Below are positions 1 to 64,000 of a stretch of 64,000 nt of DNA, piece after piece. Below the pieces are notes generated by a model that was not told the origin of the DNA, made no database searches, and saw nothing but the letters and a program-made list of their open reading frames with translations. The DNA is taken from contig NZ_KB903249.1 of assembly GCF_000379685.1 (NCBI RefSeq), positions 1 through 64,000 of the forward strand. The letters run 5' to 3'. Within the stretch, counting starts at the first letter, position 1, and each line of letters begins with the position of its first letter. The stretch is from Catelliglobosispora koreensis DSM 44566 (GTDB lineage: Bacteria; Actinomycetota; Actinomycetes; Mycobacteriales; Micromonosporaceae). The position numbers and the translations under genes were made by a program.

Positions 1-381
1 CTCTTCCTCGGCGAGCCCCTCCACCCCACCGACCTCATCGCCGCCCTCCTCGTCATCGGCGGCGTCCTCACCCCTTCCTTCCTCACCCCTTCCGTCCGCA
101 CCCCTTCCGTCCGCACCCCTTCCGTCCGCACCCCTTCCGTCCGCACCCCTTCCGTCCGCACCCCTTCCGTCCGCACCCCTTCCGTCCGCATCCCTTCCGT
201 CCGCACCCCTTCCGTCCGCACCCCTTCCGTCCGCACCCCTTCCGTCCCCACCCCTTCCGTCACCGCCCCATCCGTCCGCACGCTTGAGTCCCACTCCACC
301 TCTTCGCCCCTTCCACCTCCCCCTCCGCTTCCCGCCACCCCTGCGCCCGCTTCGCTTCCGGCTGCTCCTTCGCCCTCTTAG
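1..381 (+). CDS. C-terminal end of EamA/DMT-family permease with TPSVR-repeat tail (5' truncated by window)
   Basis: Frame 1 is open from the first base to a TAG at 379-381. The first 23 residues (LGEPLHPTDLIAALLVIGGV) match the last transmembrane helix of EamA/DMT drug-metabolite transporters, where a conserved G-E pair precedes the helix. The protein then runs into 14 pentapeptides of the form TPSVR, followed by a Pro/Ser/Ala-rich tail. The body of the gene lies upstream of the window. The family normally ends soon after the last helix, so a basic, proline-rich tail of about 100 residues is unusual; it would face one side of the membrane as a flexible extension. An alternative is that the repeat has extended the reading frame after loss of the native stop. 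Family call is from one helix only. Confidence 0.55.
   Translation, partial: LFLGEPLHPTDLIAALLVIGGVLTPSFLTPSVRTPSVRTPSVRTPSVRTPSVRTPSVRTPSVRIPSVRTPSVRTPSVRTPSVPTPSVTAPSVRTLESHSTSSPLPPPPPLPATPAPASLPAAPSPS
70..279 (+). repeat. 14-copy 15-bp tandem minisatellite (unit ACCCCTTCCGTCCGC)
   Basis: Fourteen uninterrupted 15-bp units, nine of them identical copies of ACCCCTTCCGTCCGC; the first (TPSFL), the eighth-to-ninth region (one ATCCCT variant at 190) and the last three (TPSVP, TPSVT, APSVR) are divergent. The unit length is a multiple of three, so the array stays in the permease frame and encodes TPSVR. Identical central units and divergent edges are typical of slippage expansion. Confidence 0.95.
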
Positions 382-465
382 CTTCCCGCCGGCCCTTTGC
401 CTCTTCCGCTTCCCGCCACTCCTTCGGCCGCAATCCGCTGACTGCCGCGCCAGGAACTTCATCGA

Positions 466-567
466 GATCCACATCCATTAGCGCGATCGACATCCCTGGA
501 GACGTGATCCACAGACACTTTGATCACGTCGGAAGGGATGTGGATCAGGTTTGGGGATGTGGATCAC
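466..567. repeat. Cluster of GGATGTGGATC elements in both orientations
   Basis: The 11-mer GGATGTGGATC occurs at 536-546 and 555-565 on the plus strand and as its complement GATCCACATCC at 466-476; a shorter complementary copy GTGATCCACA is at 504-513 and pairs with TGTGGATCAC at 558-567. Also GACGTGATC (501-509) and GATCACGTC (522-530) form a 9-bp inverted repeat. The element spacing suggests a structured or protein-bound spacer between the permease and hisF. No function is known to me. Confidence 0.6.
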
Positions 568-594
568 GACCAAGTCCGCGCGGCCAGCACAGAG

Positions 595-935
595 GCGCGC
601 CAACCTCGTGTGCGGCTCCCGCCGAGCAGGCGCAAGAGCAGCAACGCGCCAGGCGGGCGAAGCGGGAGCAGTGCAAGCGGAAGGCGCGGGCAGTGGTTGC
701 CCAGAGGAAGGTCCAGGTGCGAGCGCGACAAGCGGGGTCAGCGCAAGGAAGGCGGGAGGGCAAGCAAGGGGCGAAGCGGGAAGGGCGAGCAAGCGCAAGG
801 GACGCGACAGCGGGAGGGCAGGCAAGCGGAAGGCAAGGGGCGGGCGAAGTGGGAAGGCGGGGCAGGGGAAGGTGAGAAGACAGTGGGCGGGGGCGGGTGG
901 CCGGATGGTGGGAAAGGGGGAAGGGGGCGAACTGT
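595..935. other. Purine-rich, G-run-rich low-complexity spacer upstream of hisF
   Basis: The plus strand is almost all A and G with many GGG/GGGG runs and loosely repeated GCAAGCGGAAGG motifs. Open frames here translate to Gly/Arg/Lys/Ala low-complexity sequence without any recognisable fold, so I treat it as non-coding. The long in-frame extension upstream of hisF passes through this stretch and is not part of HisF. Confidence 0.6.
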
Positions 936-957
936 TGTGACGCGTAGGCTGGCTGGC

Positions 958-1716
958 ATGGGTGTTGCGGTTAGGGTCATTCCGTGCCTGGACGTGGATA
1001 ACGGCCGGGTGGTCAAGGGCATCAACTTCCTCGATCTGCGGGACGCTGGCGACCCGGTGGAGTTGGCTGCGGCTTATGACCAGGCTGGCGCTGATGAGAT
1101 CACGTTCCTGGATGTGAGTGCGAGCGTTGAGGGCCGCGGCACCATGCTGGATGTCGTCAGAAGAACAGCCGAGACCGTCTTTATCCCGCTAACAGTAGGC
1201 GGGGGAGTGCGGTCAGTGTCCGATGTGGACACACTGCTGCGCGCGGGAGCGGACAAGGTCGGTGTGAACACGGCAGCGATTCAGCGGCCGGAGCTGATTA
1301 GTGAGATCGCCCAGCGGTTCGGCAATCAGGTGCTGGTGCTGTCGCTCGATGTGAAGCGCAATGGCGAAGGCCGGTTTGAGGTCACGACCCACGGCGGGCG
1401 CACGCTCACGGGACTCGACGCGATTGAGTGGGCGGCAAAAGTGGCCGGCCTGGGAGCGGGCGAGATCTTGCTCAACTCGATGGATGCCGACGGCACCAAG
1501 AACGGCTTTGACCTTGAGCTCATCAGGCAAGTGCGAGCGGCCGTCGACATCCCGGTGATCGCGTCCGGCGGAGCCGGGAAAGCGGAGGACTTCCCACCAG
1601 CGGTTGAGGCTGGTGCCGATGCCGTGCTCGCGGCGAGCATCTTCCACTTCGGTGAGGTGTCCATCGGCGACGTCAAGCGCGCACTGCAAAGGGCCGGGGA
1701 GCCGATCCGAACCTGA
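958..1716 (+). CDS. hisF: Imidazole glycerol phosphate synthase, cyclase subunit HisF
   Basis: Predicted 252-residue TIM barrel that closes the imidazole ring of histidine, using ammonia from HisH to convert PRFAR into IGP and AICAR. The N terminus ([19 protein letters not shown]) carries the family's catalytic Asp (CLDVD); the second catalytic Asp is in [14 protein letters not shown], and phosphate loops GGGVRS and ASGGAGK are present. Length is the family norm. ATG 958 gives the classical start; an in-frame GTG at 937 preceded by GGGGG at 923-927 would add seven residues and has the better ribosome site. No other his gene is adjacent in the window, so the his operon is split or lies upstream. 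Confidence 0.95.
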
Positions 1717-1743
1717 AGCTACCGAAGAGTAGCCAAGGGCGGT

Positions 1744-1749
1744 TACGGT
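1744..1749 (+). promoter_or_regulatory. -10 box TACGGT, leaderless start for 1756
   Basis: TACGGT followed by 6 nt (GTCCCC) and then ATG 1756; no Shine-Dalgarno in between, so a leaderless transcript is likely. Confidence 0.55.
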
Positions 1750-1755
1750 GTCCCC

Positions 1756-2787
1756 ATGACGGAATGGATGATCTACGGCGCGAATGGCTACACCGGCGAG
1801 CTGATCGCCCGGGAGGCGGAACGCCGCGGGTTGAAGCCGGTGCTCGCAGGACGGTCCGCGGAAAAGATCGTGCCGCTGGCGGCCGAGCTGGGCTTGCCGC
1901 ACCGGGTGTTCGACGTCAATCAGCCAGACCTCAGTGGCATCGCGGCCGTGCTGCACTGTGCCGGACCGTTTTCCGCCACGGCCAAGCCCATGATCGAGGC
2001 GTGCCTTCAGCAAGGCGTGCACTATCTCGACATCACCGGTGAGATCGCGGTATTCGAGTACGCGCATGCTCAAGACGAGCGGGCGAAGCGAGCAGGCATT
2101 GTCGTGGCTCCGGGCGTGGGATTCGATGTCATCCCGACCGACTGTCTGGCCGCGACACTGCACGATGCTCTGCCCGACGCGACGCATTTGGCGCTCGGGT
2201 TCGACACGCGTTCCCCGATGTCTCAGGGCACCAGCAAGACCTCCGTCGAATCGCTTGGCGCGGGCGGCAAAGTGCGCCGTGACGCAAAGATAGTCACGGT
2301 CCCGATGGGCAGTCTGAGCCGCCAGATTGACTTCGGTAAAGGGGTCAAGTGGGCACCCGCCATCCCGTGGGGCGATGTCGCCACCGCCTTCTACACCACG
2401 GGAATCCCCAACATAGAGGTCTACGTCGCGACTTCACCCAAGCAGAAGAACGGTTTGCGGCTCGTCAACTTGCTGCGCCCGATCCTAAAACTGACCGTCT
2501 TGCAGAGCTTCATGAAAGGCCGCGTGCCCAAGGGCGGGCCGAGCGCCGAATTGCGGGAAAAGACACCGGTCTACGTTTGGGGCGAGGCCCGAAACGCCTT
2601 GGGAGAAACCAAAATCGCCAGGGTCAAGACCGCCAATGGGTACGACATAACCGTCACCGGAGCACTCGCCCTCATGGAGATCGTGCTTAGCCGCGGCAGC
2701 GGAGGCGGTTACTTCACCCCGTCACAGCTCGGCGGGGCTGACCTGGTCACGAAACTGCCCGGCTCCAGTGAGATCACGCTGAGCTAG
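1756..2787 (+). CDS. Saccharopine dehydrogenase-like NAD(P)-binding oxidoreductase (trans-acting enoyl-reductase type)
   Basis: A 343-residue protein beginning with a Rossmann dinucleotide-binding motif, YGANGYTGELIA (residues 8-19), followed by AGRSAEK, as in saccharopine dehydrogenase NADP-binding-domain proteins and mycobacterial trans-acting enoyl reductases. The block HCAGPFSATAKPMIEACLQQ with downstream YLDITGE is typical of the family. Substrate unknown. It starts at a probable leaderless ATG. Its TAG stop shares the CTAG at 2784-2787 with the convergent ABC exporter. Family assignment is firm, physiological role open. Confidence 0.85.
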   Translation: MTEWMIYGANGYTGELIAREAERRGLKPVLAGRSAEKIVPLAAELGLPHRVFDVNQPDLSGIAAVLHCAGPFSATAKPMIEACLQQGVHYLDITGEIAVFEYAHAQDERAKRAGIVVAPGVGFDVIPTDCLAATLHDALPDATHLALGFDTRSPMSQGTSKTSVESLGAGGKVRRDAKIVTVPMGSLSRQIDFGKGVKWAPAIPWGDVATAFYTTGIPNIEVYVATSPKQKNGLRLVNLLRPILKLTVLQSFMKGRVPKGGPSAELREKTPVYVWGEARNALGETKIARVKTANGYDITVTGALALMEIVLSRGSGGGYFTPSQLGGADLVTKLPGSSEITLS

Positions 2788-4883
2788 ACGCGAACGTCGG
2801 TGTGCACGTGCGGCCCGTGGTCGCACAGCACAGCGCCGTCGGTGAACTTGACGCCGTCAGCGAAGTGGGCTTCCACTTGACCCGCGCCGAACTGTTCGGT
2901 GTAGAGGCGCCAGTAAAGGCCGCCGCGCGCGAGCAGTTGGTCGTGGGTTCCTTGCTCGACAAGCTTTCCGTCTTCGAGGCCGAAGATGATGTCGGCGCCC
3001 TTGATGGTGGACAGCCGGTGAGCGATGGCGATGGTCGTGCGGTTGTGTGTCGCCCGCTCCAGAGCCTCTTGCACGAGCCGTTCCGTTTCTGTGTCCAAAG
3101 CGGAGGTCGCCTCGTCGAGGATGAGGATGCGCGGGTTCATGAGCAGCACGCGGGCGATGGCGAGTCGCTGCTTTTCGCCTCCTGACAGGCGATAGCCGCG
3201 TTCGCCGGTGATGGTGTCATAGCCGTGTTCGAAGCTCATGATGCGGTCGTGGATGTTGGCGTCACGGGCCGCTTGCTGGATCTCCGCGTGCGAAGCGGAC
3301 GGTTTGGCATAGGCCAGGTTGTCGCGGATCGTGCCGTGGAAAAGATAAGGCTCCTGGGTCACCATGCCCACGGCTTCGGCCAGTGAGTCCATCGTGATGT
3401 CCCGGACGTCGATGCCATCGATGAGGCAGGCGCCGCGGTTGACGTCATAGAAGCGGGGCACGAGGTACGTCGCCGTGGTCTTGCCTGATCCGGAGGGGCC
3501 GACGATGGCGGCGAACTGTCCGGGTTGGACAGTGAACGATAGACCTGACAAAGCCCAGCGTTCACCCTCCACCACCGGCTCCAGGGCCGGTGCGACCGGT
3601 GCCATAGGCCCGTCCGCCATGGCGGTTTCGGCTTGCTGTTCATCGGTGATAGCCGAATCAGCGGTCACCGCCGTCTCCAAAACGGACGGTGACACCAGCC
3701 CTAACCGGCCGCCAGCGCGACCACCCGTGGGCACGCGGGAAGACGCGGCTGGCGCCTCAGACAGCTGACGCGGCGGTGGATAGCGGAACCACACGTCCCG
3801 GAATTCGACCGTCCCGCGCATGGTCGCGGGGTCGATGGAGCGTGCACCTGGGCGCTCTTCGATCGCCGGCACGAGATCCAAGTACTCGAAAATTCTCCTG
3901 AAAAGCGCCAAAGATGTTTGCACGTCAAGGGAAACCCGCATCAACTGCATCAGCGGCATCTGCAACCGGGCTTGCAAAGTGGTGAAGGCGACGATGGTTC
4001 CAGCGGTCAGGGCGGCGCCGCTGCCGAGCATCTGCCCGGTGACGAAGTAGATGATCGCGGGAGTGATGGCGAAGAAGGAGCTCACGAGCGCGAAGAAGCT
4101 CTGCCCGGTCATCGTCGCTTTGACCTGCAGCCTGGTTTGGCGCTTGTTCTCCTCGCGATAGCGGGAGCTTTCCACATCGGCGCGGTTGAAGACCTTCGCG
4201 AGCAGAATCCCTGATACGGAAAGGGATTCCTCGGTGATCGCCGTCATCTCCGACAGAGACTCCTGCGTCTTGCGCGCCAGCCGCTGACGACGGCGGCCGA
4301 CCCGGATCTGCACGAAGATGAAGATCGGCATGAGGATCAGCGTGATGATGGTCAGCTGCCAGGACAGCAGGATCATGGATACCAGCGCGGCGGCGACGGT
4401 GACCACATTGGACAGAATCGACGTCGCCGTGCTCGTGAGAATCGTGCGCACGCCGTTGACGTCGTTGGCGAGCCGGGACTGGATCGCTCCGGTCTTGGTG
4501 GCTGTGAAGAACGCCAGTTCCATCCTTTGCAGATGGTCAAACAGGTTGCTGCGCAGGTCGGCCATCGCCGAGTTACCGACCTTGCTGGTCAGGTAGTTCT
4601 GCCCGATCCCGATGGCCGCTGACAGCAGCGGAATGGCGATCAGCCCGCCGGTGAGCCAGCCCAGCAGCCGCAGGTCAGGCTGACCGCCGGGCGGAAAGAG
4701 CGCGCGGTCGAAGACGGCTTTGACGAGGAACGGCGCGATCGAGGTCAGGGCAGCTGCTGTGATCACGGCCAGGGCGACCAGGAACAGTGACCACTTGTAT
4801 GGGGCAAGCAGCTTGACGATCCGGGGGAGTACCCCCGGCTCTGGTTTCTCCTCGTCGGACTTTCGCGCCATTGGTCCGATCAT
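2784..4883 (-). CDS. ABC exporter (fused permease-ATPase) with an unusual insertion in the ATPase domain
   Basis: About 699 residues. An N-terminal six-helix exporter membrane domain (roughly residues 20-330) is followed by a nucleotide-binding domain with Walker A GPSGSGKTT, signature LSGGEKQR and Walker B ILILDEATSALD, so it should work as a dimer exporting an unknown compound. Between the first ATPase strand (VEFRDVWFRYP) and the strand that normally follows (ALSGLSFTVQPG) lies an insertion of about 80 residues rich in Ala, Pro, Ser and Thr. Starts are ambiguous: ATG 4883 is given; ATG 4871 or TTG 4913 are possible. It is divergent from the iron-regulated operon and only about 50 bp from its iron box, so iron control of both is conceivable. 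Confidence 0.88.
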   Translation of the reverse strand: MIGPMARKSDEEKPEPGVLPRIVKLLAPYKWSLFLVALAVITAAALTSIAPFLVKAVFDRALFPPGGQPDLRLLGWLTGGLIAIPLLSAAIGIGQNYLTSKVGNSAMADLRSNLFDHLQRMELAFFTATKTGAIQSRLANDVNGVRTILTSTATSILSNVVTVAAALVSMILLSWQLTIITLILMPIFIFVQIRVGRRRQRLARKTQESLSEMTAITEESLSVSGILLAKVFNRADVESSRYREENKRQTRLQVKATMTGQSFFALVSSFFAITPAIIYFVTGQMLGSGAALTAGTIVAFTTLQARLQMPLMQLMRVSLDVQTSLALFRRIFEYLDLVPAIEERPGARSIDPATMRGTVEFRDVWFRYPPPRQLSEAPAASSRVPTGGRAGGRLGLVSPSVLETAVTADSAITDEQQAETAMADGPMAPVAPALEPVVEGERWALSGLSFTVQPGQFAAIVGPSGSGKTTATYLVPRFYDVNRGACLIDGIDVRDITMDSLAEAVGMVTQEPYLFHGTIRDNLAYAKPSASHAEIQQAARDANIHDRIMSFEHGYDTITGERGYRLSGGEKQRLAIARVLLMNPRILILDEATSALDTETERLVQEALERATHNRTTIAIAHRLSTIKGADIIFGLEDGKLVEQGTHDQLLARGGLYWRLYTEQFGAGQVEAHFADGVKFTDGAVLCDHGPHVHTDVRV

Positions 4884-4922
4884 GACGGATTCGTAACGTC
4901 CGGCGGAGGCCAAACACCGGAT

Positions 4923-4950
4923 TTGACAAGCAGGAAGGTTAGGCTAACCT
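4923..4950 (+). promoter_or_regulatory. Promoter of the siderophore uptake operon (-35 TTGACA, -10 TAACCT)
   Basis: A perfect TTGACA at 4923-4928 is followed after 16 bp by TAACCT at 4945-4950. The GTG start at 4958 comes 7 nt later, so transcription should begin at the start codon. The -10 lies inside the iron box. Confidence 0.75.
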
Positions 4951-4952
4951 AA
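4934..4952. promoter_or_regulatory. Iron box (IdeR/DmdR-type operator)
   Basis: GAAGGTTAGGCTAACCTAA matches the 19-bp actinobacterial IdeR/DmdR1 operator (TTAGGTTAGGCTAACCTAA) at all but the first two positions. It covers the -10 element, so iron-loaded repressor would block polymerase directly. It sits exactly upstream of a siderophore uptake operon, which supports the call. Confidence 0.92.
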
Positions 4953-4957
4953 GGCAC

Positions 4958-5776
4958 GTGCGGAGCGAAGCGAACATTCGGCTGAGTGGTAGCGGTCTAT
5001 CCCTCAGTTACTTCCACCAGCAGGTCGTGCGAGACGGCACGATCGTGTTGCGTGGCGGTGAAGTCACCGCGCTGATCGGCCCGAATGGCAGTGGCAAGTC
5101 GACGATGCTGCGCGCGCTCGCCCGTTTGCACCGGCCTGACAGTGGCCAGATCACCCTCGATGACGGACAGTCCGCGTTGGACCTGTCGGCGATCCAGTTC
5201 GCTCGCCGGGTCACGCTGCTGGCGCAAAGCCGGCCGACACCGGCCGGGGTGACCGTGCGCGACGTGGTCGGGTACGGGCGCCACCCCTACCGTGGCCGCT
5301 TCCGTGGCAACGATCCGGACGGCCCCGCCGCCGTCGCGAAAGCGATGGAGGTCACGGGGGTGGCCACCATGGCGGACCGTCCCGTGAACGAACTATCCGG
5401 CGGCGAGCTGCAACGCGTGTGGCTCGCGACCTGTCTCGCGCAGGACACTGGCGTTCTGCTGCTTGACGAGCCGACGACCTTCTTGGACTTGCGCTATCAG
5501 GTGGAGATCCTTGACCTGATGCGCGATCTGGCCGATCACCATGGCGTCGCGGTCGGGGTCGTGTTGCACGACCTCAATCAGGCCGCGGCGGTGGCCGACC
5601 ACTTGGTGCTGTTGCAAAAAGGCTCCGTGCGCGCAAGCGGGAAACCAGCTGATGTGCTTACGCCGCAACACCTTTCTGAAACCTATGGGATTCAGATCGA
5701 CGTGCAGTGCGAATCGCCGGACGGCCAGCTGACCTGCCGGGCCATTGGCAGGCACAACCTCACCCCCACCCGATAA
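4958..5776 (+). CDS. Ferric-siderophore ABC transporter, ATP-binding protein (FecE/FhuC type)
   Basis: A 272-residue cytoplasmic ATPase that would energise siderophore import through the fused permease two genes downstream. Walker A GPNGSGKST, Q-loop LLAQSRPTP, signature LSGGELQR, Walker B VLLLDEPT and switch His in VLHDLNQAA are all present; length and the VRDVVGYGRHPYRGRF segment are typical of FecE/FhuC/BtuD-like ATPases. GTG 4958 is the first codon after the promoter, with no space for a ribosome site, so translation is probably leaderless. First gene of a four-gene operon under the iron box. Confidence 0.93.
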   Translation: MRSEANIRLSGSGLSLSYFHQQVVRDGTIVLRGGEVTALIGPNGSGKSTMLRALARLHRPDSGQITLDDGQSALDLSAIQFARRVTLLAQSRPTPAGVTVRDVVGYGRHPYRGRFRGNDPDGPAAVAKAMEVTGVATMADRPVNELSGGELQRVWLATCLAQDTGVLLLDEPTTFLDLRYQVEILDLMRDLADHHGVAVGVVLHDLNQAAAVADHLVLLQKGSVRASGKPADVLTPQHLSETYGIQIDVQCESPDGQLTCRAIGRHNLTPTR

Positions 5777-5795
5777 GAAACGGAAGTCCCCTTAG

Positions 5796-6770
5796 ATGAA
5801 ACGATTGCTTGGCTTTGCCATGCCCATTTTCGTGGCCGCGACGTTCGCCGCCGCGTGTGGCACGAGCGAGACCCCCGCCGACAGCCAGCCTGGCGCGTCC
5901 ACTGGACCGGTCAGCGTGACCGACGGCCGCGGCAAGGAAATCAAGCTCAACTCCCCGGCCAAGAAGGTCGTCGGCCTGGAGTGGGGCGAGGTCGAAATGC
6001 TGATCTCGCTTGGTGTCATGCCGGTCGGTGTCGCTGACGTCAAGGGCTACAGCACGTGGGTGACGGCCGAGAAGCTCGACGCTTCGGTCAAGGACGTCGG
6101 CACACGCAACGAGCCAAGCGTGGATTCCGTTGTGGCGCTTCAGCCCGACCTTGTCGTCATGGAGGGCGACAACCCGGCCCTGGTCGAACAGCTGGAAAAG
6201 ATCGTGCCCGTGCTTGTGGCCAAGGGCAGCGACGCTTCCCGCAACCTCGACCGGATGCGCGAAGACTTCAAGATGATCGCTACCGCGGTCGGCAAGACCA
6301 GTGAGGCCACCAAGATTCTGGGCGAGTTCGACGCCGCGCTCGCCGCTGGCAAGCAGAAGGTCGCCGCCGCGGGCAAGGCGAGCAAGCCGTTTGCCATCGC
6401 TGACGGCTGGAAAGATGGCAGCAAGATCTCCATCCGCATGTTCGGCCAGGGCGCTCTGGTGTCCCAGCTGGGCATTCAGCTCGGCCTGAAGAACGCGTGG
6501 ACCGCTGAGACGGACAAGGCGTGGGGCCTGGGCGCCACCGACGTTGAGGGCCTCGCCGTGCTCAAGGACACCGACCTGCACTGGTTCTACAACGCTTCCG
6601 ATGGTCTCGATGTCTTCGCCGATGGCCTTGCGGGCAACGCGATCTGGGACTCGATGACGGTCGTCAAGAACAAGCAGCTGCACAAGATGCCCAACGGCAT
6701 CTGGACGTTCGGCGGACCGGCTTCCTGCACGCAGTACCTCGACGAGCTGCTGAAGGTTTACGGCTCTTGA
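5796..6770 (+). CDS. Iron-siderophore substrate-binding lipoprotein
   Basis: A 324-residue FecB/FepB-type periplasmic-binding protein. The N terminus is a lipoprotein signal peptide: MKRLLG, a hydrophobic stretch and a lipobox ending AAAC with Cys at about residue 21, so the mature protein should be anchored outside the membrane. The body shows VVGLEWGEVEMLISLGVMPVG-type first-lobe and LQPDLVVMEG motifs common to iron-siderophore binders. It lies 19 bp after the ATPase gene and runs straight into the permease, whose TTG overlaps its stop. Ligand (hydroxamate, catecholate or heme) cannot be told from sequence. Confidence 0.9.
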   Translation: MKRLLGFAMPIFVAATFAAACGTSETPADSQPGASTGPVSVTDGRGKEIKLNSPAKKVVGLEWGEVEMLISLGVMPVGVADVKGYSTWVTAEKLDASVKDVGTRNEPSVDSVVALQPDLVVMEGDNPALVEQLEKIVPVLVAKGSDASRNLDRMREDFKMIATAVGKTSEATKILGEFDAALAAGKQKVAAAGKASKPFAIADGWKDGSKISIRMFGQGALVSQLGIQLGLKNAWTAETDKAWGLGATDVEGLAVLKDTDLHWFYNASDGLDVFADGLAGNAIWDSMTVVKNKQLHKMPNGIWTFGGPASCTQYLDELLKVYGS

Positions 6771-8836
6771 GCGAAATGACGCGGCCGCTGCCAAAGTTGC
6801 GCGTGACCGGTGCCGTTGTCCTCACCGGACTTCTCGTGCTGGCTTTGGCGGCGGTCCACCTGACCCAGGGCACTTCCAGCATCGGCGCGGCCGATTTGCT
6901 AGGGCTGCTCGCGGGCAGCGGCGACGAGGATGCCGCGCGCATCCTCGTCGCGTCACGCGTGCCGCGGCTGCTCGCCGGGCTAACCATCGGCCTGGCCCTC
7001 GGTGCCGCGGGCGCGGCCTTCCAGTCCGTGGCGCGCAACGCTTTGGCGGCTCCGGACACGCTCGCCGTCAATGCCGGTGCGCACTTGGCTGTGGTGATCG
7101 CGGCGGTGGCCGGGCTAGCGCTCCCTGTGTTCTCCTCCGGAGCGCTCGCCTTCGTTGGTGGGCTGGCAGCCGCCGGCTTGGTCATGCTGCTTTCGGCGGG
7201 CGGCACGTCGGGCCCGACCCGGCTCATCCTGGCCGGGTCGGCGATCACGCTGGCGCTCAGCTCGCTGACGATGGTGCTGATGCTCCTGTTCGAGCAGGAG
7301 ACCTTGGGACTTTTCGCGTGGGGCAACGGTTCGCTCGTGCAGACCGACCTCAAGGGCGTGCGGCAAATGGCACCCGTGGTGCTGGCCTGTATCGCGCTGC
7401 TTCTGTTCATGGGACGCAAGCTCGACATCCTCGCGCTGGGCGATGACACCGCCGCGACACTTGGCGTGGCGGTCCGCCGCACTCGGTTCCAGGTGATCCT
7501 GATCGCGGTCCTCCTGTCCTCCGCGGCGGTCACTCTTGTTGGCCCCGTTGGCTTTGTCGGCCTGTGCGCACCGGTCATCGTGAGGCTGTGCGCGAAGTGG
7601 CTTCCCGCCGTGCACAAACACCGGGTGCTCATTCCGCTGTCAGCATTGGCCGGTGTCGCCATCGTGCTCGGTGCCGACATCGTGCTGCGCATGGTGATGG
7701 GTGGCCAAGGCGGCGTGGACATTCCGACCGGTGTGGTCACCACGATCCTTGGTGCGATCGTGCTCGTGTGGCTGGCCCGCCAGCTTCGCGACTCCGGCCC
7801 GACGCGCCGGGCGCCCTCGGGACACCTGGCGACGGTCAGGTCACGGCGCTTTTTCCTCATCGCGATGGTGGCTGGCGTTATCGTCCTATGTGGAGCGATT
7901 GTCGCCGGGATGCTGGCCGGGGACACCTGGCTGCTCACGGGCGACCTGATGAACTGGCTACAGGGCAAGACCGGCCGGGCTATCACTTACGTCCTAGACC
8001 AGCGTTATCCCCGCGTCACGGCGGCCGTGCTCTCCGGTGCGGCGCTGGCGATCGCTGGTGCGGTCGTGCAAGCGGTTTGCCGCAATCCACTCGCCGAGCC
8101 GGGATTGCTAGGTATCACAGCGGGTGCCGGGGTCGGCGCGGTAGGGCTCATCACCTTCGTGCCGCTGGCCGGAATCGGCGTCATGTCCATGGCGGCCGGC
8201 GCGGGCGCCCTCATCGCCTTCGCGATCGTCTACGGACTGTCCTGGCGTGGCGGGCTTAGCTCAGACCGGCTCGTGCTTATTGGCATCGGCTTCTGGTCCG
8301 GTGGCATGGCCATCATTACGTTCATCATCGTCGGGTCCGACCCGTGGAACACCGGCAAGGCACTGACGTGGCTGTCCGGCTCGACCTATGGCCGCACGCC
8401 AGCGCAGGTGCTGCCGGTCGCCATAGCCCTGCTCGTGCTCACGCCACTGCTCGTGCTCGGAACGCGTGAGCTTGACTTGCTCTCCCTCGATGACGACACC
8501 CCACGCGTGCTCGGGGTCTCTGTTGAAAAGGTGCGGCTGCTGACCCTCATCGGCGCGGCGCTGCTGACGTCCACGGCGGTGTCAGCCGTTGGTGTGGTGG
8601 GGTTTCTTGGCCTCGTCGCGCCGCATGCCGCCCGTGCTCTCGTGGGCGCCAGGCATTCCCATGTGCTGCCAACGGCAGCCCTGATCGGCGCGATCCTCGT
8701 CAGCCTCGCGGACACTCTCGGGCGCGTGGTCATCGCGCCGGCACAGATTCCCGCGGGTTTGGTGACGGCTTTGCTTGGTACCCCCTATTTTGTCTGGCTG
8801 CTCTGGCGGTCGCGGACCCTTGGAGGAAGCAAATGA
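6767..8836 (+). CDS. Fused double FecCD-type siderophore permease (FhuB-like)
   Basis: A 689-residue membrane protein made of two tandem FecCD domains (about residues 10-335 and 345-689), the arrangement known from FhuB; most actinobacteria encode the halves separately. Each half has the ...R(V/Y)PR entry motif (SRVPRLLAG and RYPRVTAAV), a GAxxQ...RNPLA-type loop (AFQSVARNALAAPD; VVQAVCRNPLAEP) and a GxVGFxGLxAP segment. The second half keeps the full APHAAR motif; the first has APVIVR instead. The fused chain would form the whole membrane pore for the ATPase and lipoprotein encoded upstream. TTG 6767 overlaps the preceding stop (TTGA); ATG 6776 is an alternative. Confidence 0.92.
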   Translation: MSEMTRPLPKLRVTGAVVLTGLLVLALAAVHLTQGTSSIGAADLLGLLAGSGDEDAARILVASRVPRLLAGLTIGLALGAAGAAFQSVARNALAAPDTLAVNAGAHLAVVIAAVAGLALPVFSSGALAFVGGLAAAGLVMLLSAGGTSGPTRLILAGSAITLALSSLTMVLMLLFEQETLGLFAWGNGSLVQTDLKGVRQMAPVVLACIALLLFMGRKLDILALGDDTAATLGVAVRRTRFQVILIAVLLSSAAVTLVGPVGFVGLCAPVIVRLCAKWLPAVHKHRVLIPLSALAGVAIVLGADIVLRMVMGGQGGVDIPTGVVTTILGAIVLVWLARQLRDSGPTRRAPSGHLATVRSRRFFLIAMVAGVIVLCGAIVAGMLAGDTWLLTGDLMNWLQGKTGRAITYVLDQRYPRVTAAVLSGAALAIAGAVVQAVCRNPLAEPGLLGITAGAGVGAVGLITFVPLAGIGVMSMAAGAGALIAFAIVYGLSWRGGLSSDRLVLIGIGFWSGGMAIITFIIVGSDPWNTGKALTWLSGSTYGRTPAQVLPVAIALLVLTPLLVLGTRELDLLSLDDDTPRVLGVSVEKVRLLTLIGAALLTSTAVSAVGVVGFLGLVAPHAARALVGARHSHVLPTAALIGAILVSLADTLGRVVIAPAQIPAGLVTALLGTPYFVWLLWRSRTLGGSK

Positions 8837-9723
8837 TCCTGCCCTGGCGGTTCTTCGATGTGGAAGTCGCACGGCTGCGGCGCCTGAGCCGATCGTTCCT
8901 GCGCGTGACAGTGACCGGCGAAGACCTGAAGGTGTTCGCGGACAACGGGTTTGACCAGCGATTCAAGCTGATCCTCCCGTTGCCGGAAAGTGGCCTGGCG
9001 TCGTTCCCGTTCAGCCTGGACTGGCATGAGAAGTGGCGTGCACTGCCTGAATCACAGCGCAATCCGGTGCGCACCTACACCGTGCGAGCGGTCCGGCCGG
9101 AGGTGTCCGAAGTGGACATTGACATGGTCGTGCACCCGGGTGGCGACGGCCCAGCCGTGGTCTGGGTGCGCGATGTGGCCGTGGGCGATCAGCTCGCATT
9201 GCTGGGCCCGGACGCCCGTTTCGGCGGACCGCATGGCGGCATTGACTTCCGGCTGCCCGCCAGCGCGACGACGATTCTGATCGCTGGCGATGAGACCGCC
9301 GTGCCAGCGGTGGCGTCCATTTTGGAGTGTCTGCCGAGGGACATCTCAGGCGAGGTAATCCTTGAGGTTCCGGAGCCCGGCGATTTCCTTGACCTGACCG
9401 CTCCCGTGGGCATCAAAATCGAGTGGCTCGCCCGCGATGGCGCGGTTCACGGCAGCGCCTTGGTGCCCGCGCTGACGGCGGCCGCCGCGAGGCTCGTGCC
9501 GCAACAGGCCGCCGGCGAGCTTCCGGATGTCGATGTCGACGAGCAAATCCTTTGGGAGGTACCAGATGAGCCCGCTCCCGATAAGCAGGTCTACGCCTGG
9601 CTGGCCGGCGAGGCTGGCGTGATCCGGTCGCTGCGCCGTCACCTCGTCGGCGAGCGCGGCCTCGACCGGCGAAGCGTGGCCTTCATGGGCTACTGGCGCC
9701 TCGGCCGCAGCGAAGGCGTGTAA
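8833..9723 (+). CDS. Siderophore-interacting protein (FAD-dependent ferric-siderophore reductase)
   Basis: A 296-residue SIP-family flavoprotein that would release iron in the cytoplasm by reducing imported ferric siderophore with NAD(P)H. The FAD-binding domain contains RTYTVR (about residues 80-85) and the DMVVHPGGDGPA block that contacts flavin; the C-terminal half has ILIAGDETAVPAVASILE and ends with WLAGEAGVIRSLRRHL and FMGYWRLG, hallmarks of the family. ATG 8833 overlaps the permease stop (ATGA), so it is translationally coupled as the last gene of the iron operon. Confidence 0.93.
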   Translation: MILPWRFFDVEVARLRRLSRSFLRVTVTGEDLKVFADNGFDQRFKLILPLPESGLASFPFSLDWHEKWRALPESQRNPVRTYTVRAVRPEVSEVDIDMVVHPGGDGPAVVWVRDVAVGDQLALLGPDARFGGPHGGIDFRLPASATTILIAGDETAVPAVASILECLPRDISGEVILEVPEPGDFLDLTAPVGIKIEWLARDGAVHGSALVPALTAAAARLVPQQAAGELPDVDVDEQILWEVPDEPAPDKQVYAWLAGEAGVIRSLRRHLVGERGLDRRSVAFMGYWRLGRSEGV

Positions 9724-9834
9724 AGCGCCGCGAACGGCCCTTGGCTGCGTTGCTCGCCGCCTCGTGTACCAACTGCCTACACGTCGGCGTCGTGCGCCTT
9801 GCCAGGAACCATTTGCGGACGCCTTAGCAGACGG

Positions 9835-9840
9835 TAAGGT
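9835..9840 (+). promoter_or_regulatory. -10 box TAAGGT, leaderless start for 9847
   Basis: TAAGGT, then 6 nt (CACCGG) and ATG 9847. Confidence 0.55.
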
Positions 9841-9846
9841 CACCGG

Positions 9847-11115
9847 ATGGCGCGGCTAGCGGATCATCCGGGGTACCGGAAGTTTTGGGTGTCGGACACG
9901 ATCTCGTCGTTCGGCACCTATCTCACCTCTGTCGCCATGCCGCTGGTCGCCACCTTCACGCTCCAGGTGACCGAAGCTCAGTTCGGTCTCATCACCGGCA
10001 CGCGCTACGCGCCATACCTGTTGTTTGGCCTGATCGCCGGCGTGTTCGCCGACCGGCACCGGCGGCGGCCCGTCCTGGTCGGCATGGACTTCGGCCGCTT
10101 TGTCCTGCTCAGCTTGCTGACTCTGCTGATCGTCGCTGGATGGCTCAGCTTCTGGCTGCTGATCGTTTTTGTCTTCGTGTTCGGGACGATGTCGCTGCTC
10201 TACGAGGCGGCCCATCAGTCCTACTTGCCACGGCTGGTGCCGGTGGACGCTCTGCCAAAAGCCAACGCCCGCCTGGAATTGAGTTCCTATCTCGCGCAGA
10301 CGACCGGGCCGTTCCTCGCTGGAGCCATCATCCGGCTGTCCAGTGTGCCGGTCGCCTTGTTCACGGATGCGGTGTCCTATTTGGTTTCCGGTGTTCTGCT
10401 CGCGCGCGTCAAGGTCGCCGAGCCGGCCCCACAGCGCACTGAGCGCCACCTGATAAATGAACTGCGCGAAGGGCTTTCGTGGGTTTACGGGCACCGGATT
10501 CTGGCGCCTTACGCGATCACGTTGCATCTGAGGTTTCTCTTCGCCAGCACGGCTTCCGTCGCGTTCACTCTCTTTGTGCTGCATGGCTTAGAGCCCGGGC
10601 TGTCGGCGGCGGAAGCCGGTTTCCGCCTGGGCATCGTGCTCGCGATCGGTGGCGTGGGAGCCGTCGTTGGCAACGCGGTGTCGACCGTGGCCGGGCGGTT
10701 CGGTGTCGGGAGGCTCGTCATGGCTGAACGCACCCTCGAACCGCTGGGCTGGTCCGTTGCCGCCCTTGCGGTTTCGGGCTTCGCCGGCTGGGCGATGGTC
10801 GCCGTGTCACAGTTCGTGGTGTGGGTCGCGCTCGGGCTCAGCGGCCCGCACACGATGGGTTACCGCCAGGCCGTGACGCCCGATCGGTTGCAGGGACGGA
10901 TGAACGCCACCATCCGTTCGCTCAATTGGGGAATGCTGACAATTGGCGCCCCGATCGGCGGGTGGCTGGTGCAGCAGACCAGTTATCGAGGGACTTTGTG
11001 GATAGCAATTGCAGGAATGATGCTGTCCGCTATAGCGGCGTTGGCGTCGCCATTACGGCACGCTCGGCACCCGGAAACCTCGGTATCCTCTTTGGATGAC
11101 CGCCTCAGCGCGTGA
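9847..11115 (+). CDS. Major facilitator superfamily transporter (MFS_3/enterobactin-exporter-like)
   Basis: A 422-residue, 12-helix permease. FADRHRRRPVLVGMDFGR near residue 65-80 is the loop 2-3 motif A of MFS drug exporters, and the YEAAHQSYLPRLVP segment is typical of the EntS/MFS_3 branch. Being next to a siderophore uptake operon it could export a siderophore, but it has its own probable leaderless promoter and no iron box, so that is only a guess. Its last 20 bp overlap the Panacea-domain gene. Confidence 0.85.
   Translation: MARLADHPGYRKFWVSDTISSFGTYLTSVAMPLVATFTLQVTEAQFGLITGTRYAPYLLFGLIAGVFADRHRRRPVLVGMDFGRFVLLSLLTLLIVAGWLSFWLLIVFVFVFGTMSLLYEAAHQSYLPRLVPVDALPKANARLELSSYLAQTTGPFLAGAIIRLSSVPVALFTDAVSYLVSGVLLARVKVAEPAPQRTERHLINELREGLSWVYGHRILAPYAITLHLRFLFASTASVAFTLFVLHGLEPGLSAAEAGFRLGIVLAIGGVGAVVGNAVSTVAGRFGVGRLVMAERTLEPLGWSVAALAVSGFAGWAMVAVSQFVVWVALGLSGPHTMGYRQAVTPDRLQGRMNATIRSLNWGMLTIGAPIGGWLVQQTSYRGTLWIAIAGMMLSAIAALASPLRHARHPETSVSSLDDRLSA
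11084..11089 (+). promoter_or_regulatory. -10 box TATCCT, leaderless start for 11096
   Basis: TATCCT inside the end of the MFS gene, 6 nt before ATG 11096. Suggests the Panacea gene has its own promoter. Confidence 0.5.
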
Positions 11116-11650
11116 CGTGGCTGCCGCCCTTAGGGAGCGGCTTCCCGGCCTGGCAACGAAGAAGCTGCACAAACTTCTCTATTACTGTCAGGGTCACCAT
11201 TTAGCGGCCTTCGACGAGCCACTGTTCACCGAGTCCATTTCGGCCTGGGACATGGGCCCGGTCGTCGGTGAGCTGTGGAAGGACGAGAAGGAAGGGGTGC
11301 TGACCGGCTCGCACCTCCAGCTTTCCGAGGCGGAGCTGAACACCGTCGGTTATGTGCTGAGCCGTTACGGCGGATTATCCGGCCATGATCTGGAGATTCT
11401 GACCCACGGTGAGACGCCGTGGCAGACCGCTGACAAGTCCCGCCGTCCTAAGGGGACCGTCCGGATCGAACGCGAATGGATGCGGGACTATTTCCAAGCC
11501 AGCGCCTTGGTGGATAATGATGACGATGATGTCCGGCTGGATTCAGCCGCCGTCACGCGGTGGCTGTCCCAGGTGGGTTTCAGGCAAGAAGAACCACTCA
11601 GCGCCGACAGTCCAGAACTGATCAAGGGGAGGCTAGCCCGGGGTGCCTGA
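11096..11650 (+). CDS. Panacea-domain protein (DUF4065, SocA-like)
   Basis: A 184-residue protein. Residues 20-75 carry the Panacea signature: KKLHKLLYYCQGHHLA, a short linker ending in FTESISAWDMGPVVGELW, matching the DUF4065/SocA family. Panacea domains are known as interchangeable antitoxin domains (SocA, PanA), some acting with ClpXP, though others are phage proteins of unknown role. The next gene starts 8 bp before this one ends and encodes a 98-residue protein, the layout of a toxin-antitoxin pair. Whether this is a true antitoxin is inference. Confidence 0.85.
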   Translation: MTASARDVAAALRERLPGLATKKLHKLLYYCQGHHLAAFDEPLFTESISAWDMGPVVGELWKDEKEGVLTGSHLQLSEAELNTVGYVLSRYGGLSGHDLEILTHGETPWQTADKSRRPKGTVRIEREWMRDYFQASALVDNDDDDVRLDSAAVTRWLSQVGFRQEEPLSADSPELIKGRLARGA

Positions 11651-11939
11651 CCTCGACACGTGGAAACTGGAGGGTTTCCTCGACCGGCTAGACGCGTGGG
11701 TGGCGCGCGAGGCGCCTCCCGATGAGCTGCGTGTTCTGGTCACCGCCTGGATCATGAGCCGCTATGACGATCCTTATCAAGGCGTGCAACGGGAACGAGA
11801 CTTCGAGAACCTTTGGTTCGGCCCGATCCCCGGCTCGGTCACCAAGTCGGGAACCGTCGTCGTGTGTGCCTATTGGATCAAAGAACGCAACCGCAAAGTC
11901 CGGTGCGAGAGCTTCGCCACTCTGCCAGTGCCCACGTGA
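11643..11939 (+). CDS. Small protein of unknown function, partner of the Panacea gene
   Basis: A 98-residue soluble protein starting at GTG 11643, 10 nt after AAGGGGAGG (11624-11632). It overlaps the Panacea gene by 8 bp. No family was recognised. The second half is predicted to form strands (VTKSGTVVVCAYWIKERNRK), loosely recalling the final strands of small RelE/ParE-fold toxins, but no catalytic residues can be assigned. Context alone makes it a candidate toxin. Confidence 0.6.
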   Translation: MPDLDTWKLEGFLDRLDAWVAREAPPDELRVLVTAWIMSRYDDPYQGVQRERDFENLWFGPIPGSVTKSGTVVVCAYWIKERNRKVRCESFATLPVPT

Positions 11940-11948
11940 CACGGCGTT

Positions 11949-11954
11949 TAGTCT
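11949..11954 (+). promoter_or_regulatory. -10 box TAGTCT, leaderless start for 11961
   Basis: TAGTCT, 6 nt (GTGATC), ATG 11961. The spacing favours ATG 11961 over the in-frame GTG 11955. Confidence 0.55.
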
Positions 11955-11960
11955 GTGATC

Positions 11961-12377
11961 ATGGCCCCTATCGTTTTGAGTGAGTCAAGCCGGATCATCG
12001 CCGGCATCGTGTTGCTAACCATCGTGACCATTGAATTCGGCGGCTACTTCATGACCAAGATCGTGCGTGGTCAGGTGCCCATGACCGACTTCCAGAAAGC
12101 CTTCGCGCGAGCGGGGCACGCGCACGCCGGTGTGCTCGTCACCTTGGGCCTCATTTGCCTTGTGCTGGCCGATGCGACGAACCTGACCGGGTTCGCCGGC
12201 TGGGTCGCGCGAGCAGGTGTGCCGCTGGCCGCGATCCTGATGTCCGCAGGGTTCTTCGCCTCTTCCGCGGGCAAGGGCGTGACCCAGCCCAACAAGGCCT
12301 ACATCGTGCTGTGGCTGGGAGCGGCGAGCCTCGCCATCGGCACTATCACGCTCGGCATCGGCCTTCTCACAGCCTGA
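11961..12377 (+). CDS. Small four-helix membrane protein of unknown function
   Basis: A 138-residue integral membrane protein with four hydrophobic segments at about residues 10-30, 48-70, 78-98 and 110-135 and charged loops between them. Spacing to the upstream -10 box selects ATG 11961. I do not recognise a family with a known activity. Its last 11 bp overlap the convergent MOSC gene. Confidence 0.7.
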   Translation: MAPIVLSESSRIIAGIVLLTIVTIEFGGYFMTKIVRGQVPMTDFQKAFARAGHAHAGVLVTLGLICLVLADATNLTGFAGWVARAGVPLAAILMSAGFFASSAGKGVTQPNKAYIVLWLGAASLAIGTITLGIGLLTA

Positions 12378-13110
12378 CCTCGTCTCCTAACCGGACCGTC
12401 CCCGGCGCGAGCACCTGCGCGTAAACCCCCGCACACGGTTGTGGCCCGAGCTGCTCCAGCGGGACGACGCGGTTCTTCTCGTTGAGCCGGCGGACGGTCA
12501 TCCGGTCTCGTGGCAGATCGCCGTGAGCCAGTGTTGGCACGGCACAGCGCGGTGTCACGACGATAACCTTGATGATCACGTCAGCTCCGATGTGCAATTG
12601 CCTTCCCACCCAGGCGTTTTCGATGAATCCCGCCCCGGCGGTGTCGAGGACGAGATTGGGCCGAAACCGGCGATAGTCGGCGGGCACACTGTCCAGGGTG
12701 GACGTCGTGATGAGGTGCAGCGCGGCGAAGTCGAAGAAGGCACCCGGTGGCAGGTGGCTTTCGCGCAACTGTCCGTCATCGGGGCTTTCCCGGTCGATGG
12801 TTGGATCGTCAGGCGGGGTGTCCGTGAGCACGACCGGCTGCCCCAGGAAAGCGGACAGCTCTTCATCCGTCCCGTACACCTTCCCGTCAGGTCCGGTGAT
12901 CTTCCCGTCGCTGGAGGCGTGCAGCTGCAACATCTTCTCCCACAGCCGCGGATGCTTGGCACTGACCACTTTTCCGGTCGTGGTTTGGATCAGGGCCAGC
13001 CGGCGGTCGCCCTCGATGCCCCGCGAGGTGATCTCAGCGGCGGAAAGCTGTTCCCCGAGCATTGATTTGACTGGATACCGACACAACTGTCGAACTGTCC
13101 CCACAGGCAT
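12367..13110 (-). CDS. MOSC-domain protein (molybdenum cofactor sulfurase C-terminal type)
   Basis: A 247-residue protein. The N-terminal MOSC beta-barrel segment (GTVRQLCRYPVKSMLGEQL, then GIEGDRRLALI) and the C-terminal MOSC block (FRPNLVLDTAGAGFIENAWVGRQLHIG, then TPRCAVPTLAHGDLPRD) are both clear; the Cys in TPRCAVPT is the conserved MOSC cysteine thought to carry sulfur or bind cofactor. Relatives are YcbX/mARC-like proteins that reduce N-hydroxylated compounds. Start ATG 13110 follows TAGTGT by 7 nt. The longer upstream frame reads into the divergent gene and is rejected. Confidence 0.85.
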   Translation of the reverse strand: MPVGTVRQLCRYPVKSMLGEQLSAAEITSRGIEGDRRLALIQTTTGKVVSAKHPRLWEKMLQLHASSDGKITGPDGKVYGTDEELSAFLGQPVVLTDTPPDDPTIDRESPDDGQLRESHLPPGAFFDFAALHLITTSTLDSVPADYRRFRPNLVLDTAGAGFIENAWVGRQLHIGADVIIKVIVVTPRCAVPTLAHGDLPRDRMTVRRLNEKNRVVPLEQLGPQPCAGVYAQVLAPGTVRLGDEVRL

Positions 13111-13117
13111 TGGATAG

Positions 13118-13123
13118 ACACTA
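13118..13123 (-). promoter_or_regulatory. -10 box TAGTGT (minus), leaderless start for 13110
   Basis: Minus-strand TAGTGT, 7 nt, then ATG 13110. Lies 10 bp from the opposing -10 of the next gene. Confidence 0.5.
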
Positions 13124-13133
13124 CCGCCGCCCT

Positions 13134-13139
13134 TATGGT
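13134..13139 (+). promoter_or_regulatory. -10 box TATGGT, leaderless start for 13147
   Basis: TATGGT with TTGGAT 18 bp upstream (13110-13115) and ATG 13147 seven nt downstream. This makes 13147, not the ATG at 13135 inside the box, the likely start. Confidence 0.55.
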
Positions 13140-13146
13140 CTCGCCC

Positions 13147-14304
13147 ATGAGACGGTTGCCCTTGATTGTCAGCGTGGTTATCGCCAGCACCTTCCTGATC
13201 GCTAAACCGGCTTTCGCCAACGGGAATCTCGTGTCGGTCAGCGGTTCGGTCATCAGTTTCCTGGGCGGCACTGGTTACGTGAACAACCTGACGGTCCGCT
13301 CCGTGGGTGCGGTGTATGTCTTTGACGACATCTCCGGCGTCCAGGCCGGGGCGGGATGCTTTCATCCGTCCACATCGGACCTGACTGTTGTGCACTGCGC
13401 GCCGGCACTGGTCAGTTACGTGAAGATCGACGTCAACAGCGCGAATGACCGCGTCGACTACTGGGCCAACGCTAACGCGCAGATCTTCGGCGGCGTAGGC
13501 GACGACGAATTGTGGGGCGGCGACGGCGAAGACAAACTGTTTGGCCAAGCGGGAAGGGACCGCCTCTTCGGCTGGAACGGTGATGACGTGCTCGACGGCG
13601 GCACCGATGCCGATCAGCTCGCGGGGCAAAGCGGTGCCGAGGACAGGGTCAGCTACGAGTCGCATCCCGCGGGCGTGATCGCCGACATCGATGGGGTGGC
13701 AGGCGATGACGGCATGCCGGGGGAGGGCGACACCATCGGCTCTGACGTGGAGTACTTGTCGGGCAGCCCGTTCAACGACACGTTGAGCGGCAGCGCGGTC
13801 CGCAATTTCCTGTGGGGCTGCGGTGGCAACGATGTGCTGAACGGCCTGGGCGGCGATGACTGGCTCGCCGGCGACTGCGAGTCAGGCTCCCGCGGCGCCG
13901 ATGTCCTTAATGGAGGAAGCGGATCGGACTGGGTTACCTATTACACCCACAGCGTCCGGATCGAGGCCAGTCTGGACGGCGCGGCCGGAAACGATGGCGC
14001 GGCAGGCGAAGGCGACACCATCGCTAGCGATGTGGAGAACCTTAGCGGTGGCACAGGCGACGACAAACTCACGGGTAGCGAAGCTGGCAACCGCCTCGAC
14101 GGGCATATCGGCAACGACGAAGTGCACGGCTTCGGTGGCGACGATGTGGTGTTCGGCAACATGGGCTGGCGTGGCCCGATTCCCGGCGCAGACGACGACC
14201 GGCTTTACGGCGACTCTGGCGCCGACCAGATCGATGGCGACGCTGGGTTCGATCACTGCGACCTTGGTCCCGATGGCACGTCGGCCGTCAACTGCGAGGC
14301 ATAG
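13147..14304 (+). CDS. Secreted RTX-like calcium-binding-repeat protein
   Basis: A 385-residue protein with a Sec signal peptide (MRRLPLIVSVVIAS, cleavage after AFA near residue 24). From about residue 115 it carries many GGxGxDxLxG nonapeptides of the hemolysin-type Ca-binding family (GGVGDDELWGG, NGLGGDDWLAG, GFGGDDVVFG), which fold into a calcium-loaded beta-roll. Two longer modules ending in EGDTI(G/A)SDVE(Y/N)LSG (near 190 and 290) are internal duplicates. No catalytic domain is seen, so a structural or surface role is likely. Such Sec-secreted relatives are common in actinomycetes and do not need a type I exporter. Confidence 0.88.
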   Translation: MRRLPLIVSVVIASTFLIAKPAFANGNLVSVSGSVISFLGGTGYVNNLTVRSVGAVYVFDDISGVQAGAGCFHPSTSDLTVVHCAPALVSYVKIDVNSANDRVDYWANANAQIFGGVGDDELWGGDGEDKLFGQAGRDRLFGWNGDDVLDGGTDADQLAGQSGAEDRVSYESHPAGVIADIDGVAGDDGMPGEGDTIGSDVEYLSGSPFNDTLSGSAVRNFLWGCGGNDVLNGLGGDDWLAGDCESGSRGADVLNGGSGSDWVTYYTHSVRIEASLDGAAGNDGAAGEGDTIASDVENLSGGTGDDKLTGSEAGNRLDGHIGNDEVHGFGGDDVVFGNMGWRGPIPGADDDRLYGDSGADQIDGDAGFDHCDLGPDGTSAVNCEA

Positions 14305-14307
14305 CTC

Positions 14308-14321
14308 ACTACAGGTGTAGT
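14308..14321. promoter_or_regulatory. Inverted repeat ACTACA-GG-TGTAGT, BlaI/CopY-like operator
   Basis: A perfect 6-2-6 palindrome with the TACA/TGTA core of BlaI/MecI-type operators, touching the -10 box of the following monooxygenase gene. No BlaI gene is in the window, so the regulator is unassigned. Confidence 0.5.
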
Positions 14322-14326
14322 ACGCT
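14321..14326 (+). promoter_or_regulatory. -10 box TACGCT, leaderless start for 14333
   Basis: TACGCT, 6 nt (GGTGGC), ATG 14333. Overlaps the right arm of the palindrome by one base. Confidence 0.55.
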
Positions 14327-14332
14327 GGTGGC

Positions 14333-15376
14333 ATGACCAGAGTAGCGATAGTGGGCGGCGGCATCGGTGGCCTCGCGACGGCCATCGGGCTGAGTCAAGC
14401 TGGCTGGGAAACCACCGTGTTCGAGCGATCGGCAGGGCTGCCGGAAACCGGCACGGGCCTGGGCATCTGGCCGGCCGCCCTGCACGCGCTCGATGAGCTG
14501 GGCCTTGGCGCGCTAGCCAGGCGACGTGGGATGCGGCAACCGTCCGGGACTATCCGCCGCCCAGACGGCAGTGTCATCGGAAAGATCGACGTCACCAAAC
14601 TCAAGGAACCGGTCTACCTGCTGTCCAGGCCGGCCCTGCTCGGCTTGCTCGCCGGGGCGCTGCCGGAGGGCATCGTCAAGTTCGGCAGCGACGTGTCCGA
14701 GCTGGCGGCCCTGCGGCGCGACTATGACGTTGTCGTTGGGGCTGACGGGATTCGCAGCCGCGTTCGCCAAGAGGTATTCGGCACGGCAGCGACTTTGCGG
14801 TACGCGGGGTGGACCGTGTGGCGCGGAACGGTCGATGGTGACATCCCGGCCGGAGGCGAAATCTGGGGCGTGGGCAAGAAGTTTGGCGTGACGCCGCAGG
14901 AGCCGGGCCGCACCAACTTCTACGCGGTGCTTCACATGCCGGCCGGGTACCAGGTGGTTGACGACCTAGCCGAACTCAAGCACCACTTCGGTTCCTGGCC
15001 CGATCCGATCCCCGCGATCCTGGGACAGCTCACGGCGGCTGACCTATTGCACCATGATCTGCAATACCTGGACCCGCCACTGAAGTCCTATGTGGAGGGC
15101 AACGTCGCGCTATTAGGCGATGCCGCACACGCGATGACACCAGATCTCGGGCAGGGCGCATGCCAAGCGCTCATCGACGGTGCTGCCTTAGCGCGCTGCC
15201 TGACGACCGCTCCTAACGTTCAGGCCGGCTTGGCCGCCTACGATCGCGAGCGCCGCAAGCCGTCACAACGGGTCGCGGCGATGGCGTTACGTGTCAGTCG
15301 CCTGACCGCCATGCGGCGCACGGGTTTACGTGACCTGATCGCCAAGGCCGCGTTAGCTCTCGGCCCACTCGCCTAA
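14333..15376 (+). CDS. FAD-dependent monooxygenase (PF01494 type)
   Basis: A 347-residue group A flavoprotein monooxygenase. Residues 4-15 are the FAD-binding GGGIGGLATAIG loop; the DG motif VVGADGIRSRVR and the GD motif LLGDAAHAMTPDLGQGA are complete. Relatives hydroxylate aromatic or polyketide substrates with NAD(P)H and O2; the target here is unknown. It stands alone behind its own promoter and a palindromic operator, 8 bp from the convergent ArsR gene. Confidence 0.9.
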   Translation: MTRVAIVGGGIGGLATAIGLSQAGWETTVFERSAGLPETGTGLGIWPAALHALDELGLGALARRRGMRQPSGTIRRPDGSVIGKIDVTKLKEPVYLLSRPALLGLLAGALPEGIVKFGSDVSELAALRRDYDVVVGADGIRSRVRQEVFGTAATLRYAGWTVWRGTVDGDIPAGGEIWGVGKKFGVTPQEPGRTNFYAVLHMPAGYQVVDDLAELKHHFGSWPDPIPAILGQLTAADLLHHDLQYLDPPLKSYVEGNVALLGDAAHAMTPDLGQGACQALIDGAALARCLTTAPNVQAGLAAYDRERRKPSQRVAAMALRVSRLTAMRRTGLRDLIAKAALALGPLA

Positions 15377-15384
15377 CCGGCTGG

Positions 15385-16074
15385 TCAGGAGGGGAGGTTC
15401 ATCCCGAGCGCGGCTTCGAGGCCTCGCTGGCCGGCCGCGGTGACCCGGATCGCGCGGCCGGTGCCGATGCGCTCGATCCAGTCCAGCTCAAAGAAGCGCC
15501 CGCACAACGCGGCGCCGGCGAGCCCGGCGAGGTGCGGGCGGCGCTCTGTCCAATCCAGACAGTCCCGCACCAGTGGCCGGCGTCCGGCAGGCTCAAGCGA
15601 AATGCCCAGGCTCGCGAACCATTCGCGGCCAGCATCGCTCAAGGACAAGCCCCGATTCCGCTCGATGAGCCGCTGCGATTCGAGCGCTCCCAAAAGAGTC
15701 ACTCCGAAGCGCCCCGCCAAATGGTCATAACAGGTGCGCGCACGGGCGAGCGCCGCCATCGCGGTCGCTTCGCGCAGCGACGTGACACTTGCCGCTGGCG
15801 GACCGTCGGCGTAGGAGACCAGCTCCTCGATGAGATGCGCCGTCTCCGGGCTTGCCAGCCGCACATAACGGTGCCGCCCTTGGCGTTCCTCACTGAGCAG
15901 GCCGCCGTCAACGAGCAAGCTCAGGTGCTCACTGGCGGTCGATTTGCCGACGCCCGCGTGCTTGGCGAGTTCGCCGGAGGTCCACGCCCGGCCGTCCAGC
16001 AGTGCCAAGCAAAAGCTGGCCCGCGTGCTGTCGGCCAGCAGTCCCGCGAGCCGGGCCAGAGTTTGCGCGGTCAT
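15385..16074 (-). CDS. ArsR-family winged-helix regulator with C-terminal extension
   Basis: A 229-residue protein with an N-terminal winged helix (residues 1-85): LADSTRASFCLALLDGRAWT, GELAKHAGVGKSTASEHLSLL and the wing EERQGRHRYV. The C-terminal 130 residues are typical of the larger ArsR-type regulators of actinomycetes and include RDCLDWTERRPHLAGLAGA. No CxC metal site is seen, so metal sensing is unlikely. ATG 16074 overlaps the stop of the EamA permease (ATGA), so it probably regulates that permease and itself. Confidence 0.85.
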   Translation of the reverse strand: MTAQTLARLAGLLADSTRASFCLALLDGRAWTSGELAKHAGVGKSTASEHLSLLVDGGLLSEERQGRHRYVRLASPETAHLIEELVSYADGPPAASVTSLREATAMAALARARTCYDHLAGRFGVTLLGALESQRLIERNRGLSLSDAGREWFASLGISLEPAGRRPLVRDCLDWTERRPHLAGLAGAALCGRFFELDWIERIGTGRAIRVTAAGQRGLEAALGMNLPS

Positions 16075-16931
16075 GACTTCCTCCGGGCGAAGTAGACACC
16101 GGCCAAACACAGGGCACCGCCAACGAAAGCCAGCGGCGCGGGCGTCTCGCCGAGCAGCAGCCAGGCGATGAGAATGGCGACCGGTGACACGAGGAAGGTC
16201 GCGTTGCCCAGGCGCCCAGCCGTCGTGCGAGCCAAAGCGTAAGCCCACGTAGTGAACGCGACAGCGGTCGGCATCACCCCGAGGTAAACCACCGACCACA
16301 GGGCGTCCGGCGGCGCGGCACTGACCTCACGCACCAGCGTCGGTGTGAACGGAAGGCACACGATGGCGCCGATGACACAAGCGATCCACGTGATCGTCAA
16401 GCCCGGAAGGTCTGCCAGCAAAGGCTTCTGCAGCACCACAGACACCGCGTAGGCGACAGCGGCCACGACACACAGGAAGACACCCCACCAACTCGACGCT
16501 TGACCACCGCCCGTAGACAGTCCAATCAGGACGATGCCACTAAACGCGATCAGGCTGCCGAGCAGAAGGTTGCGCGGAAAGCCCTCTTTGAGGAATACCC
16601 CGGCGAGCAGGGCGATGAGAATCGGCCCGATGTTGACGAGCATGGCCGCTGTGCCCGCGTCGACCATCCGCTCAGCTTCGTTGAGAGCGACGTTGTAGAG
16701 CGCGAACCACAGCACACCGCACGCGATGAGCCGCGGCCAGTGCTGGCGCTGGGGCATGGCGCTGCGCTTGACGAGCACCATGGCGGTCAGCACCAGCGAG
16801 CCGACGAGGAGCCGGCCGAGGGCGAGGCTGCCCGCCGTGAACGCGTCGGCCAGATGCCGGATCGCCACAAAGGCCGACGCCCAGAGGACGACGGTGGTCA
16901 GCATCGCGGCTGTCGCTTTGGTTTCCTTCAC
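16071..16931 (-). CDS. EamA/DMT-family permease
   Basis: A 286-residue ten-helix transporter with two EamA repeats; motifs include LWASAFVAIR near the N terminus, the GI..IALLAGVFLKEGFPRN segment, and the final AWLLLGETPAPLAFVGGALCLAGV helix region containing the conserved G-E. Likely an exporter of a metabolite. GTG 16931 is 7 nt after a minus-strand TAGCGT box. First gene of a two-gene operon with the ArsR regulator. Confidence 0.9.
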   Translation of the reverse strand: MKETKATAAMLTTVVLWASAFVAIRHLADAFTAGSLALGRLLVGSLVLTAMVLVKRSAMPQRQHWPRLIACGVLWFALYNVALNEAERMVDAGTAAMLVNIGPILIALLAGVFLKEGFPRNLLLGSLIAFSGIVLIGLSTGGGQASSWWGVFLCVVAAVAYAVSVVLQKPLLADLPGLTITWIACVIGAIVCLPFTPTLVREVSAAPPDALWSVVYLGVMPTAVAFTTWAYALARTTAGRLGNATFLVSPVAILIAWLLLGETPAPLAFVGGALCLAGVYFARRKS

Positions 16932-16938
16932 GACACTG

Positions 16939-16944
16939 ACGCTA
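16939..16944 (-). promoter_or_regulatory. -10 box TAGCGT (minus), leaderless start for 16931
   Basis: Minus-strand TAGCGT, 7 nt, GTG 16931. Confidence 0.5.
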
Positions 16945-16972
16945 GTGCCCGGACAGTTCGGCGCGCGCCGAA

Positions 16973-18208
16973 CTACATCAGCTTGTTGGCCTTGAGGTAT
17001 TTGGCCAGTTCGTCATAAGAACCGCTCTCATTGGCAAACATCGCCACATTGCGGGCGGTCATGAGCCACTGGTTTGTGGAGGCCTTGATTTCCGTCAGCG
17101 CTTTCTCGAAGTCCCGCTGCTCGATCATGCGGATGTCGCCGCTGGTGACCGAGTCATGCATGGCGTATTCAGCGGCCGACTCGCACAGGTGGGCTAGATC
17201 GGCGCCACTGAAGTAAGCCGTCGCTCCCGCGAGGCGCCTGAGGTCGATGTTCGCGATCGGGCGCTGGCGCAGGTGATAGTCGAGGATCGCCATCCGGGCT
17301 GGTTCGTCAGGCGGGGCGACGAAGACCGTGCGGTCGAGCCGGCCCGGCCGGCGCAAAGCGGTGTCCACATCCCAAGGCGCGTTTGTCGCGGCCAGGATGA
17401 ACACGCCTTCGTTGGTTCCTTCCATGCCGTCAAGCTCAGCGAGCAGCTGGTTGCCCAGCGTTCGCATGGACGAGGACTGCATTTGGCTTCGCTTATAGCC
17501 CAGGGCATCGATCTCGTCGAGGAACAGCACGCAAGGAGCGTTGCGCCGGGCGGTCTCGAAAATCTGGTGCAGGTTGCGCTCGGACTCCCCGATCCACATG
17601 TTGAGCACGTCGACCAGTGAGATCGTGCCGAACTTCGCGCCCATCTCGCCGGCGACGGCCCGTGCCAGGAACGTCTTGCCGCACCCGGGAGGACCGTAAA
17701 GCAACAGCCCACCGCGCAAGCTCTTGCCATAGAGCTCGCGCAGTTTGGTGTTGCGCATCGGGGCGAGAAACGAAATCTCCAGCCGCTTCTTGACGTCTTC
17801 CATCCCGCCAACGTCACCGAGACGCACCGCCGACGGCTCGATGTCGAAAGCCCGGTCCTCTTCGCCCACAACAGGTTCCGGCTCATCTCCGGCCCGTGCG
17901 TAGCGCGGCGGCACCGAGTCGGCGAACTGTTCCTCCAAGGCTTTCCAATCCATCTGCACCGGTTCGGCCTGCCCCGGCTCGGGCCTGGATGTCACCGGCT
18001 CGGGGGCGGGACCTCCGAGTGCGGACTGCATCAGCCCTTGGGCACTGGCGTTCTGCGGGTCCTGCTGCAGCACGGTCGCCAAATGAGCGATGGACTCGGG
18101 GCCACGACCGGCGGCGATCAGCAGCTCAGCCAGGTGCAGGCGCAGCGGAACGTCAGCCGGGCGGTCCTGCACGGCGGCGAGGAGACTTTCGATGAGAGAC
18201 GCGCTCAT
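16973..18208 (-). CDS. TPR-AAA+ ATPase
   Basis: A 411-residue protein. Residues 1-65 form a TPR-like helical repeat (RLHLAELLIAAGRGPESIAHL), followed by an acidic, proline-rich linker to about 125 and a classical AAA+ module: Walker A GPPGCGKTFLAR, Walker B VLFLDEIDALG, SRH with ILAATNAPWDVD and arginine fingers RRPGRLDR, and a C-terminal helical lid (YFSGADLAHLCESAAEYAM). The module is closest to CDC48/FtsH-like classical AAA proteins, but no protease domain is attached. It probably remodels a partner bound by the TPR. It is divergent from a membrane protein and a TPR protein with which it shares a 24-bp promoter region. Function unknown. Confidence 0.85.
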   Translation of the reverse strand: MSASLIESLLAAVQDRPADVPLRLHLAELLIAAGRGPESIAHLATVLQQDPQNASAQGLMQSALGGPAPEPVTSRPEPGQAEPVQMDWKALEEQFADSVPPRYARAGDEPEPVVGEEDRAFDIEPSAVRLGDVGGMEDVKKRLEISFLAPMRNTKLRELYGKSLRGGLLLYGPPGCGKTFLARAVAGEMGAKFGTISLVDVLNMWIGESERNLHQIFETARRNAPCVLFLDEIDALGYKRSQMQSSSMRTLGNQLLAELDGMEGTNEGVFILAATNAPWDVDTALRRPGRLDRTVFVAPPDEPARMAILDYHLRQRPIANIDLRRLAGATAYFSGADLAHLCESAAEYAMHDSVTSGDIRMIEQRDFEKALTEIKASTNQWLMTARNVAMFANESGSYDELAKYLKANKLM

Positions 18209-18216
18209 GTTGAGCC

Positions 18217-18224
18217 ATTATGCT
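18217..18224. promoter_or_regulatory. Shared bidirectional promoter with superimposed -10 boxes
   Basis: Plus strand TATGCT (18219-18224) and minus strand CATAAT (18222-18217) overlap by four bases. Each lies 8 nt before a start codon: GTG 18233 on plus, ATG 18208 on minus. The whole intergenic region is 24 bp, so both genes must be transcribed from this one element, leaderless. Confidence 0.6.
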
Positions 18225-18232
18225 TGCCGCTC

Positions 18233-18664
18233 GTGACCGATGAGCTGTTCACCCCGACCATCAAGGACGCCAAGGTGCCGACGCGGCCACCATGGAATCC
18301 AGATTCGATCATCTATCCGGCTTTCTTCGGCGGTCCGCTGGCGGGCTCGGTCCTCGGCTTCCTCAATGGGCGCAAGCTTTTGCTGAGCCGTTCTCACCTG
18401 CTACTCATCGCGGGGACGGGCACCGTGGCGTTCGCCGCGCGCGCCGCTCTGACGGCGACCGTTCTCCCCAGCTATGCACGCAGCATTGTGGCGGCGATCG
18501 CCGGCGTCGTGGTGTGGCTTGTCGTGGCGGCGTTGCAGCGCAAGGCTTTCCGCGCCGCCATTCAAAACGGGCGTGACGCGGTCAGTCTCGTCGGCCCAGG
18601 CATCGCCGCGTCCATCGGCTTCGGCGTCCTCGAATTCGCCTTCATTTACGGAGTGCTGCTATGA
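18233..18664 (+). CDS. Membrane protein of unknown function in the TPR-AAA module
   Basis: A 143-residue protein with an N-terminal cytoplasmic stretch (KVPTRPPWNPD) and four predicted hydrophobic segments at about 28-45, 57-75, 82-101 and 123-143. GTG 18233 is set by the neighbouring promoter; longer upstream frames would overlap the divergent ATPase gene. It overlaps the TPR gene by 4 bp (ATGA). No known family recognised. Co-regulation with the ATPase suggests it is a membrane docking partner, but that is inference. Confidence 0.7.
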   Translation: MTDELFTPTIKDAKVPTRPPWNPDSIIYPAFFGGPLAGSVLGFLNGRKLLLSRSHLLLIAGTGTVAFAARAALTATVLPSYARSIVAAIAGVVVWLVVAALQRKAFRAAIQNGRDAVSLVGPGIAASIGFGVLEFAFIYGVLL

Positions 18665-19530
18665 GTGGTATCGGGTTGAAGCGGGCACAGGCGCTGCTGA
18701 TGGCGGACCGTCCACAGGAGGCGCTGCGTGAGCTAGCGACCCTGTCGGCTGAAGAAGCCATGCACCCCGGTGCTTTCTATCTGCGTGCGGCTGCTTTCTC
18801 CCAGCTCGACCAGCATGCCGAAACTGTCACCGCGGCACGGCAGGGCCTCGAAGCGGGCGGGCCGGACCCGGATCTGTTCCAGCTGATCGGTGACGCGGAA
18901 CGCCAGCAAGGACATTTGGAGGCGGCCGAGCAAGCGCTCCTAAGTGGACTGTCACTCGCGCCGAATCACCTGGGCCTGCTGTGTTCCTACGCCGCGGCCT
19001 GCATGGCGGCCAATCAGCTCGGCAAAGCGGCCAAGCTCGTGGAACGGGCAGCGGCACAAGCGCCCACGGCCGCGGCTGTTTATGCGATCCGCATTCAGCT
19101 CGCGTACACCCGAGGGGAAGACCGCAAGGCCCAGGAGATCGCCCGTGAATTCGTCGCCGAGTATCCGGAGAGTGCCGCCGCCCACGCGTTGCTTGGCGGG
19201 ACTAGCGCCAATCGCGGCCAGGTGCGGGAGGCTGACGCTGGCGCGCGCCAGGCGGTCGCGGCCGATCCCACGGTTGGCGACTACGCCGAACTGGCGCTCG
19301 AGACGCGGATCGCCCGGCATCCGCTCATGACACCGGTCCGGCCCTTCATTCGGTTCGGGCCAATAAAGACCTGGATCGCCGCCATTGCCATCATTTACGG
19401 GCTTCGAATGCTGAAGATGCCGATGCTCGCGGGGGTCTTCGCCATCGGCTGGTTCCTTCTTTGCGTGTACTCATGGGTCGTCCCGCCCCTGGTCAGGCGC
19501 TGGATGAAACGGCGATACCGCGCCTTCTAG
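18661..19530 (+). CDS. TPR-repeat protein with C-terminal membrane anchor
   Basis: A 289-residue protein made of five to six tetratricopeptide repeats (about residues 1-215), with typical A-L-P spacing (LLMADRPQEALRELATL, LFQLIGDAERQQGHLEAAEQA). The last 60 residues contain two hydrophobic helices separated by a short KMPM loop, ending in the basic sequence RRWMKRRYRAF, so it should be tail-anchored with the repeats in the cytoplasm. ATG 18661 overlaps the preceding stop. With the TPR-AAA ATPase this gives two TPR proteins and one more membrane protein in one module. Confidence 0.8.
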   Translation: MSGIGLKRAQALLMADRPQEALRELATLSAEEAMHPGAFYLRAAAFSQLDQHAETVTAARQGLEAGGPDPDLFQLIGDAERQQGHLEAAEQALLSGLSLAPNHLGLLCSYAAACMAANQLGKAAKLVERAAAQAPTAAAVYAIRIQLAYTRGEDRKAQEIAREFVAEYPESAAAHALLGGTSANRGQVREADAGARQAVAADPTVGDYAELALETRIARHPLMTPVRPFIRFGPIKTWIAAIAIIYGLRMLKMPMLAGVFAIGWFLLCVYSWVVPPLVRRWMKRRYRAF

Positions 19531-19550
19531 CCGGTTAGGTATGCCAAGGA

Positions 19551-19578
19551 CCCCTTGCAAAGACTTCTTTGCAAGGGG
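19551..19578. promoter_or_regulatory. Perfect 12-bp inverted repeat, operator of the ArsR/MFS operon
   Basis: CCCCTTGCAAAG (19551-19562) and CTTTGCAAGGGG (19567-19578) are exact complements around ACTT. The left arm contains the probable -35 (TTGCAA 19555-19560) and the right arm ends next to the -10 TACGTT, so a bound dimer would block the promoter. A further TTGCAA at 19583-19588 may be a third half-site. Confidence 0.8.
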
Positions 19579-19584
19579 TACGTT
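19579..19584 (+). promoter_or_regulatory. -10 box TACGTT, leaderless start for 19591
   Basis: TACGTT, 6 nt (GCAAAC), ATG 19591; 18 bp after TTGCAA at 19555-19560. Confidence 0.6.
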
Positions 19585-19590
19585 GCAAAC

Positions 19591-20151
19591 ATGTCTAGGG
19601 AAGTTCGTCTTACCGCTGCGTCCCTGCGCGGCCTAGCGCACCCGCTGCGCGTCCGCATCCTGGGTCTCCTCCGCGCGAACGGTCCGGCCACCTCGACCAC
19701 GCTGGCGCTGGCGCTCGGGCAGAGCACGGGCACGACCAGTTATCACCTGCGCCAGCTCGCCGCGCACGGCTTCATCGTCGACGACGAGGAGCTCGGGGCC
19801 GGCCGTGAGCGCTGGTGGAAAGCGGCGCACCAAAGGACCACCTTCGATACGTCTGACCTACCCGATATCGATCCCGCCGACGTGGTGGCTTACATGCGCG
19901 CCGTCGCGGCGTCCTATGCCGACAATGTCGACCGCTGGCTCAACGAGACGTATACGGGACCGTGGCGTGATGTGGGAACGCTCAGCGACTGGCGGCTAAA
20001 GCTCACCCGCGCCGAAACCGAGGAACTGCAAGCGGCCATCTTCGAGCTCGCTAGCCGTTATCGCCGCTATGACGCCGAAGAAGCGCCCGAAGACGCCCAG
20101 CCCGTGAGCCTTCAGGTGCAGGTTATGCCGTTCGTGCAGGAGGCGGAGTGA
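19591..20151 (+). CDS. ArsR/HTH_20-type transcriptional regulator
   Basis: A 186-residue regulator. Residues 5-85 form a winged helix: LRGLAHPLRVRILGLLRANG, then ATSTTLALALGQSTGTTSYHLRQLAAHG and the wing ELGAGRERWWKA, as in the HTH_20 regulators that sit beside MFS transporters in actinobacteria. The C-terminal half (ADNVDRWLNETYTGPW) is typical of that group and binds an unknown ligand. It begins just behind a strong palindrome and is coupled to the MFS gene by TGATG, so it is probably an autorepressor that also controls the exporter. Confidence 0.88.
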   Translation: MSREVRLTAASLRGLAHPLRVRILGLLRANGPATSTTLALALGQSTGTTSYHLRQLAAHGFIVDDEELGAGRERWWKAAHQRTTFDTSDLPDIDPADVVAYMRAVAASYADNVDRWLNETYTGPWRDVGTLSDWRLKLTRAETEELQAAIFELASRYRRYDAEEAPEDAQPVSLQVQVMPFVQEAE

Positions 20152-21482
20152 TGCGTTCACTTGCCTTTCTGCTGACCGGAAACGTCATCTCGGCCATCGG
20201 CAGCCGGATGAGTCTGCTCGCGTTGCCGTGGTTCGTGCTCGCGACCACGGGCAGTGCGGCTAAGACCGGAATCGTGGCCGCGGCCGAGACGATTCCCTAC
20301 GTCATCGTCTGCGCCCTGGGCGGACCGCTGATGGACCGCATCGGCATGAAGCGGGCGAGCGTGTCCGCCGACGTGCTGAGCGCACTCATCTTCACGTCGA
20401 TTCCGTTGCTGCACTTCGGTCCGGGGCTTAGCTTTCCGGCGCTCACGGGACTCATCGCGCTCGCGGGCATGTTGCGTGGCGTCAGTGACACCGCCAAAAC
20501 GGTGCTGTTCCGCGAAGCGGTGCTGGCGTCCAAAGTGAACGTCGCCAGAGCGACATCTATAAACGACGGCTTGAACCGCTTGTCCACCTTGCTCGGAGCG
20601 CCCCTGGGCGGACTGCTCATCGCAGCCACCGACGCACCCACCGTGCTCCTCATCGACGCCGCGACGTTCGCGGTGGGCGCCATCATCATCGGGCTTGCCG
20701 TCCGCAGCACCCTGCGGGTGCCGAGCGAAGAGGAGTCCATTTCCTACCTTGACACTTTGCGCAACGGCTGGGCTTTCATCCGCGGCGACAGTCTCATCGC
20801 CGCCATCTTGGTGCTCGTGCTTTTCACCAACCTGTTCGACGCGGCCTATTCGTCGGTGCTGCTGCCGTTGTGGGCGGCCGAAGTCGTGCAATCGCCGGTG
20901 GCGCTGGGGCTTACGGCCGCGTTCTTCGCCAGTGCCGCGGTGCTCGGCAACATCGTGTTCACCATCGTCGCGCCCTACGCTCCACGTTTTCTGCTCTTCG
21001 CCGTGGGCTTCCTCGTTGGCGGGGCGCCACGGTTCTTCGCCGCCGCTTTTGGCGAGGGCGTGTGGCCGCTTTACGCCGTGTCCTTTGTGGCCGGGCTAGG
21101 GATCGCGGCCATCAACCCGATTCTGGGCGCGGTCATTTTTGAGCGCGTACCAGGACATATGCAAGCGCGGGTGCAAGGGCTGACCTCAGCGGTCGTCTGG
21201 GCCGGCATCCCGGTCGGCGCGCTGCTTGGTGGCTGGCTCGGGGAGTGGAGTGTCAAGGGCGCCATGGTTATCTGCGGCACCGGCTATCTCCTCGTGACGC
21301 TGTGGCCGTTCGTGGGCACACCGTGGCGTCAGCTGACGGCTAAGGTACCGGTTCATGGTGTCGAGCACGCACAAGCTGACCCAGACGGGGAACGTTCTGG
21401 TCAAGACCTACACGGACTGGAGCCGGGGCGAGCACCTGCGGGAGTGGGAGGTGCTGCGGCTGCTGCACGCGAGCACCCATGA
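20151..21482 (+). CDS. MFS transporter regulated by the adjacent ArsR-type protein
   Basis: A 12-helix MFS permease (443 residues as read). Motif-A-like GGPLMDRIGMKRASVSADV occurs near residue 60, and GMLRGVSDTAKTVLFREAVL near 110. ATG 20151 shares its A with the upstream stop (TGATG); GTG 20148 is an alternative. The fold ends near residue 400 (GTPWRQL), after which about 45 residues of Gly/Ala/Arg-rich sequence (positions 21350-21482) are read in a different frame over the next gene. That tail has no family resemblance and may be a by-product of a lost stop codon. Confidence 0.85.
   Translation: MRSLAFLLTGNVISAIGSRMSLLALPWFVLATTGSAAKTGIVAAAETIPYVIVCALGGPLMDRIGMKRASVSADVLSALIFTSIPLLHFGPGLSFPALTGLIALAGMLRGVSDTAKTVLFREAVLASKVNVARATSINDGLNRLSTLLGAPLGGLLIAATDAPTVLLIDAATFAVGAIIIGLAVRSTLRVPSEEESISYLDTLRNGWAFIRGDSLIAAILVLVLFTNLFDAAYSSVLLPLWAAEVVQSPVALGLTAAFFASAAVLGNIVFTIVAPYAPRFLLFAVGFLVGGAPRFFAAAFGEGVWPLYAVSFVAGLGIAAINPILGAVIFERVPGHMQARVQGLTSAVVWAGIPVGALLGGWLGEWSVKGAMVICGTGYLLVTLWPFVGTPWRQLTAKVPVHGVEHAQADPDGERSGQDLHGLEPGRAPAGVGGAAAAAREHP
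21341..21346 (+). promoter_or_regulatory. -10 box TAAGGT before 21355
   Basis: TAAGGT, 8 nt, ATG 21355, inside the end of the MFS gene. Would let the kinase gene be transcribed on its own. Confidence 0.4.
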
Positions 21483-22119
21483 CCTTGTGCCTGAGCCGCT
21501 TGAGCACAACCTCGATGCCGATCCGCCTTGGGTCGCCATCGAGTGCTTACCTGGTACACCCTTAGCAGGAGCATTGACCCCGGCGCAGCTAGATGCTCTG
21601 GAAGTAGCTTTGCGGAAACTCTGGTCGGTGCCGGCCGATCGCGTGCCCGCACGCCGTCACAGCTATACCGAAGGCCTGGACATCGTCCGGTTGTGGTTCG
21701 CCAGCGCCGCACGTCCCGATGGCATCGCGGGAGCCGCCTTCGACGCGACGGTGGAGTTCCTGAAGCACGCCGTCGCCCCGGTGCCGGGAACGCCCGTCGT
21801 CGGGCACAGCGATCCCAATCTGGCTAACTACCTGTGGGACGGCCAAACGGTGCGCATCGTGGACTTTGAAGACGCTGGACGCTCCGATGTGGAGCTTGAA
21901 CTCGCGACAATGGTGCAGCACTTGTCCGGGCGCGGCAACGACTGGGAGCCGTTCATCGCCCGCTTCGATCTGCGGCCGGAACCATTCTTGTTTGGCCGCA
22001 AGGTGATGGCAGGACTGTGGATTTACTTCTTGCTGCCCGGCAATGGCGCCTCGAAGCGCAACCCGCCCGGAACGCTTGACTGGTATGCGGGGGAGACGCT
22101 AAAGCTTTACGGCCGCTAG
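21355..22119 (+). CDS. Aminoglycoside phosphotransferase (APH)-family kinase
   Basis: A 254-residue small-molecule kinase of the APH/choline kinase fold. The N lobe holds the ATP-contacting Lys (VLVKTYTDWSRGEHLREWEVL); the catalytic loop GHSDPNLANYLWDG fits the HxDxxxxN Brenner motif and IVDFEDAGRSD supplies the metal-binding Asp. Substrate unknown; an antibiotic-resistance role cannot be assumed. The start at 21355 makes it overlap the MFS reading frame by 128 bp, and its conserved N-terminal residues argue that this start is real. Its TAG shares CTAG with the convergent gene. Confidence 0.82.
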   Translation: MVSSTHKLTQTGNVLVKTYTDWSRGEHLREWEVLRLLHASTHDLVPEPLEHNLDADPPWVAIECLPGTPLAGALTPAQLDALEVALRKLWSVPADRVPARRHSYTEGLDIVRLWFASAARPDGIAGAAFDATVEFLKHAVAPVPGTPVVGHSDPNLANYLWDGQTVRIVDFEDAGRSDVELELATMVQHLSGRGNDWEPFIARFDLRPEPFLFGRKVMAGLWIYFLLPGNGASKRNPPGTLDWYAGETLKLYGR

Positions 22120-22391
22120 TCGGCGCCTAGCTCCATGGCGATGAGGAGAAAGACCGCCAGCCCGGCCAGAGCGCCGATGAGGCTGGACAGGACTATCTGC
22201 CCGGTGAACCATGCCGCACTGAAGCTGGCGATCCCACCGGGGATGGTGAACACGATGACCGACGCTATCGGCTTGTGCTTGATGTAGGCGATCGCGGCTT
22301 TAGTCAGGAATCGCACGAAGATCGCGGCAAAGACCAGGCAGAGCAGCACAGCTGCCAGGCCGATCGTCCACAGCACCACTTCACCAGTCAT
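22116..22391 (-). CDS. Small three-helix membrane protein of unknown function
   Basis: A 91-residue, highly hydrophobic protein with segments at about 5-28, 43-63 and 66-88 and a short basic loop AYIKHKP between the first two. Family not recognised. A minus-strand TAGAGT lies 9 nt before ATG 22391. It shares the CTAG stop with the kinase gene. Confidence 0.6.
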   Translation of the reverse strand: MTGEVVLWTIGLAAVLLCLVFAAIFVRFLTKAAIAYIKHKPIASVIVFTIPGGIASFSAAWFTGQIVLSSLIGALAGLAVFLLIAMELGAD

Positions 22392-22586
22392 AGTGCCGCC
22401 ACTCTAACCCACAAAGTTGATGTTTCCTCGCCGTAAATAACGATGTCAATTCTTAAGAATATATGCATCTCACGATGGCTCAGCGGCTATGTCATCAAGG
22501 TTTATGAATATTCCATATTCTTTCGAACTTCGATATACATCCGCCCAGTGGCTACCGCCACGTTTTGTGCAAGGGGAGGAATCACA
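22392..22586 (+). promoter_or_regulatory. AT-rich regulatory region upstream of the secreted protease
   Basis: A 195-bp non-coding stretch clearly richer in A+T than its surroundings. It contains perfect palindromes ATTCTTAAGAAT (22449-22460) and GAATATTC (22506-22513), and ends in the ribosome site GGGGAGGA (22573-22580) six nt before GTG 22587. It probably carries the protease promoter, a long 5' leader and a regulator site. Confidence 0.55.
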
Positions 22587-24827
22587 GTGAGAAAACCGAT
22601 CGCGATCGCCAGTATCGCGCTCGTCGCCGGCACCTATCTGGTGCTGACGGCGGGAGCGGGTGCGGCTGCACCGGATCCGGCACACACTGCCGTGTCCCGC
22701 GCAGAAGCAGCGCTGGCAGCTCACGGCGCGGATGTAAGGGCGGCCGCCGGTGAGACCTACGTGGTCAGCCGGTCCAAAGTGGACGCTAACGGTGCGTCCC
22801 ACGTTAAGTACGACCGGACCTACAAGGGCCTGCGCGTGTACGGTGGCGATTTCGTCATCCACACCAAGGCTGACGGCTCCTACGATGGCGCGTCCAACGG
22901 CCTCATCTCGCCGCTGACGCTCAGCACCACCCCCGCCATCAGTGGTGCCAAAGCGGTTCAGCTCGCCAAGGCGGCTTTCGAAGGCACCATCACCGAAAGC
23001 GGAGCCCCGGAACTGTTCGTGGACGCGAGCCAGGGAATTGGCCGCCTCGCCCACGAGACGGTTGTGAAGGGCTGGCTGGCTGACGGGCAGACCCCATCCG
23101 TGCTGCACGTGATCACTGACGCCAACACCGGTGCCCTCATCGGCTCGTTCGACGAGATCGAGACCGTCAACGGCACTGGCAACAGCGTCTACTCCGGCAC
23201 GGTCACCATCGACACGACGCTGTCCGGCAGCACGTACACGATGATTGACCCGTCGCACGGCAACGGCCGTACTTGCGACATGAACAACGGTACGTCGACG
23301 TGCACCAACTTCACCGACGCCGACAACACCTGGGGCAACGGTTCCAACAGCAACCGTCAGTCCGCCGGTGTCGACGCGCACTTCGGTGCGGCCAAGACGT
23401 TCGACTACTTCAAGCTCGTCCACGGCCGCAACGGCATCTTCGGCAACGGCCAGGGTGTCCCCAGCCGCGTGCACTACGGCAACGCCTATGTGAACGCGTT
23501 CTGGGACGGCGCGCAGATGACCTACGGTGACGGATCCGGCAACGCGAAGCCGCTCGTTTCGATCGACGTGGCCGGCCACGAGATGTCGCACGGCGTCACC
23601 GAAGCCCTCGCGGGCTTGGTCTACTCCGGAGAGTCCGGCGGCCTGAACGAGGCCACCAGTGACATCTTCGGCAACATGGTGGAGTTCTACGCCAACACCT
23701 CCGCTGACCCTGGCGACTACGATGTCGGCGAAAAGATCGACATCCGTGGCAACGGAACCCCACTGCGCTACATGTACAACCCGTCGCTGGACGGCTCGTC
23801 GCACAGCTGCTGGTCCACCAGCACCAACAGTGTCGACGTGCACTACTCCTCGGGCGTTGGCAACCACTTCTTCTTCAACCTGGCTGAAGGCTCAGGCGCC
23901 ACGCCGTATGGCACCAGCCCGCTTTGCGGGTCGGCACCGGCCGTCGTTGGCATCGGCCGCGCCAAGGCTGAGAAGATCTGGTACCGCGCGCTGGACGTGT
24001 ACTTCACCTCCAGCACCCGTTACGTTCTGACGTCCAACCCGGCCAACACGTCGCGTGCCTACACGCTGCGTGCCGCGACCGACCTTTATGGACTGTGCTC
24101 GGCTGAGTACAAGACCGTTCAGGCCGCGTGGACCTCGGTGAACGTCGCGGGCAGCGACACCGCTTGCCCGACCGGCAACGACTTCTCGCTCGCGGCTTCG
24201 CCCGCCAGCGGTGCGGTCAACCCGGGCAGCTCCATCAGCACCACGGTGACGGCGACGCTGACCAACGGCTCGGCCCAGACGGTCAACTTGACCGCCTCTG
24301 GCCTGCCGAGTGGCGCCACCGCGACCTTCAGCCCCACCTCGATCACGTCAGCCGGCGGAACCTCGACCCTGACGATCGCCACTAGCGCCTCCACCCCGGC
24401 GGGCACCTTCGCGGTGACCATCACGGGCACGGGCGCCAGCGCCACCCGTTCCACCACGTTCAGCCTGACCGTGAACGGTGCGCCTGGTTGCACCGGCACC
24501 AACGGCAACGACGTGGCTATCCCGGACAACACGACGGTGACTAGCACGATCACCATCTCCGGTTGCAACAGGAACGCCTCGGCCACCAGCTCGATCTCGG
24601 TGACGATCTACCACACCTACCGTGGTGACCTCGTCGTCGATCTCGTCGCGCCGGATGGCTCGGTCTACAACCTGAGCAACCGTGCTGGCGGTAGCGCTGA
24701 CAACCTCATCGCCACCTACAGCCGGAACCTGTCGACCGAAGCCGCCAACGGCACCTGGACCCTGCGGGTCCGTGACGCGGCCACCATCGACACCGGCCGT
24801 ATCGACACCTGGTCACTGACGCTCTAA
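22587..24827 (+). CDS. Secreted M4 (thermolysin-family) metalloprotease with Ig-like and P-domain tail
   Basis: A 746-residue secreted zymogen. In order: signal peptide (about 1-30, ending GAAAAP); FTP/PepSY propeptide (about 35-190, with YKGLRVYGGDFVIH); M4 catalytic domain with zinc site GHEMSHGVTE and the third ligand in GGLNEATSD; M4 C-terminal domain with the DVHYSSGVGNHFF substrate-site segment; a Ser/Thr-rich NEW3/Ig-like domain (FSLAASPASGAVNPGS onward); and a C-terminal P/Homo-B domain (YRGDLVVDLVAPDGSVYNL to WSLTL). GTG 22587 is chosen because it follows a strong ribosome site and begins the signal peptide; the frame upstream is AT-rich leader. Role: extracellular protein degradation. 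Confidence 0.95.
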   Translation: MRKPIAIASIALVAGTYLVLTAGAGAAAPDPAHTAVSRAEAALAAHGADVRAAAGETYVVSRSKVDANGASHVKYDRTYKGLRVYGGDFVIHTKADGSYDGASNGLISPLTLSTTPAISGAKAVQLAKAAFEGTITESGAPELFVDASQGIGRLAHETVVKGWLADGQTPSVLHVITDANTGALIGSFDEIETVNGTGNSVYSGTVTIDTTLSGSTYTMIDPSHGNGRTCDMNNGTSTCTNFTDADNTWGNGSNSNRQSAGVDAHFGAAKTFDYFKLVHGRNGIFGNGQGVPSRVHYGNAYVNAFWDGAQMTYGDGSGNAKPLVSIDVAGHEMSHGVTEALAGLVYSGESGGLNEATSDIFGNMVEFYANTSADPGDYDVGEKIDIRGNGTPLRYMYNPSLDGSSHSCWSTSTNSVDVHYSSGVGNHFFFNLAEGSGATPYGTSPLCGSAPAVVGIGRAKAEKIWYRALDVYFTSSTRYVLTSNPANTSRAYTLRAATDLYGLCSAEYKTVQAAWTSVNVAGSDTACPTGNDFSLAASPASGAVNPGSSISTTVTATLTNGSAQTVNLTASGLPSGATATFSPTSITSAGGTSTLTIATSASTPAGTFAVTITGTGASATRSTTFSLTVNGAPGCTGTNGNDVAIPDNTTVTSTITISGCNRNASATSSISVTIYHTYRGDLVVDLVAPDGSVYNLSNRAGGSADNLIATYSRNLSTEAANGTWTLRVRDAATIDTGRIDTWSLTL

Positions 24828-24842
24828 TAACGACAGTGCCTG

Positions 24843-24873
24843 CTGGCCCCGGCTACCTGTTAGCCGGGGCCAG
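24843..24873. terminator. 13-bp perfect hairpin between convergent genes
   Basis: CTGGCCCCGGCTA and TAGCCGGGGCCAG pair exactly around a CCTGT loop. It lies 15 bp after the protease stop and the right-hand gene's TAG stop is within the left arm. No U-tract follows, as is common for actinomycete terminators. Probably terminates both convergent transcripts. Confidence 0.75.
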
Positions 24874-25560
24874 TATGTGCAGCAGCTCGGCTAGCGTGTC
24901 TGGCGCCGAGACCATCGGCCAGTGCCCGGTGTTGAGTTCGACGATCTTCCAGTGATCAGCGAAGGGCTCGAGTTCCTTGCGGGGAGCCGGATCGGGCTGG
25001 ATGCACTGGATGTAGACCGCGTTCAGCTTCTCCAGCGGGCGGCTCAGCGCCGCGGGGTCAAGCAAAGTGCCCCCCGGATGCGGCGTCGCGTGAGCGATCA
25101 GCCACTCGGCCTGGGCATCGGACAGGTCATTCTCAAGAAGCTCAGCGGTGTCGAAAACCGGCCAGACGCCCCCATTTGCGGCGATGTCCTCCCGCACGAT
25201 CCGCTGCCCGTTTTCCGACCACGAATCGATGAGTGACCGCCCGTCCTCGGGCAGGTTGGCGTCGACGAAAACGACCTGTGCCACGCGGTCAATCGCCTGG
25301 TCAGCGACCATCCCCGCGACGAGGCCGGCATAGCTGTGGCCGACAATCACCGCATCGCGCAGGTCATGTTCTTCCAGCAAGCGCAGCACGTCATGGACAT
25401 GATCACTGAGGCCAAACGACTCGGCACCGGCGCTGCGCTCAGCCAGGCCGGGCAACGTCACCGCGAAGACCTCGTGCCCACGTGCCCTTAAGTTGGCAGC
25501 GACGCTCGCCCAGGCCCACGACCCCAGCCAAGCACCGGGAATCAACACCATTGCTGTCAC
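24853..25560 (-). CDS. Alpha/beta hydrolase (salicylate-esterase-like)
   Basis: A 235-residue alpha/beta hydrolase. The oxyanion segment LIPGAWLGSWAW, nucleophile elbow VGHSYAG (Ser about residue 74) and final His in NTGHWPM are present, resembling plant-type methylesterase/AB_hydrolase_6 enzymes. GTG 25560 is 6 nt after a minus-strand TAATTT. Substrate unknown. Confidence 0.87.
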   Translation of the reverse strand: MTAMVLIPGAWLGSWAWASVAANLRARGHEVFAVTLPGLAERSAGAESFGLSDHVHDVLRLLEEHDLRDAVIVGHSYAGLVAGMVADQAIDRVAQVVFVDANLPEDGRSLIDSWSENGQRIVREDIAANGGVWPVFDTAELLENDLSDAQAEWLIAHATPHPGGTLLDPAALSRPLEKLNAVYIQCIQPDPAPRKELEPFADHWKIVELNTGHWPMVSAPDTLAELLHILAPANR

Positions 25561-25566
25561 ATAGCG

Positions 25567-25572
25567 AAATTA
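25567..25572 (-). promoter_or_regulatory. -10 box TAATTT (minus), leaderless start for 25560
   Basis: Minus-strand TAATTT, 6 nt (CGCTAT), GTG 25560. Overlaps the stop codon of the upstream gene. Confidence 0.5.
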
Positions 25573-26133
25573 ACGCGGGGGTACGACAGGATGGCGTCCC
25601 GTGGCTCCCAGCAGCGTTTCAAACGGACCGCCAGACACCGGGACCTCAGCGCCGAAGACCCCGTTCTCGCGGGCCATCGGCCCCATCTGATCCACGAGCC
25701 CGAGCAACTCCTGCACGGACTGGGCGTCGGGAGAGTAGGGCTGGCCCGTGGCCTGGGCGAGATCCCAGCTGTGCACGGTCAGATCCAGCAACACGAGCTT
25801 GGCGACAACGGGTTGCGGCAGGCCCATTCCGGGCGACACTCCGTCCAAACTGGAGGGCTCAGCCCACGCTTTGACCAGAGCCTCCGTCTCGGCCACGTAG
25901 CGCTCCCGCCAATCGCCGTCGAGCACGTCAGGTGTGCCGCTGAAATCAGCGGGCTCCCGCGCGGCCAGCGCCTGGAAATTCACGACCACCTGGAACAGAT
26001 GATTGAGCAGATCCCGCACACTGAACTCGGCGCACGGCGTGGGCAGGCCAAACTGGTCATCGGTGACGCCGCGCACAACCGGGATCGAAGCGGCCGAGGC
26101 ACGGGCTAGCAGGTCACTAAGGTGGTTACCCAT
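25570..26133 (-). CDS. TIGR03086-type DinB-like metal-binding protein (maleylpyruvate isomerase N-terminal domain)
   Basis: A 187-residue protein of the DinB/YfiT-like four-helix fold. Metal-ligand histidines lie at the expected places: VRDLLNHLFQVV (about residue 45) and LTVHSWDLAQATGQP (about 137). The opening PTPCAEFSVRDLL is a hallmark of the TIGR03086 family. Members probably act in mycothiol-dependent chemistry; activity here is unknown. ATG 26133 is 6 nt after a minus-strand TACGGT. Confidence 0.87.
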   Translation of the reverse strand: MGNHLSDLLARASAASIPVVRGVTDDQFGLPTPCAEFSVRDLLNHLFQVVVNFQALAAREPADFSGTPDVLDGDWRERYVAETEALVKAWAEPSSLDGVSPGMGLPQPVVAKLVLLDLTVHSWDLAQATGQPYSPDAQSVQELLGLVDQMGPMARENGVFGAEVPVSGGPFETLLGATGRHPVVPPR

Positions 26134-26139
26134 AGGCGA

Positions 26140-26145
26140 ACCGTA
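26140..26145 (-). promoter_or_regulatory. -10 box TACGGT (minus), leaderless start for 26133
   Basis: Minus-strand TACGGT, 6 nt (TCGCCT), ATG 26133. Confidence 0.55.
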
Positions 26146-26167
26146 GACGCGCAGGGGGTGGAGCGCC

Positions 26168-26938
26168 TTGAACAAACGCGACATCAGGCGTGACACACGA
26201 GGCATCCTTGACCCGCGAGAGCTGATGACACGGGTCAAGTTCCGGCGCGCAGCGGCGGCAGCCGCGTTGCGCCCCTACGTCGAGCACTACTGGCTCATCG
26301 GCTGGGACTTGGCCGAGCCCTATGAGCAGCACGTGCTGCCGCACCCGTGCGTCAACATCGTGTTCCAGCGCTACGGCGACGAGTTCTTCGCCGAGACGGC
26401 CGGTGTCGGGGTGGAGCTGTTCTCCATCAAGCTGCACGGCACGGGAAGTGTGGCGGGCGTTCAGTTCCGGCCAGGCGGCTTCAGGCCGTTCTACGGGCGG
26501 CCGGTGTCGGAGTTGACGGGCTTACGAGTACCCATCGAAAATCCACCGGACATCTTGGGAGCGGACCCGGCGGCGGCGCTCGATGCCTATTTGCTGGGCT
26601 TGAATCCTCAGCCTGATCCGCAGGCCGACCTCGCGATGGAGTTAGCCGACGCGATCCGCCAGGACCGTGCCGTGTCGCGTGTGGACAGATTCGCGGAAAG
26701 CCGTGGTTTGTCGGTTCGTGCGCTGCAACGGATTTTTAGCGATTATGTGGGCGTGAGCCCGAAGTGGGTTGTGCTGCGCTATCGCATTCAGGAGGCGATT
26801 GAGCTGGCTGGCCCCGACGTCAACTGGGCCGCGCTGGCCGCCGAGCTTGGCTACAGTGACCAGGCCCATCTCGTCCGCGATTTCACCGCCACAATTGGTG
26901 TGTCGCCCGCGGCCTACGGAGTGCAGCGTGCCCGTTGA
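26168..26938 (+). CDS. AraC-family transcriptional regulator
   Basis: A 256-residue regulator. The N-terminal DUF6597-like sensor has LRPYVEHYWLIGWDL and LPHPCVNIVFQ; the C-terminal HTH_18 domain includes VDRFAESRGLSVRALQRIFSDYVGVSPKWVVLRYR and AALAAELGYSDQAHLVRDFTATIGVSPAAY. TTG 26168 follows GGGGGTGGAG (26153-26162); ATG 26225 is an alternative but would drop the RGILDP segment often seen in this group. The next gene starts inside its last codons, so it is first of an AraC-GrpB-Nudix operon. Confidence 0.9.
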   Translation: MNKRDIRRDTRGILDPRELMTRVKFRRAAAAAALRPYVEHYWLIGWDLAEPYEQHVLPHPCVNIVFQRYGDEFFAETAGVGVELFSIKLHGTGSVAGVQFRPGGFRPFYGRPVSELTGLRVPIENPPDILGADPAAALDAYLLGLNPQPDPQADLAMELADAIRQDRAVSRVDRFAESRGLSVRALQRIFSDYVGVSPKWVVLRYRIQEAIELAGPDVNWAALAAELGYSDQAHLVRDFTATIGVSPAAYGVQRAR

Positions 26939-27482
26939 GATCCATGCGCCAGATCCCTGGTGGCCACAGGAATTCAGCCAGATCGCCACAGACTTGCACG
27001 GCATCCTTGGTGACACCGTGCTGCGCATCGATCACATTGGCTCCACGTCGGTTCCTGGCCTCGCGGCGAAGGATGTCATCGACATTCAGGTAACAGTGGC
27101 TTCAGACCTGGACCGGCCCTTCGGTTTGCTCGCCGCGGCTGGCTGGCAACAGAAAACCCCTCAGACCGACCATGTGGTACCAGGTGAGCCGACCGACCCG
27201 GCGCAGTGGCAGAAACGGCTCGCCGTCGAGCCACCCGGGCACCGGCGCGTCAACTGCCACTTGCGGATCGCCGGGCGGGCCAACCAGCGCTACGCGTTGC
27301 TGTTCCGCGACTATTTGCGGGCACATCCGGCCACGGCCGCCGCCTACGGTGACTACAAGATGCGTGCCGCGCAGCTTCCGTTCACTGACGTCGGGCAGTA
27401 TGCCGATTTGAAAGACCCCGTCTGCGATCTCGTATACCTGCCCGCGCGTGAGTGGGCCGCCCGCACGGGCTGGACCGCGTGA
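26928..27482 (+). CDS. GrpB family protein (nucleotidyltransferase-like fold)
   Basis: A 184-residue protein with the GrpB (UPF0157) signature: WWPQEFSQIATDLHGILG, then IDHIGSTSVPGLAAKDVIDIQV. GrpB proteins have a nucleotidyltransferase-like fold; some are fused to CoaE. Function is not established. GTG 26928 overlaps the AraC gene by 11 bp; its TGA overlaps the GTG of the Nudix reading frame. Confidence 0.88.
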   Translation: MPVEIHAPDPWWPQEFSQIATDLHGILGDTVLRIDHIGSTSVPGLAAKDVIDIQVTVASDLDRPFGLLAAAGWQQKTPQTDHVVPGEPTDPAQWQKRLAVEPPGHRRVNCHLRIAGRANQRYALLFRDYLRAHPATAAAYGDYKMRAAQLPFTDVGQYADLKDPVCDLVYLPAREWAARTGWTA

Positions 27483-27964
27483 GCCTGCCAAAGCACACCT
27501 CGGCCCGGCTCATCCTGGCCGATCCGCAAGACCGGGTGCTTTTGTTTCAGCACCAGCGCGATTAATCGTCTGCGGCACAGTGGATTACGCCTGGCGGAGG
27601 TTTGAAGCCAGGCGAGACCCCGGCGGCTGGCGTCATCCGGGAGTTGCGTGAGGAGACCGGTTTTCAGCTCACTGACGTTGGCTCACCGGTCGCCTTCGCC
27701 GCCGGGCGCTGGCGTTCCCGGCACGGCGTCTTGTTCGATCAGGTGACGTGGTATTTCTTCGTGCGCGGTATCGGGGGCAAGCTCGACCTCAGTGGCCAGG
27801 AACAGCACGAGCGAGTCGTCCTGCGACAGCATCGCTGGATGACGGTCAGCGAAATCGCTGCCACGCAACATGTCTCGCCTCTTGGCTTGGTGGATCTGCT
27901 GCCCCTTCTGCTCGCCGCCCATCGGCCAGAGACCCCGCTGCGGTTTCCGTGGCGTGACGACTGA
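27479..27964 (+). pseudogene. Nudix hydrolase interrupted by an in-frame TAA
   Basis: From GTG 27479 the frame encodes a Nudix N terminus (SARLILADPQDRVLLFQHQR), meets TAA at 27563-27565 after 28 codons, and continues in the same frame with WITPGGGLKPGE and an intact Nudix box (G-x5-E-x7-REL-REET-GF, from 27593 on) to TGA 27964. Downstream of the stop only a TTG at 27602 could restart, which would drop the first strands of the fold. So this is either a recent nonsense pseudogene, a sequencing error, or a read-through gene. The rest shows no other decay. It is coupled to GrpB by GTGA overlap. Confidence 0.8.
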
Positions 27965-28109
27965 AAGGTAGGGGAGTGTGCGTTTCGGGCTGTGGATCGT
28001 GACACGCGACCGGCGGAAGTTGAGTGGTCAGCAGGTAAGTGAATCTGTTGTGGCCCATGGTGTTTCGGGTCACATGTCAGCGATGGCTGGTTTCGTCACA
28101 CCGTCTGTT

Positions 28110-28115
28110 TAGGAT
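28110..28115 (+). promoter_or_regulatory. -10 box TAGGAT, leaderless start for 28122
   Basis: TAGGAT, 6 nt (TTTGGC), ATG 28122. Confidence 0.55.
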
Positions 28116-28121
28116 TTTGGC

Positions 28122-29477
28122 ATGGTGGTCGAAGCGGCGGTTGATGAGCTGATCACCGCTGCGCGGGCCGTCGCCATAGCTGAAGCACAGCTGCTGCAGG
28201 CACTATCGCGCGTAGCGAAGGCCAGCCCGGTTCGTGAGTTCGCGCCGGTGGAAGTCGCGTCGTCCCTCGCCTGGTCGCGGCAAGCGGCCACAGCGAAGCT
28301 TGCGTTCGCCCGTGAAGTGCTTGAGCTGTCGGCTGTTTTCGGCTCACTGAGCCGCGGCGAGATCGACCTGCCCAAGGCGCGTGTGTTTTGTGAAGAGACA
28401 AGGGTTCTTCCTCCAGAGTCGGCACGTGACGTGTGCGGTCAGTTGCTTCCAGAAGCTCCGGGGCTTACGACCGGTCAGCTGCGGGCAAAGTTAAGCCGCC
28501 TTGTCCTGACCATCGATCCCCATGCTGCCAAGGCCCGTCATCGCGAAAAGGTCGCGTCGCGCCGACTGGTGTTCGAGCCCGATCGTGATGGCTGCGCCGG
28601 GCTGTTCGCCTTGGACCTGCCTGCCGATAGGGCTCGCGCGGCGGCAAACGCAGTGCACGCACAGGCCCGGATGGCCCGTGCCGCGGGCGACGCGCGATCG
28701 ATGGATCAGCTGCGGGCCGATATTTTCCTCGATCTGTTATCGGGCAAGCCTTCTGGTGGACGCGGCGGCAGTGTCGAGCTGACCGCCTCCTTGCGGACGC
28801 TCGTCCATCTCGCTGAGACGCCTGGCGATCTCGCCGGCTACGGCCCGGTCATCGCTGACATCGCTCGCAAAGTCGCTTCCCAGCAACGAAACGCTTCTTG
28901 GACCTTTACCGTGCACGACGCCGAAACCGGCGATACCTTCCACGGGATCACGCGCACTCGTCCGACGCCGCCAAAGGAGGCGGCCAAGTTGGGCGGCCCA
29001 CGTCCAGGTGCTCCGGCGGATCGATCCGCTTCACCCGGCCGTTCACGCGGGCGGGCAAGGGCTGCCAGCGGGCCGATGTTTATGCCGCCGCTTAGCGCGA
29101 ATCAGACCCGTCAGCACCCGGTCCGTGACTCGGTGGAGACCGACTACGCCGAGAGAGCCAACAGCGCCGGCAAAGCCGACATCACGCGGGACCGTCGTCA
29201 GGCGACAGCCGCTGTCGCCCGGATCGTGCGGGCGCGTGACCGCAGATGCCGCGCGCCAGGGTGTCGCGTTCCAGCCTCGCGATGCGATCTAGACCACCGT
29301 CAAGACTGGGCACACGGTGGCCGGACAGAGCCAGCCAACCTCGTCCCGTTATGTCGCTACCATCACCGCGCCAAACATGTAGGCGGCTGGCGTTACTACC
29401 GGACGAAACATGGCGCCTATGTGTGGCGCAGCCCGCTCGGCCGCAACTATCGAGTCGATCCGGAACTACCGCCGTAA
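28122..29477 (+). CDS. DUF222/HNH endonuclease domain protein (13E12 repeat family)
   Basis: A 451-residue protein with an N-terminal alpha-helical DUF222 region (residues 1-240, including SSLAWSRQAATAKLAFAREVLE) and a C-terminal HNH nuclease module: CRAPGC, then CDLDHRQDWAHGG, ANLVPLCRYHHRAKH. Both zinc-binding cysteine pairs and the H-N-H residues appear intact. A Pro/Arg-rich linker (about 285-345) joins the two. The family is multi-copy in actinobacteria, named for the mycobacterial REP13E12 repeats; biological role uncertain. Single-gene unit behind a leaderless promoter. Confidence 0.9.
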   Translation: MVVEAAVDELITAARAVAIAEAQLLQALSRVAKASPVREFAPVEVASSLAWSRQAATAKLAFAREVLELSAVFGSLSRGEIDLPKARVFCEETRVLPPESARDVCGQLLPEAPGLTTGQLRAKLSRLVLTIDPHAAKARHREKVASRRLVFEPDRDGCAGLFALDLPADRARAAANAVHAQARMARAAGDARSMDQLRADIFLDLLSGKPSGGRGGSVELTASLRTLVHLAETPGDLAGYGPVIADIARKVASQQRNASWTFTVHDAETGDTFHGITRTRPTPPKEAAKLGGPRPGAPADRSASPGRSRGRARAASGPMFMPPLSANQTRQHPVRDSVETDYAERANSAGKADITRDRRQATAAVARIVRARDRRCRAPGCRVPASRCDLDHRQDWAHGGRTEPANLVPLCRYHHRAKHVGGWRYYRTKHGAYVWRSPLGRNYRVDPELPP

Positions 29478-29494
29478 GGGCGACAGTAAACCGG

Positions 29495-30061
29495 CTACTC
29501 GCTGTAGTGCGAGAGGTAGGAGCGGACGTGGGGTGGGAGGTCGTCCCAGGGCTCGTCGAAGTCGACGATGAGGAACCAGGCGAGGTTCTCGACCCAGTAG
29601 CGGTAGAGAAACTGCTCGAATTCCGGTGCAACCTCGATCAGCGAGTCGGGGTCTTCGGCGTCGCCGCAGACGATGCGGTGGGTTCCGTCGGGGAACAGGT
29701 GCAGGTACCAGAACAGGCAGCCCTGCTGGTCGTTGAGGAACCGCACTAACGTGGTGCCGTCTTCTAGCGGAAGGAAAGGTAACGCCTCCTCCCACCAGCA
29801 AGCGGTGCATGACGGGATCGCGGCGGTCAGTGCCGGTTTGCGGACGAAGTCCACAAACGACGGTGGCAAGCCAGCTGGCAGATCTGAGCGCGAGAAGACG
29901 CCAACGTACTCAATATCCGGGTCGATTCCCGTGTCTAGCCAGGAAAACGTGCCGTCGAGCGGGGGTAATGCGGGCATGCTGGACGGCGGGTAGAACCCGT
30001 AGGTTCCCTCGCAAGCCCGGTAGGGGCCGAGGTCCGTTCCCATCCACCCGTCGTTAAACAC
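29495..30061 (-). CDS. SMI1/KNR4 (SUKH)-like protein
   Basis: A 188-residue soluble protein. LPAGLPPSFVDFV and the block TTLVRFLNDQQGCLFWYLHLFPDG resemble actinobacterial SMI1/KNR4-type (SUKH) proteins; SUKH proteins often act as immunity proteins for polymorphic toxins, but many are housekeeping. No toxin gene is next to it. GTG 30061 is 2 bp after the epoxide hydrolase stop, making it the last gene of a four-gene operon. Confidence 0.65.
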   Translation of the reverse strand: MFNDGWMGTDLGPYRACEGTYGFYPPSSMPALPPLDGTFSWLDTGIDPDIEYVGVFSRSDLPAGLPPSFVDFVRKPALTAAIPSCTACWWEEALPFLPLEDGTTLVRFLNDQQGCLFWYLHLFPDGTHRIVCGDAEDPDSLIEVAPEFEQFLYRYWVENLAWFLIVDFDEPWDDLPPHVRSYLSHYSE

Positions 30062-30063
30062 CG

Positions 30064-31164
30064 CTACAGACTAGCGAAAAACGCGGCGATGTCATGGGCC
30101 ACGATGTGCGGCTGCTCGATCGGGGCGAAGTGGCCGCCTTCGCCGTAGACGGTCCAGCGCTGAATGTCGTAGAGGCCGCAAAGCCAGTCGCGCGTGGGCT
30201 CGCCCTCAAATACCTGCTGGTTGGGGAACACGGCCGCGGCGGTTGGCACGTCGATATAGGACGGGGTGACGGCGTGCCAGCGGTTGTCGTAGTAGTCGCG
30301 TAACGAGGGGGTGATGCTGCCCGTCACCCAGTAAAGCGTGAGCAGCGTGAGCAGGAAGTCGTCCGGCGGCGGCGTGCCGCACCACGAGCGCCACTTCTCC
30401 AGGAGCCAGGCGGCCAGGCCGGCTGGTGAGTCGTTGAGCCCGTAGCCGAGCGTTTGTGGCTTGGTTGACTGAATCGCGCTGTAGCCGCGTTCGGCGGACG
30501 CCCAGGCGCCATGCTCAGCTTGGTAGAGAGTGTCCGCTGTGGACAGTGGTGGGGTCAGGTCGAAGTTGGTCAGGTGCAGGCCGATGACGGACGCCGGGTC
30601 GTCGAGCGCCATGAACGCGGCGACGCCGGAGCCGAAGTCTCCGCCGCCGGCGCCGTAACGGGCGTAGCCCAGAGAGCGCATGAGGGAACGCCAAACGTCT
30701 GCCACGTAACGATAGTTGACTCCCGTTCGCAGCGGGCGAGGTGAGAAACCGTAACCGGGCAGGGAGGGGATGACGACGTCAAACTCTGGCCCATCGATGC
30801 CGAACGAGGCCGGATCGGTCAGCATGCGCATGACCGGCAGGTATTCGATGTAGGCCGAGGGCCACCCGTGCGTCAGGATCAGTGGAATCCCGCTGCCGTG
30901 CTTGGCTTTCTGGTGCACAAAGTGGACGGTCACATCACCAAAGGAAGCAACAAACTGTGGAACGGCGTTTAGCGCATGGCAAGCCGAAGGCCAGTCAAAG
31001 GCCGACCACGCCAGCAGCTTGTCCTGCAGGAACGACAGTGGCGTGCCCTGGGACCAGGCGACGTCGGCGATCTCGTCCGGCCAGCGCGTGCGGGCGATCC
31101 GTTCGCGCAGGTCACTGAGCACTTCGTCGGGCACGTGCACGGTAAAGGGCTGCACATTGCTCAC
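30064..31164 (-). CDS. Epoxide hydrolase (EHN-type alpha/beta hydrolase)
   Basis: A 366-residue enzyme with the N-terminal EHN domain (FTVHVPDEVLSDLRERIARTRWP) and an alpha/beta hydrolase core. HGWPSAYIEYLPVM holds the oxyanion HGWP motif; the nucleophile Asp is in GGGDFGSG; the terminal His in GEGGHFAPIEQP. This fits the microsomal-type epoxide hydrolase family that opens epoxides to diols. GTG 31164 is 1 bp from the HEAT gene stop. Following a P450 in the same operon, it could hydrolyse an epoxide made by that P450. Confidence 0.88.
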   Translation of the reverse strand: MSNVQPFTVHVPDEVLSDLRERIARTRWPDEIADVAWSQGTPLSFLQDKLLAWSAFDWPSACHALNAVPQFVASFGDVTVHFVHQKAKHGSGIPLILTHGWPSAYIEYLPVMRMLTDPASFGIDGPEFDVVIPSLPGYGFSPRPLRTGVNYRYVADVWRSLMRSLGYARYGAGGGDFGSGVAAFMALDDPASVIGLHLTNFDLTPPLSTADTLYQAEHGAWASAERGYSAIQSTKPQTLGYGLNDSPAGLAAWLLEKWRSWCGTPPPDDFLLTLLTLYWVTGSITPSLRDYYDNRWHAVTPSYIDVPTAAAVFPNQQVFEGEPTRDWLCGLYDIQRWTVYGEGGHFAPIEQPHIVAHDIAAFFASL

Positions 31165-31165
31165 G

Positions 31166-31780
31166 CTACTCCGCTAGATAGCGCTGAAGACCGGGCAACG
31201 CCAGCAACATTCGGGCTGCCTCCTCCCATTGCGCAGTCGCGTCGTCGGGTGCCAGCCGGTCGAAGATCCGCTTGGGGATGTCGTAGGGCGGGCGCCTTCC
31301 CGCGTACGCCAAAAGGGTTCTGGCAGCGTGATAGCGCACCAAGTAGGCATCGTCGCCTAAAGCGAGAGACAGCACCGTGATGAGGCCGGGCGTTGGCGGG
31401 AAGTCGGTCAAAGCGATGGCGGCGGTCAGGCGCTCAAACTCGGACTCACGTCCCCGCAAAACGGAAACGATCGGCGCGGACCACTCCTCGGAGCCGGTAA
31501 GACGGTGTAACGCACCGGCGACAGCGACTTTGAAGCGCCCCTGAGCGGTGGGCAACGCGGAAACCAGCAAAGGCACCGCGTCGTCCACCGGAATGCCCGC
31601 GTCGTGCAGCGCGGCGTAGGCCATCGCGGCGACATCGTCACCTTCGCTTAAGCCTTGCGGCAGAAGCGTTTTCGCGACCGCCGCATCCGCCCGGAGCAAG
31701 AGTTCATAGGATGGGCCGTCATGCCACACGTGATACGGATCGCCGAAGACTTCGCGCCGGAAGTCCCACCATTCGCTCAT
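31166..31780 (-). CDS. HEAT-repeat-like protein of unknown function
   Basis: A 204-residue all-helical protein with alternating helices that read as HEAT/armadillo-type repeats: DDVAAMAYAALHDAGIPVDDAV, RFKVAVAGALHRLTG, ERLTAAIALTDF, DDAYLVRYHAARTLLAYAG. ATG 31780 overlaps the P450 stop (ATGA). No catalytic motif. The longer upstream frame overlaps the P450 gene and is rejected. Likely a protein-interaction scaffold; function unknown. Confidence 0.7.
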   Translation of the reverse strand: MSEWWDFRREVFGDPYHVWHDGPSYELLLRADAAVAKTLLPQGLSEGDDVAAMAYAALHDAGIPVDDAVPLLVSALPTAQGRFKVAVAGALHRLTGSEEWSAPIVSVLRGRESEFERLTAAIALTDFPPTPGLITVLSLALGDDAYLVRYHAARTLLAYAGRRPPYDIPKRIFDRLAPDDATAQWEEAARMLLALPGLQRYLAE

Positions 31781-32976
31781 CGCGACCCCGAATTCGAGGC
31801 AGACCACTGCGAGGCAGACCACGAGCCGGATAGGCCAGCGGGCACGAGCAGAGCGCTGGGTTCGGGGGTCCCGCCGGTCAGCGAGAGCTTGTAGCCAGCG
31901 AACGCGTGTATCGCGGCGGCGAGCTGGGCCATGGCTAGATGCCCGCCGGGGCACAGGCGCGGTCCGGAACCGAACGCCAAATAGGCGTGCGGGGAGTGGG
32001 GAACCGGGCGGCTCCAGCGCGCGGGATCGAATTCCCCGGGCCGCTGCCACCATCGCGGATCGCGGTGCACGTGATAGACGGGGATCAACACTTCGGTGCC
32101 GGGCGAAAGGATGTGGCCGGCGACCGCCATCGGGCGCAGCACGTGCCGCACGAGCAGCCACGTGGGCGGATGCATCCGCAGCACTTCCTTGGCATATGCG
32201 TCAGCGTCAACAGCGGGCCGCTCAGCCAGCCGCAGCATCGCCCACGCGACGGCGGCGCCGGGAGAGCCCGGCGAGGCCATGAGGACCGCTCGCAGCGTCT
32301 CTGCCGCGTCGGTGACAGGAAGCTCGATGGCGTCCGCCAGATCGCGCGGCGGACCGCTGTAGCCCGCTGCGCGACGGCGCTGCAGAACCGCCGCCAGCTT
32401 GCGGGTCAGCTCAGCGCTAGCCCGTGCTGTGCGCCGGGCGACCGGGCGCGGCAGCCAGCGCACGCGGGGCTCGGCCACAACCGAGCCCTGGACCAGCTGT
32501 TGCTGCAGGGCTAGGGTCGCGTCGGCGAGTTCGTCATCAACGCCGTCGGCGCCGGCGCAGAGATCAACCGCTGCCTCCGCGCACATCCTGGTCGCAAACC
32601 CTAAAACCTCTTTGCTGGTACCAGATGAGCTCTGCACCCGGGCCGAAAACGCGGCCTGAATCCGGCCCAGGTGGGCTGCGACGAAGGAGCGGTCAAGTTC
32701 GTGCCACAGGGCTCTGCGGGTCTGGGTCCACTGTGGAAGCGTGCTCGTGAGCGACCGTCCGCCGGTCATCGCCGCGTGGCCGGGAACCGCGTCAGGGGAG
32801 GCGAGGACGCGCTGAATCTCAGCGGGGTGATAGATCACCACCACTTTTGGGGCGAGCTGGACGATATCGCCGTAGGTGTCCCAGGCCCCGTGCAGCCAGC
32901 CGATGCGGTCCTGCTCATAGGTGAGCGTGTCCCCGATCAGCCACCTGCCCTTGGGACCCGGGATGATGCTCGTCAC
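31777..32976 (-). CDS. Cytochrome P450 with atypical I-helix
   Basis: A 399-residue soluble bacterial P450. The heme-ligand loop FGSGPRLCPGGHLAM (Cys about residue 345), the ExxR segment KEVLRMHPP and the PERF-like DPARWSRP region are present. The I-helix, normally containing (A/G)Gx(D/E)T for oxygen activation, reads LMASPGSPGAAVAW: the acid-alcohol pair is absent. Such P450s may use a substrate group or water for proton delivery. GTG 32976 is the start used. First gene of the P450-HEAT-epoxide hydrolase-SUKH operon. Substrate unknown. Confidence 0.88.
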   Translation of the reverse strand: MTSIIPGPKGRWLIGDTLTYEQDRIGWLHGAWDTYGDIVQLAPKVVVIYHPAEIQRVLASPDAVPGHAAMTGGRSLTSTLPQWTQTRRALWHELDRSFVAAHLGRIQAAFSARVQSSSGTSKEVLGFATRMCAEAAVDLCAGADGVDDELADATLALQQQLVQGSVVAEPRVRWLPRPVARRTARASAELTRKLAAVLQRRRAAGYSGPPRDLADAIELPVTDAAETLRAVLMASPGSPGAAVAWAMLRLAERPAVDADAYAKEVLRMHPPTWLLVRHVLRPMAVAGHILSPGTEVLIPVYHVHRDPRWWQRPGEFDPARWSRPVPHSPHAYLAFGSGPRLCPGGHLAMAQLAAAIHAFAGYKLSLTGGTPEPSALLVPAGLSGSWSASQWSASNSGSR

Positions 32977-33174
32977 TGAAGATGGTCTAGCTGTCAGTGG
33001 TGGTAGATGTAGCCTCCCCAGCTTCTGGCCCGCAGAATTCGCTGGAAAAGCGCCCTGGTGTATGCGCGCATGTGCAACTCCCCTCCGGTTAGCGACGACA
33101 TATCGCTATGTGCAAGCATGGCCATAGATGGTGGTAGACCTCAAGAGCAGTTCGCTAGCTGGAAATCGGGGCGC

Positions 33175-33180
33175 TAGATT
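33175..33180 (+). promoter_or_regulatory. -10 box TAGATT, leaderless start for 33188
   Basis: TAGATT, 7 nt, ATG 33188. Supports 33188 over upstream in-frame starts. Confidence 0.55.
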
Positions 33181-33187
33181 TGCCGGC

Positions 33188-33673
33188 ATGTCGTCTGTCT
33201 ACGAGAACACCCTCAATGACCTCCGTGGCAACCCCCTTGACCTGCCCTCCTTCGCCGGGAAGGTGACGCTCGTGGTGAACGTGGCGTCCAAGTGCGGGCT
33301 CACGCCTCAATACACCGGCCTGGAGCGACTGCACGAGCAGTACAGCGAAAAGGGCTTCACCGTCCTTGGCGTGCCCTGCAACCAGTTCGGTGGCCAGGAG
33401 CCGGGCAGTTCGGAAGAAATCGCCGAGTTCTGCTCGGCGACCTACGGCGTGACGTTCCCGCTGACCGAGAAGATCGAGGTCAACGGCGAAGGCCGGCACG
33501 CGCTCTACCAGACGCTCACCGCGGCGCCCGACGCCGAAGGTGAAGCGGGCGACATCACCTGGAACTTCGAGAAGTTCCTGATCGGCCGCAATGGCGAGAT
33601 CCTCGGCCGGTTCCGTCCGGGTGTGAAGCCGGAAGACCTGACCGGTGCCATCGAGGAAGCTCTCGCGAAGTAG
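33188..33673 (+). CDS. Glutathione peroxidase-family (thioredoxin-dependent) peroxidase
   Basis: A 161-residue thiol peroxidase reducing H2O2 or lipid hydroperoxides. Peroxidatic Cys36 lies in VASKCGLT; CNQFGGQEP supplies the tetrad Gln, and ITWNFEKFLI the Trp and Asn. There is Cys rather than selenocysteine, and a further Cys in IAEFCSATYG is placed like the resolving Cys of thioredoxin-dependent members, fitting an actinomycete that lacks glutathione. Probably cytoplasmic. The amidohydrolase gene follows 7 bp later. Confidence 0.93.
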   Translation: MSSVYENTLNDLRGNPLDLPSFAGKVTLVVNVASKCGLTPQYTGLERLHEQYSEKGFTVLGVPCNQFGGQEPGSSEEIAEFCSATYGVTFPLTEKIEVNGEGRHALYQTLTAAPDAEGEAGDITWNFEKFLIGRNGEILGRFRPGVKPEDLTGAIEEALAK

Positions 33674-33680
33674 GCAACCG

Positions 33681-34562
33681 GTGAACGATGGTGACGTGCC
33701 AGGGTTCTGGCGGGCGCTCGGGCTGCCCGGGCTGATTGACGTCCATGTGCATTTCTATCCACAACGGATGATCGAGAAGGTCTGGGCCTATTTCGACAAC
33801 GTCTTCTGGCACATCACCTATCGCGGTTCTGACGCTGAACGGGTCGCTCAGTTAGCCGCTCTTGGCGTGCGGGCTTATCCGGCGCTCAGCTATGCCCACA
33901 GACCCGGGATGGCCGCCGAGCTGAATGAGTGGGCTTTCGAATTCGCCGCGGGCAACCCGGCGTGCCTGAAGTCAGGCACGTTTTATCCCGAGCCGGGAGC
34001 CGTGTCGTATGTGGAACGGGCGCTAGAGCGGGGTGTGCAGATCTTCAAGGTGCACGTTCAGGTTGGTGCCTACGATCCGCGCGATGAACTGCTGGATCCG
34101 GTCTGGGGTCTGCTCGCCGAGGCGGGCACGCCCGTTATCACCCACGCCGGGTCGGGTCCGCTGCCCGGGGAGCACACGGGGCCGGGTCCGCTGGGCGACG
34201 TGCTGGCCCGGCATCCGCGGCTTAACGCCGTCATCGCCCACATGGGCACCCCGGAATACGGCGAGTTTCTGGCGCTCGCCGAAAAGTATGAGCGGGTCAG
34301 CCTGGACACGACCATGGCGTTTACCGACTTTGTCGAGGGCTTCGCTGAGTACCCCCGGGAGCTTCTGAAAAGGGTGACCGACCTCGGCCTGGCCGGGAAA
34401 GTGTTGCTGGGCACCGACTTCCCGAACATTCCTTATGCCTATGCCCATCAGCTGGAGGCGCTGGCGCGGCTCGACCTTGGCGACGCGTGGCTGCGCGCGG
34501 TGTGCTGGGGCAACGGCGTGCGGCTCTTAGGCCTCGATGAGACGGGTGCGCAGCCGGTCTAG
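33681..34562 (+). CDS. Amidohydrolase-family (PF04909) protein
   Basis: A 293-residue TIM-barrel metal hydrolase. The N-terminal metal site DVHVHF (HxH), the IFKVHVQVG strand Lys/His, ITHAGSGP, AHMGTPEY and final LLGTDFPN Asp follow the amidohydrolase-2 pattern, as in decarboxylases and lactonases of the ACMSD group. Reaction unknown. GTG 33681 lies 7 bp after the peroxidase. Its last 36 bp overlap the convergent phosphatase gene. Confidence 0.85.
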   Translation: MNDGDVPGFWRALGLPGLIDVHVHFYPQRMIEKVWAYFDNVFWHITYRGSDAERVAQLAALGVRAYPALSYAHRPGMAAELNEWAFEFAAGNPACLKSGTFYPEPGAVSYVERALERGVQIFKVHVQVGAYDPRDELLDPVWGLLAEAGTPVITHAGSGPLPGEHTGPGPLGDVLARHPRLNAVIAHMGTPEYGEFLALAEKYERVSLDTTMAFTDFVEGFAEYPRELLKRVTDLGLAGKVLLGTDFPNIPYAYAHQLEALARLDLGDAWLRAVCWGNGVRLLGLDETGAQPV

Positions 34563-35252
34563 CTGTCCGGCGGTCATGCCGAAGCCGAGCAGGTATTCCT
34601 CGATGCTGCCGTAGGTCGCCCGTGCGTGCGTGAGCGTGACAAGGATGGTTTCCGCCTTGCAGCCCATGCGTTCGGCGATGTGCTTGCGGCGGGCTTCGTC
34701 GTCGATGGCGGCCAGGATCAGATCGTGATCGGCCTGCAAACCGACCATGCTAAACGCGTAGTCCTCCGCGATGACCTCGTCAGCGACACCCGCGACGGAC
34801 AGCGCCAGCGCGACGGTCATGCCGGTGCGGTCTTTGCCCACGGCACAGTGCACGAGCACCGCTCCGTCTGGAGCGTCAGCGATCGTGATCAGACCCTCCA
34901 CAATGGAGCGTGCGTTGCGGACGATGCTGGATTTGTAGATGTCGCCGAGCGACCGCTCAGCGGGCTTGTCGCGCTCGGGTTCGCGGGCCGGGTCGATGAG
35001 TGGGACGAGCCGGTAAATCTCGGTGTCGGTGGCGAACGGGTGCGCCACTTCGCGGGATTCCTCGAGGCCACGCAGATCGATGATCCGCCTGACGCTGGCC
35101 GCCCGCACCATCGCCACGCCTTCGGCGGTCAGCCGGTCCAGGCTGTCTGAGCGGATCAGTGCCCCGGTGCGCGTTTGGCCGCCCGTCACGATGGGCAAAC
35201 CACCGATGTCACGGGCATTGCGGCAATCTGGCCACGAGAGCGGGGTTGGCAT
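34527..35252 (-). CDS. Tyrosine-protein phosphatase (PTP, Y_phosphatase3 type)
   Basis: A 241-residue phosphatase. The P-loop VHCAVGKDRTG (Cys about residue 136) matches HCxxGKDRTG of LipA/PtpB-like bacterial phosphatases, which act on phosphotyrosine and sometimes phosphoinositides. N-terminal NARDIGGLP and IDLRGLEES are typical. No signal peptide. ATG 35252 is 6 nt after a minus-strand TACGTT; longer frames upstream cross the divergent transporter promoter. Confidence 0.9.
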   Translation of the reverse strand: MPTPLSWPDCRNARDIGGLPIVTGGQTRTGALIRSDSLDRLTAEGVAMVRAASVRRIIDLRGLEESREVAHPFATDTEIYRLVPLIDPAREPERDKPAERSLGDIYKSSIVRNARSIVEGLITIADAPDGAVLVHCAVGKDRTGMTVALALSVAGVADEVIAEDYAFSMVGLQADHDLILAAIDDEARRKHIAERMGCKAETILVTLTHARATYGSIEEYLLGFGMTAGQLDRLRTRLIEA

Positions 35253-35258
35253 GCGCAC

Positions 35259-35264
35259 AACGTA
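35259..35264 (-). promoter_or_regulatory. -10 box TACGTT (minus), leaderless start for 35252
   Basis: Minus-strand TACGTT, 6 nt (GTGCGC), ATG 35252. Confidence 0.55.
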
Positions 35265-35278
35265 TACCTTCTGGGACT

Positions 35279-35284
35279 TAGACT
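35279..35284 (+). promoter_or_regulatory. -10 box TAGACT before 35293
   Basis: TAGACT, 8 nt, ATG 35293. Opposes the minus-strand promoter 14 bp away in a 40-bp intergenic region. Confidence 0.5.
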
Positions 35285-35292
35285 GATGTGCC

Positions 35293-36396
35293 ATGGCAGC
35301 TGTTAAGAACAGCACAGTTTTCAAGTGGGGGATGGCTGGCGCGGCTGGCGCCTTCGTTGTCCTGCTGGCCATTCTCGCCGTGTGGACGGTGCGCGACATT
35401 CTGGTCCTGGCACTCGTGGCGCTGTTCATCGCTGTCAGCCTGGACCCCGCTGTCCGCTGGCTCGTGCGGCACCACGTCAAGCGGCCCTTCGCCGTCACCC
35501 TCATCCTGCTGATCGCCGTCGGCGCGGTCACCGCCGTGATTTGGATCGTCATCCCACCGCTGGTGCGTGAGGCCACGGAACTCACCCAGAACCTGCCGCG
35601 CTATGTGTCCGATCTGGACGCGCGCTCCGAGACGTTCCGTGAGTTGAGCCGGCGCTATGGCGTCGATCAGCACCTCAACGACGTGGCTAAGGATCTTCCG
35701 GCGCGGATAAGCACGAGTGCACTGGACTTTTTCCGCCGCTTCCTAGGCGTCCTGGCGTCCAGTTTGCTGGTGCTGGTGCTGTCGATCTACTTCATGGCCG
35801 ACCTGCCCCGCATCCGCCGTGCTATCCCCAAACTGGCACCTGATGCCTACCGTGAGCGCACCCGGGTCATCGTGAACGTGGTCGTCGACAAGGTCGGCTC
35901 CTACATGATCGGCGGCATCCTGGTTTCCACCGGCGCCGCGATCGTGGCTTACGTCGGGCTGACCGTTCTCAAAGTCCCGGGCGCCCTGCCGCTGGCCCTC
36001 CTGGTGTTCCTGTTCGCCTTCATCCCGCTCATTGGGGCGACCCTCGCGTCGGTGGTCTGTATCGCCGTCGCCGGCATCGCCGAAGGCTGGAAAGCCGCGC
36101 TGTTCACCGCGATCCTGTTCATCGTCTACCAGCAGCTGGAGAACTACCTCATCGCTCCGCGCGTGATGCAGAAGACGGTCAATCTGCCTGCCGTGGGCGT
36201 GCTGCTGGCCGGGCTGCTCGGCGGGACGCTGCTGGGACTTGTCGGTGCCCTCATGGCGATCCCCATCGCCGCCGCCATCAAGGCGGTCATGACCGAGGTG
36301 CGCACTCCCGACGCGAGTTACGAGGAAGACGACGACGAAGACGACGGGCGCGAAGAGCCTGAAGCGCCGCCTCCCGTGGGCACTAAAGTAGCCTGA
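35293..36396 (+). CDS. AI-2E family transporter (PerM/TqsA-like)
   Basis: A 367-residue membrane protein with the family layout: two N-terminal helix pairs, a long amphipathic cytosolic region (about 85-150, LTQNLPRYVSDLDARSE), then a C-terminal set of helices with FAFIPLIGATLASVV, YQQLENYLIAPRVM and GTLLGLVGALMAIPIAAA, all diagnostic of AI-2E/PerM proteins. Despite the name, most members do not move autoinducer-2; some are sodium/proton antiporters. The tail is very acidic (EEDDDEDDGREEPE). Confidence 0.92.
   Translation: MAAVKNSTVFKWGMAGAAGAFVVLLAILAVWTVRDILVLALVALFIAVSLDPAVRWLVRHHVKRPFAVTLILLIAVGAVTAVIWIVIPPLVREATELTQNLPRYVSDLDARSETFRELSRRYGVDQHLNDVAKDLPARISTSALDFFRRFLGVLASSLLVLVLSIYFMADLPRIRRAIPKLAPDAYRERTRVIVNVVVDKVGSYMIGGILVSTGAAIVAYVGLTVLKVPGALPLALLVFLFAFIPLIGATLASVVCIAVAGIAEGWKAALFTAILFIVYQQLENYLIAPRVMQKTVNLPAVGVLLAGLLGGTLLGLVGALMAIPIAAAIKAVMTEVRTPDASYEEDDDEDDGREEPEAPPPVGTKVA
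36389..36394 (+). promoter_or_regulatory. -10 box TAGCCT, leaderless start for 36401
   Basis: TAGCCT over the transporter stop, 6 nt (GACCAG), GTG 36401. Confidence 0.5.
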
Positions 36397-36400
36397 CCAG

Positions 36401-37177
36401 GTGCGGCTGACGATCTCCACGCGCAATGCCCGGTTCCAGCAGTGGGAAGCGCTCCTAACGAACCGGGCCAAGCGTCATCGCAGCGGGGAGTTCCTCGTGC
36501 AAGGGGTCCGCCCCGTGACGCTGGCAATTGAGAACGGGTGGCCCATCCACGCGCTCATCCACCGGCACGGGGCGGCGCTTTCGCAGTGGGCGCTGAAGCT
36601 GGTGAACACTTTGGACACCCTGCACGTCACCATGGCCGGGGAACTGCTCGACGAACTGGCCGAAAAGTCAGCCGAGATCGTGGCGGTCGTCGGGCGCAAG
36701 CCCGATGAGCTAGCCAGGATCGACCCGAGCGGGCTGACCGTCGTGTTCGACCGTCCGTCCAGTCCCGGCAACGTGGGCACGCTGATCCGCTCCGCTGACG
36801 CCTTTGGCGCCGGGGGCGTCATCGTCACGGGTCACGCGGCGGACATCTACGACCCCAAGGCGGTCCGGGCGAGCACGGGGTCGTTGTTTTGCGTGCCCGT
36901 GGTGCGGCTCGAGGCGTACCCCCAAGAATGGCTGGACCGCAGCGGAGCGCAAGTGGTCGGGCTTGACGAGAGCGGCTCGGTCGAGTTGCGTGACGTGGAT
37001 CTGACCGGGCCGACGATTCTGGTGGTAGGCAACGAAACCAACGGCATGAGCGCGGCCTGGCGCGAGGCGTGCCACGTCATGGCGTACATCCCGATCGGCG
37101 GTGGGGCAAGCTCGCTCAACGCGGCGGCGGCTGGTTCTGTCGCGCTCTATGAGGCGTCGCGACAGCGTAGGGTGTGA
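36401..37177 (+). CDS. TrmH/SpoU-family RNA 2'-O-methyltransferase
   Basis: A 258-residue SPOUT methyltransferase. The N-terminal substrate-binding domain (GEFLVQGVRPVTLAIENG) is followed by the trefoil-knot domain with motif 1 SPGNVGTLIRSADAFGAGG, motif 2 LVVGNETNGMS and motif 3 IPIGGGASSLNAAAAGSVALYE. It should methylate a ribose in rRNA or tRNA with SAM; the target cannot be read from sequence. GTG 36401 is set by its leaderless promoter. Confidence 0.92.
   Translation: MRLTISTRNARFQQWEALLTNRAKRHRSGEFLVQGVRPVTLAIENGWPIHALIHRHGAALSQWALKLVNTLDTLHVTMAGELLDELAEKSAEIVAVVGRKPDELARIDPSGLTVVFDRPSSPGNVGTLIRSADAFGAGGVIVTGHAADIYDPKAVRASTGSLFCVPVVRLEAYPQEWLDRSGAQVVGLDESGSVELRDVDLTGPTILVVGNETNGMSAAWREACHVMAYIPIGGGASSLNAAAAGSVALYEASRQRRV
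37168..37173 (+). promoter_or_regulatory. -10 box TAGGGT, leaderless start for 37180
   Basis: TAGGGT, 6 nt (GTGATC), ATG 37180, within the methyltransferase end. Chooses ATG 37180 over GTG 37174. Confidence 0.5.
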
Positions 37178-37179
37178 TC

Positions 37180-37581
37180 ATGGGTTACGAGGTACACGTC
37201 GAGCGAACCGACGACGGATACGTTGGCACGAATGGCCGTGGCGCCCGGGTGGCGATCGGATCGTCCGATGAGGACGGTGTGTTTTCGCCGGTGGAGCTCA
37301 TGCTGGTCGCCCTCGGCGGCTGCGAGATCGTGACGATCGAACCGCTGACAGCCAAACGCGGCCACCGGCTGGTCAAGCTCGCCGCGACGATCACCGCGGA
37401 GAAGGAAGCGCCAACGAAAGTCGGCACGATCACCGTGACCTACGAAGTTGAGCTGCCTGAAGGTGACGACAAAGCCGCCGAGGTGTTCAAAGCGGTGGCA
37501 CACCGGGTGCACGAGAATCACTGCACGGTTGGCCGGGCCTTGCGCGAAGTCACCGAAAGCGTCCAAGTGCTTCCCGTTTAG
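37180..37581 (+). CDS. OsmC-family peroxiredoxin-like protein
   Basis: A 133-residue OsmC/Ohr-fold protein with both catalytic cysteines: Cys48 in ALGGCEIVT and Cys115 in ENHCTVGRAL. The spacing fits the OsmC/YhfA branch, which reduces organic hydroperoxides using dithiols. The preceding PVELMLVALGG is the family signature. Cytoplasmic, no cofactor. Confidence 0.92.
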   Translation: MGYEVHVERTDDGYVGTNGRGARVAIGSSDEDGVFSPVELMLVALGGCEIVTIEPLTAKRGHRLVKLAATITAEKEAPTKVGTITVTYEVELPEGDDKAAEVFKAVAHRVHENHCTVGRALREVTESVQVLPV

Positions 37582-37585
37582 GGCT

Positions 37586-37591
37586 TAGCGT
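37586..37591 (+). promoter_or_regulatory. -10 box TAGCGT, leaderless start for 37598
   Basis: TAGCGT, 6 nt (TTGCGT), ATG 37598. The promoter supports the reality of the short gene. Confidence 0.5.
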
Positions 37592-37597
37592 TTGCGT

Positions 37598-37783
37598 ATG
37601 AGTAAGCGCAAGAAGAACAAGTCATTTAGGGCAGAAGAGGAACATATCTCCGAGCACGCGGTGGAAGAGTCGCGGCAAGAAGCCTTCGCGGCACGGGAGA
37701 AAGCGACCCGGACGCAGATTTCGGCTGGGCAGACCAAGGTGCAGCGACTGAACCGGGGCAATCAGCCTCGCGGCGGACGCTAA
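37598..37783 (+). CDS. Small basic protein of unknown function
   Basis: A 61-residue, highly charged protein beginning MSKRKKNKSFRAEEEH and ending in a Gly/Arg tail (NQPRGGR). The middle is predicted helical and rich in Glu, Ala and Arg. No hydrophobic segment, no Cys, no family recognised; low-complexity ends suggest RNA or DNA contact, but that is a guess. Its own -10 box and a clean stop support it. Confidence 0.55.
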   Translation: MSKRKKNKSFRAEEEHISEHAVEESRQEAFAAREKATRTQISAGQTKVQRLNRGNQPRGGR

Positions 37784-37824
37784 GGCTTGACCGCGCTGGC
37801 GCACCCCAGCGCTGGCAGCGTGCG

Positions 37825-38700
37825 TCACTTGGGAGCGGTCAGGATTCCCGCTTCGATTTGCTGCTGGCGGACCTTGTTCCAGCTGTCAGCCCAGTAGGTG
37901 TCTAGCTCATCGTCTGACGAGGTCTGGTTGAACTCAGGAAACGTGTTGGCGGAAACCGAGGCCGCGAAAGCGTCCGCGTCGAGGAGATGGGAAAGCCACG
38001 CGGCACCGGCACGAGGGTCCGCGCGCAGCTCGTCATAGGACACGAACGCGGTCCGGTCCAGTGGAAGGCTGGCGACGCTATCCGCTAGTGATTTGGCGTC
38101 GGCCCGCATCTTGGCCCGGCTGTCGTCGACCATCTTCGCGCGTGCCTCGGGATCGGCCAGCACGGCACCGATCTGGGCGGCGAAGTCCGGGTTGTCCATG
38201 AGGGCCTGCACCCAGGCGTTGTTAGAGGCCATCCGCTCCCACGCACGGCTGAGGCTGTTTTCGATCGCGCTGAGCTGACGGCGCACGATGATGACGCGTG
38301 ACCCGGCGAACGCGTCTAACAGTTTGCCTTCTTTGCCGGTGTCCCAAGGGTTTTTCAGCACGACAGTGTCAGCGTTGGCTTCGGCTCCGATCTCGTCGAC
38401 GGCCTGGTGCAGGACACGAGACTTGGCGGCACGGAAGCCAAAGGCCAGCTGGCCGGTCTTGGCCGCGAGCAGCCAGCCGTATTCCTCGGGAGTGGAGGGA
38501 GTAACGGGAAGCCGGTCAACACCGCGGTCGGGTGGGATCTCGGCGGACTCGGCCGCTTTGAGGAAAGCGTCCACTTTGGGCATATGGCGCGCCAAATAGC
38601 CCACGGTCAGCGTCGCGCCGCCTGCCGCCTCAGTCGCCGCAGACGTGATCAGGGTGGTTCCGCTGCGGTTGAATCCGGTGATGAATAGTGCACGGGTCAT
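37825..38700 (-). CDS. Sulfotransferase-family protein
   Basis: A 291-residue P-loop sulfotransferase. GFNRSGTTLI (residues 8-17) is the PAPS 5'-phosphosulfate loop; VIIVRRQLSAIENSLSRAW supplies the 3'-phosphate-binding Arg-x7-Ser pattern. It would transfer sulfate from PAPS to an unknown acceptor. An AT-rich 35-bp gap separates it from the upstream ADP-ribosylglycohydrolase on the same strand, so it may be the last gene of the ABC operon or have its own promoter in that gap. Confidence 0.82.
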   Translation of the reverse strand: MTRALFITGFNRSGTTLITSAATEAAGGATLTVGYLARHMPKVDAFLKAAESAEIPPDRGVDRLPVTPSTPEEYGWLLAAKTGQLAFGFRAAKSRVLHQAVDEIGAEANADTVVLKNPWDTGKEGKLLDAFAGSRVIIVRRQLSAIENSLSRAWERMASNNAWVQALMDNPDFAAQIGAVLADPEARAKMVDDSRAKMRADAKSLADSVASLPLDRTAFVSYDELRADPRAGAAWLSHLLDADAFAASVSANTFPEFNQTSSDDELDTYWADSWNKVRQQQIEAGILTAPK

Positions 38701-38735
38701 GCCTGTATTTCAACGAACTTTTAAATGCGTAAATA

Positions 38736-39689
38736 TCATCCATTCAGGCAGAGCCGTGCCGCCGCAGCCTGGAACTCCTCGGCGAATTGCAATTTCGCCA
38801 CCCAATGTGGGGGAATTCCAAGAACAGATTCGCGGGTACCGAGTAAGCCTCCCGCAATAGCCGCATTAGTGTCCGTGTCGTTGCCTATGCGCACGATGTC
38901 TTTGACAACGTCAGAGAACGGACGGGGGTCCAGGACGGCCGCGACGGCCAGGCTCAGTGAATCGAGCACGAATCCGGCCGCGTCATCGTCGAGGAACGTC
39001 TGCCCGGTCCGGGCGAGCATCTCTGGCTTGAGGTGCTGCCCATAGGTGATCGAGCTGGCGACCCCGGCCGCTTTCAGCTCATGCGCCGTGCGCAGACCAG
39101 CCTCGACAGCGGTCGCCGCGTCGGCACCGTCGAGCAGGGCGGCCACGATGTCGTTATAGGACACACATGCCGCGACACAGCGCGGGTCATTGTGCGTGAT
39201 GGCCGAGATCTCCGCCGACAACCGGTGCCGCTCGTCCCGGTCACGGACCGCTATCGCCGTCGGAATGCAGCGCATCAGCGAACCGTTTCCAGCCTGCCCA
39301 ACACCGGCTCCACTATCGCGTGGATCGCGTGTCTCGGCGAAACGCAAGAGCCCGCGACGGGTCGTGTTGCCCACGTCGCGTGGGGCTTTTCCAGGCTGGC
39401 GGCCAGGCCAGTCGCCCTCTAGCCAGTTCAACATGTGATTGGCGGCCGTGAGCACGAGGTCATCGCCGGGTTCCAGATGTGCCAGCAGCACCGCCCGCGT
39501 CAGGTCGGTGTCATCCGTCGCGTGACCGGCCGGCCAGTGAAACGGCCCGCCCCCGACAATGTCGCGGACCCCATCGGGGTAGGCCTCACGGATGTCGCCC
39601 CAGGACATGAACTCCACTGTGGCACCCAGGCTGTCGCCCGCGTGCACACCGAGGAGTGCTCCCTCGGCCCGTTCGCGTCGCGTTGTCAT
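38736..39689 (-). CDS. ADP-ribosylglycohydrolase (DraG/ARH family)
   Basis: A 317-residue ARH-fold hydrolase that would remove ADP-ribose from proteins or small molecules. The two Mg-binding clusters are present: GHATDDTDLT (near 57) and the C-terminal GNDTDTNAAIAGGLLG, plus GVHAGDSLGATVEFM at the N terminus. ATG 39689 overlaps the stop of the FtsX permease (ATGA), tying it to an ABC transporter, an unusual partnership. No ADP-ribosyltransferase is visible nearby. Confidence 0.92.
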   Translation of the reverse strand: MTTRRERAEGALLGVHAGDSLGATVEFMSWGDIREAYPDGVRDIVGGGPFHWPAGHATDDTDLTRAVLLAHLEPGDDLVLTAANHMLNWLEGDWPGRQPGKAPRDVGNTTRRGLLRFAETRDPRDSGAGVGQAGNGSLMRCIPTAIAVRDRDERHRLSAEISAITHNDPRCVAACVSYNDIVAALLDGADAATAVEAGLRTAHELKAAGVASSITYGQHLKPEMLARTGQTFLDDDAAGFVLDSLSLAVAAVLDPRPFSDVVKDIVRIGNDTDTNAAIAGGLLGTRESVLGIPPHWVAKLQFAEEFQAAAARLCLNG

Positions 39690-40873
39690 ACCGCGTCATT
39701 GTGCCTGTCCCTGGCAAGGTGCGGAATATCAGCGCTCGCGGCACGGTGCGTGGGAAGCCATAACGCGGCCGCGCCGATCGTGGCGAGGATGGCGAGCATG
39801 AGGAGCAGCGCCGGCACCGAGAGGGTCAGCTCAGCGAAGGACTGATTGCGCATGACGTGCTGCATCGCGCTGCCGAGCACGAGACCGGCCGCGAGCCCAA
39901 GAGTGCTGGCACACGCCGCTATCAGGACGTTCTCGCGTCTGACGGTCCGCAGGACGAACGGGCGGGACGCGCCAACGGACCGCATCACCTCGATGTCCCG
40001 GCCACGGTCCACTCCGGACAATACGAATGTTCTCGCCACGTCGAACACGGCGACCGCGAGCACGAGGCCGAGCAGCGTGCCACTGGCCGCGAACGCGCAC
40101 ACCAGGCAGATGCCTGTGATCAGTGAGGAGGCCGTCATGGCGGTCCGTCTCGGGTGCCGCAACGCCTCGCGAACGGCCAGCCGGTAAACCGGGCCGCCGT
40201 AAACACCGAGAATCCAGCCGACGGGCCGTAGCACCAGCATCGAAAGAACGGGTGCGGCCAGGATCACCCCGAGCCAGATCAGCAGCACTCCGGCTAAGCT
40301 CACGGCTCTGTCCAAGGTAGACAGATAGCCGCCCGGATGTGCTAGCACTCCAGCGATCCCGGCCGCGGTCACGGCAGCCCCGATGACGGCCGCGACCTGC
40401 GTCCGTGCCTCTGGTTCCTTGTGCCGCAACGTTTCTGTGGTGGGGCGCGTCATCACGCGCCAGGAGGCGATCACAGCGGTGCCCATCGTGACGGCCAAAC
40501 CCATCACGACGGCGACCGGGATCGCGGGCCACTCCTCGCGCCCAAATCCGCCTGAGGTGGCCACGAGCAGGCTCAGGAGAGTACCGGCTAAGGATCCGAG
40601 ACCACCCACCCAGAAGGAACGGAAGATGATGTCCCGGCTGAGGGCGCGCTTGGTCGCGCCAACCGCGCGATAGAGCGCCAGCACCTCGGCGTGATGACGC
40701 ACGCGCATCGTCACGGTGTTGACGATGAGGGCGACACCCGCTGGCAACGCGATCGCTACTACCGTCAGCGATCCTGATACCAGCCAGGCACCCGAAACCA
40801 GGCTGACGGCGAGAATGACCGCGGTGAGGGAAATCAGTGCTCCCGCACGGGAGTGACTGGTGAGCCCCCGCAT
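39686..40873 (-). CDS. Compact FtsX-like ABC transporter permease
   Basis: A 395-residue permease. It contains parts of two FtsX cores: the first with HHAEVLALYRAVGATKRALSRDIIF and GLGSLAGTLLSLLVA, the second with ALRHPRRTAMTASSLITGI, VDRGRDIEVMRSVGASRPFVLRTVRREN and a final helix pair. Actinobacterial MacB/FtsX-type permeases of this architecture are usually twice as long because of large extracellular domains; these are missing here, leaving about eight to ten helices. ATG 40873 shares its A with the ATPase stop (TGATG). It would act with the upstream ATPase in extrusion or mechanotransmission. Confidence 0.85.
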   Translation of the reverse strand: MRGLTSHSRAGALISLTAVILAVSLVSGAWLVSGSLTVVAIALPAGVALIVNTVTMRVRHHAEVLALYRAVGATKRALSRDIIFRSFWVGGLGSLAGTLLSLLVATSGGFGREEWPAIPVAVVMGLAVTMGTAVIASWRVMTRPTTETLRHKEPEARTQVAAVIGAAVTAAGIAGVLAHPGGYLSTLDRAVSLAGVLLIWLGVILAAPVLSMLVLRPVGWILGVYGGPVYRLAVREALRHPRRTAMTASSLITGICLVCAFAASGTLLGLVLAVAVFDVARTFVLSGVDRGRDIEVMRSVGASRPFVLRTVRRENVLIAACASTLGLAAGLVLGSAMQHVMRNQSFAELTLSVPALLLMLAILATIGAAALWLPTHRAASADIPHLARDRHNDAV

Positions 40874-41637
40874 CACCAGCCACTCCCGTCGCGCATCCGC
40901 CTGCGGCGGGCGAGCGCCTTCATCCGCTCGCCGATACCCTCAGCCGTCGGGGAGCGCAGCTCTGTGGCCACCTGGCCGGATTCGAAAAAGACGACCCGGT
41001 CTGCCCGGGCCGCCACGACCGGGTCATGAGTCACCATGACAACGGTCTGATGAAGTTCGTCAACGCTGTGCCGCAACAACTCGATCACATCAGCCGATCC
41101 GTGTGGATCGAGGGCGGCCGTGGGCTCGTCGGCGAAAACGACGTCTGGTTTGAGCATCAGTGCCCGCGCGGTCGCGACGCGCTGCCGCTGACCGCCAGAA
41201 AGCTTGCCCGGCAAGCGCATCAGCTTGTCGCGCAGGCCAACCGCGTCCACGACCCGGTCGGCGAAGTCCTGATCCGGGTGACGGCCAGCCAATTCGAACG
41301 GCAGCATGATGTTTTCGGCGACCGTGAGCGTCGGCAACAGGTTGTAGGACTGGAAGATGAAGCCGATGCGGTCCCGGCGGATGCGGCTCAGCGATTCGTC
41401 ATCGAGCCCGGTCAGCTTGTCGCCGCCCAGCCAGATCCGGCCGCTCGTCGGCTTTTCCAGCCCGGCGATGCAGTGCAGCAGCGTAGACTTCCCGGCTGCG
41501 GGAGGGCCCATGACCGCCGTCAGCTCTCCGCGCTCAAACGTGACGTCGATATTATCGAGGACCACGGTCCGGCCGCTGCCCTCGCCGTAGGCCTTGGACA
41601 GGCGGGATGCCTTGACGGCTGCTGACTTGTCGCTCAT
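40873..41637 (-). CDS. ABC transporter ATPase (LolD/MacB type)
   Basis: A 254-residue ATPase. Walker A GPPAAGKST (Ala-Ala in place of the usual Gly/Ser-Gly), signature LSGGQRQRVATARAL, Walker B VVFADEPTAALD and the LolD-type QSYNLLPTLTVAENIMLPFELAG segment are all visible. It powers the compact FtsX permease encoded next. ATG 41637 is preferred over the two upstream in-frame codons. First gene of the ABC-FtsX-DraG operon, divergent from a two-component system that could regulate it. Confidence 0.92.
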   Translation of the reverse strand: MSDKSAAVKASRLSKAYGEGSGRTVVLDNIDVTFERGELTAVMGPPAAGKSTLLHCIAGLEKPTSGRIWLGGDKLTGLDDESLSRIRRDRIGFIFQSYNLLPTLTVAENIMLPFELAGRHPDQDFADRVVDAVGLRDKLMRLPGKLSGGQRQRVATARALMLKPDVVFADEPTAALDPHGSADVIELLRHSVDELHQTVVMVTHDPVVAARADRVVFFESGQVATELRSPTAEGIGERMKALARRRRMRDGSGW

Positions 41638-41709
41638 GAGAAGCAAGGTTTACTGAAAGCCAGGGCGATCTCGTAGGCGATTGTTGATTTCCACCCCCTA
41701 CTTTCGTCT

Positions 41710-41715
41710 TAGGCT
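41710..41715 (+). promoter_or_regulatory. -10 box TAGGCT, predicted leaderless start at GTG 41723
   Basis: TAGGCT, 7 nt, GTG 41723. That GTG is out of frame with the kinase that follows, suggesting a frameshift in the kinase N terminus. Confidence 0.45.
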
Positions 41716-41777
41716 CAGGGCTGTGAGCTGGAACTTCAGGCGATTCGACGCGCTGGCGTACACCGCCGATCTTCTTC

Positions 41778-42719
41778 GTGGCCGCGATTGGCTGGCTGGC
41801 CTGCGGGATGTGGGCGGCGGTCGCGGTGGCGAGCTATTACGCGGGACTGCGCTGCGACCGGGTGCGGGCCATCATCTACCTAACGCTTGCCCCACTTCTC
41901 ATGGCGGTCGTCGCCCTCGGCGCCAGTGAGCGGGCCGGGCACGCGTGGCGTGGTGCCGTGGTGTGGGTGCTGACCGAGATCGGCATGCTTGTCTTGCTGC
42001 CGTTCATCTACGGCCGCTGGGTGCGTGGGCGCCGGCAGCAACAGGTTGAGCTGCAAGAGTTCCGTGCGGTTCAAGCGCGCGAGACTGAGCGCACGAGGAT
42101 CGCCCGCGAGATGCATGACGTTGTCGCGCACCGGGTTTCGCTCGTGGTGCTGCACGCGGGAGCGCTGGAGATCGGGGCACGCGATGACCGGACCGTTCTC
42201 ACGGCTGGGCTCATCCGCACGGCTGGCCGCCGGGCGCTAACCGAGCTGCGCCTAGTGCTCGGGGCGCTGCGCGGACCGGCCGAGCGTGAACCGTTGCCGT
42301 CGATAGCCGACATCCCGCAACTTGTCGCGCGCACGCGGGCGGCTGGCCTTGCGGTGACGCTGGACATCGGCTTCGAAGCTCCTCAGGGAACGTCAGCGGT
42401 GCAGCGTACGGCTTTTCGGGTCGTGCAGGAGGCACTGACCAATGTGGTCAAACACGCGCTAGGGGCGAGCACCGTGGTTTCCCTTGCCTGCACGGGAAAT
42501 TGCCTTGTCGTCGAAGTACGCAACGAACCGCCGCCGCAACCTCAAGCCGAAGCGATGCCTAGTTCTGGCCTTGGCCTGATTGGCATCAGTGAACGCGTCA
42601 AAGTGCTTGATGGGCGGTTCCATGCCGGAGCCACACCACAGGGCGGGTTCCTGGTGCGAGCCGAAATACCGTTGAAAGCCACTGGAAGGACAGAACATGA
42701 TCCGGGTGCTGATCGTTGA
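41778..42719 (+). CDS. NarL-type sensor histidine kinase, probable N-terminal frameshift
   Basis: A 313-residue kinase from GTG 41778. N-terminal hydrophobic helices (VAAIGWLACGMWAAVAVASYYA and two more) are followed by HisKA_3 with the phospho-acceptor in TRIAREMHDVVAHRVS, and a HATPase domain with VVQEALTNVVKHA and GLGLIGISERV. The promoter points to GTG 41723, whose frame (MSWNFRRFDALAYTAD) joins the kinase frame only if one base near 41770 is removed; the reading TAIFFVAAIGW would then be continuous. Overlaps the regulator gene by 23 bp. Divergent from the ABC-FtsX operon, which such kinases often control. Confidence 0.88.
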   Translation: MAAIGWLACGMWAAVAVASYYAGLRCDRVRAIIYLTLAPLLMAVVALGASERAGHAWRGAVVWVLTEIGMLVLLPFIYGRWVRGRRQQQVELQEFRAVQARETERTRIAREMHDVVAHRVSLVVLHAGALEIGARDDRTVLTAGLIRTAGRRALTELRLVLGALRGPAEREPLPSIADIPQLVARTRAAGLAVTLDIGFEAPQGTSAVQRTAFRVVQEALTNVVKHALGASTVVSLACTGNCLVVEVRNEPPPQPQAEAMPSSGLGLIGISERVKVLDGRFHAGATPQGGFLVRAEIPLKATGRTEHDPGADR

Positions 42720-43344
42720 CGACGAGATGCTGGTGCGATCGGGGCTGCGGCTCATCCTGGCTGAGGCCGGCGACATGGTCATCGCCGCGGAAGCCCGCGA
42801 CGGTGCCGAAGCCGTTAGCGCGGCCCGGCTTCACCCGGTCGACGTGGTGCTGATGGATGTGCGGATGCCGGGCATGGACGGGCTCACCGCGGCGGCCAAA
42901 CTGCATGACCTGCCGCATCCGCCGAAGGTCATCATGCTGACCACGTTTGACGAAGACGAATATGTTCAGGCGGCGCTGCGGGCGGGCGCGGTCGGGTTCC
43001 TGCTTAAGGACACCCCGCCGCGTGATCTGATCGAAGCCGTCCGGACCGTCGCCGACGGCAATGCCATGCTCGCGCCCTCGATCACGCGACGGCTCATCAG
43101 CTCGTTCGCCGAGATCACGCCGTCGCACGCCAACGACGCGCGCGCCCGGCTGGCCATCCTGACCGAACGCGAACGCGACGTGATGGTTGCGGTGGCCAAT
43201 GGAATGTCCAATGCCGAGATCGCCCGCAAACTCGCCATGGCTGAATCCACCGTCAGAGCCCACGTCTCCAAGTCGCTCAGCAAACTTGGCATGACCAACC
43301 GGGTGCAGGCCGCGATCCTGGTGCATGACGCTCATCTGGTCTGA
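42697..43344 (+). CDS. NarL/LuxR-type response regulator
   Basis: A 215-residue regulator: receiver domain with phospho-acceptor Asp in VDVVLMDVRMPGMDG (about residue 54) and switch Lys in LLKDTPP, and a LuxR HTH with LTERERDVMVAVANGMSNAEIARKL and STVRAHVSKSLSKLGM. Partner of the kinase encoded just before. Likely controls the adjacent ABC-FtsX operon (inference from position). Confidence 0.93.
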   Translation: MIRVLIVDDEMLVRSGLRLILAEAGDMVIAAEARDGAEAVSAARLHPVDVVLMDVRMPGMDGLTAAAKLHDLPHPPKVIMLTTFDEDEYVQAALRAGAVGFLLKDTPPRDLIEAVRTVADGNAMLAPSITRRLISSFAEITPSHANDARARLAILTERERDVMVAVANGMSNAEIARKLAMAESTVRAHVSKSLSKLGMTNRVQAAILVHDAHLV

Positions 43345-43363
43345 CGGGTACGCTGCGGGGATC

Positions 43364-43930
43364 ATGGAGCAGCTAGCAGGAACGGTGGCCGCGGCCGTTG
43401 GGCTGTTCGCGGGCACTAACGTCGATGACCTGCTGGTGCTTACTCTCTTGTTCCTGTCCGCGCGGGCGACCGGGGTGCCCAAGACGTGGCAGATCTGGGC
43501 GGGCCAGTACGCGGGCATCGCCCTGCTGGTGGCCTTTTCGGCGTTAGCGGCGTTCGGCCTGACCCTCGTCCCGGACGACAAGGTGCGCTTCCTCGGCTTG
43601 ATCCCGCTCGGGCTCGGGTTATGGACGCTGTTCAAACGTCATCGCGACGAGGACACGCCGGTTGCCGCCCGGACGGCTCGTGCGATCGCGGCCGTGACTG
43701 TCGCGAATGGAGCCGACAACATCGCCGTCTACACGCCGGTGTTTCGCGCCATCAGCGTCGAGGCGAGCCTTGTCACCATTAGTGTTTTCGCCCTCCTGGT
43801 GGCCGTCTGGGTCCTGGCTGGATCGTGGCTGGGATCGCACCCCAGAATGGTGAAGTTTGTCCGGAGCCATGGACATTGGGCGGTTCCCGGAGTATTCATC
43901 GTGATCGGTATAGTCATTCTGCTGGGCTGA
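43364..43930 (+). CDS. Cadmium resistance transporter family protein (CadD-like)
   Basis: A 188-residue membrane protein of the LysE-like CadD family: GLFAGTNVDDLLVLTLLFL at the N terminus and AVTVANGADNIAVYTPVF in the middle are the paired family motifs with acidic residues in the membrane. About five helices. May export Cd2+ or another cation; substrate unproven. ATG 43364 is chosen over a longer frame that overlaps the regulator; TACGCT is 9 nt upstream. Confidence 0.88.
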   Translation: MEQLAGTVAAAVGLFAGTNVDDLLVLTLLFLSARATGVPKTWQIWAGQYAGIALLVAFSALAAFGLTLVPDDKVRFLGLIPLGLGLWTLFKRHRDEDTPVAARTARAIAAVTVANGADNIAVYTPVFRAISVEASLVTISVFALLVAVWVLAGSWLGSHPRMVKFVRSHGHWAVPGVFIVIGIVILLG

Positions 43931-43975
43931 CTATGCCAAGCAGATCCACGCGAAAACTGGTGCGGAAGGACTAGC

Positions 43976-44278
43976 GTGGCAGACGATCAGCTGGAAGCGG
44001 TGGCACAGCTGTGGGAAGAGCACCTTAAAGCGGTGTTTCCCACGCGGTGGCATGGGCTGAGCAGCGGAAAAGTAGATCTGGTAACCCTCGATGCCGACAT
44101 CGGGGGTTGTGTCACCACGTGGCTGGAAAACTTCGGCCGCCTCGACGCGAGCAGGCAGCGCGTCATCCGGACGCGCATAGCCGACCTCGACCGGATGCGC
44201 ACCGGACTCGACGACGCCACTGAGTTGGCCTATTGCGATCGCTTGCGCGCCATGGCCATCGCCATCAGCCGCCGCTAA
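43976..44278 (+). CDS. Small protein of unknown function
   Basis: A 100-residue soluble protein. GTG 43976 follows GGAAGGA (43964-43970) by 5 nt, a good ribosome site. Contains LWEEHLKAVFPTRWHG and a C-terminal helical half (RTRIADLDRMRTGLDDATELAYCDRL). No family recognised. Its end overlaps the convergent hydrolase by 14 bp. Confidence 0.65.
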   Translation: MADDQLEAVAQLWEEHLKAVFPTRWHGLSSGKVDLVTLDADIGGCVTTWLENFGRLDASRQRVIRTRIADLDRMRTGLDDATELAYCDRLRAMAIAISRR

Positions 44279-45434
44279 AGATCACCGCGGGGATGGGTGT
44301 CGCGGCGGCGATGGGGATGGCGACCAGTAACGCGCCCGCCAATGGGGCGAGCCAAGGGGGTGATTCGTCTGTCGTGAGTAGACGGATCCACGTGGCGTTC
44401 CAAGCGAGCAGGACGAAAAGCAGCGGCATGATGAGCAGAAAGAAGCCGGGCGCCAGCCCGGCGAGCGCGAGAACGGTCAGCAAGACCAGGCCCGCCGCGC
44501 CATAACCGGTGTAGCGCCAGACGTTCTTGCGGGCAGCCAAATGTAGGCCATAACAAGCGGCGAAGCTGAAGAGCACGGCGACCGGCAACAGCAGCCAGCG
44601 CCACCCAGTGAGCAGCACGTTGGTCAGGCTCAAGTGGACCGGCACGGCCACGGCCGCCAGTGAGTACGGGAAGATCAGATAAGGCGACTTGGGCAGGACG
44701 GTGAGCCCTGCGGTGAACGCCAGCGCGAGCAAAGTGCCGTAGATAAGCCTGTTCCACGGCGCCGGATCGGCGGGCTGCGCGCCAAACACGGTCGCGAAGA
44801 ATTCACCCGTCAGACGATGTGCCTCCGGACTGAACAGAATCGTGAAGTGATCGGATAGCGGGACCAGCCGCACCCCTTCGTGGTGAAAACCAGACGGCTC
44901 CAGTGATCCGGCGAGCATGAGCAGGGACGGCGACGCAGGCGCGGGGGTGGGCAATGACAACGTCACCACGGCGTGCAGGCGCGGCCGCTGCTCGGCATAA
45001 CGGACCACCGCGTCAGCACCCATCGAGTGGCCGAGCAAACCGATGCGTCCTAACGGGACGCCCAGGGTGCGCAGGTGGCTCACGGCGACGGCGAGATCTT
45101 GCTGAAGCCTGCGGGACGGGTCCAAAGGCAGGGGATAGAGGTTGGTTCCGTGCCCGGAGAAGTCCAGCGACACGACCAGAAAGCCCTGCCGCGCCAGCGT
45201 TTGCGCATAGGGCCGCATCATCGCCGCCGATCCGCCGAACCCGTGCGCGATGACGATGCCGGATCGGCGCTCGGGCAAGCGGGGATCGCGCAGCACCTCG
45301 AGCGGCACTCCATCCACGACGGTGGACGTCTGCGCCAGTCCGGAGCCCTCCCGGATCAGGCCGGCTGTCCCGGCCGTGAACAGGCAAAGGGCGATCAGCG
45401 CGGTGAGGGGCCGCAGATTCCGCATGGGAAACAT
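44265..45434 (-). CDS. Membrane-anchored alpha/beta hydrolase
   Basis: A 389-residue protein with an N-terminal signal anchor (about 7-25), an alpha/beta hydrolase core (VIAHGFGGSAAMM; nucleophile elbow LLGHSMGADAVV; LSLPTPAPASP) and about five C-terminal helices from residue 230 to the end. The hydrolase core should lie outside the membrane. The nucleophile Ser is intact; the catalytic His is probably in PLSDHFTI. Substrate unknown. ATG 45434 chosen; ATG 45425 is also possible. Confidence 0.8.
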   Translation of the reverse strand: MFPMRNLRPLTALIALCLFTAGTAGLIREGSGLAQTSTVVDGVPLEVLRDPRLPERRSGIVIAHGFGGSAAMMRPYAQTLARQGFLVVSLDFSGHGTNLYPLPLDPSRRLQQDLAVAVSHLRTLGVPLGRIGLLGHSMGADAVVRYAEQRPRLHAVVTLSLPTPAPASPSLLMLAGSLEPSGFHHEGVRLVPLSDHFTILFSPEAHRLTGEFFATVFGAQPADPAPWNRLIYGTLLALAFTAGLTVLPKSPYLIFPYSLAAVAVPVHLSLTNVLLTGWRWLLLPVAVLFSFAACYGLHLAARKNVWRYTGYGAAGLVLLTVLALAGLAPGFFLLIMPLLFVLLAWNATWIRLLTTDESPPWLAPLAGALLVAIPIAAATPIPAVIFSGG

Positions 45435-45471
45435 CAAAGCAGACGGCGGCGGTGTGGAAAGATCTGCTGAT

Positions 45472-46467
45472 GTGGCACTGATCTACGTTGGCTCTTACGG
45501 CTCGGGCATCCGCTGCTTCCGGCAGAACTTGGACACGGGCGAGCTGACCGTCGCCCATCCGCCGCTAGACGTGGCCGATCCGTCGTTCCTGGCTTGGCAT
45601 CCGTCGGGGGCTTACCTTTACGCGGTTTGTGAGCGGGATCCGGGCCGCATCGCCGCGGTGGCCGTGGCCGAGGACGGGTCGCTCACGCTGCTCAACACGG
45701 AACCCACCGGCGGAACGTCACCGTGCCACCTCGCGATCGACGCCGAGGGCGAATTCGCCGTCGTGGCGAACTACTCCAGCGGATCGGTGTCGGTGCACCC
45801 GGTGCGGGCCGGACAGGTCGGGGCACGGACAGATCTGGTTCAGCACACCGGAACGGGGCCCAACGCTGAGCGCCAAGAGGGTCCTCATGCGCATATGGTG
45901 AGCTTCACCAAGTACCCGCGAATGGTGCTGGTGACCGACCTTGGCACGGACCAGATCATGACCTATCGGCTTGAACCCGAGGGCACCTTGACCCAGATGG
46001 GGTCGGCGGCGATGACGCCGGGAAGCGGGCCGCGGCACATGGCACACCACGAAAGCGGGCGCCTCTATATCGACGGCGAGCTGGACACGATGGTCGATAT
46101 CTGCGAGGTGCGCGCGTCCGGCGCGATGATCCGGTCCGTGGAGCGGCATTCGGCGATGGTGGGCGAGGTGCCCAGTGGCAACCTCCCGAGCCACCTTGAG
46201 CTGCATGGCAAACACCTCTACGTCGCCAACCGTGGGGCAAACTGCATCAGCGTGTTCGAGACCGACCCTTGGCGTCCCGTCATAGACGTGCCCACGGGAG
46301 GCGACTGGCCGCGTCACTTCGCGATCGCGAACGGCTTTATGTACGTGGCGAACCAGAACAGTGGTGACATCGCGGTGTCGCGTTTGGACGGTGGCGTGCC
46401 CGGCGGTTTCCAGTTCGCGGCCGAGGTTCCGGGCGCGTCCTGTGTGCTACCAGTGCAGTCTTCCTGA
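45472..46467 (+). CDS. Lactonase family beta-propeller protein (6-phosphogluconolactonase-like)
   Basis: A 331-residue seven-bladed propeller of the YbhE/Pgl family: YVGSYGSGI at the N terminus, GGTSPCHLAID, VANYSSGSVSVHPV, and GPRHMAHH with the expected metal/ligand histidines; the HAHMVSF segment is diagnostic. Could hydrolyse 6-phosphogluconolactone in the pentose phosphate pathway, though many members act on other lactones. GTG 45472 chosen with GGAAAG (45456-45461) upstream. Overlaps the convergent PadR gene by 21 bp. Confidence 0.85.
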   Translation: MALIYVGSYGSGIRCFRQNLDTGELTVAHPPLDVADPSFLAWHPSGAYLYAVCERDPGRIAAVAVAEDGSLTLLNTEPTGGTSPCHLAIDAEGEFAVVANYSSGSVSVHPVRAGQVGARTDLVQHTGTGPNAERQEGPHAHMVSFTKYPRMVLVTDLGTDQIMTYRLEPEGTLTQMGSAAMTPGSGPRHMAHHESGRLYIDGELDTMVDICEVRASGAMIRSVERHSAMVGEVPSGNLPSHLELHGKHLYVANRGANCISVFETDPWRPVIDVPTGGDWPRHFAIANGFMYVANQNSGDIAVSRLDGGVPGGFQFAAEVPGASCVLPVQSS

Positions 46468-47004
46468 GCTGACGTCGGCGGCTAGCGCGCGGCAATAGGT
46501 GAGCTCGGTACCGGTCATCGCGCGCTGATACTCGGTTTCGACGAGAAAGAGCCGGGGCAGGAAACTTCCCGCCTCTTTCAAATCGTTGTCCAGAGCGGAC
46601 AGTTGCGCCTCCAGGAGCGTCACACGCTTGTCCAGTGCGGCGGCCACTTCGCTCGCGGCCAGCGAGGGCATGAACGCCAGCGCCGCTGGGAACTCCGGGA
46701 ACTCCCGCGCCGGCGTCGAGAACATGGTGTAGAGCCAGTCATGCAGAGTCTCGCGGCCCGTTTCGGTGATCTCGTACACCGTCCTTTCTGGACGGTTCTC
46801 GGCGCGTGCCGTTGACTGCACGGCGATGAGGCCATCGCGTACGAGACGCTCGATCGTCTGGTACACGCTGTTGCGCTGCGCGACGTTCACGACCTCATCT
46901 TTGTGCCGTTCCTTGATCAGCTGCTGCATGCGATAGGCGTGCATGGGCTCCTCGGTGAGCATCGACAACACGGCCATGGCCAGCACTGATCGGCGAGATG
47001 ACAT
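46447..47004 (-). CDS. PadR-family transcriptional regulator
   Basis: A 185-residue regulator with the PadR winged helix (LAMAVLSMLTEEPMHAYRMQQLI, then QRNSVYQTIERLVRDGLIAV and the wing ENRPERTVYEITETG) and the C-terminal Vir/coiled-coil dimer domain (LLEAQLSALDNDLKE). Divergent from an FAD monooxygenase across a palindrome, so it probably represses that gene and itself. ATG 47004 given; ATG 47016 would add MLRP. Confidence 0.9.
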   Translation of the reverse strand: MSSRRSVLAMAVLSMLTEEPMHAYRMQQLIKERHKDEVVNVAQRNSVYQTIERLVRDGLIAVQSTARAENRPERTVYEITETGRETLHDWLYTMFSTPAREFPEFPAALAFMPSLAASEVAAALDKRVTLLEAQLSALDNDLKEAGSFLPRLFLVETEYQRAMTGTELTYCRALAADVSSGRLHW

Positions 47005-47021
47005 GGGTCTCAGCATACCGT

Positions 47022-47052
47022 TTGACATATGACTAGTCATAACATGTATAGT
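47022..47052 (+). promoter_or_regulatory. Promoter and PadR operator palindrome upstream of 47059
   Basis: TTGACA (47022-47027), then the 14-bp perfect palindrome TATGACTAGTCATA (47028-47041) filling the spacer, then TATAGT (47047-47052), 6 nt before ATG 47059. Spacer of 19 bp. Repressor on the palindrome would block polymerase. Confidence 0.7.
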
Positions 47053-47058
47053 GTGAGT

Positions 47059-48207
47059 ATGACTAAGAAAGCATTGATCATCGGAGGCGGCATCGCCGGG
47101 CCGGTTACCGCGATGGCGCTGCGGAAGGCCGGCATCGAGTCAGTGGTTTACGAGGCCTATGGGCGCACGTCTGACGGTGTGGGCGCATTCCTCACCCTCG
47201 CGGTGAACGGTCTGGAAGCCCTGCGCCAGCTGGATCTGCATGACCTGGTCTGCGATCTGGGCATGGACACGCCCGGCATGCGCATGAGCAACGGCAAGGG
47301 CAAGCAACTCGTGAACTTCCCGATGTATGGCCGCACGATCGACCGCAGCGATCTTTACGTGGCGCTGCGCGATGAGGCGGTCCGCCGCGGGATCCAGATT
47401 GAGTACGGCAAACGGCTCGTCAATGCCGCTGGCGGCACCGCCTCCTTCGAGGACGGCACTTCGGCGACCGGTGATTTCATCGTGGGCGCCGATGGGCTGC
47501 GTTCAAGGGTGCGTTCCTTGATCGATCCCAACGCGCCGAAGGCTCGCCACATCGGCCTGCTCAACACCGGTGGCTACGCGCGGGGCGTTCACCTGCCGGG
47601 CAAGCCGGGCGAGGCCAACTTCATCTTCGGCAAGCGGTGCTTCTTCGGATACTTCATCCACCCGGGCGGTGACGTGTGGTGGTTCGCCAATCCACCGTCC
47701 AAAAAGGAGCCGACCACGGCCGAACTAGCCAGCGTTGACTGGCGGGCCCGGTTGCACACGCTGCTTGACGGTGACGTGGGCCCGATGCACCGAATCATCG
47801 ACGCGACCGAAAAAGTCATCCCGGGCTGGAACACCTACGACTTCCCGACCGTGCCCAAGTGGCACAACGACACCATGGTCATCGTCGGCGACGCGGCACA
47901 CGCCACTTCGCCATCGTCAGGACAAGGCGCCTCCATGGCCATCGAGGACGCCATCGTTTTAGCCAAATGCCTAAGAGACATAGGGGGTACTCCGAAAGCC
48001 TTCGCCGCGTTCGAAAAAGCCCGCCGTGAGCGGGTCGAGCGGATCGTCGCCCACGGCAAGCGCAGCGGTGATGGCAAGGCGCCAGGCCCTGTCGGGGCAC
48101 TGTTCCGTGACCTGATGATGCCTATCTTCCTGCGCCAGATGGAGAAGAAGAACTCACTGGGCTGGATGTATGAGTACCGCGTCGATTGGAACGCCGTCGC
48201 TAGCTGA
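47059..48207 (+). CDS. FAD-dependent monooxygenase under PadR control
   Basis: A 382-residue group A flavoprotein monooxygenase: GGGIAGPVTAMALRKAG (FAD loop), IVGADGLRSRVRS (DG motif) and IVGDAAHATSPSSGQGA (GD motif), followed by SMAIEDAIVLAKCLRD. The TetX-like subfamily includes enzymes that inactivate tetracyclines or rifampicin, but substrate is not inferable here. Leaderless ATG 47059. Its last 8 bp overlap the convergent kinase gene. Confidence 0.9.
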   Translation: MTKKALIIGGGIAGPVTAMALRKAGIESVVYEAYGRTSDGVGAFLTLAVNGLEALRQLDLHDLVCDLGMDTPGMRMSNGKGKQLVNFPMYGRTIDRSDLYVALRDEAVRRGIQIEYGKRLVNAAGGTASFEDGTSATGDFIVGADGLRSRVRSLIDPNAPKARHIGLLNTGGYARGVHLPGKPGEANFIFGKRCFFGYFIHPGGDVWWFANPPSKKEPTTAELASVDWRARLHTLLDGDVGPMHRIIDATEKVIPGWNTYDFPTVPKWHNDTMVIVGDAAHATSPSSGQGASMAIEDAIVLAKCLRDIGGTPKAFAAFEKARRERVERIVAHGKRSGDGKAPGPVGALFRDLMMPIFLRQMEKKNSLGWMYEYRVDWNAVAS

Positions 48208-49720
48208 GGTTCCTGTGCTCGTCCTGTGAGGGCAGGCGGACCGTGAAGACTGTCCTACCCGGACGGCTGTCAACGCTGACTGTCCCGTGATGCGCGGCGA
48301 CCACAGCCGACACGATCGCTAGCCCGAGCCCTGTGCTGCCAGCGGCTCGCGAGCGCGACGAGTCGCCCCGGGTGAACCGCTCGAAGATCTCGGGCTGCAG
48401 CTCTGGCGGAATCCCGGGCCCGTTGTCAGCGATGGTGACGACGGCGTTAGTACCCTCAAGGGAAAGGGCGACAGAGACGGTCGTCCCTTGTGGAGTGTGG
48501 GTGCGCGCATTGGCGAGCAAGTTCGCGAACACCTGATGCAGGCGTGCGTCGTCACCGGTCACGCTCACGGGATCGGCGGGCAGATCCAGACTCCACCGGT
48601 GATGCGGCCCAGCGATTTGCGCGTCGCTGATGACATCGACGATGAGCCGTGACAGGTCCACCGCACCGTCGGCTAGCGGGCGTCCTTCGTCGAGGCGGGC
48701 CAGGAGCAACAGGTCTTCCACGAGCGTGGTCATCCGGGCTGACTCTGACTCGACACGGCTGATGGCGTGCGCCACGTCGGGTGGCACCTGGTCCTTGCTG
48801 CGCCGGGTCAACTCGGCGTAGCCACGGATAGCGGCTAACGGAGTACGCAATTCATGGCTGGCATCGGCGACGAAATGCCGGACCCTGGTCTCGCTCGCCT
48901 GGCGAGCGGCAAGAGCCGCGGCGACGTGTTCGAGCAAGCGGTTGAGCGCGGAACCCACCTTGCCGACTTCGGTCTTAGGATCGGTGTAAGCCTCCGGCAC
49001 CCGCTCTGACAAGGCAACCGTGCCCCGGTCAAGCTCCAATTCGGACACTCGCGTCGCCGTCGCGGCCACGCGGTCCAACGGGCGCAGGGTCCGCCGCACC
49101 ACGATCGTGCCCAGCAGCGCCGCGGCGCCGATGCCGATTACGGAAACCAGCGTGACCACACCGGCCAGCCGCCAGATGGTCTCGTTCACTCCGTCGAGCG
49201 GGAGCCCGGCTACAACGGTGTCGCCGTTGGAGAGCTTCGTCGCGGCCACGCGGTACTCACCCAAGCCGGGAATGTCCAAAGTGGAGGGTTTGCTGTTCGC
49301 GGGGACCGATGCCAGCGGCTCGGCTTGATTGGCGGGAAGCCGTTCCGGGTAGCCATGCGCGGCCACCACGATGTCGGCCACGACATTGCCATTGCGGATA
49401 AGCGCGCCTACCGTCTGGTCCGGAATCCCGGGCGCTGTAAGGAAGTTGGGTCCGTGCGGGGGAGCGCCTTCAATAGAATCACCAGTTGGTACGCAGCCCT
49501 GCCCGCCCTGGCCACCTTGCTTGCTGGGCGCGTTTCCTTCGTTCTTCTTGGTGCGCACCAGAATGTCGCTGAGCTGAGTGTCGAGCCGGTCGGCGAGGAA
49601 ACGCTCAAGCGCGACCGTGGTCAGCACTCCCACGATCGCGCTGGTGAGCACCAGCAACCCGGCGAAGATGGCGATCAGCCGGGTGCGTAACGGCCAGCTA
49701 CTCCGTCGGTTTGAGGACAT
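48200..49720 (-). CDS. OmpR-type sensor histidine kinase
   Basis: A 506-residue kinase. N-terminal helix (about 12-33), an extracytoplasmic sensor of about 130 residues rich in Gly and Asn, second helix (about 178-198), HAMP with RPLDRVAATATRVSELE, HisKA FVADASHELRTPLAAIRGYAEL, and HATPase with NLLANARTHTP, DNGPGIPPE and GSTGLGLAIVSAVV. ATG 49720 overlaps the upstream regulator gene by 23 bp, so they are translated together. Stimulus unknown. Confidence 0.93.
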   Translation of the reverse strand: MSSNRRSSWPLRTRLIAIFAGLLVLTSAIVGVLTTVALERFLADRLDTQLSDILVRTKKNEGNAPSKQGGQGGQGCVPTGDSIEGAPPHGPNFLTAPGIPDQTVGALIRNGNVVADIVVAAHGYPERLPANQAEPLASVPANSKPSTLDIPGLGEYRVAATKLSNGDTVVAGLPLDGVNETIWRLAGVVTLVSVIGIGAAALLGTIVVRRTLRPLDRVAATATRVSELELDRGTVALSERVPEAYTDPKTEVGKVGSALNRLLEHVAAALAARQASETRVRHFVADASHELRTPLAAIRGYAELTRRSKDQVPPDVAHAISRVESESARMTTLVEDLLLLARLDEGRPLADGAVDLSRLIVDVISDAQIAGPHHRWSLDLPADPVSVTGDDARLHQVFANLLANARTHTPQGTTVSVALSLEGTNAVVTIADNGPGIPPELQPEIFERFTRGDSSRSRAAGSTGLGLAIVSAVVAAHHGTVSVDSRPGRTVFTVRLPSQDEHRNLS

Positions 49721-50423
49721 AACCCGCGCCCCGCATCGTGTGAATCATCGGTGGACGGCCCGCGTCGACTTTCTTGCGCAGGTAAGAGATGTAGAGCTCA
49801 ACGACGTTGGCCTGGCCGCCGAAGTCGTAATTCCAGACGCGGTCGAGAATCTGGGCCTTGGATAGCACGCGGCGAGGATTGCGCATCAGATAGCGCAGCA
49901 GCTCGAACTCCGTCGCGGTCAGAATCACTGGTTCGCCACCGCGGTAAACCTCACGGCTGTCTTCATCAAGCGTGAGATCACCGACCGTCAGCACGGCGCT
50001 TTCCTTCGCCGTGACCATGGTTGAGCGCCGCAGCAGCGCCCGAAGACGCGCGACCACCTCTTCAAGACTGAACGGCTTGGTGACGTAGTCGTCGCCGCCG
50101 GCGGTCAGCCCATTGACGCGGTCCTCGACGGCATCTCGTGCGGTCAGGAAGAGCACCGGGATCGCCGGGTCGTGCGCTCGCATCCGGCGCATCACCTCAA
50201 GGCCATCGATGTCGGGCAGCATCATGTCGAGCACCACCGCGTCCGGGCGGAACTCGCGGGCCACCCGCACCGCGCTCGTTCCATCGCCAGCCGTGCTGAC
50301 CGTCCAGCCTTCATAGCGCAACGCCATGGCGAGCAGCTCTGACAGCGTGCTCTCGTCATCCACGACCAGCAAGCGCGGGGGTTCGCCATCCGGGCGGCGC
50401 AGGTCGGCATCGATACGGCCCAT
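49698..50423 (-). CDS. OmpR/PhoB-type response regulator
   Basis: About 241 residues: receiver domain with phospho-acceptor Asp in AVVLDMMLPDIDG and switch Lys in YVTKPFS, followed by a winged-helix Trans_reg_C domain with RVLSKAQILDRVWNYDF and VVELYISYLRKKVDAG, ending in MRGAGYVLKPTE. Precedes and overlaps its kinase. ATG 50423 preferred; ATG 50435 possible. Confidence 0.93.
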   Translation of the reverse strand: MGRIDADLRRPDGEPPRLLVVDDESTLSELLAMALRYEGWTVSTAGDGTSAVRVAREFRPDAVVLDMMLPDIDGLEVMRRMRAHDPAIPVLFLTARDAVEDRVNGLTAGGDDYVTKPFSLEEVVARLRALLRRSTMVTAKESAVLTVGDLTLDEDSREVYRGGEPVILTATEFELLRYLMRNPRRVLSKAQILDRVWNYDFGGQANVVELYISYLRKKVDAGRPPMIHTMRGAGYVLKPTE

Positions 50424-50552
50424 GCCTGACAGCATGCACCCAGGTGCTATGCCGATGTTGTGGGTTTCCTATGACTAACCTGTGAGCGGGCCAGACCAGT
50501 GAGCGCGAATTGGCCCTCGAAGGCTAGCTCAGGACGTGACAGGGTCGGTCGC

Positions 50553-51365
50553 ATGGAGATCTTGCGGTACACGGCGTTTAGCGATCATCCCGAGGGCGGA
50601 AACCCTGCCGGGGTCGTGCTCGACGCGACCGGCCTGAGCGATGGCGACATGCTGAGCATCGCCGCCGAGGTCGGGTACTCCGAGACCGCGTTCCTGTTCC
50701 CCAATGGCGACGTGCGCTACTTCAGCCCGAAGGCGGAAGTGCCGTTCTGTGGTCACGCGACGATCGCCCTCGCTGCCGCTCACGCTGAGCGATTTGGTGC
50801 CGGTGAACTGGTGCTGAACACTTCCGTAGGCCCTGTCCCGGTAACGACAGCGGTCGATTCCGCCGTCGCGACCGCGACGTTGACGAGCGTGGAGCCGAAG
50901 CTGGAACCGTTGGATCCTGCTGAGGTGCTCGCCGCGCTCGGCTGGGCGGTCAGTGACCTGGACCCATCGCTGCCGCCACGGGTGGCTTTCGCTGGCGCTT
51001 GGCATCCGGTTATCGCTGCCGGTTCACGTGACCGGCTGGCTCGCCTGGACTACGACTTCGACCAGCTAGCCGGGCTGATGCACCGTCGTGAGTGGACAAC
51101 CGTGAGCTTGATATGGCGCGAGTCGCCGCTGGTCTTCCACGCCCGCAATCCGTTTCCGCCCGGTGGCGTGGTCGAGGACCCGGCCACCGGCGCCGCCGCC
51201 GCTGCGCTGGGCGGCTACCTGCGTACGCTCTCGCTGGTCGAGACACCCACGACGGTGACTATCCACCAAGGTCACGACATGGGCAGGCCCAGCCTGATCT
51301 CCGTGGACATCGGACCGTCAGGCGGCATCAAGGTCACCGGACAATCCGTCTTGCTAACACTATGA
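50553..51365 (+). CDS. PhzF-family isomerase/epimerase-like protein
   Basis: A 270-residue PhzF-fold protein of two similar lobes. GNPAGVVLDATGL at the N terminus, EVGYSETAFLF with the catalytic Glu, FCGHATIALA with the active-site Asp/His region and VVEDPATGAAAAALGGYL in the second lobe are complete. Relatives isomerise phenazine precursors or epimerise amino-acid derivatives; activity unknown. ATG 50553 is chosen; GTG 50499 in frame could extend it, and TAACCT at 50476-50481 may be its -10. Confidence 0.9.
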   Translation: MEILRYTAFSDHPEGGNPAGVVLDATGLSDGDMLSIAAEVGYSETAFLFPNGDVRYFSPKAEVPFCGHATIALAAAHAERFGAGELVLNTSVGPVPVTTAVDSAVATATLTSVEPKLEPLDPAEVLAALGWAVSDLDPSLPPRVAFAGAWHPVIAAGSRDRLARLDYDFDQLAGLMHRREWTTVSLIWRESPLVFHARNPFPPGGVVEDPATGAAAAALGGYLRTLSLVETPTTVTIHQGHDMGRPSLISVDIGPSGGIKVTGQSVLLTL

Positions 51366-51366
51366 T
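51361..51366 (+). promoter_or_regulatory. -10 box TATGAT, leaderless start for 51373
   Basis: TATGAT, 6 nt (CGGCGG), GTG 51373. Contains the PhzF stop codon. Confidence 0.5.
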
Positions 51367-51372
51367 CGGCGG

Positions 51373-52014
51373 GTGACCTATACCGGTGCCGCCCCAGGCG
51401 TCCGTGAACTCGGCGCTCTGACCATCAGCAAAGTCTCCGTCGGGCCGATGGACAACAACGCCTATCTGTTGCTGTGCCGGGAAACCGGTGCCCAGCTGCT
51501 CATCGACGCGGCCAACGAGCCGGAGCGGCTGCTAGCCCTCGCCGAAGGCCGCCTGAGCGCCGTCGTGACCACACACCGGCACCAGGACCACTGGGCCGGT
51601 GCGCTGGAAGAAGTCGTCGCCGCGACCGGTGCGGTCACTTACGCTGGCCGTCTTGACGCCCCCGAAATCGCTGTGCCGACGCAGGTCCTCGTCGACGACG
51701 GTGACACCGTCTCCTTTGGAGCGATCGAACTCCAGGCGATCCACTTAAGTGGACACACCGAGGGCAGCATCTCCTTGCTGTACAACGACCCTGACGGTCA
51801 CCCACACCTGTTCACGGGCGATTGCCTCTTCCCTGGCGGCATCGGCGGCACGTGGGGTGACCCGGCAGCGTTCACGTCCCTGTTCGAAGGCGTGGAGACG
51901 AAAATATTCGGCCGCCTCCCAGACGAGACGTGGGTCTATCCCGGACACGGCAAGGACACCACCCTCGGCGCGGAACGCCCCTCCCTGCCCGAGTGGCGCG
52001 CCCGCGGCTGGTAG
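51373..52014 (+). CDS. Metallo-beta-lactamase-fold hydrolase (glyoxalase II-like)
   Basis: A 213-residue MBL-fold enzyme. The metal motif THRHQDHWAG fits HxHxDH with Gln in place of the second middle residue (H-R-H-Q-D-H); further ligands are in LSGHTEGS, FTGDCLFPGG and YPGHGKDT, as in glyoxalase II-type hydrolases. May hydrolyse a thioester such as an S-acyl-mycothiol. GTG start by promoter spacing. Confidence 0.9.
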   Translation: MTYTGAAPGVRELGALTISKVSVGPMDNNAYLLLCRETGAQLLIDAANEPERLLALAEGRLSAVVTTHRHQDHWAGALEEVVAATGAVTYAGRLDAPEIAVPTQVLVDDGDTVSFGAIELQAIHLSGHTEGSISLLYNDPDGHPHLFTGDCLFPGGIGGTWGDPAAFTSLFEGVETKIFGRLPDETWVYPGHGKDTTLGAERPSLPEWRARGW

Positions 52015-52106
52015 ACGAAGCCGAACCCGTTGCGGTAAGCCATTCGACCCCCATCGGTGGGGGTCCTTGGTGATAGCCTGTGCCCTTGCCGTCACGGGGA
52101 GGGTAA

Positions 52107-52481
52107 ATGCTTCAGCTATTCCTAGGTATGCTGCTCGTCGCGTACATCGTCCGGCTAATTGTCGTCTTGTCGCGAGGGGTCACCGGTTCTCGGATGGCGA
52201 TCACAGGACTGGTCATTCAGCTCCTGGGCGCCATCGCTTTCGTCCCCTTCATTCTGATGCTGTCGCTGATTCTCGTGGTGCCCAGCCGCGTGATGTGGCT
52301 ATCGCTGCTGCCTGGGTCGGCACTCACGATAATCGGCGTGATCCTTTGGGCCATGGGCCGCCGGGGCGAACGCGAACCGTTCCTGCCGAGGCCAACGCTA
52401 GAGCAGCAACGGGCGATCGACGATGACATGTGGGGCTGGGAGCCGAATGCCGAAAAATTCCATAAGCCCGAAGGATCATAA
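52107..52481 (+). CDS. Small membrane protein of unknown function
   Basis: A 124-residue protein with three hydrophobic segments (about 2-20, 30-58, 65-86) and a charged C-terminal tail (DDDMWGWEPNAEKFHKPEG). ATG 52107 follows GGGGAGGG (52096-52103), a strong ribosome site, unlike most first genes here. Family not recognised. Confidence 0.7.
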   Translation: MLQLFLGMLLVAYIVRLIVVLSRGVTGSRMAITGLVIQLLGAIAFVPFILMLSLILVVPSRVMWLSLLPGSALTIIGVILWAMGRRGEREPFLPRPTLEQQRAIDDDMWGWEPNAEKFHKPEGS

Positions 52482-52574
52482 GCAGCCTGAAGCCAGATCA
52501 TGGGCAGGTTTGGCAATTGCTAGGGGAATGCAAATCTGTCATGACCGCTCTAGTTGCAGATTGACTCATTGACA

Positions 52575-52580
52575 TACATT
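52575..52580 (+). promoter_or_regulatory. -10 box TACATT, leaderless start for 52587
   Basis: TACATT, 6 nt (GCCTTC), ATG 52587. Confidence 0.5.
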
Positions 52581-52586
52581 GCCTTC

Positions 52587-52940
52587 ATGAAGCGTACTTC
52601 GCGTATCCTCGCACGGCTCGCAGCCGTCGCCTTCCTCGCCTCAGCCGGAGTCGCCACCGCGGCTCCAGCTCAGGCCGCTTCCCTATCCGTCTGGCTCGGG
52701 TGCGAGTCGCTCGGCCGCTACTCGGTGTTCTGCGAGCGCACCATCAGTGGCGGTGTAGCCCCGTTCACCACCAAGTGGTACTACAACAACACCCACTTCC
52801 CCTCGCAGGACAACAAGGCCTACACCAGCTGGGGTTGTACCGTGGGATATCCCAACGTATACAAGGTCGTCGTCACTGACGCCACCGGTGCCAGTGTTCC
52901 CGTCAGCCGCAACGTCATCTGCCGCAGCGGATTGCCGTGA
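52587..52940 (+). CDS. Small secreted protein with Ig/PKD-like core
   Basis: A 117-residue protein with a clear Sec signal peptide (MKRTSRILARLAAVAFLAS, cleavage after APAQA near residue 31). The mature 86 residues hold four cysteines, likely two disulfides (WLGCESL, VFCER, WGCTV, VICRS), and a strand pattern (GGVAPFTTKWYY, YKVVVTDATG) like a PKD/Ig-type fold. Small actinomycete proteins of this shape are common; function unknown. Confidence 0.75.
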   Translation: MKRTSRILARLAAVAFLASAGVATAAPAQAASLSVWLGCESLGRYSVFCERTISGGVAPFTTKWYYNNTHFPSQDNKAYTSWGCTVGYPNVYKVVVTDATGASVPVSRNVICRSGLP

Positions 52941-52962
52941 TGAACATACAAAACTGACCAAG

Positions 52963-52995
52963 CGTGGCCCAGCCGTCACCGGCCGGGGCCACGCC
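52963..52995. terminator. Hairpin after the small secreted protein
   Basis: GCGTGGCCC (52963-52971) pairs with GGGCCACGC (52987-52995) around a 15-nt loop. No U-tract. Lies 22 bp after the stop of the secreted-protein gene. The remaining 150 bp to the exonuclease gene end hold nothing I recognise. Confidence 0.6.
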
Positions 52996-53144
52996 TGTCG
53001 GCGCGAATATTTGCGTAACGGTTACCAGCGTGGGAATCCTTGGTCATGCCAGCCGGACCGAATCGCTTGCTAGCAAACACCTTTGCCTGACACCGTGGCC
53101 CGAAAGCGACGGCGGTGCTCAATGACCTGCGGCGCCTGTCACTC

Positions 53145-54368
53145 TTAGCCTCCTGGCAATGCGGAAAGCATTTCGGTGAATGCGCGCGGATGAACGATGG
53201 GGATTCCGTACTTCGCGGCTTTCTGAGATTTGCCTGACATCGTGTCTGGGTCTGCGGCTACAAGCATCCGGGTTTTCTTCGTGACCCCGCTGCCGACGCG
53301 AAGTCCGGCACGAGTGGCTCTAGCCTCCCATACCTCACGTGGGTCGCCCATGTCGCCGGTGAAAACGACAATGTCTCCAGCGCACAGATGTATAGTCCCC
53401 GCAAGCCTTGTCGACGCGCCCGCGACCAGTGCGACTGCGTGTTTCGCGGTACGGAGGGCTTGGTCAACGGAGCCATGCAGGCCAAGCAACGTCGCAACGG
53501 CCTCTAAGTCGCTCACCTCAGCGGCGGTTAACACGCCGTCAGACATAGCGACGGTTGCTAGCGCCTGAAGATAATCCCGGTGCAGCTCAAGGACATCTTC
53601 CTTGCTGAGGTTGAGACTGTTCGCGACAGCGACCAGGGCGTCGGCCTCCGTAGCGGAGACATAACGGTCGAGCAACGCGCGATCGAGCACATCCAGGTAG
53701 GCATCTGTGTCCTGGTTGGACGTGCGGGGGAGGCGCTCGACAAGACGGGACAGAAAGTGGCTCTCAACGTGGCCTTCAGCACGCCGAAGTACAGGGGAAA
53801 AAGCGACTGCGGGAAGATTCGGCCAATGCTGGTACGGAGTCACCCAACGCCACGGTGGCGGGGTTCCACCAATCGAAATAAAGTAGGCCAGCAGTTCTGC
53901 TGCGGCGCGCGCATCGTGCGAAGCGGCGTGTGCGTTTGTCAGATCGATTCCGGCTATCGCGCAACAGTCAAGCAAGCCGCGGCCCGATGAGGGAAGGAAT
54001 TGACCTGCAAGGCGCATGGTGCACAGTCCATGGTCTTGAGTCAGTGAGAGTTCGACGCCGAGCCGTCGATACTCGCTAAGCAGGAACTGTGCGTCGAAGG
54101 GGAGGTTGTGCGCGACAAGCACACGTGACCGGAGAAGGTCAGCGACCAAACCCGCCACATGGCTGAAGGTTGGCGCTTGGCGCGCCTCCGCAGCAGATAT
54201 GCCATGAATATGTTGCGGCCCTAGATCTCTTTCAGGGTTGATAAGCGTGCACCACTCGGATTCGATCTCGCCCGAGTCAGCGACATGCACAATCGCGATC
54301 TCAACGATGCGGTCGTGCCACGAGGCCCGCAGTCCGGTAGTTTCGAGATCTATGACTGCGTATGGCAT
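53145..54368 (-). CDS. DEDDh 3'-5' exonuclease with C-terminal BRCT domain
   Basis: A 407-residue protein. Residues 1-165 form a DnaQ-like exonuclease: VIDLETTG (Asp, Glu), HNLPFDAQFLL (Asp) and SHDARAAAELL (His and Asp), the DEDDh set. A middle helical region (about 215-320) has a TerB-like look (LVAVANSLNLSKEDV and AMSDGVLTAAEVSDLEAVATLLG). The C-terminal 90 residues (DIVVFTGDMGDPREVWEARATRAGLRVG, VAADPDTMSGKSQKAAKYGIPIV) are a BRCT domain like that of DNA ligase. Base composition is less GC-biased than its neighbours. ATG 54368 follows GGAGG (54376-54380). Role in DNA repair or defence is possible but unproven. Confidence 0.88.
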   Translation of the reverse strand: MPYAVIDLETTGLRASWHDRIVEIAIVHVADSGEIESEWCTLINPERDLGPQHIHGISAAEARQAPTFSHVAGLVADLLRSRVLVAHNLPFDAQFLLSEYRRLGVELSLTQDHGLCTMRLAGQFLPSSGRGLLDCCAIAGIDLTNAHAASHDARAAAELLAYFISIGGTPPPWRWVTPYQHWPNLPAVAFSPVLRRAEGHVESHFLSRLVERLPRTSNQDTDAYLDVLDRALLDRYVSATEADALVAVANSLNLSKEDVLELHRDYLQALATVAMSDGVLTAAEVSDLEAVATLLGLHGSVDQALRTAKHAVALVAGASTRLAGTIHLCAGDIVVFTGDMGDPREVWEARATRAGLRVGSGVTKKTRMLVAADPDTMSGKSQKAAKYGIPIVHPRAFTEMLSALPGG

Positions 54369-54419
54369 GACTGTCCTCCAGACCGACCACTGATTCTTGA
54401 AGAGCTCCACCATCTCCAA

Positions 54420-54732
54420 TGCATGCCTTCTTATCTATGGGCTGCCCCGGTCGGGCGAGAAGACACTTAGTTAGGTTAGTACGGAAAACAGCTGGCCTCG
54501 CTTGGCGATCATCCGATACACAACGTCCTGAGTGGACAATGTGCGTACGCGTCTGGCTCAAGCTCCACCGAAGACACCATTGTTACTAGCGCTGCCGGAA
54601 TCGAGGAGCCGAGTTGCCGCCCGCGATAGACCTGCCTTTCGCCGGCTTCGGTCATGAGCGCAGAGGCTATGCATGACGGCAAGTCGCGGGATCCATGCAA
54701 GGTGGCGGTGGCGCATGCCGTCTTCATTGGTG
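54420..54732. other. Intergenic region without a recognised gene
   Basis: About 310 bp, lower in GC, between the exonuclease and sigma factor genes. Short open frames translate to nothing recognisable. A TTAGTTAGGTTAG stretch at 54467-54479 resembles only half an iron box. Presumably holds the sigma-operon promoter and the exonuclease 5' leader. Confidence 0.5.
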
Positions 54733-54746
54733 AAGGAGGTGGTGCG

Positions 54747-55274
54747 GTGGATGACGTCAGCAGACGGGAGTTCACGGCGTTTGTCGTGCAGCGCAGCCAT
54801 GTGCTGCTAAGAGCGGCTTATGCGCTGACCGGTGATCAGCATGCGGCGGAGGATCTGTTGCAGAACGCGCTGGCGAAAGCGGCACTGCGCTGGAAGAGCA
54901 TTCGCACCAGCGAAGAGGCTTATGTGCGCAGGGTTCTGTACCGGGATTTCATCTCCGCCTGGAGATGGCGGCGTAGGCGGCCGGAGCAATTGCATGGAGA
55001 TCTGCCCGAGTGGCGTGGGCAAGAAGACCATGCCCTGGCGGTGACGCAGCGGGTCACGTTGTATGACGCGATTGGCAAGCTGCCGCCAAAGCAGCGGGCC
55101 GTGTTGGTGCTGCGGTATCTGGAGGACCTGAGCGAGAAGCAGGTCGCCGAGGTGCTCGGTTGCTCGACGGGGACGGTGGCGAGTCAGGCGTCGCGTGCCC
55201 TGGCCAAGCTGCGCGAGGACCTCATGACGCAAGAAGGGCTGAGCGGGCAGATCAGGGAGGTGCTGACACTATGA
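54747..55274 (+). CDS. SigE-family RNA polymerase sigma factor (ECF type)
   Basis: A 175-residue sigma-70 family protein. Region 2 (FVVQRSHVLLRAAYALTGDQHAAEDLLQNALAKA, WRRRRPE) and region 4 (LPPKQRAVLVLRYLEDLSEKQVAEVLGCSTGTVASQASRALAKLR) match the actinobacterial SigE-family group typified by SCO-type short ECF factors. GTG 54747 follows AAGGAGGT (54733-54740) by 6 nt, one of the strongest ribosome sites in the window. It overlaps the next gene by ATGA, which probably encodes its membrane-bound controller. Confidence 0.92.
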   Translation: MDDVSRREFTAFVVQRSHVLLRAAYALTGDQHAAEDLLQNALAKAALRWKSIRTSEEAYVRRVLYRDFISAWRWRRRRPEQLHGDLPEWRGQEDHALAVTQRVTLYDAIGKLPPKQRAVLVLRYLEDLSEKQVAEVLGCSTGTVASQASRALAKLREDLMTQEGLSGQIREVLTL

Positions 55275-56266
55275 ACCTAGACCAAGGCGTCCGGGAAGCA
55301 TTGCGGCATAAGGCAAATGAAGCACGCCCCGCGGAGCTTGCCGAAGCGGCGCTCAGGCAAGCGAAACGTGTCCAGTCCAGACGGTGGATGGCGATGGGCA
55401 CGGGGCTGCTCGCCCTCGTGCTGACGGCCGCGTTCGGGGTGACGCAGCTGACGGGCAAGCCGGATGCGCCCGCAGTGGAAATTAGCCCTGAGATTCCCGA
55501 TCCGGAGACGGGCAAGCTGCCGTTGGGACTCGGCTGGTACTTAGTGGCTGGGCCGGGCGAAGGTGGTGCTTTCGTGTGGGATCCGCAAGCAGGGAAGTTC
55601 GCCTTCTATCCGCACAGTGCCGTCTGGCAGTCGCCCGTGGGCGGAAGGCTCGCTGTGCACGCGGTGAAAGCCAAGTCGTTCTACATCATGGTTCCATCGG
55701 AGCCCACCTGGGATCTGTTGCGGGGACAGGATATCGCTGACCGGCCGCAGTGGAACGCCAACGGGACAAAGATTCTGTTCGGAGTCAGCACCAGCGAGAC
55801 CGGCACGGCCGAGTACCGGATCGCCGATGTCCAAACCCGGACGGTGACAACGCTTCAGCTCGGCTGTGATCCGCGCTGTAAGCTGGTTTGGCTGCCGGGA
55901 CAGTCCGTTGTGGGGCACCACACCGCAACGGGGATGGACCTGTATTCCGTGTCGGGGCAACCCATGGGATCTGTTGGCTATCAAGCGGTTAGCTCGACGT
56001 CATGGTCGGCCGATGGCTCGCTCGTCGTGGGAAGTGTCAACGGTGAGCCCGCGCTGATTGATGCCGGAACGGGCCAGAAGTTTTGCCGACTGTCTGGGAT
56101 GGACAGTCCGAGCAGACTGGTCTACTGGCGGGAGAACAAGGATTTCATGGCGATGGGCGAGGAACTCGGCTATTACGACACCTCGTGCAAGCTGGTCTTC
56201 TCGACGACCTTGCCATCGCGGTGGATACCCACGGAACAGGATCAGTTCACGCTCGTGAAGGAGTGA
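55271..56266 (+). CDS. Membrane-anchored propeller-like protein, probable partner of the sigma factor
   Basis: A 331-residue protein. An N-terminal cytoplasmic segment of about 40 residues (VREALRHKANEARPAELAEAAL) is followed by one transmembrane helix (about 40-60) and a large extracytoplasmic domain with TolB/WD40-like blades (ADRPQWNANGTKILFGVS, STSWSADGSLVVGSVN). Membrane topology and coupling to an ECF sigma factor suggest an anti-sigma or sensing role, but the usual zinc-binding HxxxCxxC motif is absent. Its last 20 bp overlap the convergent CLC gene. Confidence 0.75.
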   Translation: MNLDQGVREALRHKANEARPAELAEAALRQAKRVQSRRWMAMGTGLLALVLTAAFGVTQLTGKPDAPAVEISPEIPDPETGKLPLGLGWYLVAGPGEGGAFVWDPQAGKFAFYPHSAVWQSPVGGRLAVHAVKAKSFYIMVPSEPTWDLLRGQDIADRPQWNANGTKILFGVSTSETGTAEYRIADVQTRTVTTLQLGCDPRCKLVWLPGQSVVGHHTATGMDLYSVSGQPMGSVGYQAVSSTSWSADGSLVVGSVNGEPALIDAGTGQKFCRLSGMDSPSRLVYWRENKDFMAMGEELGYYDTSCKLVFSTTLPSRWIPTEQDQFTLVKE

Positions 56267-57512
56267 CCGCGACGGGCTGCCCCGCGATCATTTCGGGGCG
56301 GCCCGTCACGATGAGCCAGGCGGGAAGGACGGTGATGGCGAGCACCATCAGGACTACGGGATTCGGCACGAGAGCGGCGGCGACGAAGATGCTGATCCAG
56401 CCCGACCGCGTTATCGCGAGCGTGATGCCGAGGACGGAGCAGGCGACCGTCAATGACACGGGGATGCTGGGCAATAGCGCGTGCACGAGGAAGCCGAAGG
56501 CCGCGCCAATGAACACGGCCGGGAAGATCTTTCCACCCCGGAAGCCCGTTACCCCGGCGACCAGCAAGGCGAGCAGTTTGATTCCGGTGATCGCGGCTAG
56601 TGCGCCAGCGCTTTCAGAGCTATACCGCGTGGCCAGCTCCTGCATCTGCTCCAAGCCCTTGAAGAGCGTGATTTCGCCGCCCAGCGCACCCAGCAGTCCT
56701 AAGCAGACACCGCCAGCGACGAGGATGACGAACGGGTGCCGCAGTTGATGGAAAAGCCGATAGAGACGGGGAAAGACCCATGTCGCGGCGAGCCCAACGA
56801 TGGCTGCCGCCATGGCGATGGCGAAAGCGGCCAGGAACCCGGGAAGTCTGAGTCCCGGAAACGCGGGCAGGTTCATGGACATCGTGCCGCCGGACGAGAG
56901 TGCCAGCGCGGTCAAGCCTCCTGCGGCCGCCGCGGCTAGTGGAGCGAACAGGCGGTCCCAGAGCGACTCGTCGCTCTTTTGCGTGGCAAGCGTTTCCGTG
57001 AGCATGAGGGCCGCTGCGATGGGTGTGCCGAAAAGGGCGCCAATTGTTCCCGCTGAAGCAAGCCCGGCCCACTGCGATGAGGTAACCTGCGGCAGCATCC
57101 GGGCGCCGAACGCGATAGCCAGACTGACGTTGGCTCCCAAGATCGGAAACTCGGGGCCGAGGCTGACCCCGCAAGCCAGGCCGATGATGGCGGCCAGCAG
57201 AAGACTCGGCACTGTGGACACGGGGCTGGGCGCGTGCATGAGGCCGACGGTCGCCGGGTCAGGCCCGGCGTGACCGGGTATGAGCCAGACGGTCAGTCCT
57301 ACCGCGACTCCGGCGAAGGTGAGCACGATGAAAATCCACCAACGCGAGTCGTGTGTGAAGCCGAGCGCTGAGGGCAGCGTTTCCCAGATGAGGTGATGCA
57401 GCCAGGTCTCGGCGATCAGGTCCATGAGGACGAGCACCAATGCGCTGCCCACCCCGGCGAGGAGCGCGGGGATGAGCTGCTTCACGAGCTTTCGCGCCGG
57501 CAACTCTGTCAT
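56247..57512 (-). CDS. CLC-family chloride channel/antiporter-like protein (YfeO-like)
   Basis: A 421-residue CLC membrane protein. GVSLGPEFPILGANVSLA and GFRGGKIFPAVFIGAAFG are two of the three CLC filter motifs. The first reads SLGPE where canonical antiporters have G(K/R)EGP, so the gating Glu is displaced, like in the YfeO-type branch; ion selectivity and whether it is channel or antiporter cannot be told. ATG 57512 is 6 nt after a minus-strand TATTGT. Confidence 0.88.
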   Translation of the reverse strand: MTELPARKLVKQLIPALLAGVGSALVLVLMDLIAETWLHHLIWETLPSALGFTHDSRWWIFIVLTFAGVAVGLTVWLIPGHAGPDPATVGLMHAPSPVSTVPSLLLAAIIGLACGVSLGPEFPILGANVSLAIAFGARMLPQVTSSQWAGLASAGTIGALFGTPIAAALMLTETLATQKSDESLWDRLFAPLAAAAAGGLTALALSSGGTMSMNLPAFPGLRLPGFLAAFAIAMAAAIVGLAATWVFPRLYRLFHQLRHPFVILVAGGVCLGLLGALGGEITLFKGLEQMQELATRYSSESAGALAAITGIKLLALLVAGVTGFRGGKIFPAVFIGAAFGFLVHALLPSIPVSLTVACSVLGITLAITRSGWISIFVAAALVPNPVVLMVLAITVLPAWLIVTGRPEMIAGQPVAVTPSRA

Positions 57513-57518
57513 TAGGCA

Positions 57519-57524
57519 ACAATA
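57519..57524 (-). promoter_or_regulatory. -10 box TATTGT (minus), leaderless start for 57512
   Basis: Minus-strand TATTGT, 6 nt (TGCCTA), ATG 57512, inside the 17-bp gap to the divergent K+ channel gene. Confidence 0.55.
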
Positions 57525-57529
57525 AGGAC

Positions 57530-58009
57530 ATGTCTCCGCGAACGCGCCTGATTGCTGGAACCGCCGGCCTCGTGTTTGCGTACTTCACGGTCCCGGTCGA
57601 CAACCGCGGCAACACCGTGCTTCGCGTTCTGCTGACCTTCGGTGCGCTCGCCCTGGTCACCGTGCTCATCGTGCAGCAGGTGCGACATCAGATGCGGCGG
57701 GCCGGTTCTCCACTATGGACGCTGGCGCTCGCCCTGGTCGCCGGGGTGCTGGCCTTCGCGCTGGCCGACTACCTCGTCGCGACGGTCCGGCCAGGGGAGT
57801 TCATCGACCTGAACACGAGGCTCGACGCGCTGTATTTCGCGCTAACGACCCTGGCCACGGTCGGCTACGGCGATGTTCATGCCGAAGGGCAGATAGCCCG
57901 TACGGTGGTCAGCATCCAGCTTGCATTCAACATTCTGGTGCTGACCACCGCGGCGTCAGTGTTCGTTGGCGAGCTCCGGTCCCGGAGCCGCAGGGCTAGC
58001 GATAGTTGA
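57530..58009 (+). CDS. Two-transmembrane-type potassium channel (Ion_trans_2)
   Basis: A 159-residue membrane protein with about four hydrophobic helices. The pore loop ALYFALTTLATVGYGDVHAEG carries the K+ selectivity filter TVGYGD, followed by the inner helix TVVSIQLAFNILVLTTAAS. No RCK or cyclic-nucleotide domain. It starts 17 bp from the divergent CLC gene, so two ion channels share a very small promoter region. Its last 14 bp overlap the convergent DUF4097 gene. Confidence 0.92.
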   Translation: MSPRTRLIAGTAGLVFAYFTVPVDNRGNTVLRVLLTFGALALVTVLIVQQVRHQMRRAGSPLWTLALALVAGVLAFALADYLVATVRPGEFIDLNTRLDALYFALTTLATVGYGDVHAEGQIARTVVSIQLAFNILVLTTAASVFVGELRSRSRRASDS

Positions 58010-58778
58010 CGTAGAGATCGCCGGAAACCGTCTTGGCCTGAATGACGGCCGGACCGTCGCCGAAGACGTCGACTTTGCGTTCGCCCGACGTCGTTTCCGC
58101 GCTCACCCGGTAACCACCCGTGCTGCGTGGCACGGACACCCGTAGATCTCCCGAGGTCGTCTCGGCGACGATCGTGGCCGGTGCCGTGCTGAACGACAGC
58201 GTCAGATCGCCGGAGACGCTGTGAGCGCTGACCGAGGAGGAACTGGTCTCCTCGGCGGTCAGGTCGCCGGAGACCGTTCGCAGCTCCAGCTTGCCGGCCG
58301 CGCCACCGGTGCGCAGGTCACCGGAAACCGTGGTCACCCGGATTTCCCCTGTCACGCCAGCGGTTTCGACGTCGCCAGAGGAGGTGTCCGCGATGACGGT
58401 CAGGGCACGGGAGGTTTCGGGAATGGTGACGACGTATTTGATGGAGCAGTCGTCAGAATCGGCGTCACCGCACAGGTGTGAGACGGTGAGGCTGGTGCCG
58501 TTCCACGTTTCGCGGTAGCGGGGCTTGTCTTCCCCGGTCCAGCGGAACCAGCGCTGGATGCCGATTTCGCTTCCGGAACCGGTTTTCACGACGACATCGC
58601 TCGCTTCGAAGTCGTGGAACTCGATGCGGGAGATCTCTTGTGTGAACGAAGACAGGTTGGTGTCGCGTCTTATCTCCATATCCGGGCGCATGATCGCCCA
58701 CGTGACGATGACTCCGACGATGAGAACGGTGACGGTGAACGCCGCGGCAAGCAGGCGCCAGATGGCTGAGGTGCTCAT
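57996..58778 (-). CDS. DUF4097-type beta-helix membrane protein
   Basis: A 260-residue protein with one N-terminal helix (about 8-30) and an extracytoplasmic right-handed beta-helix built of repeats containing T(V/T)SGDL: VIADTSSGDVETA, VTTVSGDLRTGG, LRTVSGDLTAEE, AHSVSGDLTLSF, AETTSGDLRVSV, AKTVSGDLYVNY. This is the DUF4097 (putative adhesin) pattern. ATG 58778 overlaps the regulator gene's stop (ATGA), third gene of a kinase-regulator-DUF4097 operon, as is common for this family. Confidence 0.88.
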   Translation of the reverse strand: MSTSAIWRLLAAAFTVTVLIVGVIVTWAIMRPDMEIRRDTNLSSFTQEISRIEFHDFEASDVVVKTGSGSEIGIQRWFRWTGEDKPRYRETWNGTSLTVSHLCGDADSDDCSIKYVVTIPETSRALTVIADTSSGDVETAGVTGEIRVTTVSGDLRTGGAAGKLELRTVSGDLTAEETSSSSVSAHSVSGDLTLSFSTAPATIVAETTSGDLRVSVPRSTGGYRVSAETTSGERKVDVFGDGPAVIQAKTVSGDLYVNYR

Positions 58779-59425
58779 TTTGGCCTCTCGTTGAGGTATT
58801 GGAGGACGGCTAGCACCCGGCGGTGGTCGTTATCGGCCGGCGGCAGCCCAAGCTTGGCGAAGATGTTGTTGACGTGTTTACCGACCGCGCTGTCGGTGAT
58901 GAACAGGGCACCCGCGATCGCTGAGTTGGACCGGCCTTCGGCCATGAGGGCGAGCACTTCCTGCTCCCGTGGCGTGAGCCGGTCGAGCGGAGCGGACCGG
59001 CGGCGCACCAGGATCTGTGCCACGACTTCGGGATCGAGCGCGGTGCCGCCTTCGGCGACCCGCCTGAGCGCGGCCAGGAACTCGCCGACGTCGGCGACCC
59101 GGTCCTTGAGCAGGTATCCAACACCTCTGGTGTTGCCGGACAACAGTTCCGAGGCGAATTGCTCTTCGACGTATTGCGACAGCACGAGAACCGCGATCGA
59201 CGGCCACTGCCGGCGGATCACGAGCGCGGCCCGCAGTCCTTCGTCGGTGAACGACGGTGGCATCCGCACGTCGATGACCACGAGGTCGGGCTGGTGCTCT
59301 TCGACCGCTGTCAGGGTGGTTTCCGCATCACCAAGCGCGGCAAGCACTTCGAAGCCGCTGGTGTTGAGCAGGCGGACGAGCCCTTCACGCAAGAGGACCG
59401 AGTCCTCACCGATTACGACTCGCAT
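58775..59425 (-). CDS. NarL/LuxR-type response regulator
   Basis: A 216-residue regulator. Receiver domain with acidic pocket (VIGEDSVLLREGL), phospho-acceptor Asp in LVVIDVRMPPSFTDEG and Lys in LLKDRVADV; LuxR HTH with LTPREQEVLALMAEGRSNSAIAGAL and SAVGKHVNNIFAKLGL. Overlaps the kinase gene by 13 bp. Confidence 0.93.
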   Translation of the reverse strand: MRVVIGEDSVLLREGLVRLLNTSGFEVLAALGDAETTLTAVEEHQPDLVVIDVRMPPSFTDEGLRAALVIRRQWPSIAVLVLSQYVEEQFASELLSGNTRGVGYLLKDRVADVGEFLAALRRVAEGGTALDPEVVAQILVRRRSAPLDRLTPREQEVLALMAEGRSNSAIAGALFITDSAVGKHVNNIFAKLGLPPADNDHRRVLAVLQYLNERPK

Positions 59426-60600
59426 GGCAACTCCACCGTGATGACCGTTGGCCCGCCAGCGGGGCTGCTGACCCGCAGGGTGCCGTCAACGGAACTGACT
59501 CGCTGGGACAGGCCGCGCAGTCCACTGCCACGCGCGGGATCGGCACCACCGACCCCGTCGTCGCGGATCGTCAGGTAGAGCACGTCGCCCACCCGGCGGA
59601 CCGTGATGTCCACCGCCTTGGCTGAGGCGTGTTTGGCGACATTCGTGAGTGCTTCGGAGACAACGAAATAGGCGATCGCTTCCACTGTCGGGGAGGGACG
59701 TTTGGTCACGTCGACGGACAGGTGTGCGGGCACGGGTGAGCGCGCGGCGATGCCTGACAAAGCCGCGTCCAGGCCGCGATGGTCGAGCACGGCCGGGTGG
59801 AGCCCGCGTACGAGCTGGCGCAGTTCTGTGAGCGCTTGCTTGGCTTCATCGTGCGCGGCGGCGATGACTTCCCGGGCGCGATCGTCCACATCGGATAGTG
59901 ATTCGCGGGCCATGCCGAGGTTCATCGCCAGGGAGACGAGCCGTTGCTGCGCACCGTCATGCAGGTCGCGTTCGATGCGTCGGCGCTCGGCGTCGGCGGC
60001 GTCAACGACTTCGGCGCGGCTCTCGGTGAGCACTTCGACGCGTTGCTCCAGCTCTTCGGTGCGGGTGAGCTGAAGCATGACCTGGGCCGCCTTGAGATCG
60101 AGGCGAGCGAGCATCAAAGCGGCCGCGATCGCGGCCACGACTAGGAAGACGCTGATGGTGTAGAAGATGGTCCACGTCACCGGGGTCGACAGGTCTTGTC
60201 CAAACACAAACGTGCCGGGGCTTTGGAAGACGGGAAGGAGCGCGGAAACGATGGCAAGTGACCAGAGGGCGATGATAATGGCGCCCCCGACGATTCCGGT
60301 GAGGCAGCCGGCTGCCGCGTGATACCAGAACCCGCGCCACGAGGCGGCTTTGTGCCGCGCTGGCGGCAGCGTGAGTTCTTCGCTCAGCAGAGCGGCGAAT
60401 CGTGAGCGCTGCAAGATGGTGCACGCCCGCGAAACCGCGAACACGGTTTCCCTGGCGGCCGGGGCACCCACGATGGAGGCGGCCATGACCAGGGCGATCA
60501 CCCCGGTGGTGTGCACGAGTGACCCCGTGACCACCGCGACAGGAAGCCCGGTGACCGCGTGCACCGTCGCCTTCCATGACTTCGTGATCGCTGTTCGCAT
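59413..60600 (-). CDS. NarL-type sensor histidine kinase
   Basis: A 395-residue kinase. N-terminal membrane domain with about four helices (LPVAVVTGSLVHTTGVIALVM; GCLTGIVGGAIIIALWSLAIV; WTIFYTISVFLVVAAIAAAL), then HisKA_3 with AERRRIERDLHDGAQQRLVSLAM and HATPase with VVSEALTNVAKHAS, DDGVGGADP and GSGLRGLSQRV. ATG 60600 is 6 nt after a minus-strand TACCGT; a longer frame upstream crosses the divergent MMPL gene and is rejected. Partner regulator and DUF4097 protein follow. Confidence 0.92.
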   Translation of the reverse strand: MRTAITKSWKATVHAVTGLPVAVVTGSLVHTTGVIALVMAASIVGAPAARETVFAVSRACTILQRSRFAALLSEELTLPPARHKAASWRGFWYHAAAGCLTGIVGGAIIIALWSLAIVSALLPVFQSPGTFVFGQDLSTPVTWTIFYTISVFLVVAAIAAALMLARLDLKAAQVMLQLTRTEELEQRVEVLTESRAEVVDAADAERRRIERDLHDGAQQRLVSLAMNLGMARESLSDVDDRAREVIAAAHDEAKQALTELRQLVRGLHPAVLDHRGLDAALSGIAARSPVPAHLSVDVTKRPSPTVEAIAYFVVSEALTNVAKHASAKAVDITVRRVGDVLYLTIRDDGVGGADPARGSGLRGLSQRVSSVDGTLRVSSPAGGPTVITVELPCES

Positions 60601-60606
60601 GTGACC

Positions 60607-60612
60607 ACGGTA
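60607..60612 (-). promoter_or_regulatory. -10 box TACCGT (minus), leaderless start for 60600
   Basis: Minus-strand TACCGT, 6 nt (GGTCAC), ATG 60600. Confidence 0.55.
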
Positions 60613-60733
60613 GGGAATGCCCCTGGCCTGCGTCACGGTGCCTGCCCTCCGGACGGTGGTGAGGCTAGCCCCACCCCGGGAACGGCATCGCGCACTACCG
60701 ACTTTGGCTGGCCCAGACAGCAGGCTGCGTGCC

Positions 60734-62863
60734 ATGACGAGATTTCTGGGACGGATGTGTTTTCGCCACCGCTGGATCGTGGTGGCGCTCTGGCTCGCCA
60801 TCGCCGTTGGCGGGGGGCTTTCCGTGGGAGGCGTGTTCGAGAAACTGGGCGATACGAACACGCTGTCGGGCACCGAATCGGGGGAGGGACGCCAACTACT
60901 CATTGACGCCCGTGATAGCGGTGGCCAGGTAATCGCCTTGTGGGAAGGCGTGGACCCGGCGGCGGCGAGCGTCAAAGACGCTGTCGCCAAGGCACGGGCT
61001 GAGCTCGGGCAGATCCACGGCATCCAAAAGACCGAGGAGATCGCGGCCACCGACGGCCGCGGTATCGCGATTGTGGCCACGCTGACCGAAGAGGAACCGA
61101 AGGGTGCCGACAACGCGGCCAGCTATCGATTGCGCCAGCTGGCCGGGACGCAACCCGGCTCGACGGTCAGTATCGGCGGCAGCGAAATCATGGGCGATGA
61201 GATCAACGACCAGGTACAAGAGGACCTCAACCGGGCCGAGTTCAGCTCGCTGCCGGTGACCGTGCTCGTGATGATCTTCGTGTTCGCCGGGCTCGCGGCG
61301 GCCGGAGTGCCGCTGATCGCCACCCTGGCCACGGTCGCGGGTGCCTTCGCGGTCCTGCTTGGGTTCTCACAGTTCATCGATCTCGACGCCGACATCATCA
61401 GCGTGGTGAGCATGCTCGGGCTGGCTCTGTGCATCGACTACTCGCTGCTGTTGGTGGCGCGTTACCGCGAGGAGCTGGCGGCCGGGTATGACCGGGCCGA
61501 AGCGGTGGAGCGCACGTGGGCACGAGCGGGCCGGACGATCGCCTTCAGCGCACTAATCGTGATCTCGGGTCTGTTCGGGTTGTTCTGCTTCGATGAGCCG
61601 CGGTTGCGGGCGATGGGCGCGGCTGGAATCTCGGCCACCATCGTCGCTTTGCTCAGTGCGCTGACCCTCAGCGCCGCGCTGATTCGCTTGTTCGGGCGCT
61701 GGATCAAGCCGTCCAAACGTCGCGTGAAGCCAGCCGACACCGGGTTCTTCGCTAGCTTCGCGCGATGGGTGCAGAAACGCCCGCTGTTGGTAGCTATGGG
61801 AACCGCGGCGGTGCTTCTGGCCATGGGAGCGCCTTTGCTCACGGCGACGGTCAAACTGCCTGACATGCAAGGGCTTCCGCGTACGATCGAGTCGGTGCGC
61901 GTGGCCGACGCGCTCAACGATCGTTACGGCCAGAACAACAACCCGGCCATCGTCGTGGTCGCCCGCACAGCACCGTCCACTCTGGACAGCTGGGCGGCCA
62001 AGTGGAACGCGTCGGCCAGTCCAGCCAAGCAAGTAAGCCCTGGCCTGGCCAGCATCGCGTTTACCGTGGATGGTGACGCTCAGGCCGCACCAGCGCGGGA
62101 ACTGGTCGCCAGCATGCGCGCTGACCGGCCGTCGGGCGGGGAGAGCTGGGTGACCGGTGACAGTGCCGTCATCGTTGACCTGCGGGCGAAACTGGCCGCT
62201 GGGTTGCCTTATGCCGTTGGTGTCGTGGTGCTGGCGATGTTCGTGTTGCTGTTCCTCATGACGGGCTCGCTCGTGGTGCCGGTCAAGGCATTGCTCATGA
62301 ACTTTGTTTCGCTGGGGGCGACCTTCGGAGTACTCACTGGGGTTTTCGAGCATGGCTGGCTTTCCGGGCCGCTGGATACCTTGACGATCGGCGGGCTTGA
62401 CCCGTTCGTCATCGTGCTGGTCTTCGCTTTCGGGTTCGGGCTGTCGATGGACTACGAGGTTTTCCTGCTTTCACGCATCAAGGAGCAGGTGGACGCGGGT
62501 TACAGCACGGATGTCGCGGTGCAGCGCGGGTTGCAGCAATCCGGGCGCATCATCACCTCGGCGGCGATGCTCATGCTGATCGTGTTCGGCTTCTTCGCCG
62601 CGGCCCGGATCGGCGACATCGAGCAAATTGGACTCGGGCTCTTCGTCGCCGTGCTCGTCGACGCGACCGTCGTCCGCTGCCTGCTCGTGCCGGCCACGAT
62701 GTCGCTGCTCGGCAAGGCCAACTGGTGGGCGCCGAAACCGTTGCGGCTCATCGCGGCGAAAGCGAGGTTTGCGGAATCGCAAATAGATTGTTTCCAATGT
62801 CAGGGTCCGCCCATGACAAATGCCACTAGAGCAGCGGGTCGGCCGGCCAGCACGATGACTTAG
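60734..62863 (+). CDS. MMPL-family RND transporter
   Basis: A 709-residue membrane protein with two MMPL modules (about 1-350 and 370-690), each with one helix, an extracytoplasmic domain and a five-helix bundle. LGLALCIDYSLLLVARYREEL and FAFGFGLSMDYEVFLLSRIKEQ carry the Asp-Tyr proton-relay pairs of MMPL/RND transporters. Such proteins export lipids, siderophores or drugs in actinobacteria. ATG 60734 begins the expected MTRFLGRMCFRHRWIVV. The final 28 residues are not like the family and may be a read-on tail. It is followed by a lanthionine synthetase gene after 31 bp, so export of that product is possible. Confidence 0.92.
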   Translation: MTRFLGRMCFRHRWIVVALWLAIAVGGGLSVGGVFEKLGDTNTLSGTESGEGRQLLIDARDSGGQVIALWEGVDPAAASVKDAVAKARAELGQIHGIQKTEEIAATDGRGIAIVATLTEEEPKGADNAASYRLRQLAGTQPGSTVSIGGSEIMGDEINDQVQEDLNRAEFSSLPVTVLVMIFVFAGLAAAGVPLIATLATVAGAFAVLLGFSQFIDLDADIISVVSMLGLALCIDYSLLLVARYREELAAGYDRAEAVERTWARAGRTIAFSALIVISGLFGLFCFDEPRLRAMGAAGISATIVALLSALTLSAALIRLFGRWIKPSKRRVKPADTGFFASFARWVQKRPLLVAMGTAAVLLAMGAPLLTATVKLPDMQGLPRTIESVRVADALNDRYGQNNNPAIVVVARTAPSTLDSWAAKWNASASPAKQVSPGLASIAFTVDGDAQAAPARELVASMRADRPSGGESWVTGDSAVIVDLRAKLAAGLPYAVGVVVLAMFVLLFLMTGSLVVPVKALLMNFVSLGATFGVLTGVFEHGWLSGPLDTLTIGGLDPFVIVLVFAFGFGLSMDYEVFLLSRIKEQVDAGYSTDVAVQRGLQQSGRIITSAAMLMLIVFGFFAAARIGDIEQIGLGLFVAVLVDATVVRCLLVPATMSLLGKANWWAPKPLRLIAAKARFAESQIDCFQCQGPPMTNATRAAGRPASTMT

Positions 62864-62894
62864 GCCGAACGGCTACAAGCTTGAGGAGGCACGC

Positions 62895-64000
62895 GTGGAA
62901 GACCGGTACGACGCGTACGTCATGGCCGACCAGACCTTCTACGACGTTCTCCATGCCCGTCCGGCCGACGCGAGCCCCTTCGCCGTCGCCGGACGGGACC
63001 TACCGTTCGGCTGGGAGCGCAAAGACCAGGACGACTGGCTCGTCTTCGATCCCGGCAACGCCGTCTTACCCATGCAGGGCTGGAAGATTCACGTGTCCGC
63101 CTGCCTCGACAACGCCGAACGCGTTCTGGGAAAGGTCTGGGACTATTGCGTGCCAAGGGAAATCGAGTTCAAGTTCCTGCGCTCGCATGCCGCCCTGCTG
63201 GCCCGCGTGTCGAAGTACGCCGCTCGCGGCTTTAGCGGCAAGCTCGTCACCATCTACCCGCCTGACGACAAGGCGTGCGAGGCGATCCTTCGCGAACTCG
63301 GCGAGGTGCTCGACGGTGAGCCGGGCCCATACATCCTCACCGACCTGCGGTGGGGCAAAGGACCGCTGTTCGTGCGCTACGGCGCTTTCGTCAACCGTTT
63401 CACCGTGGGTTCTGACGGTCAGCTCACGGGAGCCATCGCCGATGACACGGGGAAGCTGGTCCCAGATCGCCGGTCGCCGGTCTTCAAGGTGCCCGACTGG
63501 GTGACTCTGCCAGATTTCCTAGCGCCGCACCTGGAAGCCCGTAACGCGGTCGGCCTCAGTGAGCTGCCCTATGTCATCGACGGTGTGCTGCACTTTTCCA
63601 ATGGCGGCGGCATTTACCGCGCGACCGACACCCGCACCGGCGAGCAAATCGTGCTCAAGGAAGGGCGTCCGCACGCCGGCATTGACGGCCGCGGTGAAGA
63701 CGCGGTCCGCCGGCTGGAGCGTGAGCACGAGACGCTGACCGCTTTCGCTGGCATCACCGGGATTCCGGCCGCACGAGACCTGTTCTCCGTGGGGGAGCAC
63801 CGGTTCCTCGCGATGGACTTCGTCGAAGGCCGGCCGTTGAGCCGCGAGATCGTGATGCGCTATCCGCTCATCAAAAACGACTCCACCGCTGAAGACTACG
63901 AGCGCTTCACGGCGTGGGCACTCGACATTTACCGTCAAGTGGAAGAAGCCATCCGTGCCATCCACGCTCTTGGTTACGTCTATGGTGACCTGCATCTATT
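62895..64000 (+). CDS. Class III lanthionine synthetase LanKC, N-terminal part (cut by window edge)
   Basis: The first 368 residues of a larger protein. Residues 1-210 form the LanKC N-terminal lyase-like region (RYDAYVMADQTFYDVLHAR, WKIHVSACLDNAERVLG, VPREIEFKFLRSH); from about 225 the Ser/Thr kinase domain starts with LHFSNGGGIYRATDTRTGEQ and IVLKEGRPHAGIDGRG, reaching HALGYVYGDLHL, the catalytic loop. A LanC-like cyclase domain should follow outside the window. Such enzymes phosphorylate, eliminate and cyclise Ser/Thr and Cys in class III lanthipeptides. GTG 62895 follows GAGGAGG (62883-62889). No precursor peptide gene is visible upstream, so it probably lies downstream. Confidence 0.9.
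   Translation, partial: MEDRYDAYVMADQTFYDVLHARPADASPFAVAGRDLPFGWERKDQDDWLVFDPGNAVLPMQGWKIHVSACLDNAERVLGKVWDYCVPREIEFKFLRSHAALLARVSKYAARGFSGKLVTIYPPDDKACEAILRELGEVLDGEPGPYILTDLRWGKGPLFVRYGAFVNRFTVGSDGQLTGAIADDTGKLVPDRRSPVFKVPDWVTLPDFLAPHLEARNAVGLSELPYVIDGVLHFSNGGGIYRATDTRTGEQIVLKEGRPHAGIDGRGEDAVRRLEREHETLTAFAGITGIPAARDLFSVGEHRFLAMDFVEGRPLSREIVMRYPLIKNDSTAEDYERFTAWALDIYRQVEEAIRAIHALGYVYGDLHL

Follow-up and report, generated by a model that had tools for sequence, protein, structure and literature searches.

A single-ring TPR-AAA ATPase of Actinomycetota and its TPR-membrane protein partners: a candidate membrane-docked motor

Three genes occupy positions 16973-19530 of the window, by which we mean the whole 64,000-nucleotide stretch of DNA that was analyzed. 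The first (16973..18208, minus strand) encodes a TPR-AAA ATPase of 411 aa that was defined by its open reading frame, Pfam matches and alignments, with the N-terminal TPR encoded at 18026..18178 on the same strand (Pfam TPR_19, 32.9 bits). Divergent from it on the plus strand are a gene with a GTG start at 18233 for a small membrane protein of 143 aa (cluster c20; 18233..18664), assigned from hydrophobicity and a model, and a gene for a TPR protein of 289 aa with a C-terminal membrane hairpin (cluster c21; 18661..19530), assigned from Pfam and a model. The c20 stop and the c21 start overlap by 4 bp (ATGA). As an earlier note on this DNA had claimed, all three reading frames are open and coding, and their products are kept as proteins across genera, so the trio is not a chance assembly of open frames. 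Two ArsR-type HTH_20 regulators (15385-16299, minus; 19555-20151, plus) flank the region that contains an EamA transporter and the trio, and the second of these precedes an MFS transporter gene with an overlap of a few bases. Elsewhere in the window, a 794-aa open reading frame with a HEMSH zinc motif (22443-24827, plus) apparently encodes a secreted thermolysin-like metalloprotease that carries a proprotein-convertase-like domain at its C-terminus.

A gap of 24 bp (18209..18232), earlier described as one shared promoter region, lies between the start codon of the ATPase and the GTG of c20. The length of the gap is correct, but the region is better described as a predicted divergent promoter composed of two overlapping -10 elements, with CATAAT serving the ATPase (minus strand, 18222-18217) and TATGCT serving c20 (plus strand, 18219-18224), each about 8 nt ahead of its start codon; the strand opposite the ATPase-side -10 bases reads TATGCT. 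Because both elements end at this distance from the start codons, leaderless transcripts are likely, and such mRNAs are common in actinobacteria. The locus would thus probably produce two transcripts, both leaderless, from one overlapping promoter; a sigma-70 scan of the region found no consensus promoter. The sequence CATAATGG lies immediately 5' of the ATPase start in 10 of 10 loci with the divergent trio, Ruania among them. At the ATPase -10 position, Actinoplanes-type loci have CATAATCG and Micromonospora loci have TACGCT. The membrane protein starts about 45-150 bp from the ATPase in the remaining nine trio loci, which makes the very short gap specific to the window. Several c20-c21 cassettes that are unlinked to the ATPase retain CATTATGCTGTGCCGG, as if they had been excised from an earlier divergent trio.

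The ATPase comprises one TPR unit (TPR_19, residues 11-61), a variable linker, a single CDC48-D2-like AAA module with its lid (residues ~124-380; Pfam AAA at 168-297 with 142.9 bits and AAA_lid_3 at 320-368) and a conserved C-terminal tail (376-411). Its motifs include Walker A (GPPGCGKT), Walker B (FLDEID), a pore loop (MWIGES) and arginine fingers in ALRRPGRLDR, and alignments of 23-87 orthologues show that Walker A and B, the arginine fingers and an aromatic GESE-type pore loop are kept. With the motor motifs intact across the family, the motor is expected to be active. The ATPase has zero hydrophobic segments, as opposed to four in c20 and two near the C-terminus of c21, and the Pfam search found no peptidase domain in it. 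The best PDB matches are p97/CDC48. Pfam, motifs and scores are therefore in agreement with the earlier description of an ATPase that has its own TPR and a CDC48/FtsH-like core without a protease. Full-length orthologues are 44-75% identical, TPR included, and the N-terminal TPR is retained in nearly all members of the family. Among 41 relatives, family members score at least 248 bits and all others at most 176, the exception being a copy that is divided between two contigs. The closest paralogue of the ATPase is the second AAA ring (D2) of Cpa, which gives 226-248 bits with the family profile. Curated NCBIfam models gave 211.2 bits for CDC48 (cut-off 802.65), 204.3 bits over residues 122-378 for FtsH (cut-off 600), 108-112 bits (111.7) for IetA (cut-off 510) and 29.8 bits for EccA (cut-off 466.65), and since all of these are far under the cut-offs the ATPase is filed in none of the four families. 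A family member is defined here by a full-length match that includes the TPR and by a TPR-membrane partner in the genome; the window ATPase has both, with c21 as the adjacent partner. The motor is of a known kind, in an arrangement that is new.

For the families of the partner proteins, Pfam describes nothing beyond the TPRs. The four hydrophobic segments of c20 and a model of four to five long helices (pLDDT 80) bear out its earlier description as a four-helix protein. Its N-terminus (M.D[DE]LF.PT) and the segment PPWRP..I.YPAFFGGPLA are conserved, no Pfam family matched it, and a fold search of the model against the PDB gave nothing below E = 4.6. The c20 protein accompanies c21 only, except for one lone homologue near ftsY and smc (L175 6664-7098, minus) in a genome, G022, that has neither c21 nor the ATPase, a location that may hint at a tie to membrane-protein biogenesis. 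The c21 protein has TPR_14/TPR_19 matches in Pfam, and its model (pLDDT 87) consists of stacked helix pairs, which resemble known TPR superhelices over the TPR part in a fold search, followed by two long C-terminal helices. The C-terminal membrane anchor that had been proposed for c21 is thus present, but it is a two-helix hairpin and not the single helix of a classical tail anchor. Under the positive-inside rule, positively charged ends lie on the cytosolic side, and because the C-terminal end of c21 is rich in arginine and lysine both ends of the protein are predicted to be cytosolic. A second subfamily of TPR-membrane proteins, c1, has members of about 340-400 aa in which the TPRs are followed by about three to four hydrophobic segments. 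An hhalign comparison of c1 with c21 gave a probability of 99 and E 1e-19 over residues ~3-213 only, i.e. the TPR part, and as TPRs are easily alike this match is no proof of common descent.

Gene neighborhoods were compared for 94 ATPase loci, a few of which are the same genome counted twice, with genes called by a simple GC-position script. A c1 gene is near the ATPase in 60 of these loci, a divergent c20-c21 pair of the window type in 10 and neither of them in 24. Where c1 is directly downstream on the same strand (n=48), it overlaps the ATPase stop by exactly 4 bp in 30 cases. What forms the conserved core is the pairing of the ATPase with a TPR-membrane protein, in most cases from the c1 subfamily and mostly downstream in one operon. 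The earlier idea that the three genes act together holds with regard to membrane partners, conservation and co-occurrence, but not for the divergent trio as the unit, which is confined to the ten loci. The ten trio members form one group on the ATPase tree, where Rugosimonospora alone is unresolved among them; this indicates a derived origin of the divergent layout.

The ATPase family extends across the Actinomycetota yet is patchy, being present in 9 of 396 genomes of the phylum. The ATPase-c1 pair is also found in other classes of the phylum, on linear plasmids of Streptomyces and on an Actinomyces oris plasmid, and no instance was found in phage records. NCBI independently annotates the plasmid pairs as "AAA family ATPase/ATP-binding protein" and "tetratricopeptide repeat protein" with a 4-bp overlap. 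The Actinomyces oris pair (NZ_CP116225.1, a 415-kb record labelled plasmid; L249 890-8456) is a few genes from dnaK-grpE. Within Micromonospora the ATPase is beside ddlA, at the ddlA/thiL site, in 25 of 25 ATPase-positive loci examined, and many genomes of this genus have the ATPase with neither adaptor adjoining. Actinoplanes utahensis (G447) has a first ATPase copy that is partnerless nearby and a second copy elsewhere with its own c1 (L126 / L146 8526-10948, minus). The ATPase itself follows ispD-ispF in three loci from other families (L008, L010 and L014); the claim of an ancestral ispD-ispF-ATPase-TPR operon drawn from them was withdrawn, as sampling is too thin. In Micromonospora a stand-alone c1-type gene occurs right after carD-ispD-ispF, whether or not the genome has the ATPase (L141 7378-8403; L144 7334-8359). 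Its presence in genomes that have no ATPase indicates that the c1 family has other roles, and this gene was dropped as a dedicated in-trans partner because ATPase-negative species keep it too.

Presence of c20, c21 and c1 across genomes was set by profile cut-offs, in draft genomes that vary in completeness. In the family to which the window belongs, 151 genomes were compared: 56 have the ATPase, 16 have c21 and 17 have c20. The c21 gene occurs in 16 of the 56 ATPase-positive genomes versus 0 of the 95 ATPase-negative ones (Fisher p = 3e-8), c20 adjoins it in 16 of 16, and in 7 of 16 the cassette is unlinked to the ATPase. In one genus the unlinked cassettes mostly occur alongside an ATPase that is already paired with c1. 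An analysis of 160 Micromonospora genomes found the ATPase in 39 and c21 in 24, with c21 in 23 of 39 ATPase-positive genomes versus 1 of 121 ATPase-negative genomes (p = 2e-16, with counts that take species as independent). Unlinked c21 genes in Micromonospora lie roughly 340-520 kb from the ATPase where one contig holds both. The sole ATPase-negative carrier, a fragmented draft (G685), has a frameshifted c21 with an open c20 upstream (L225 6617-7463), the frameshift being either gene decay or an assembly error. No c21 turned up among 395 further genomes sampled from the phylum.

Within Micromonospora c21 has been gained or lost at least four times, against a constant site of the ATPase (25 loci). 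A species tree built from the conserved ispD-ispF-carD region of 24 species that cover both states shows at least three changes of the ATPase on well-supported branches; independent pairs on this tree gave 2 that agree, 0 that disagree and 1 tie, too few for a significant sign test. The co-occurrence that the earlier note proposed as a check is thus found between c21 and the ATPase in 16 of 16 carriers of the family and in 23 of 24 Micromonospora carriers, but adjacency of the whole trio extends to just 10 of the 94 loci. Together these results are good, if not conclusive, evidence of a one-way dependence, in which c20-c21 requires the ATPase but the ATPase can do without c20-c21.

We propose that these proteins constitute a membrane-docked protein-threading motor with exchangeable TPR adaptors that would work like Pex1/Pex6 with Pex15, a model to which we assign an even chance of being correct. 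The membrane-tethered remodeling machine suggested in the earlier note likewise has the standing of a hypothesis. The model is built on the linkage to c1 with its 4-bp overlaps, the in-trans co-occurrence of c21, the conserved motor motifs, membrane segments that are absent from the ATPase and present in its partners, and the precedent of Pex15, a tail-anchored, all-helical protein that recruits the threading motor Pex1/Pex6 (PMC5762779). The ATPase would be a single-ring AAA+ unfoldase or segregase, presumably hexameric, that docks at the inner surface of the cell membrane through a C-terminally membrane-anchored TPR protein with a predicted cytosolic orientation. The short TPR of the ATPase may dock on, or stack with, the TPR array of the adaptor, after which the aromatic pore loop would thread, unfold or extract clients, or take complexes apart, at the membrane with no attached protease. 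The common adaptor would be of the c1 type encoded directly downstream of the ATPase, and c21 with c20 would form a second, exchangeable adaptor that may choose other clients.

A broader reading is that actinobacteria have a membrane-recruited protein-extraction machine of their own, on a plan similar to Pex1/Pex6-Pex15, in which one single-ring ATPase is served by c1 and c21-c20 adaptors for different membrane clients, sometimes with two adaptors per genome; we offer this extension only tentatively. Bacterial membrane-protein quality control is mainly ascribed to FtsH and a few proteases, and AAA factors of the Msp1 and Pex1/Pex6 type, which extract proteins without a protease, are mainly a eukaryotic finding. 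If the reading is true, extraction from bacterial membranes by a motor that adaptors recruit could be tested directly in culturable Micromonospora, Actinoplanes and Streptomyces. The open-access literature that was searched holds no paper on this TPR-AAA ATPase family, and the earlier statement that the trio has no described function stands in that literature.

Several other explanations bear on the same observations. The TPR-membrane proteins could be substrates or regulated assemblies that the ATPase removes or disassembles, rather than its adaptors. Operon linkage, gene overlap and the dependence of c21 on the ATPase fit such dedicated clients equally well, and Pex15 itself not only recruits Pex1/Pex6 but is also one of its substrates (PMC5762779). 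This alternative is nevertheless unlikely in our view, as almost every family member keeps the N-terminal TPR of the ATPase, which fits docking, and c1 and c21 join differing membrane regions to a similar TPR array, as adaptors would.

Even less probable is a role in anti-phage defense, in which the AAA ATPase would sense or execute and the TPR-membrane protein would harm the membrane. A patchy spread (9 of 396 phylum genomes), the presence on plasmids and the distant relationship to AAA defense ATPases of the IetA type are all consistent with defense. Against it are the IetA score of 108-112 bits relative to the cut-off of 510, the lack of a protease partner, the failure of either partner to match a strong PADLOC model, and a fixed housekeeping site (ddlA/thiL in Micromonospora, after ispD-ispF in some other families) with no islands. 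We give equally little weight to a chaperone of secretion or of the cell envelope like EccA of type VII secretion, a TPR-AAA protein that would handle substrates of a membrane complex: the TPR plus AAA architecture beside membrane proteins is suggestive, but the EccA model scored far below its cut-off, and no secretion or ESX genes were noticed in the neighborhoods, where most neighbors are without family-search annotation. Incidental pairing of functionally unrelated genes on a shared promoter, for which the rarity of the exact divergent layout (10 of 94 loci) and the close relationship of the ten trio ATPases could be cited, is similarly improbable and already largely contradicted, as c20-c21 tracks the ATPase across genomes even at 340-520 kb and the 4-bp overlap of the commoner ATPase-c1 pair recurs in many genera.

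The proposed membrane-docked motor shares features with several known systems while belonging to none of those that were considered. IetAS has an AAA ATPase of one broad class with the trio ATPase (111.7 bits) but works with a protease partner where the trio has TPR and membrane proteins, and membership was rejected on both the score and the absent protease. EccA likewise has a TPR followed by AAA and has membrane partners, but its AAA domain is of another class and membership was rejected on its 29.8 bits. FtsH is alike in its AAA core (204 bits over residues 122-378), but the trio ATPase has neither N-terminal membrane helices nor a zinc-protease domain, and with no peptidase domain, no hydrophobic segment and a score of 204.3 versus 600 bits it was not accepted as an FtsH. 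Msp1/ATAD1 is similar in its single AAA module, its lack of a protease and the action at the membrane proposed for the trio ATPase. Msp1, however, has its own N-terminal anchor helix, whereas the trio ATPase has no hydrophobic segment, on which membership was rejected, and would depend on an adaptor.

Two further comparisons are with Cpa and with the peroxisomal motor. Cpa is a Cdc48-like protein of actinobacteria described in a study in which TPR proteins are unmentioned (PMC6017811). Its second AAA ring is nearest to the trio ATPase by sequence (226-248 bits), and the latter has a D2-like core by its motifs and its p97/CDC48 matches in the PDB. In Cpa, with open frames of 739-773 aa, an N-domain is followed by two AAA rings, in contrast to one ring in the 411 aa of the trio ATPase, where a TPR replaces the N-domain and first ring and TPR-membrane proteins are encoded alongside. 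Membership in Cdc48/p97/Cpa was rejected given the single AAA module and the CDC48 score of 211.2 versus 802.65. Pex1/Pex6 with Pex15/Pex26 pairs a threading AAA motor with a separate, all-helical, C-terminally anchored recruiter (PMC5762779), an arrangement that the trio would resemble if the predicted binding between its proteins occurs. The peroxisomal motor is a double-ring heterohexamer, unlike the trio ATPase, which has just one AAA module, a TPR of its own and bacterial adaptors and for which each locus has one gene. Pex1/Pex6-Pex15 is best used as a working analogy for how the ATPase may be brought to the membrane, and not as a family to which it belongs.
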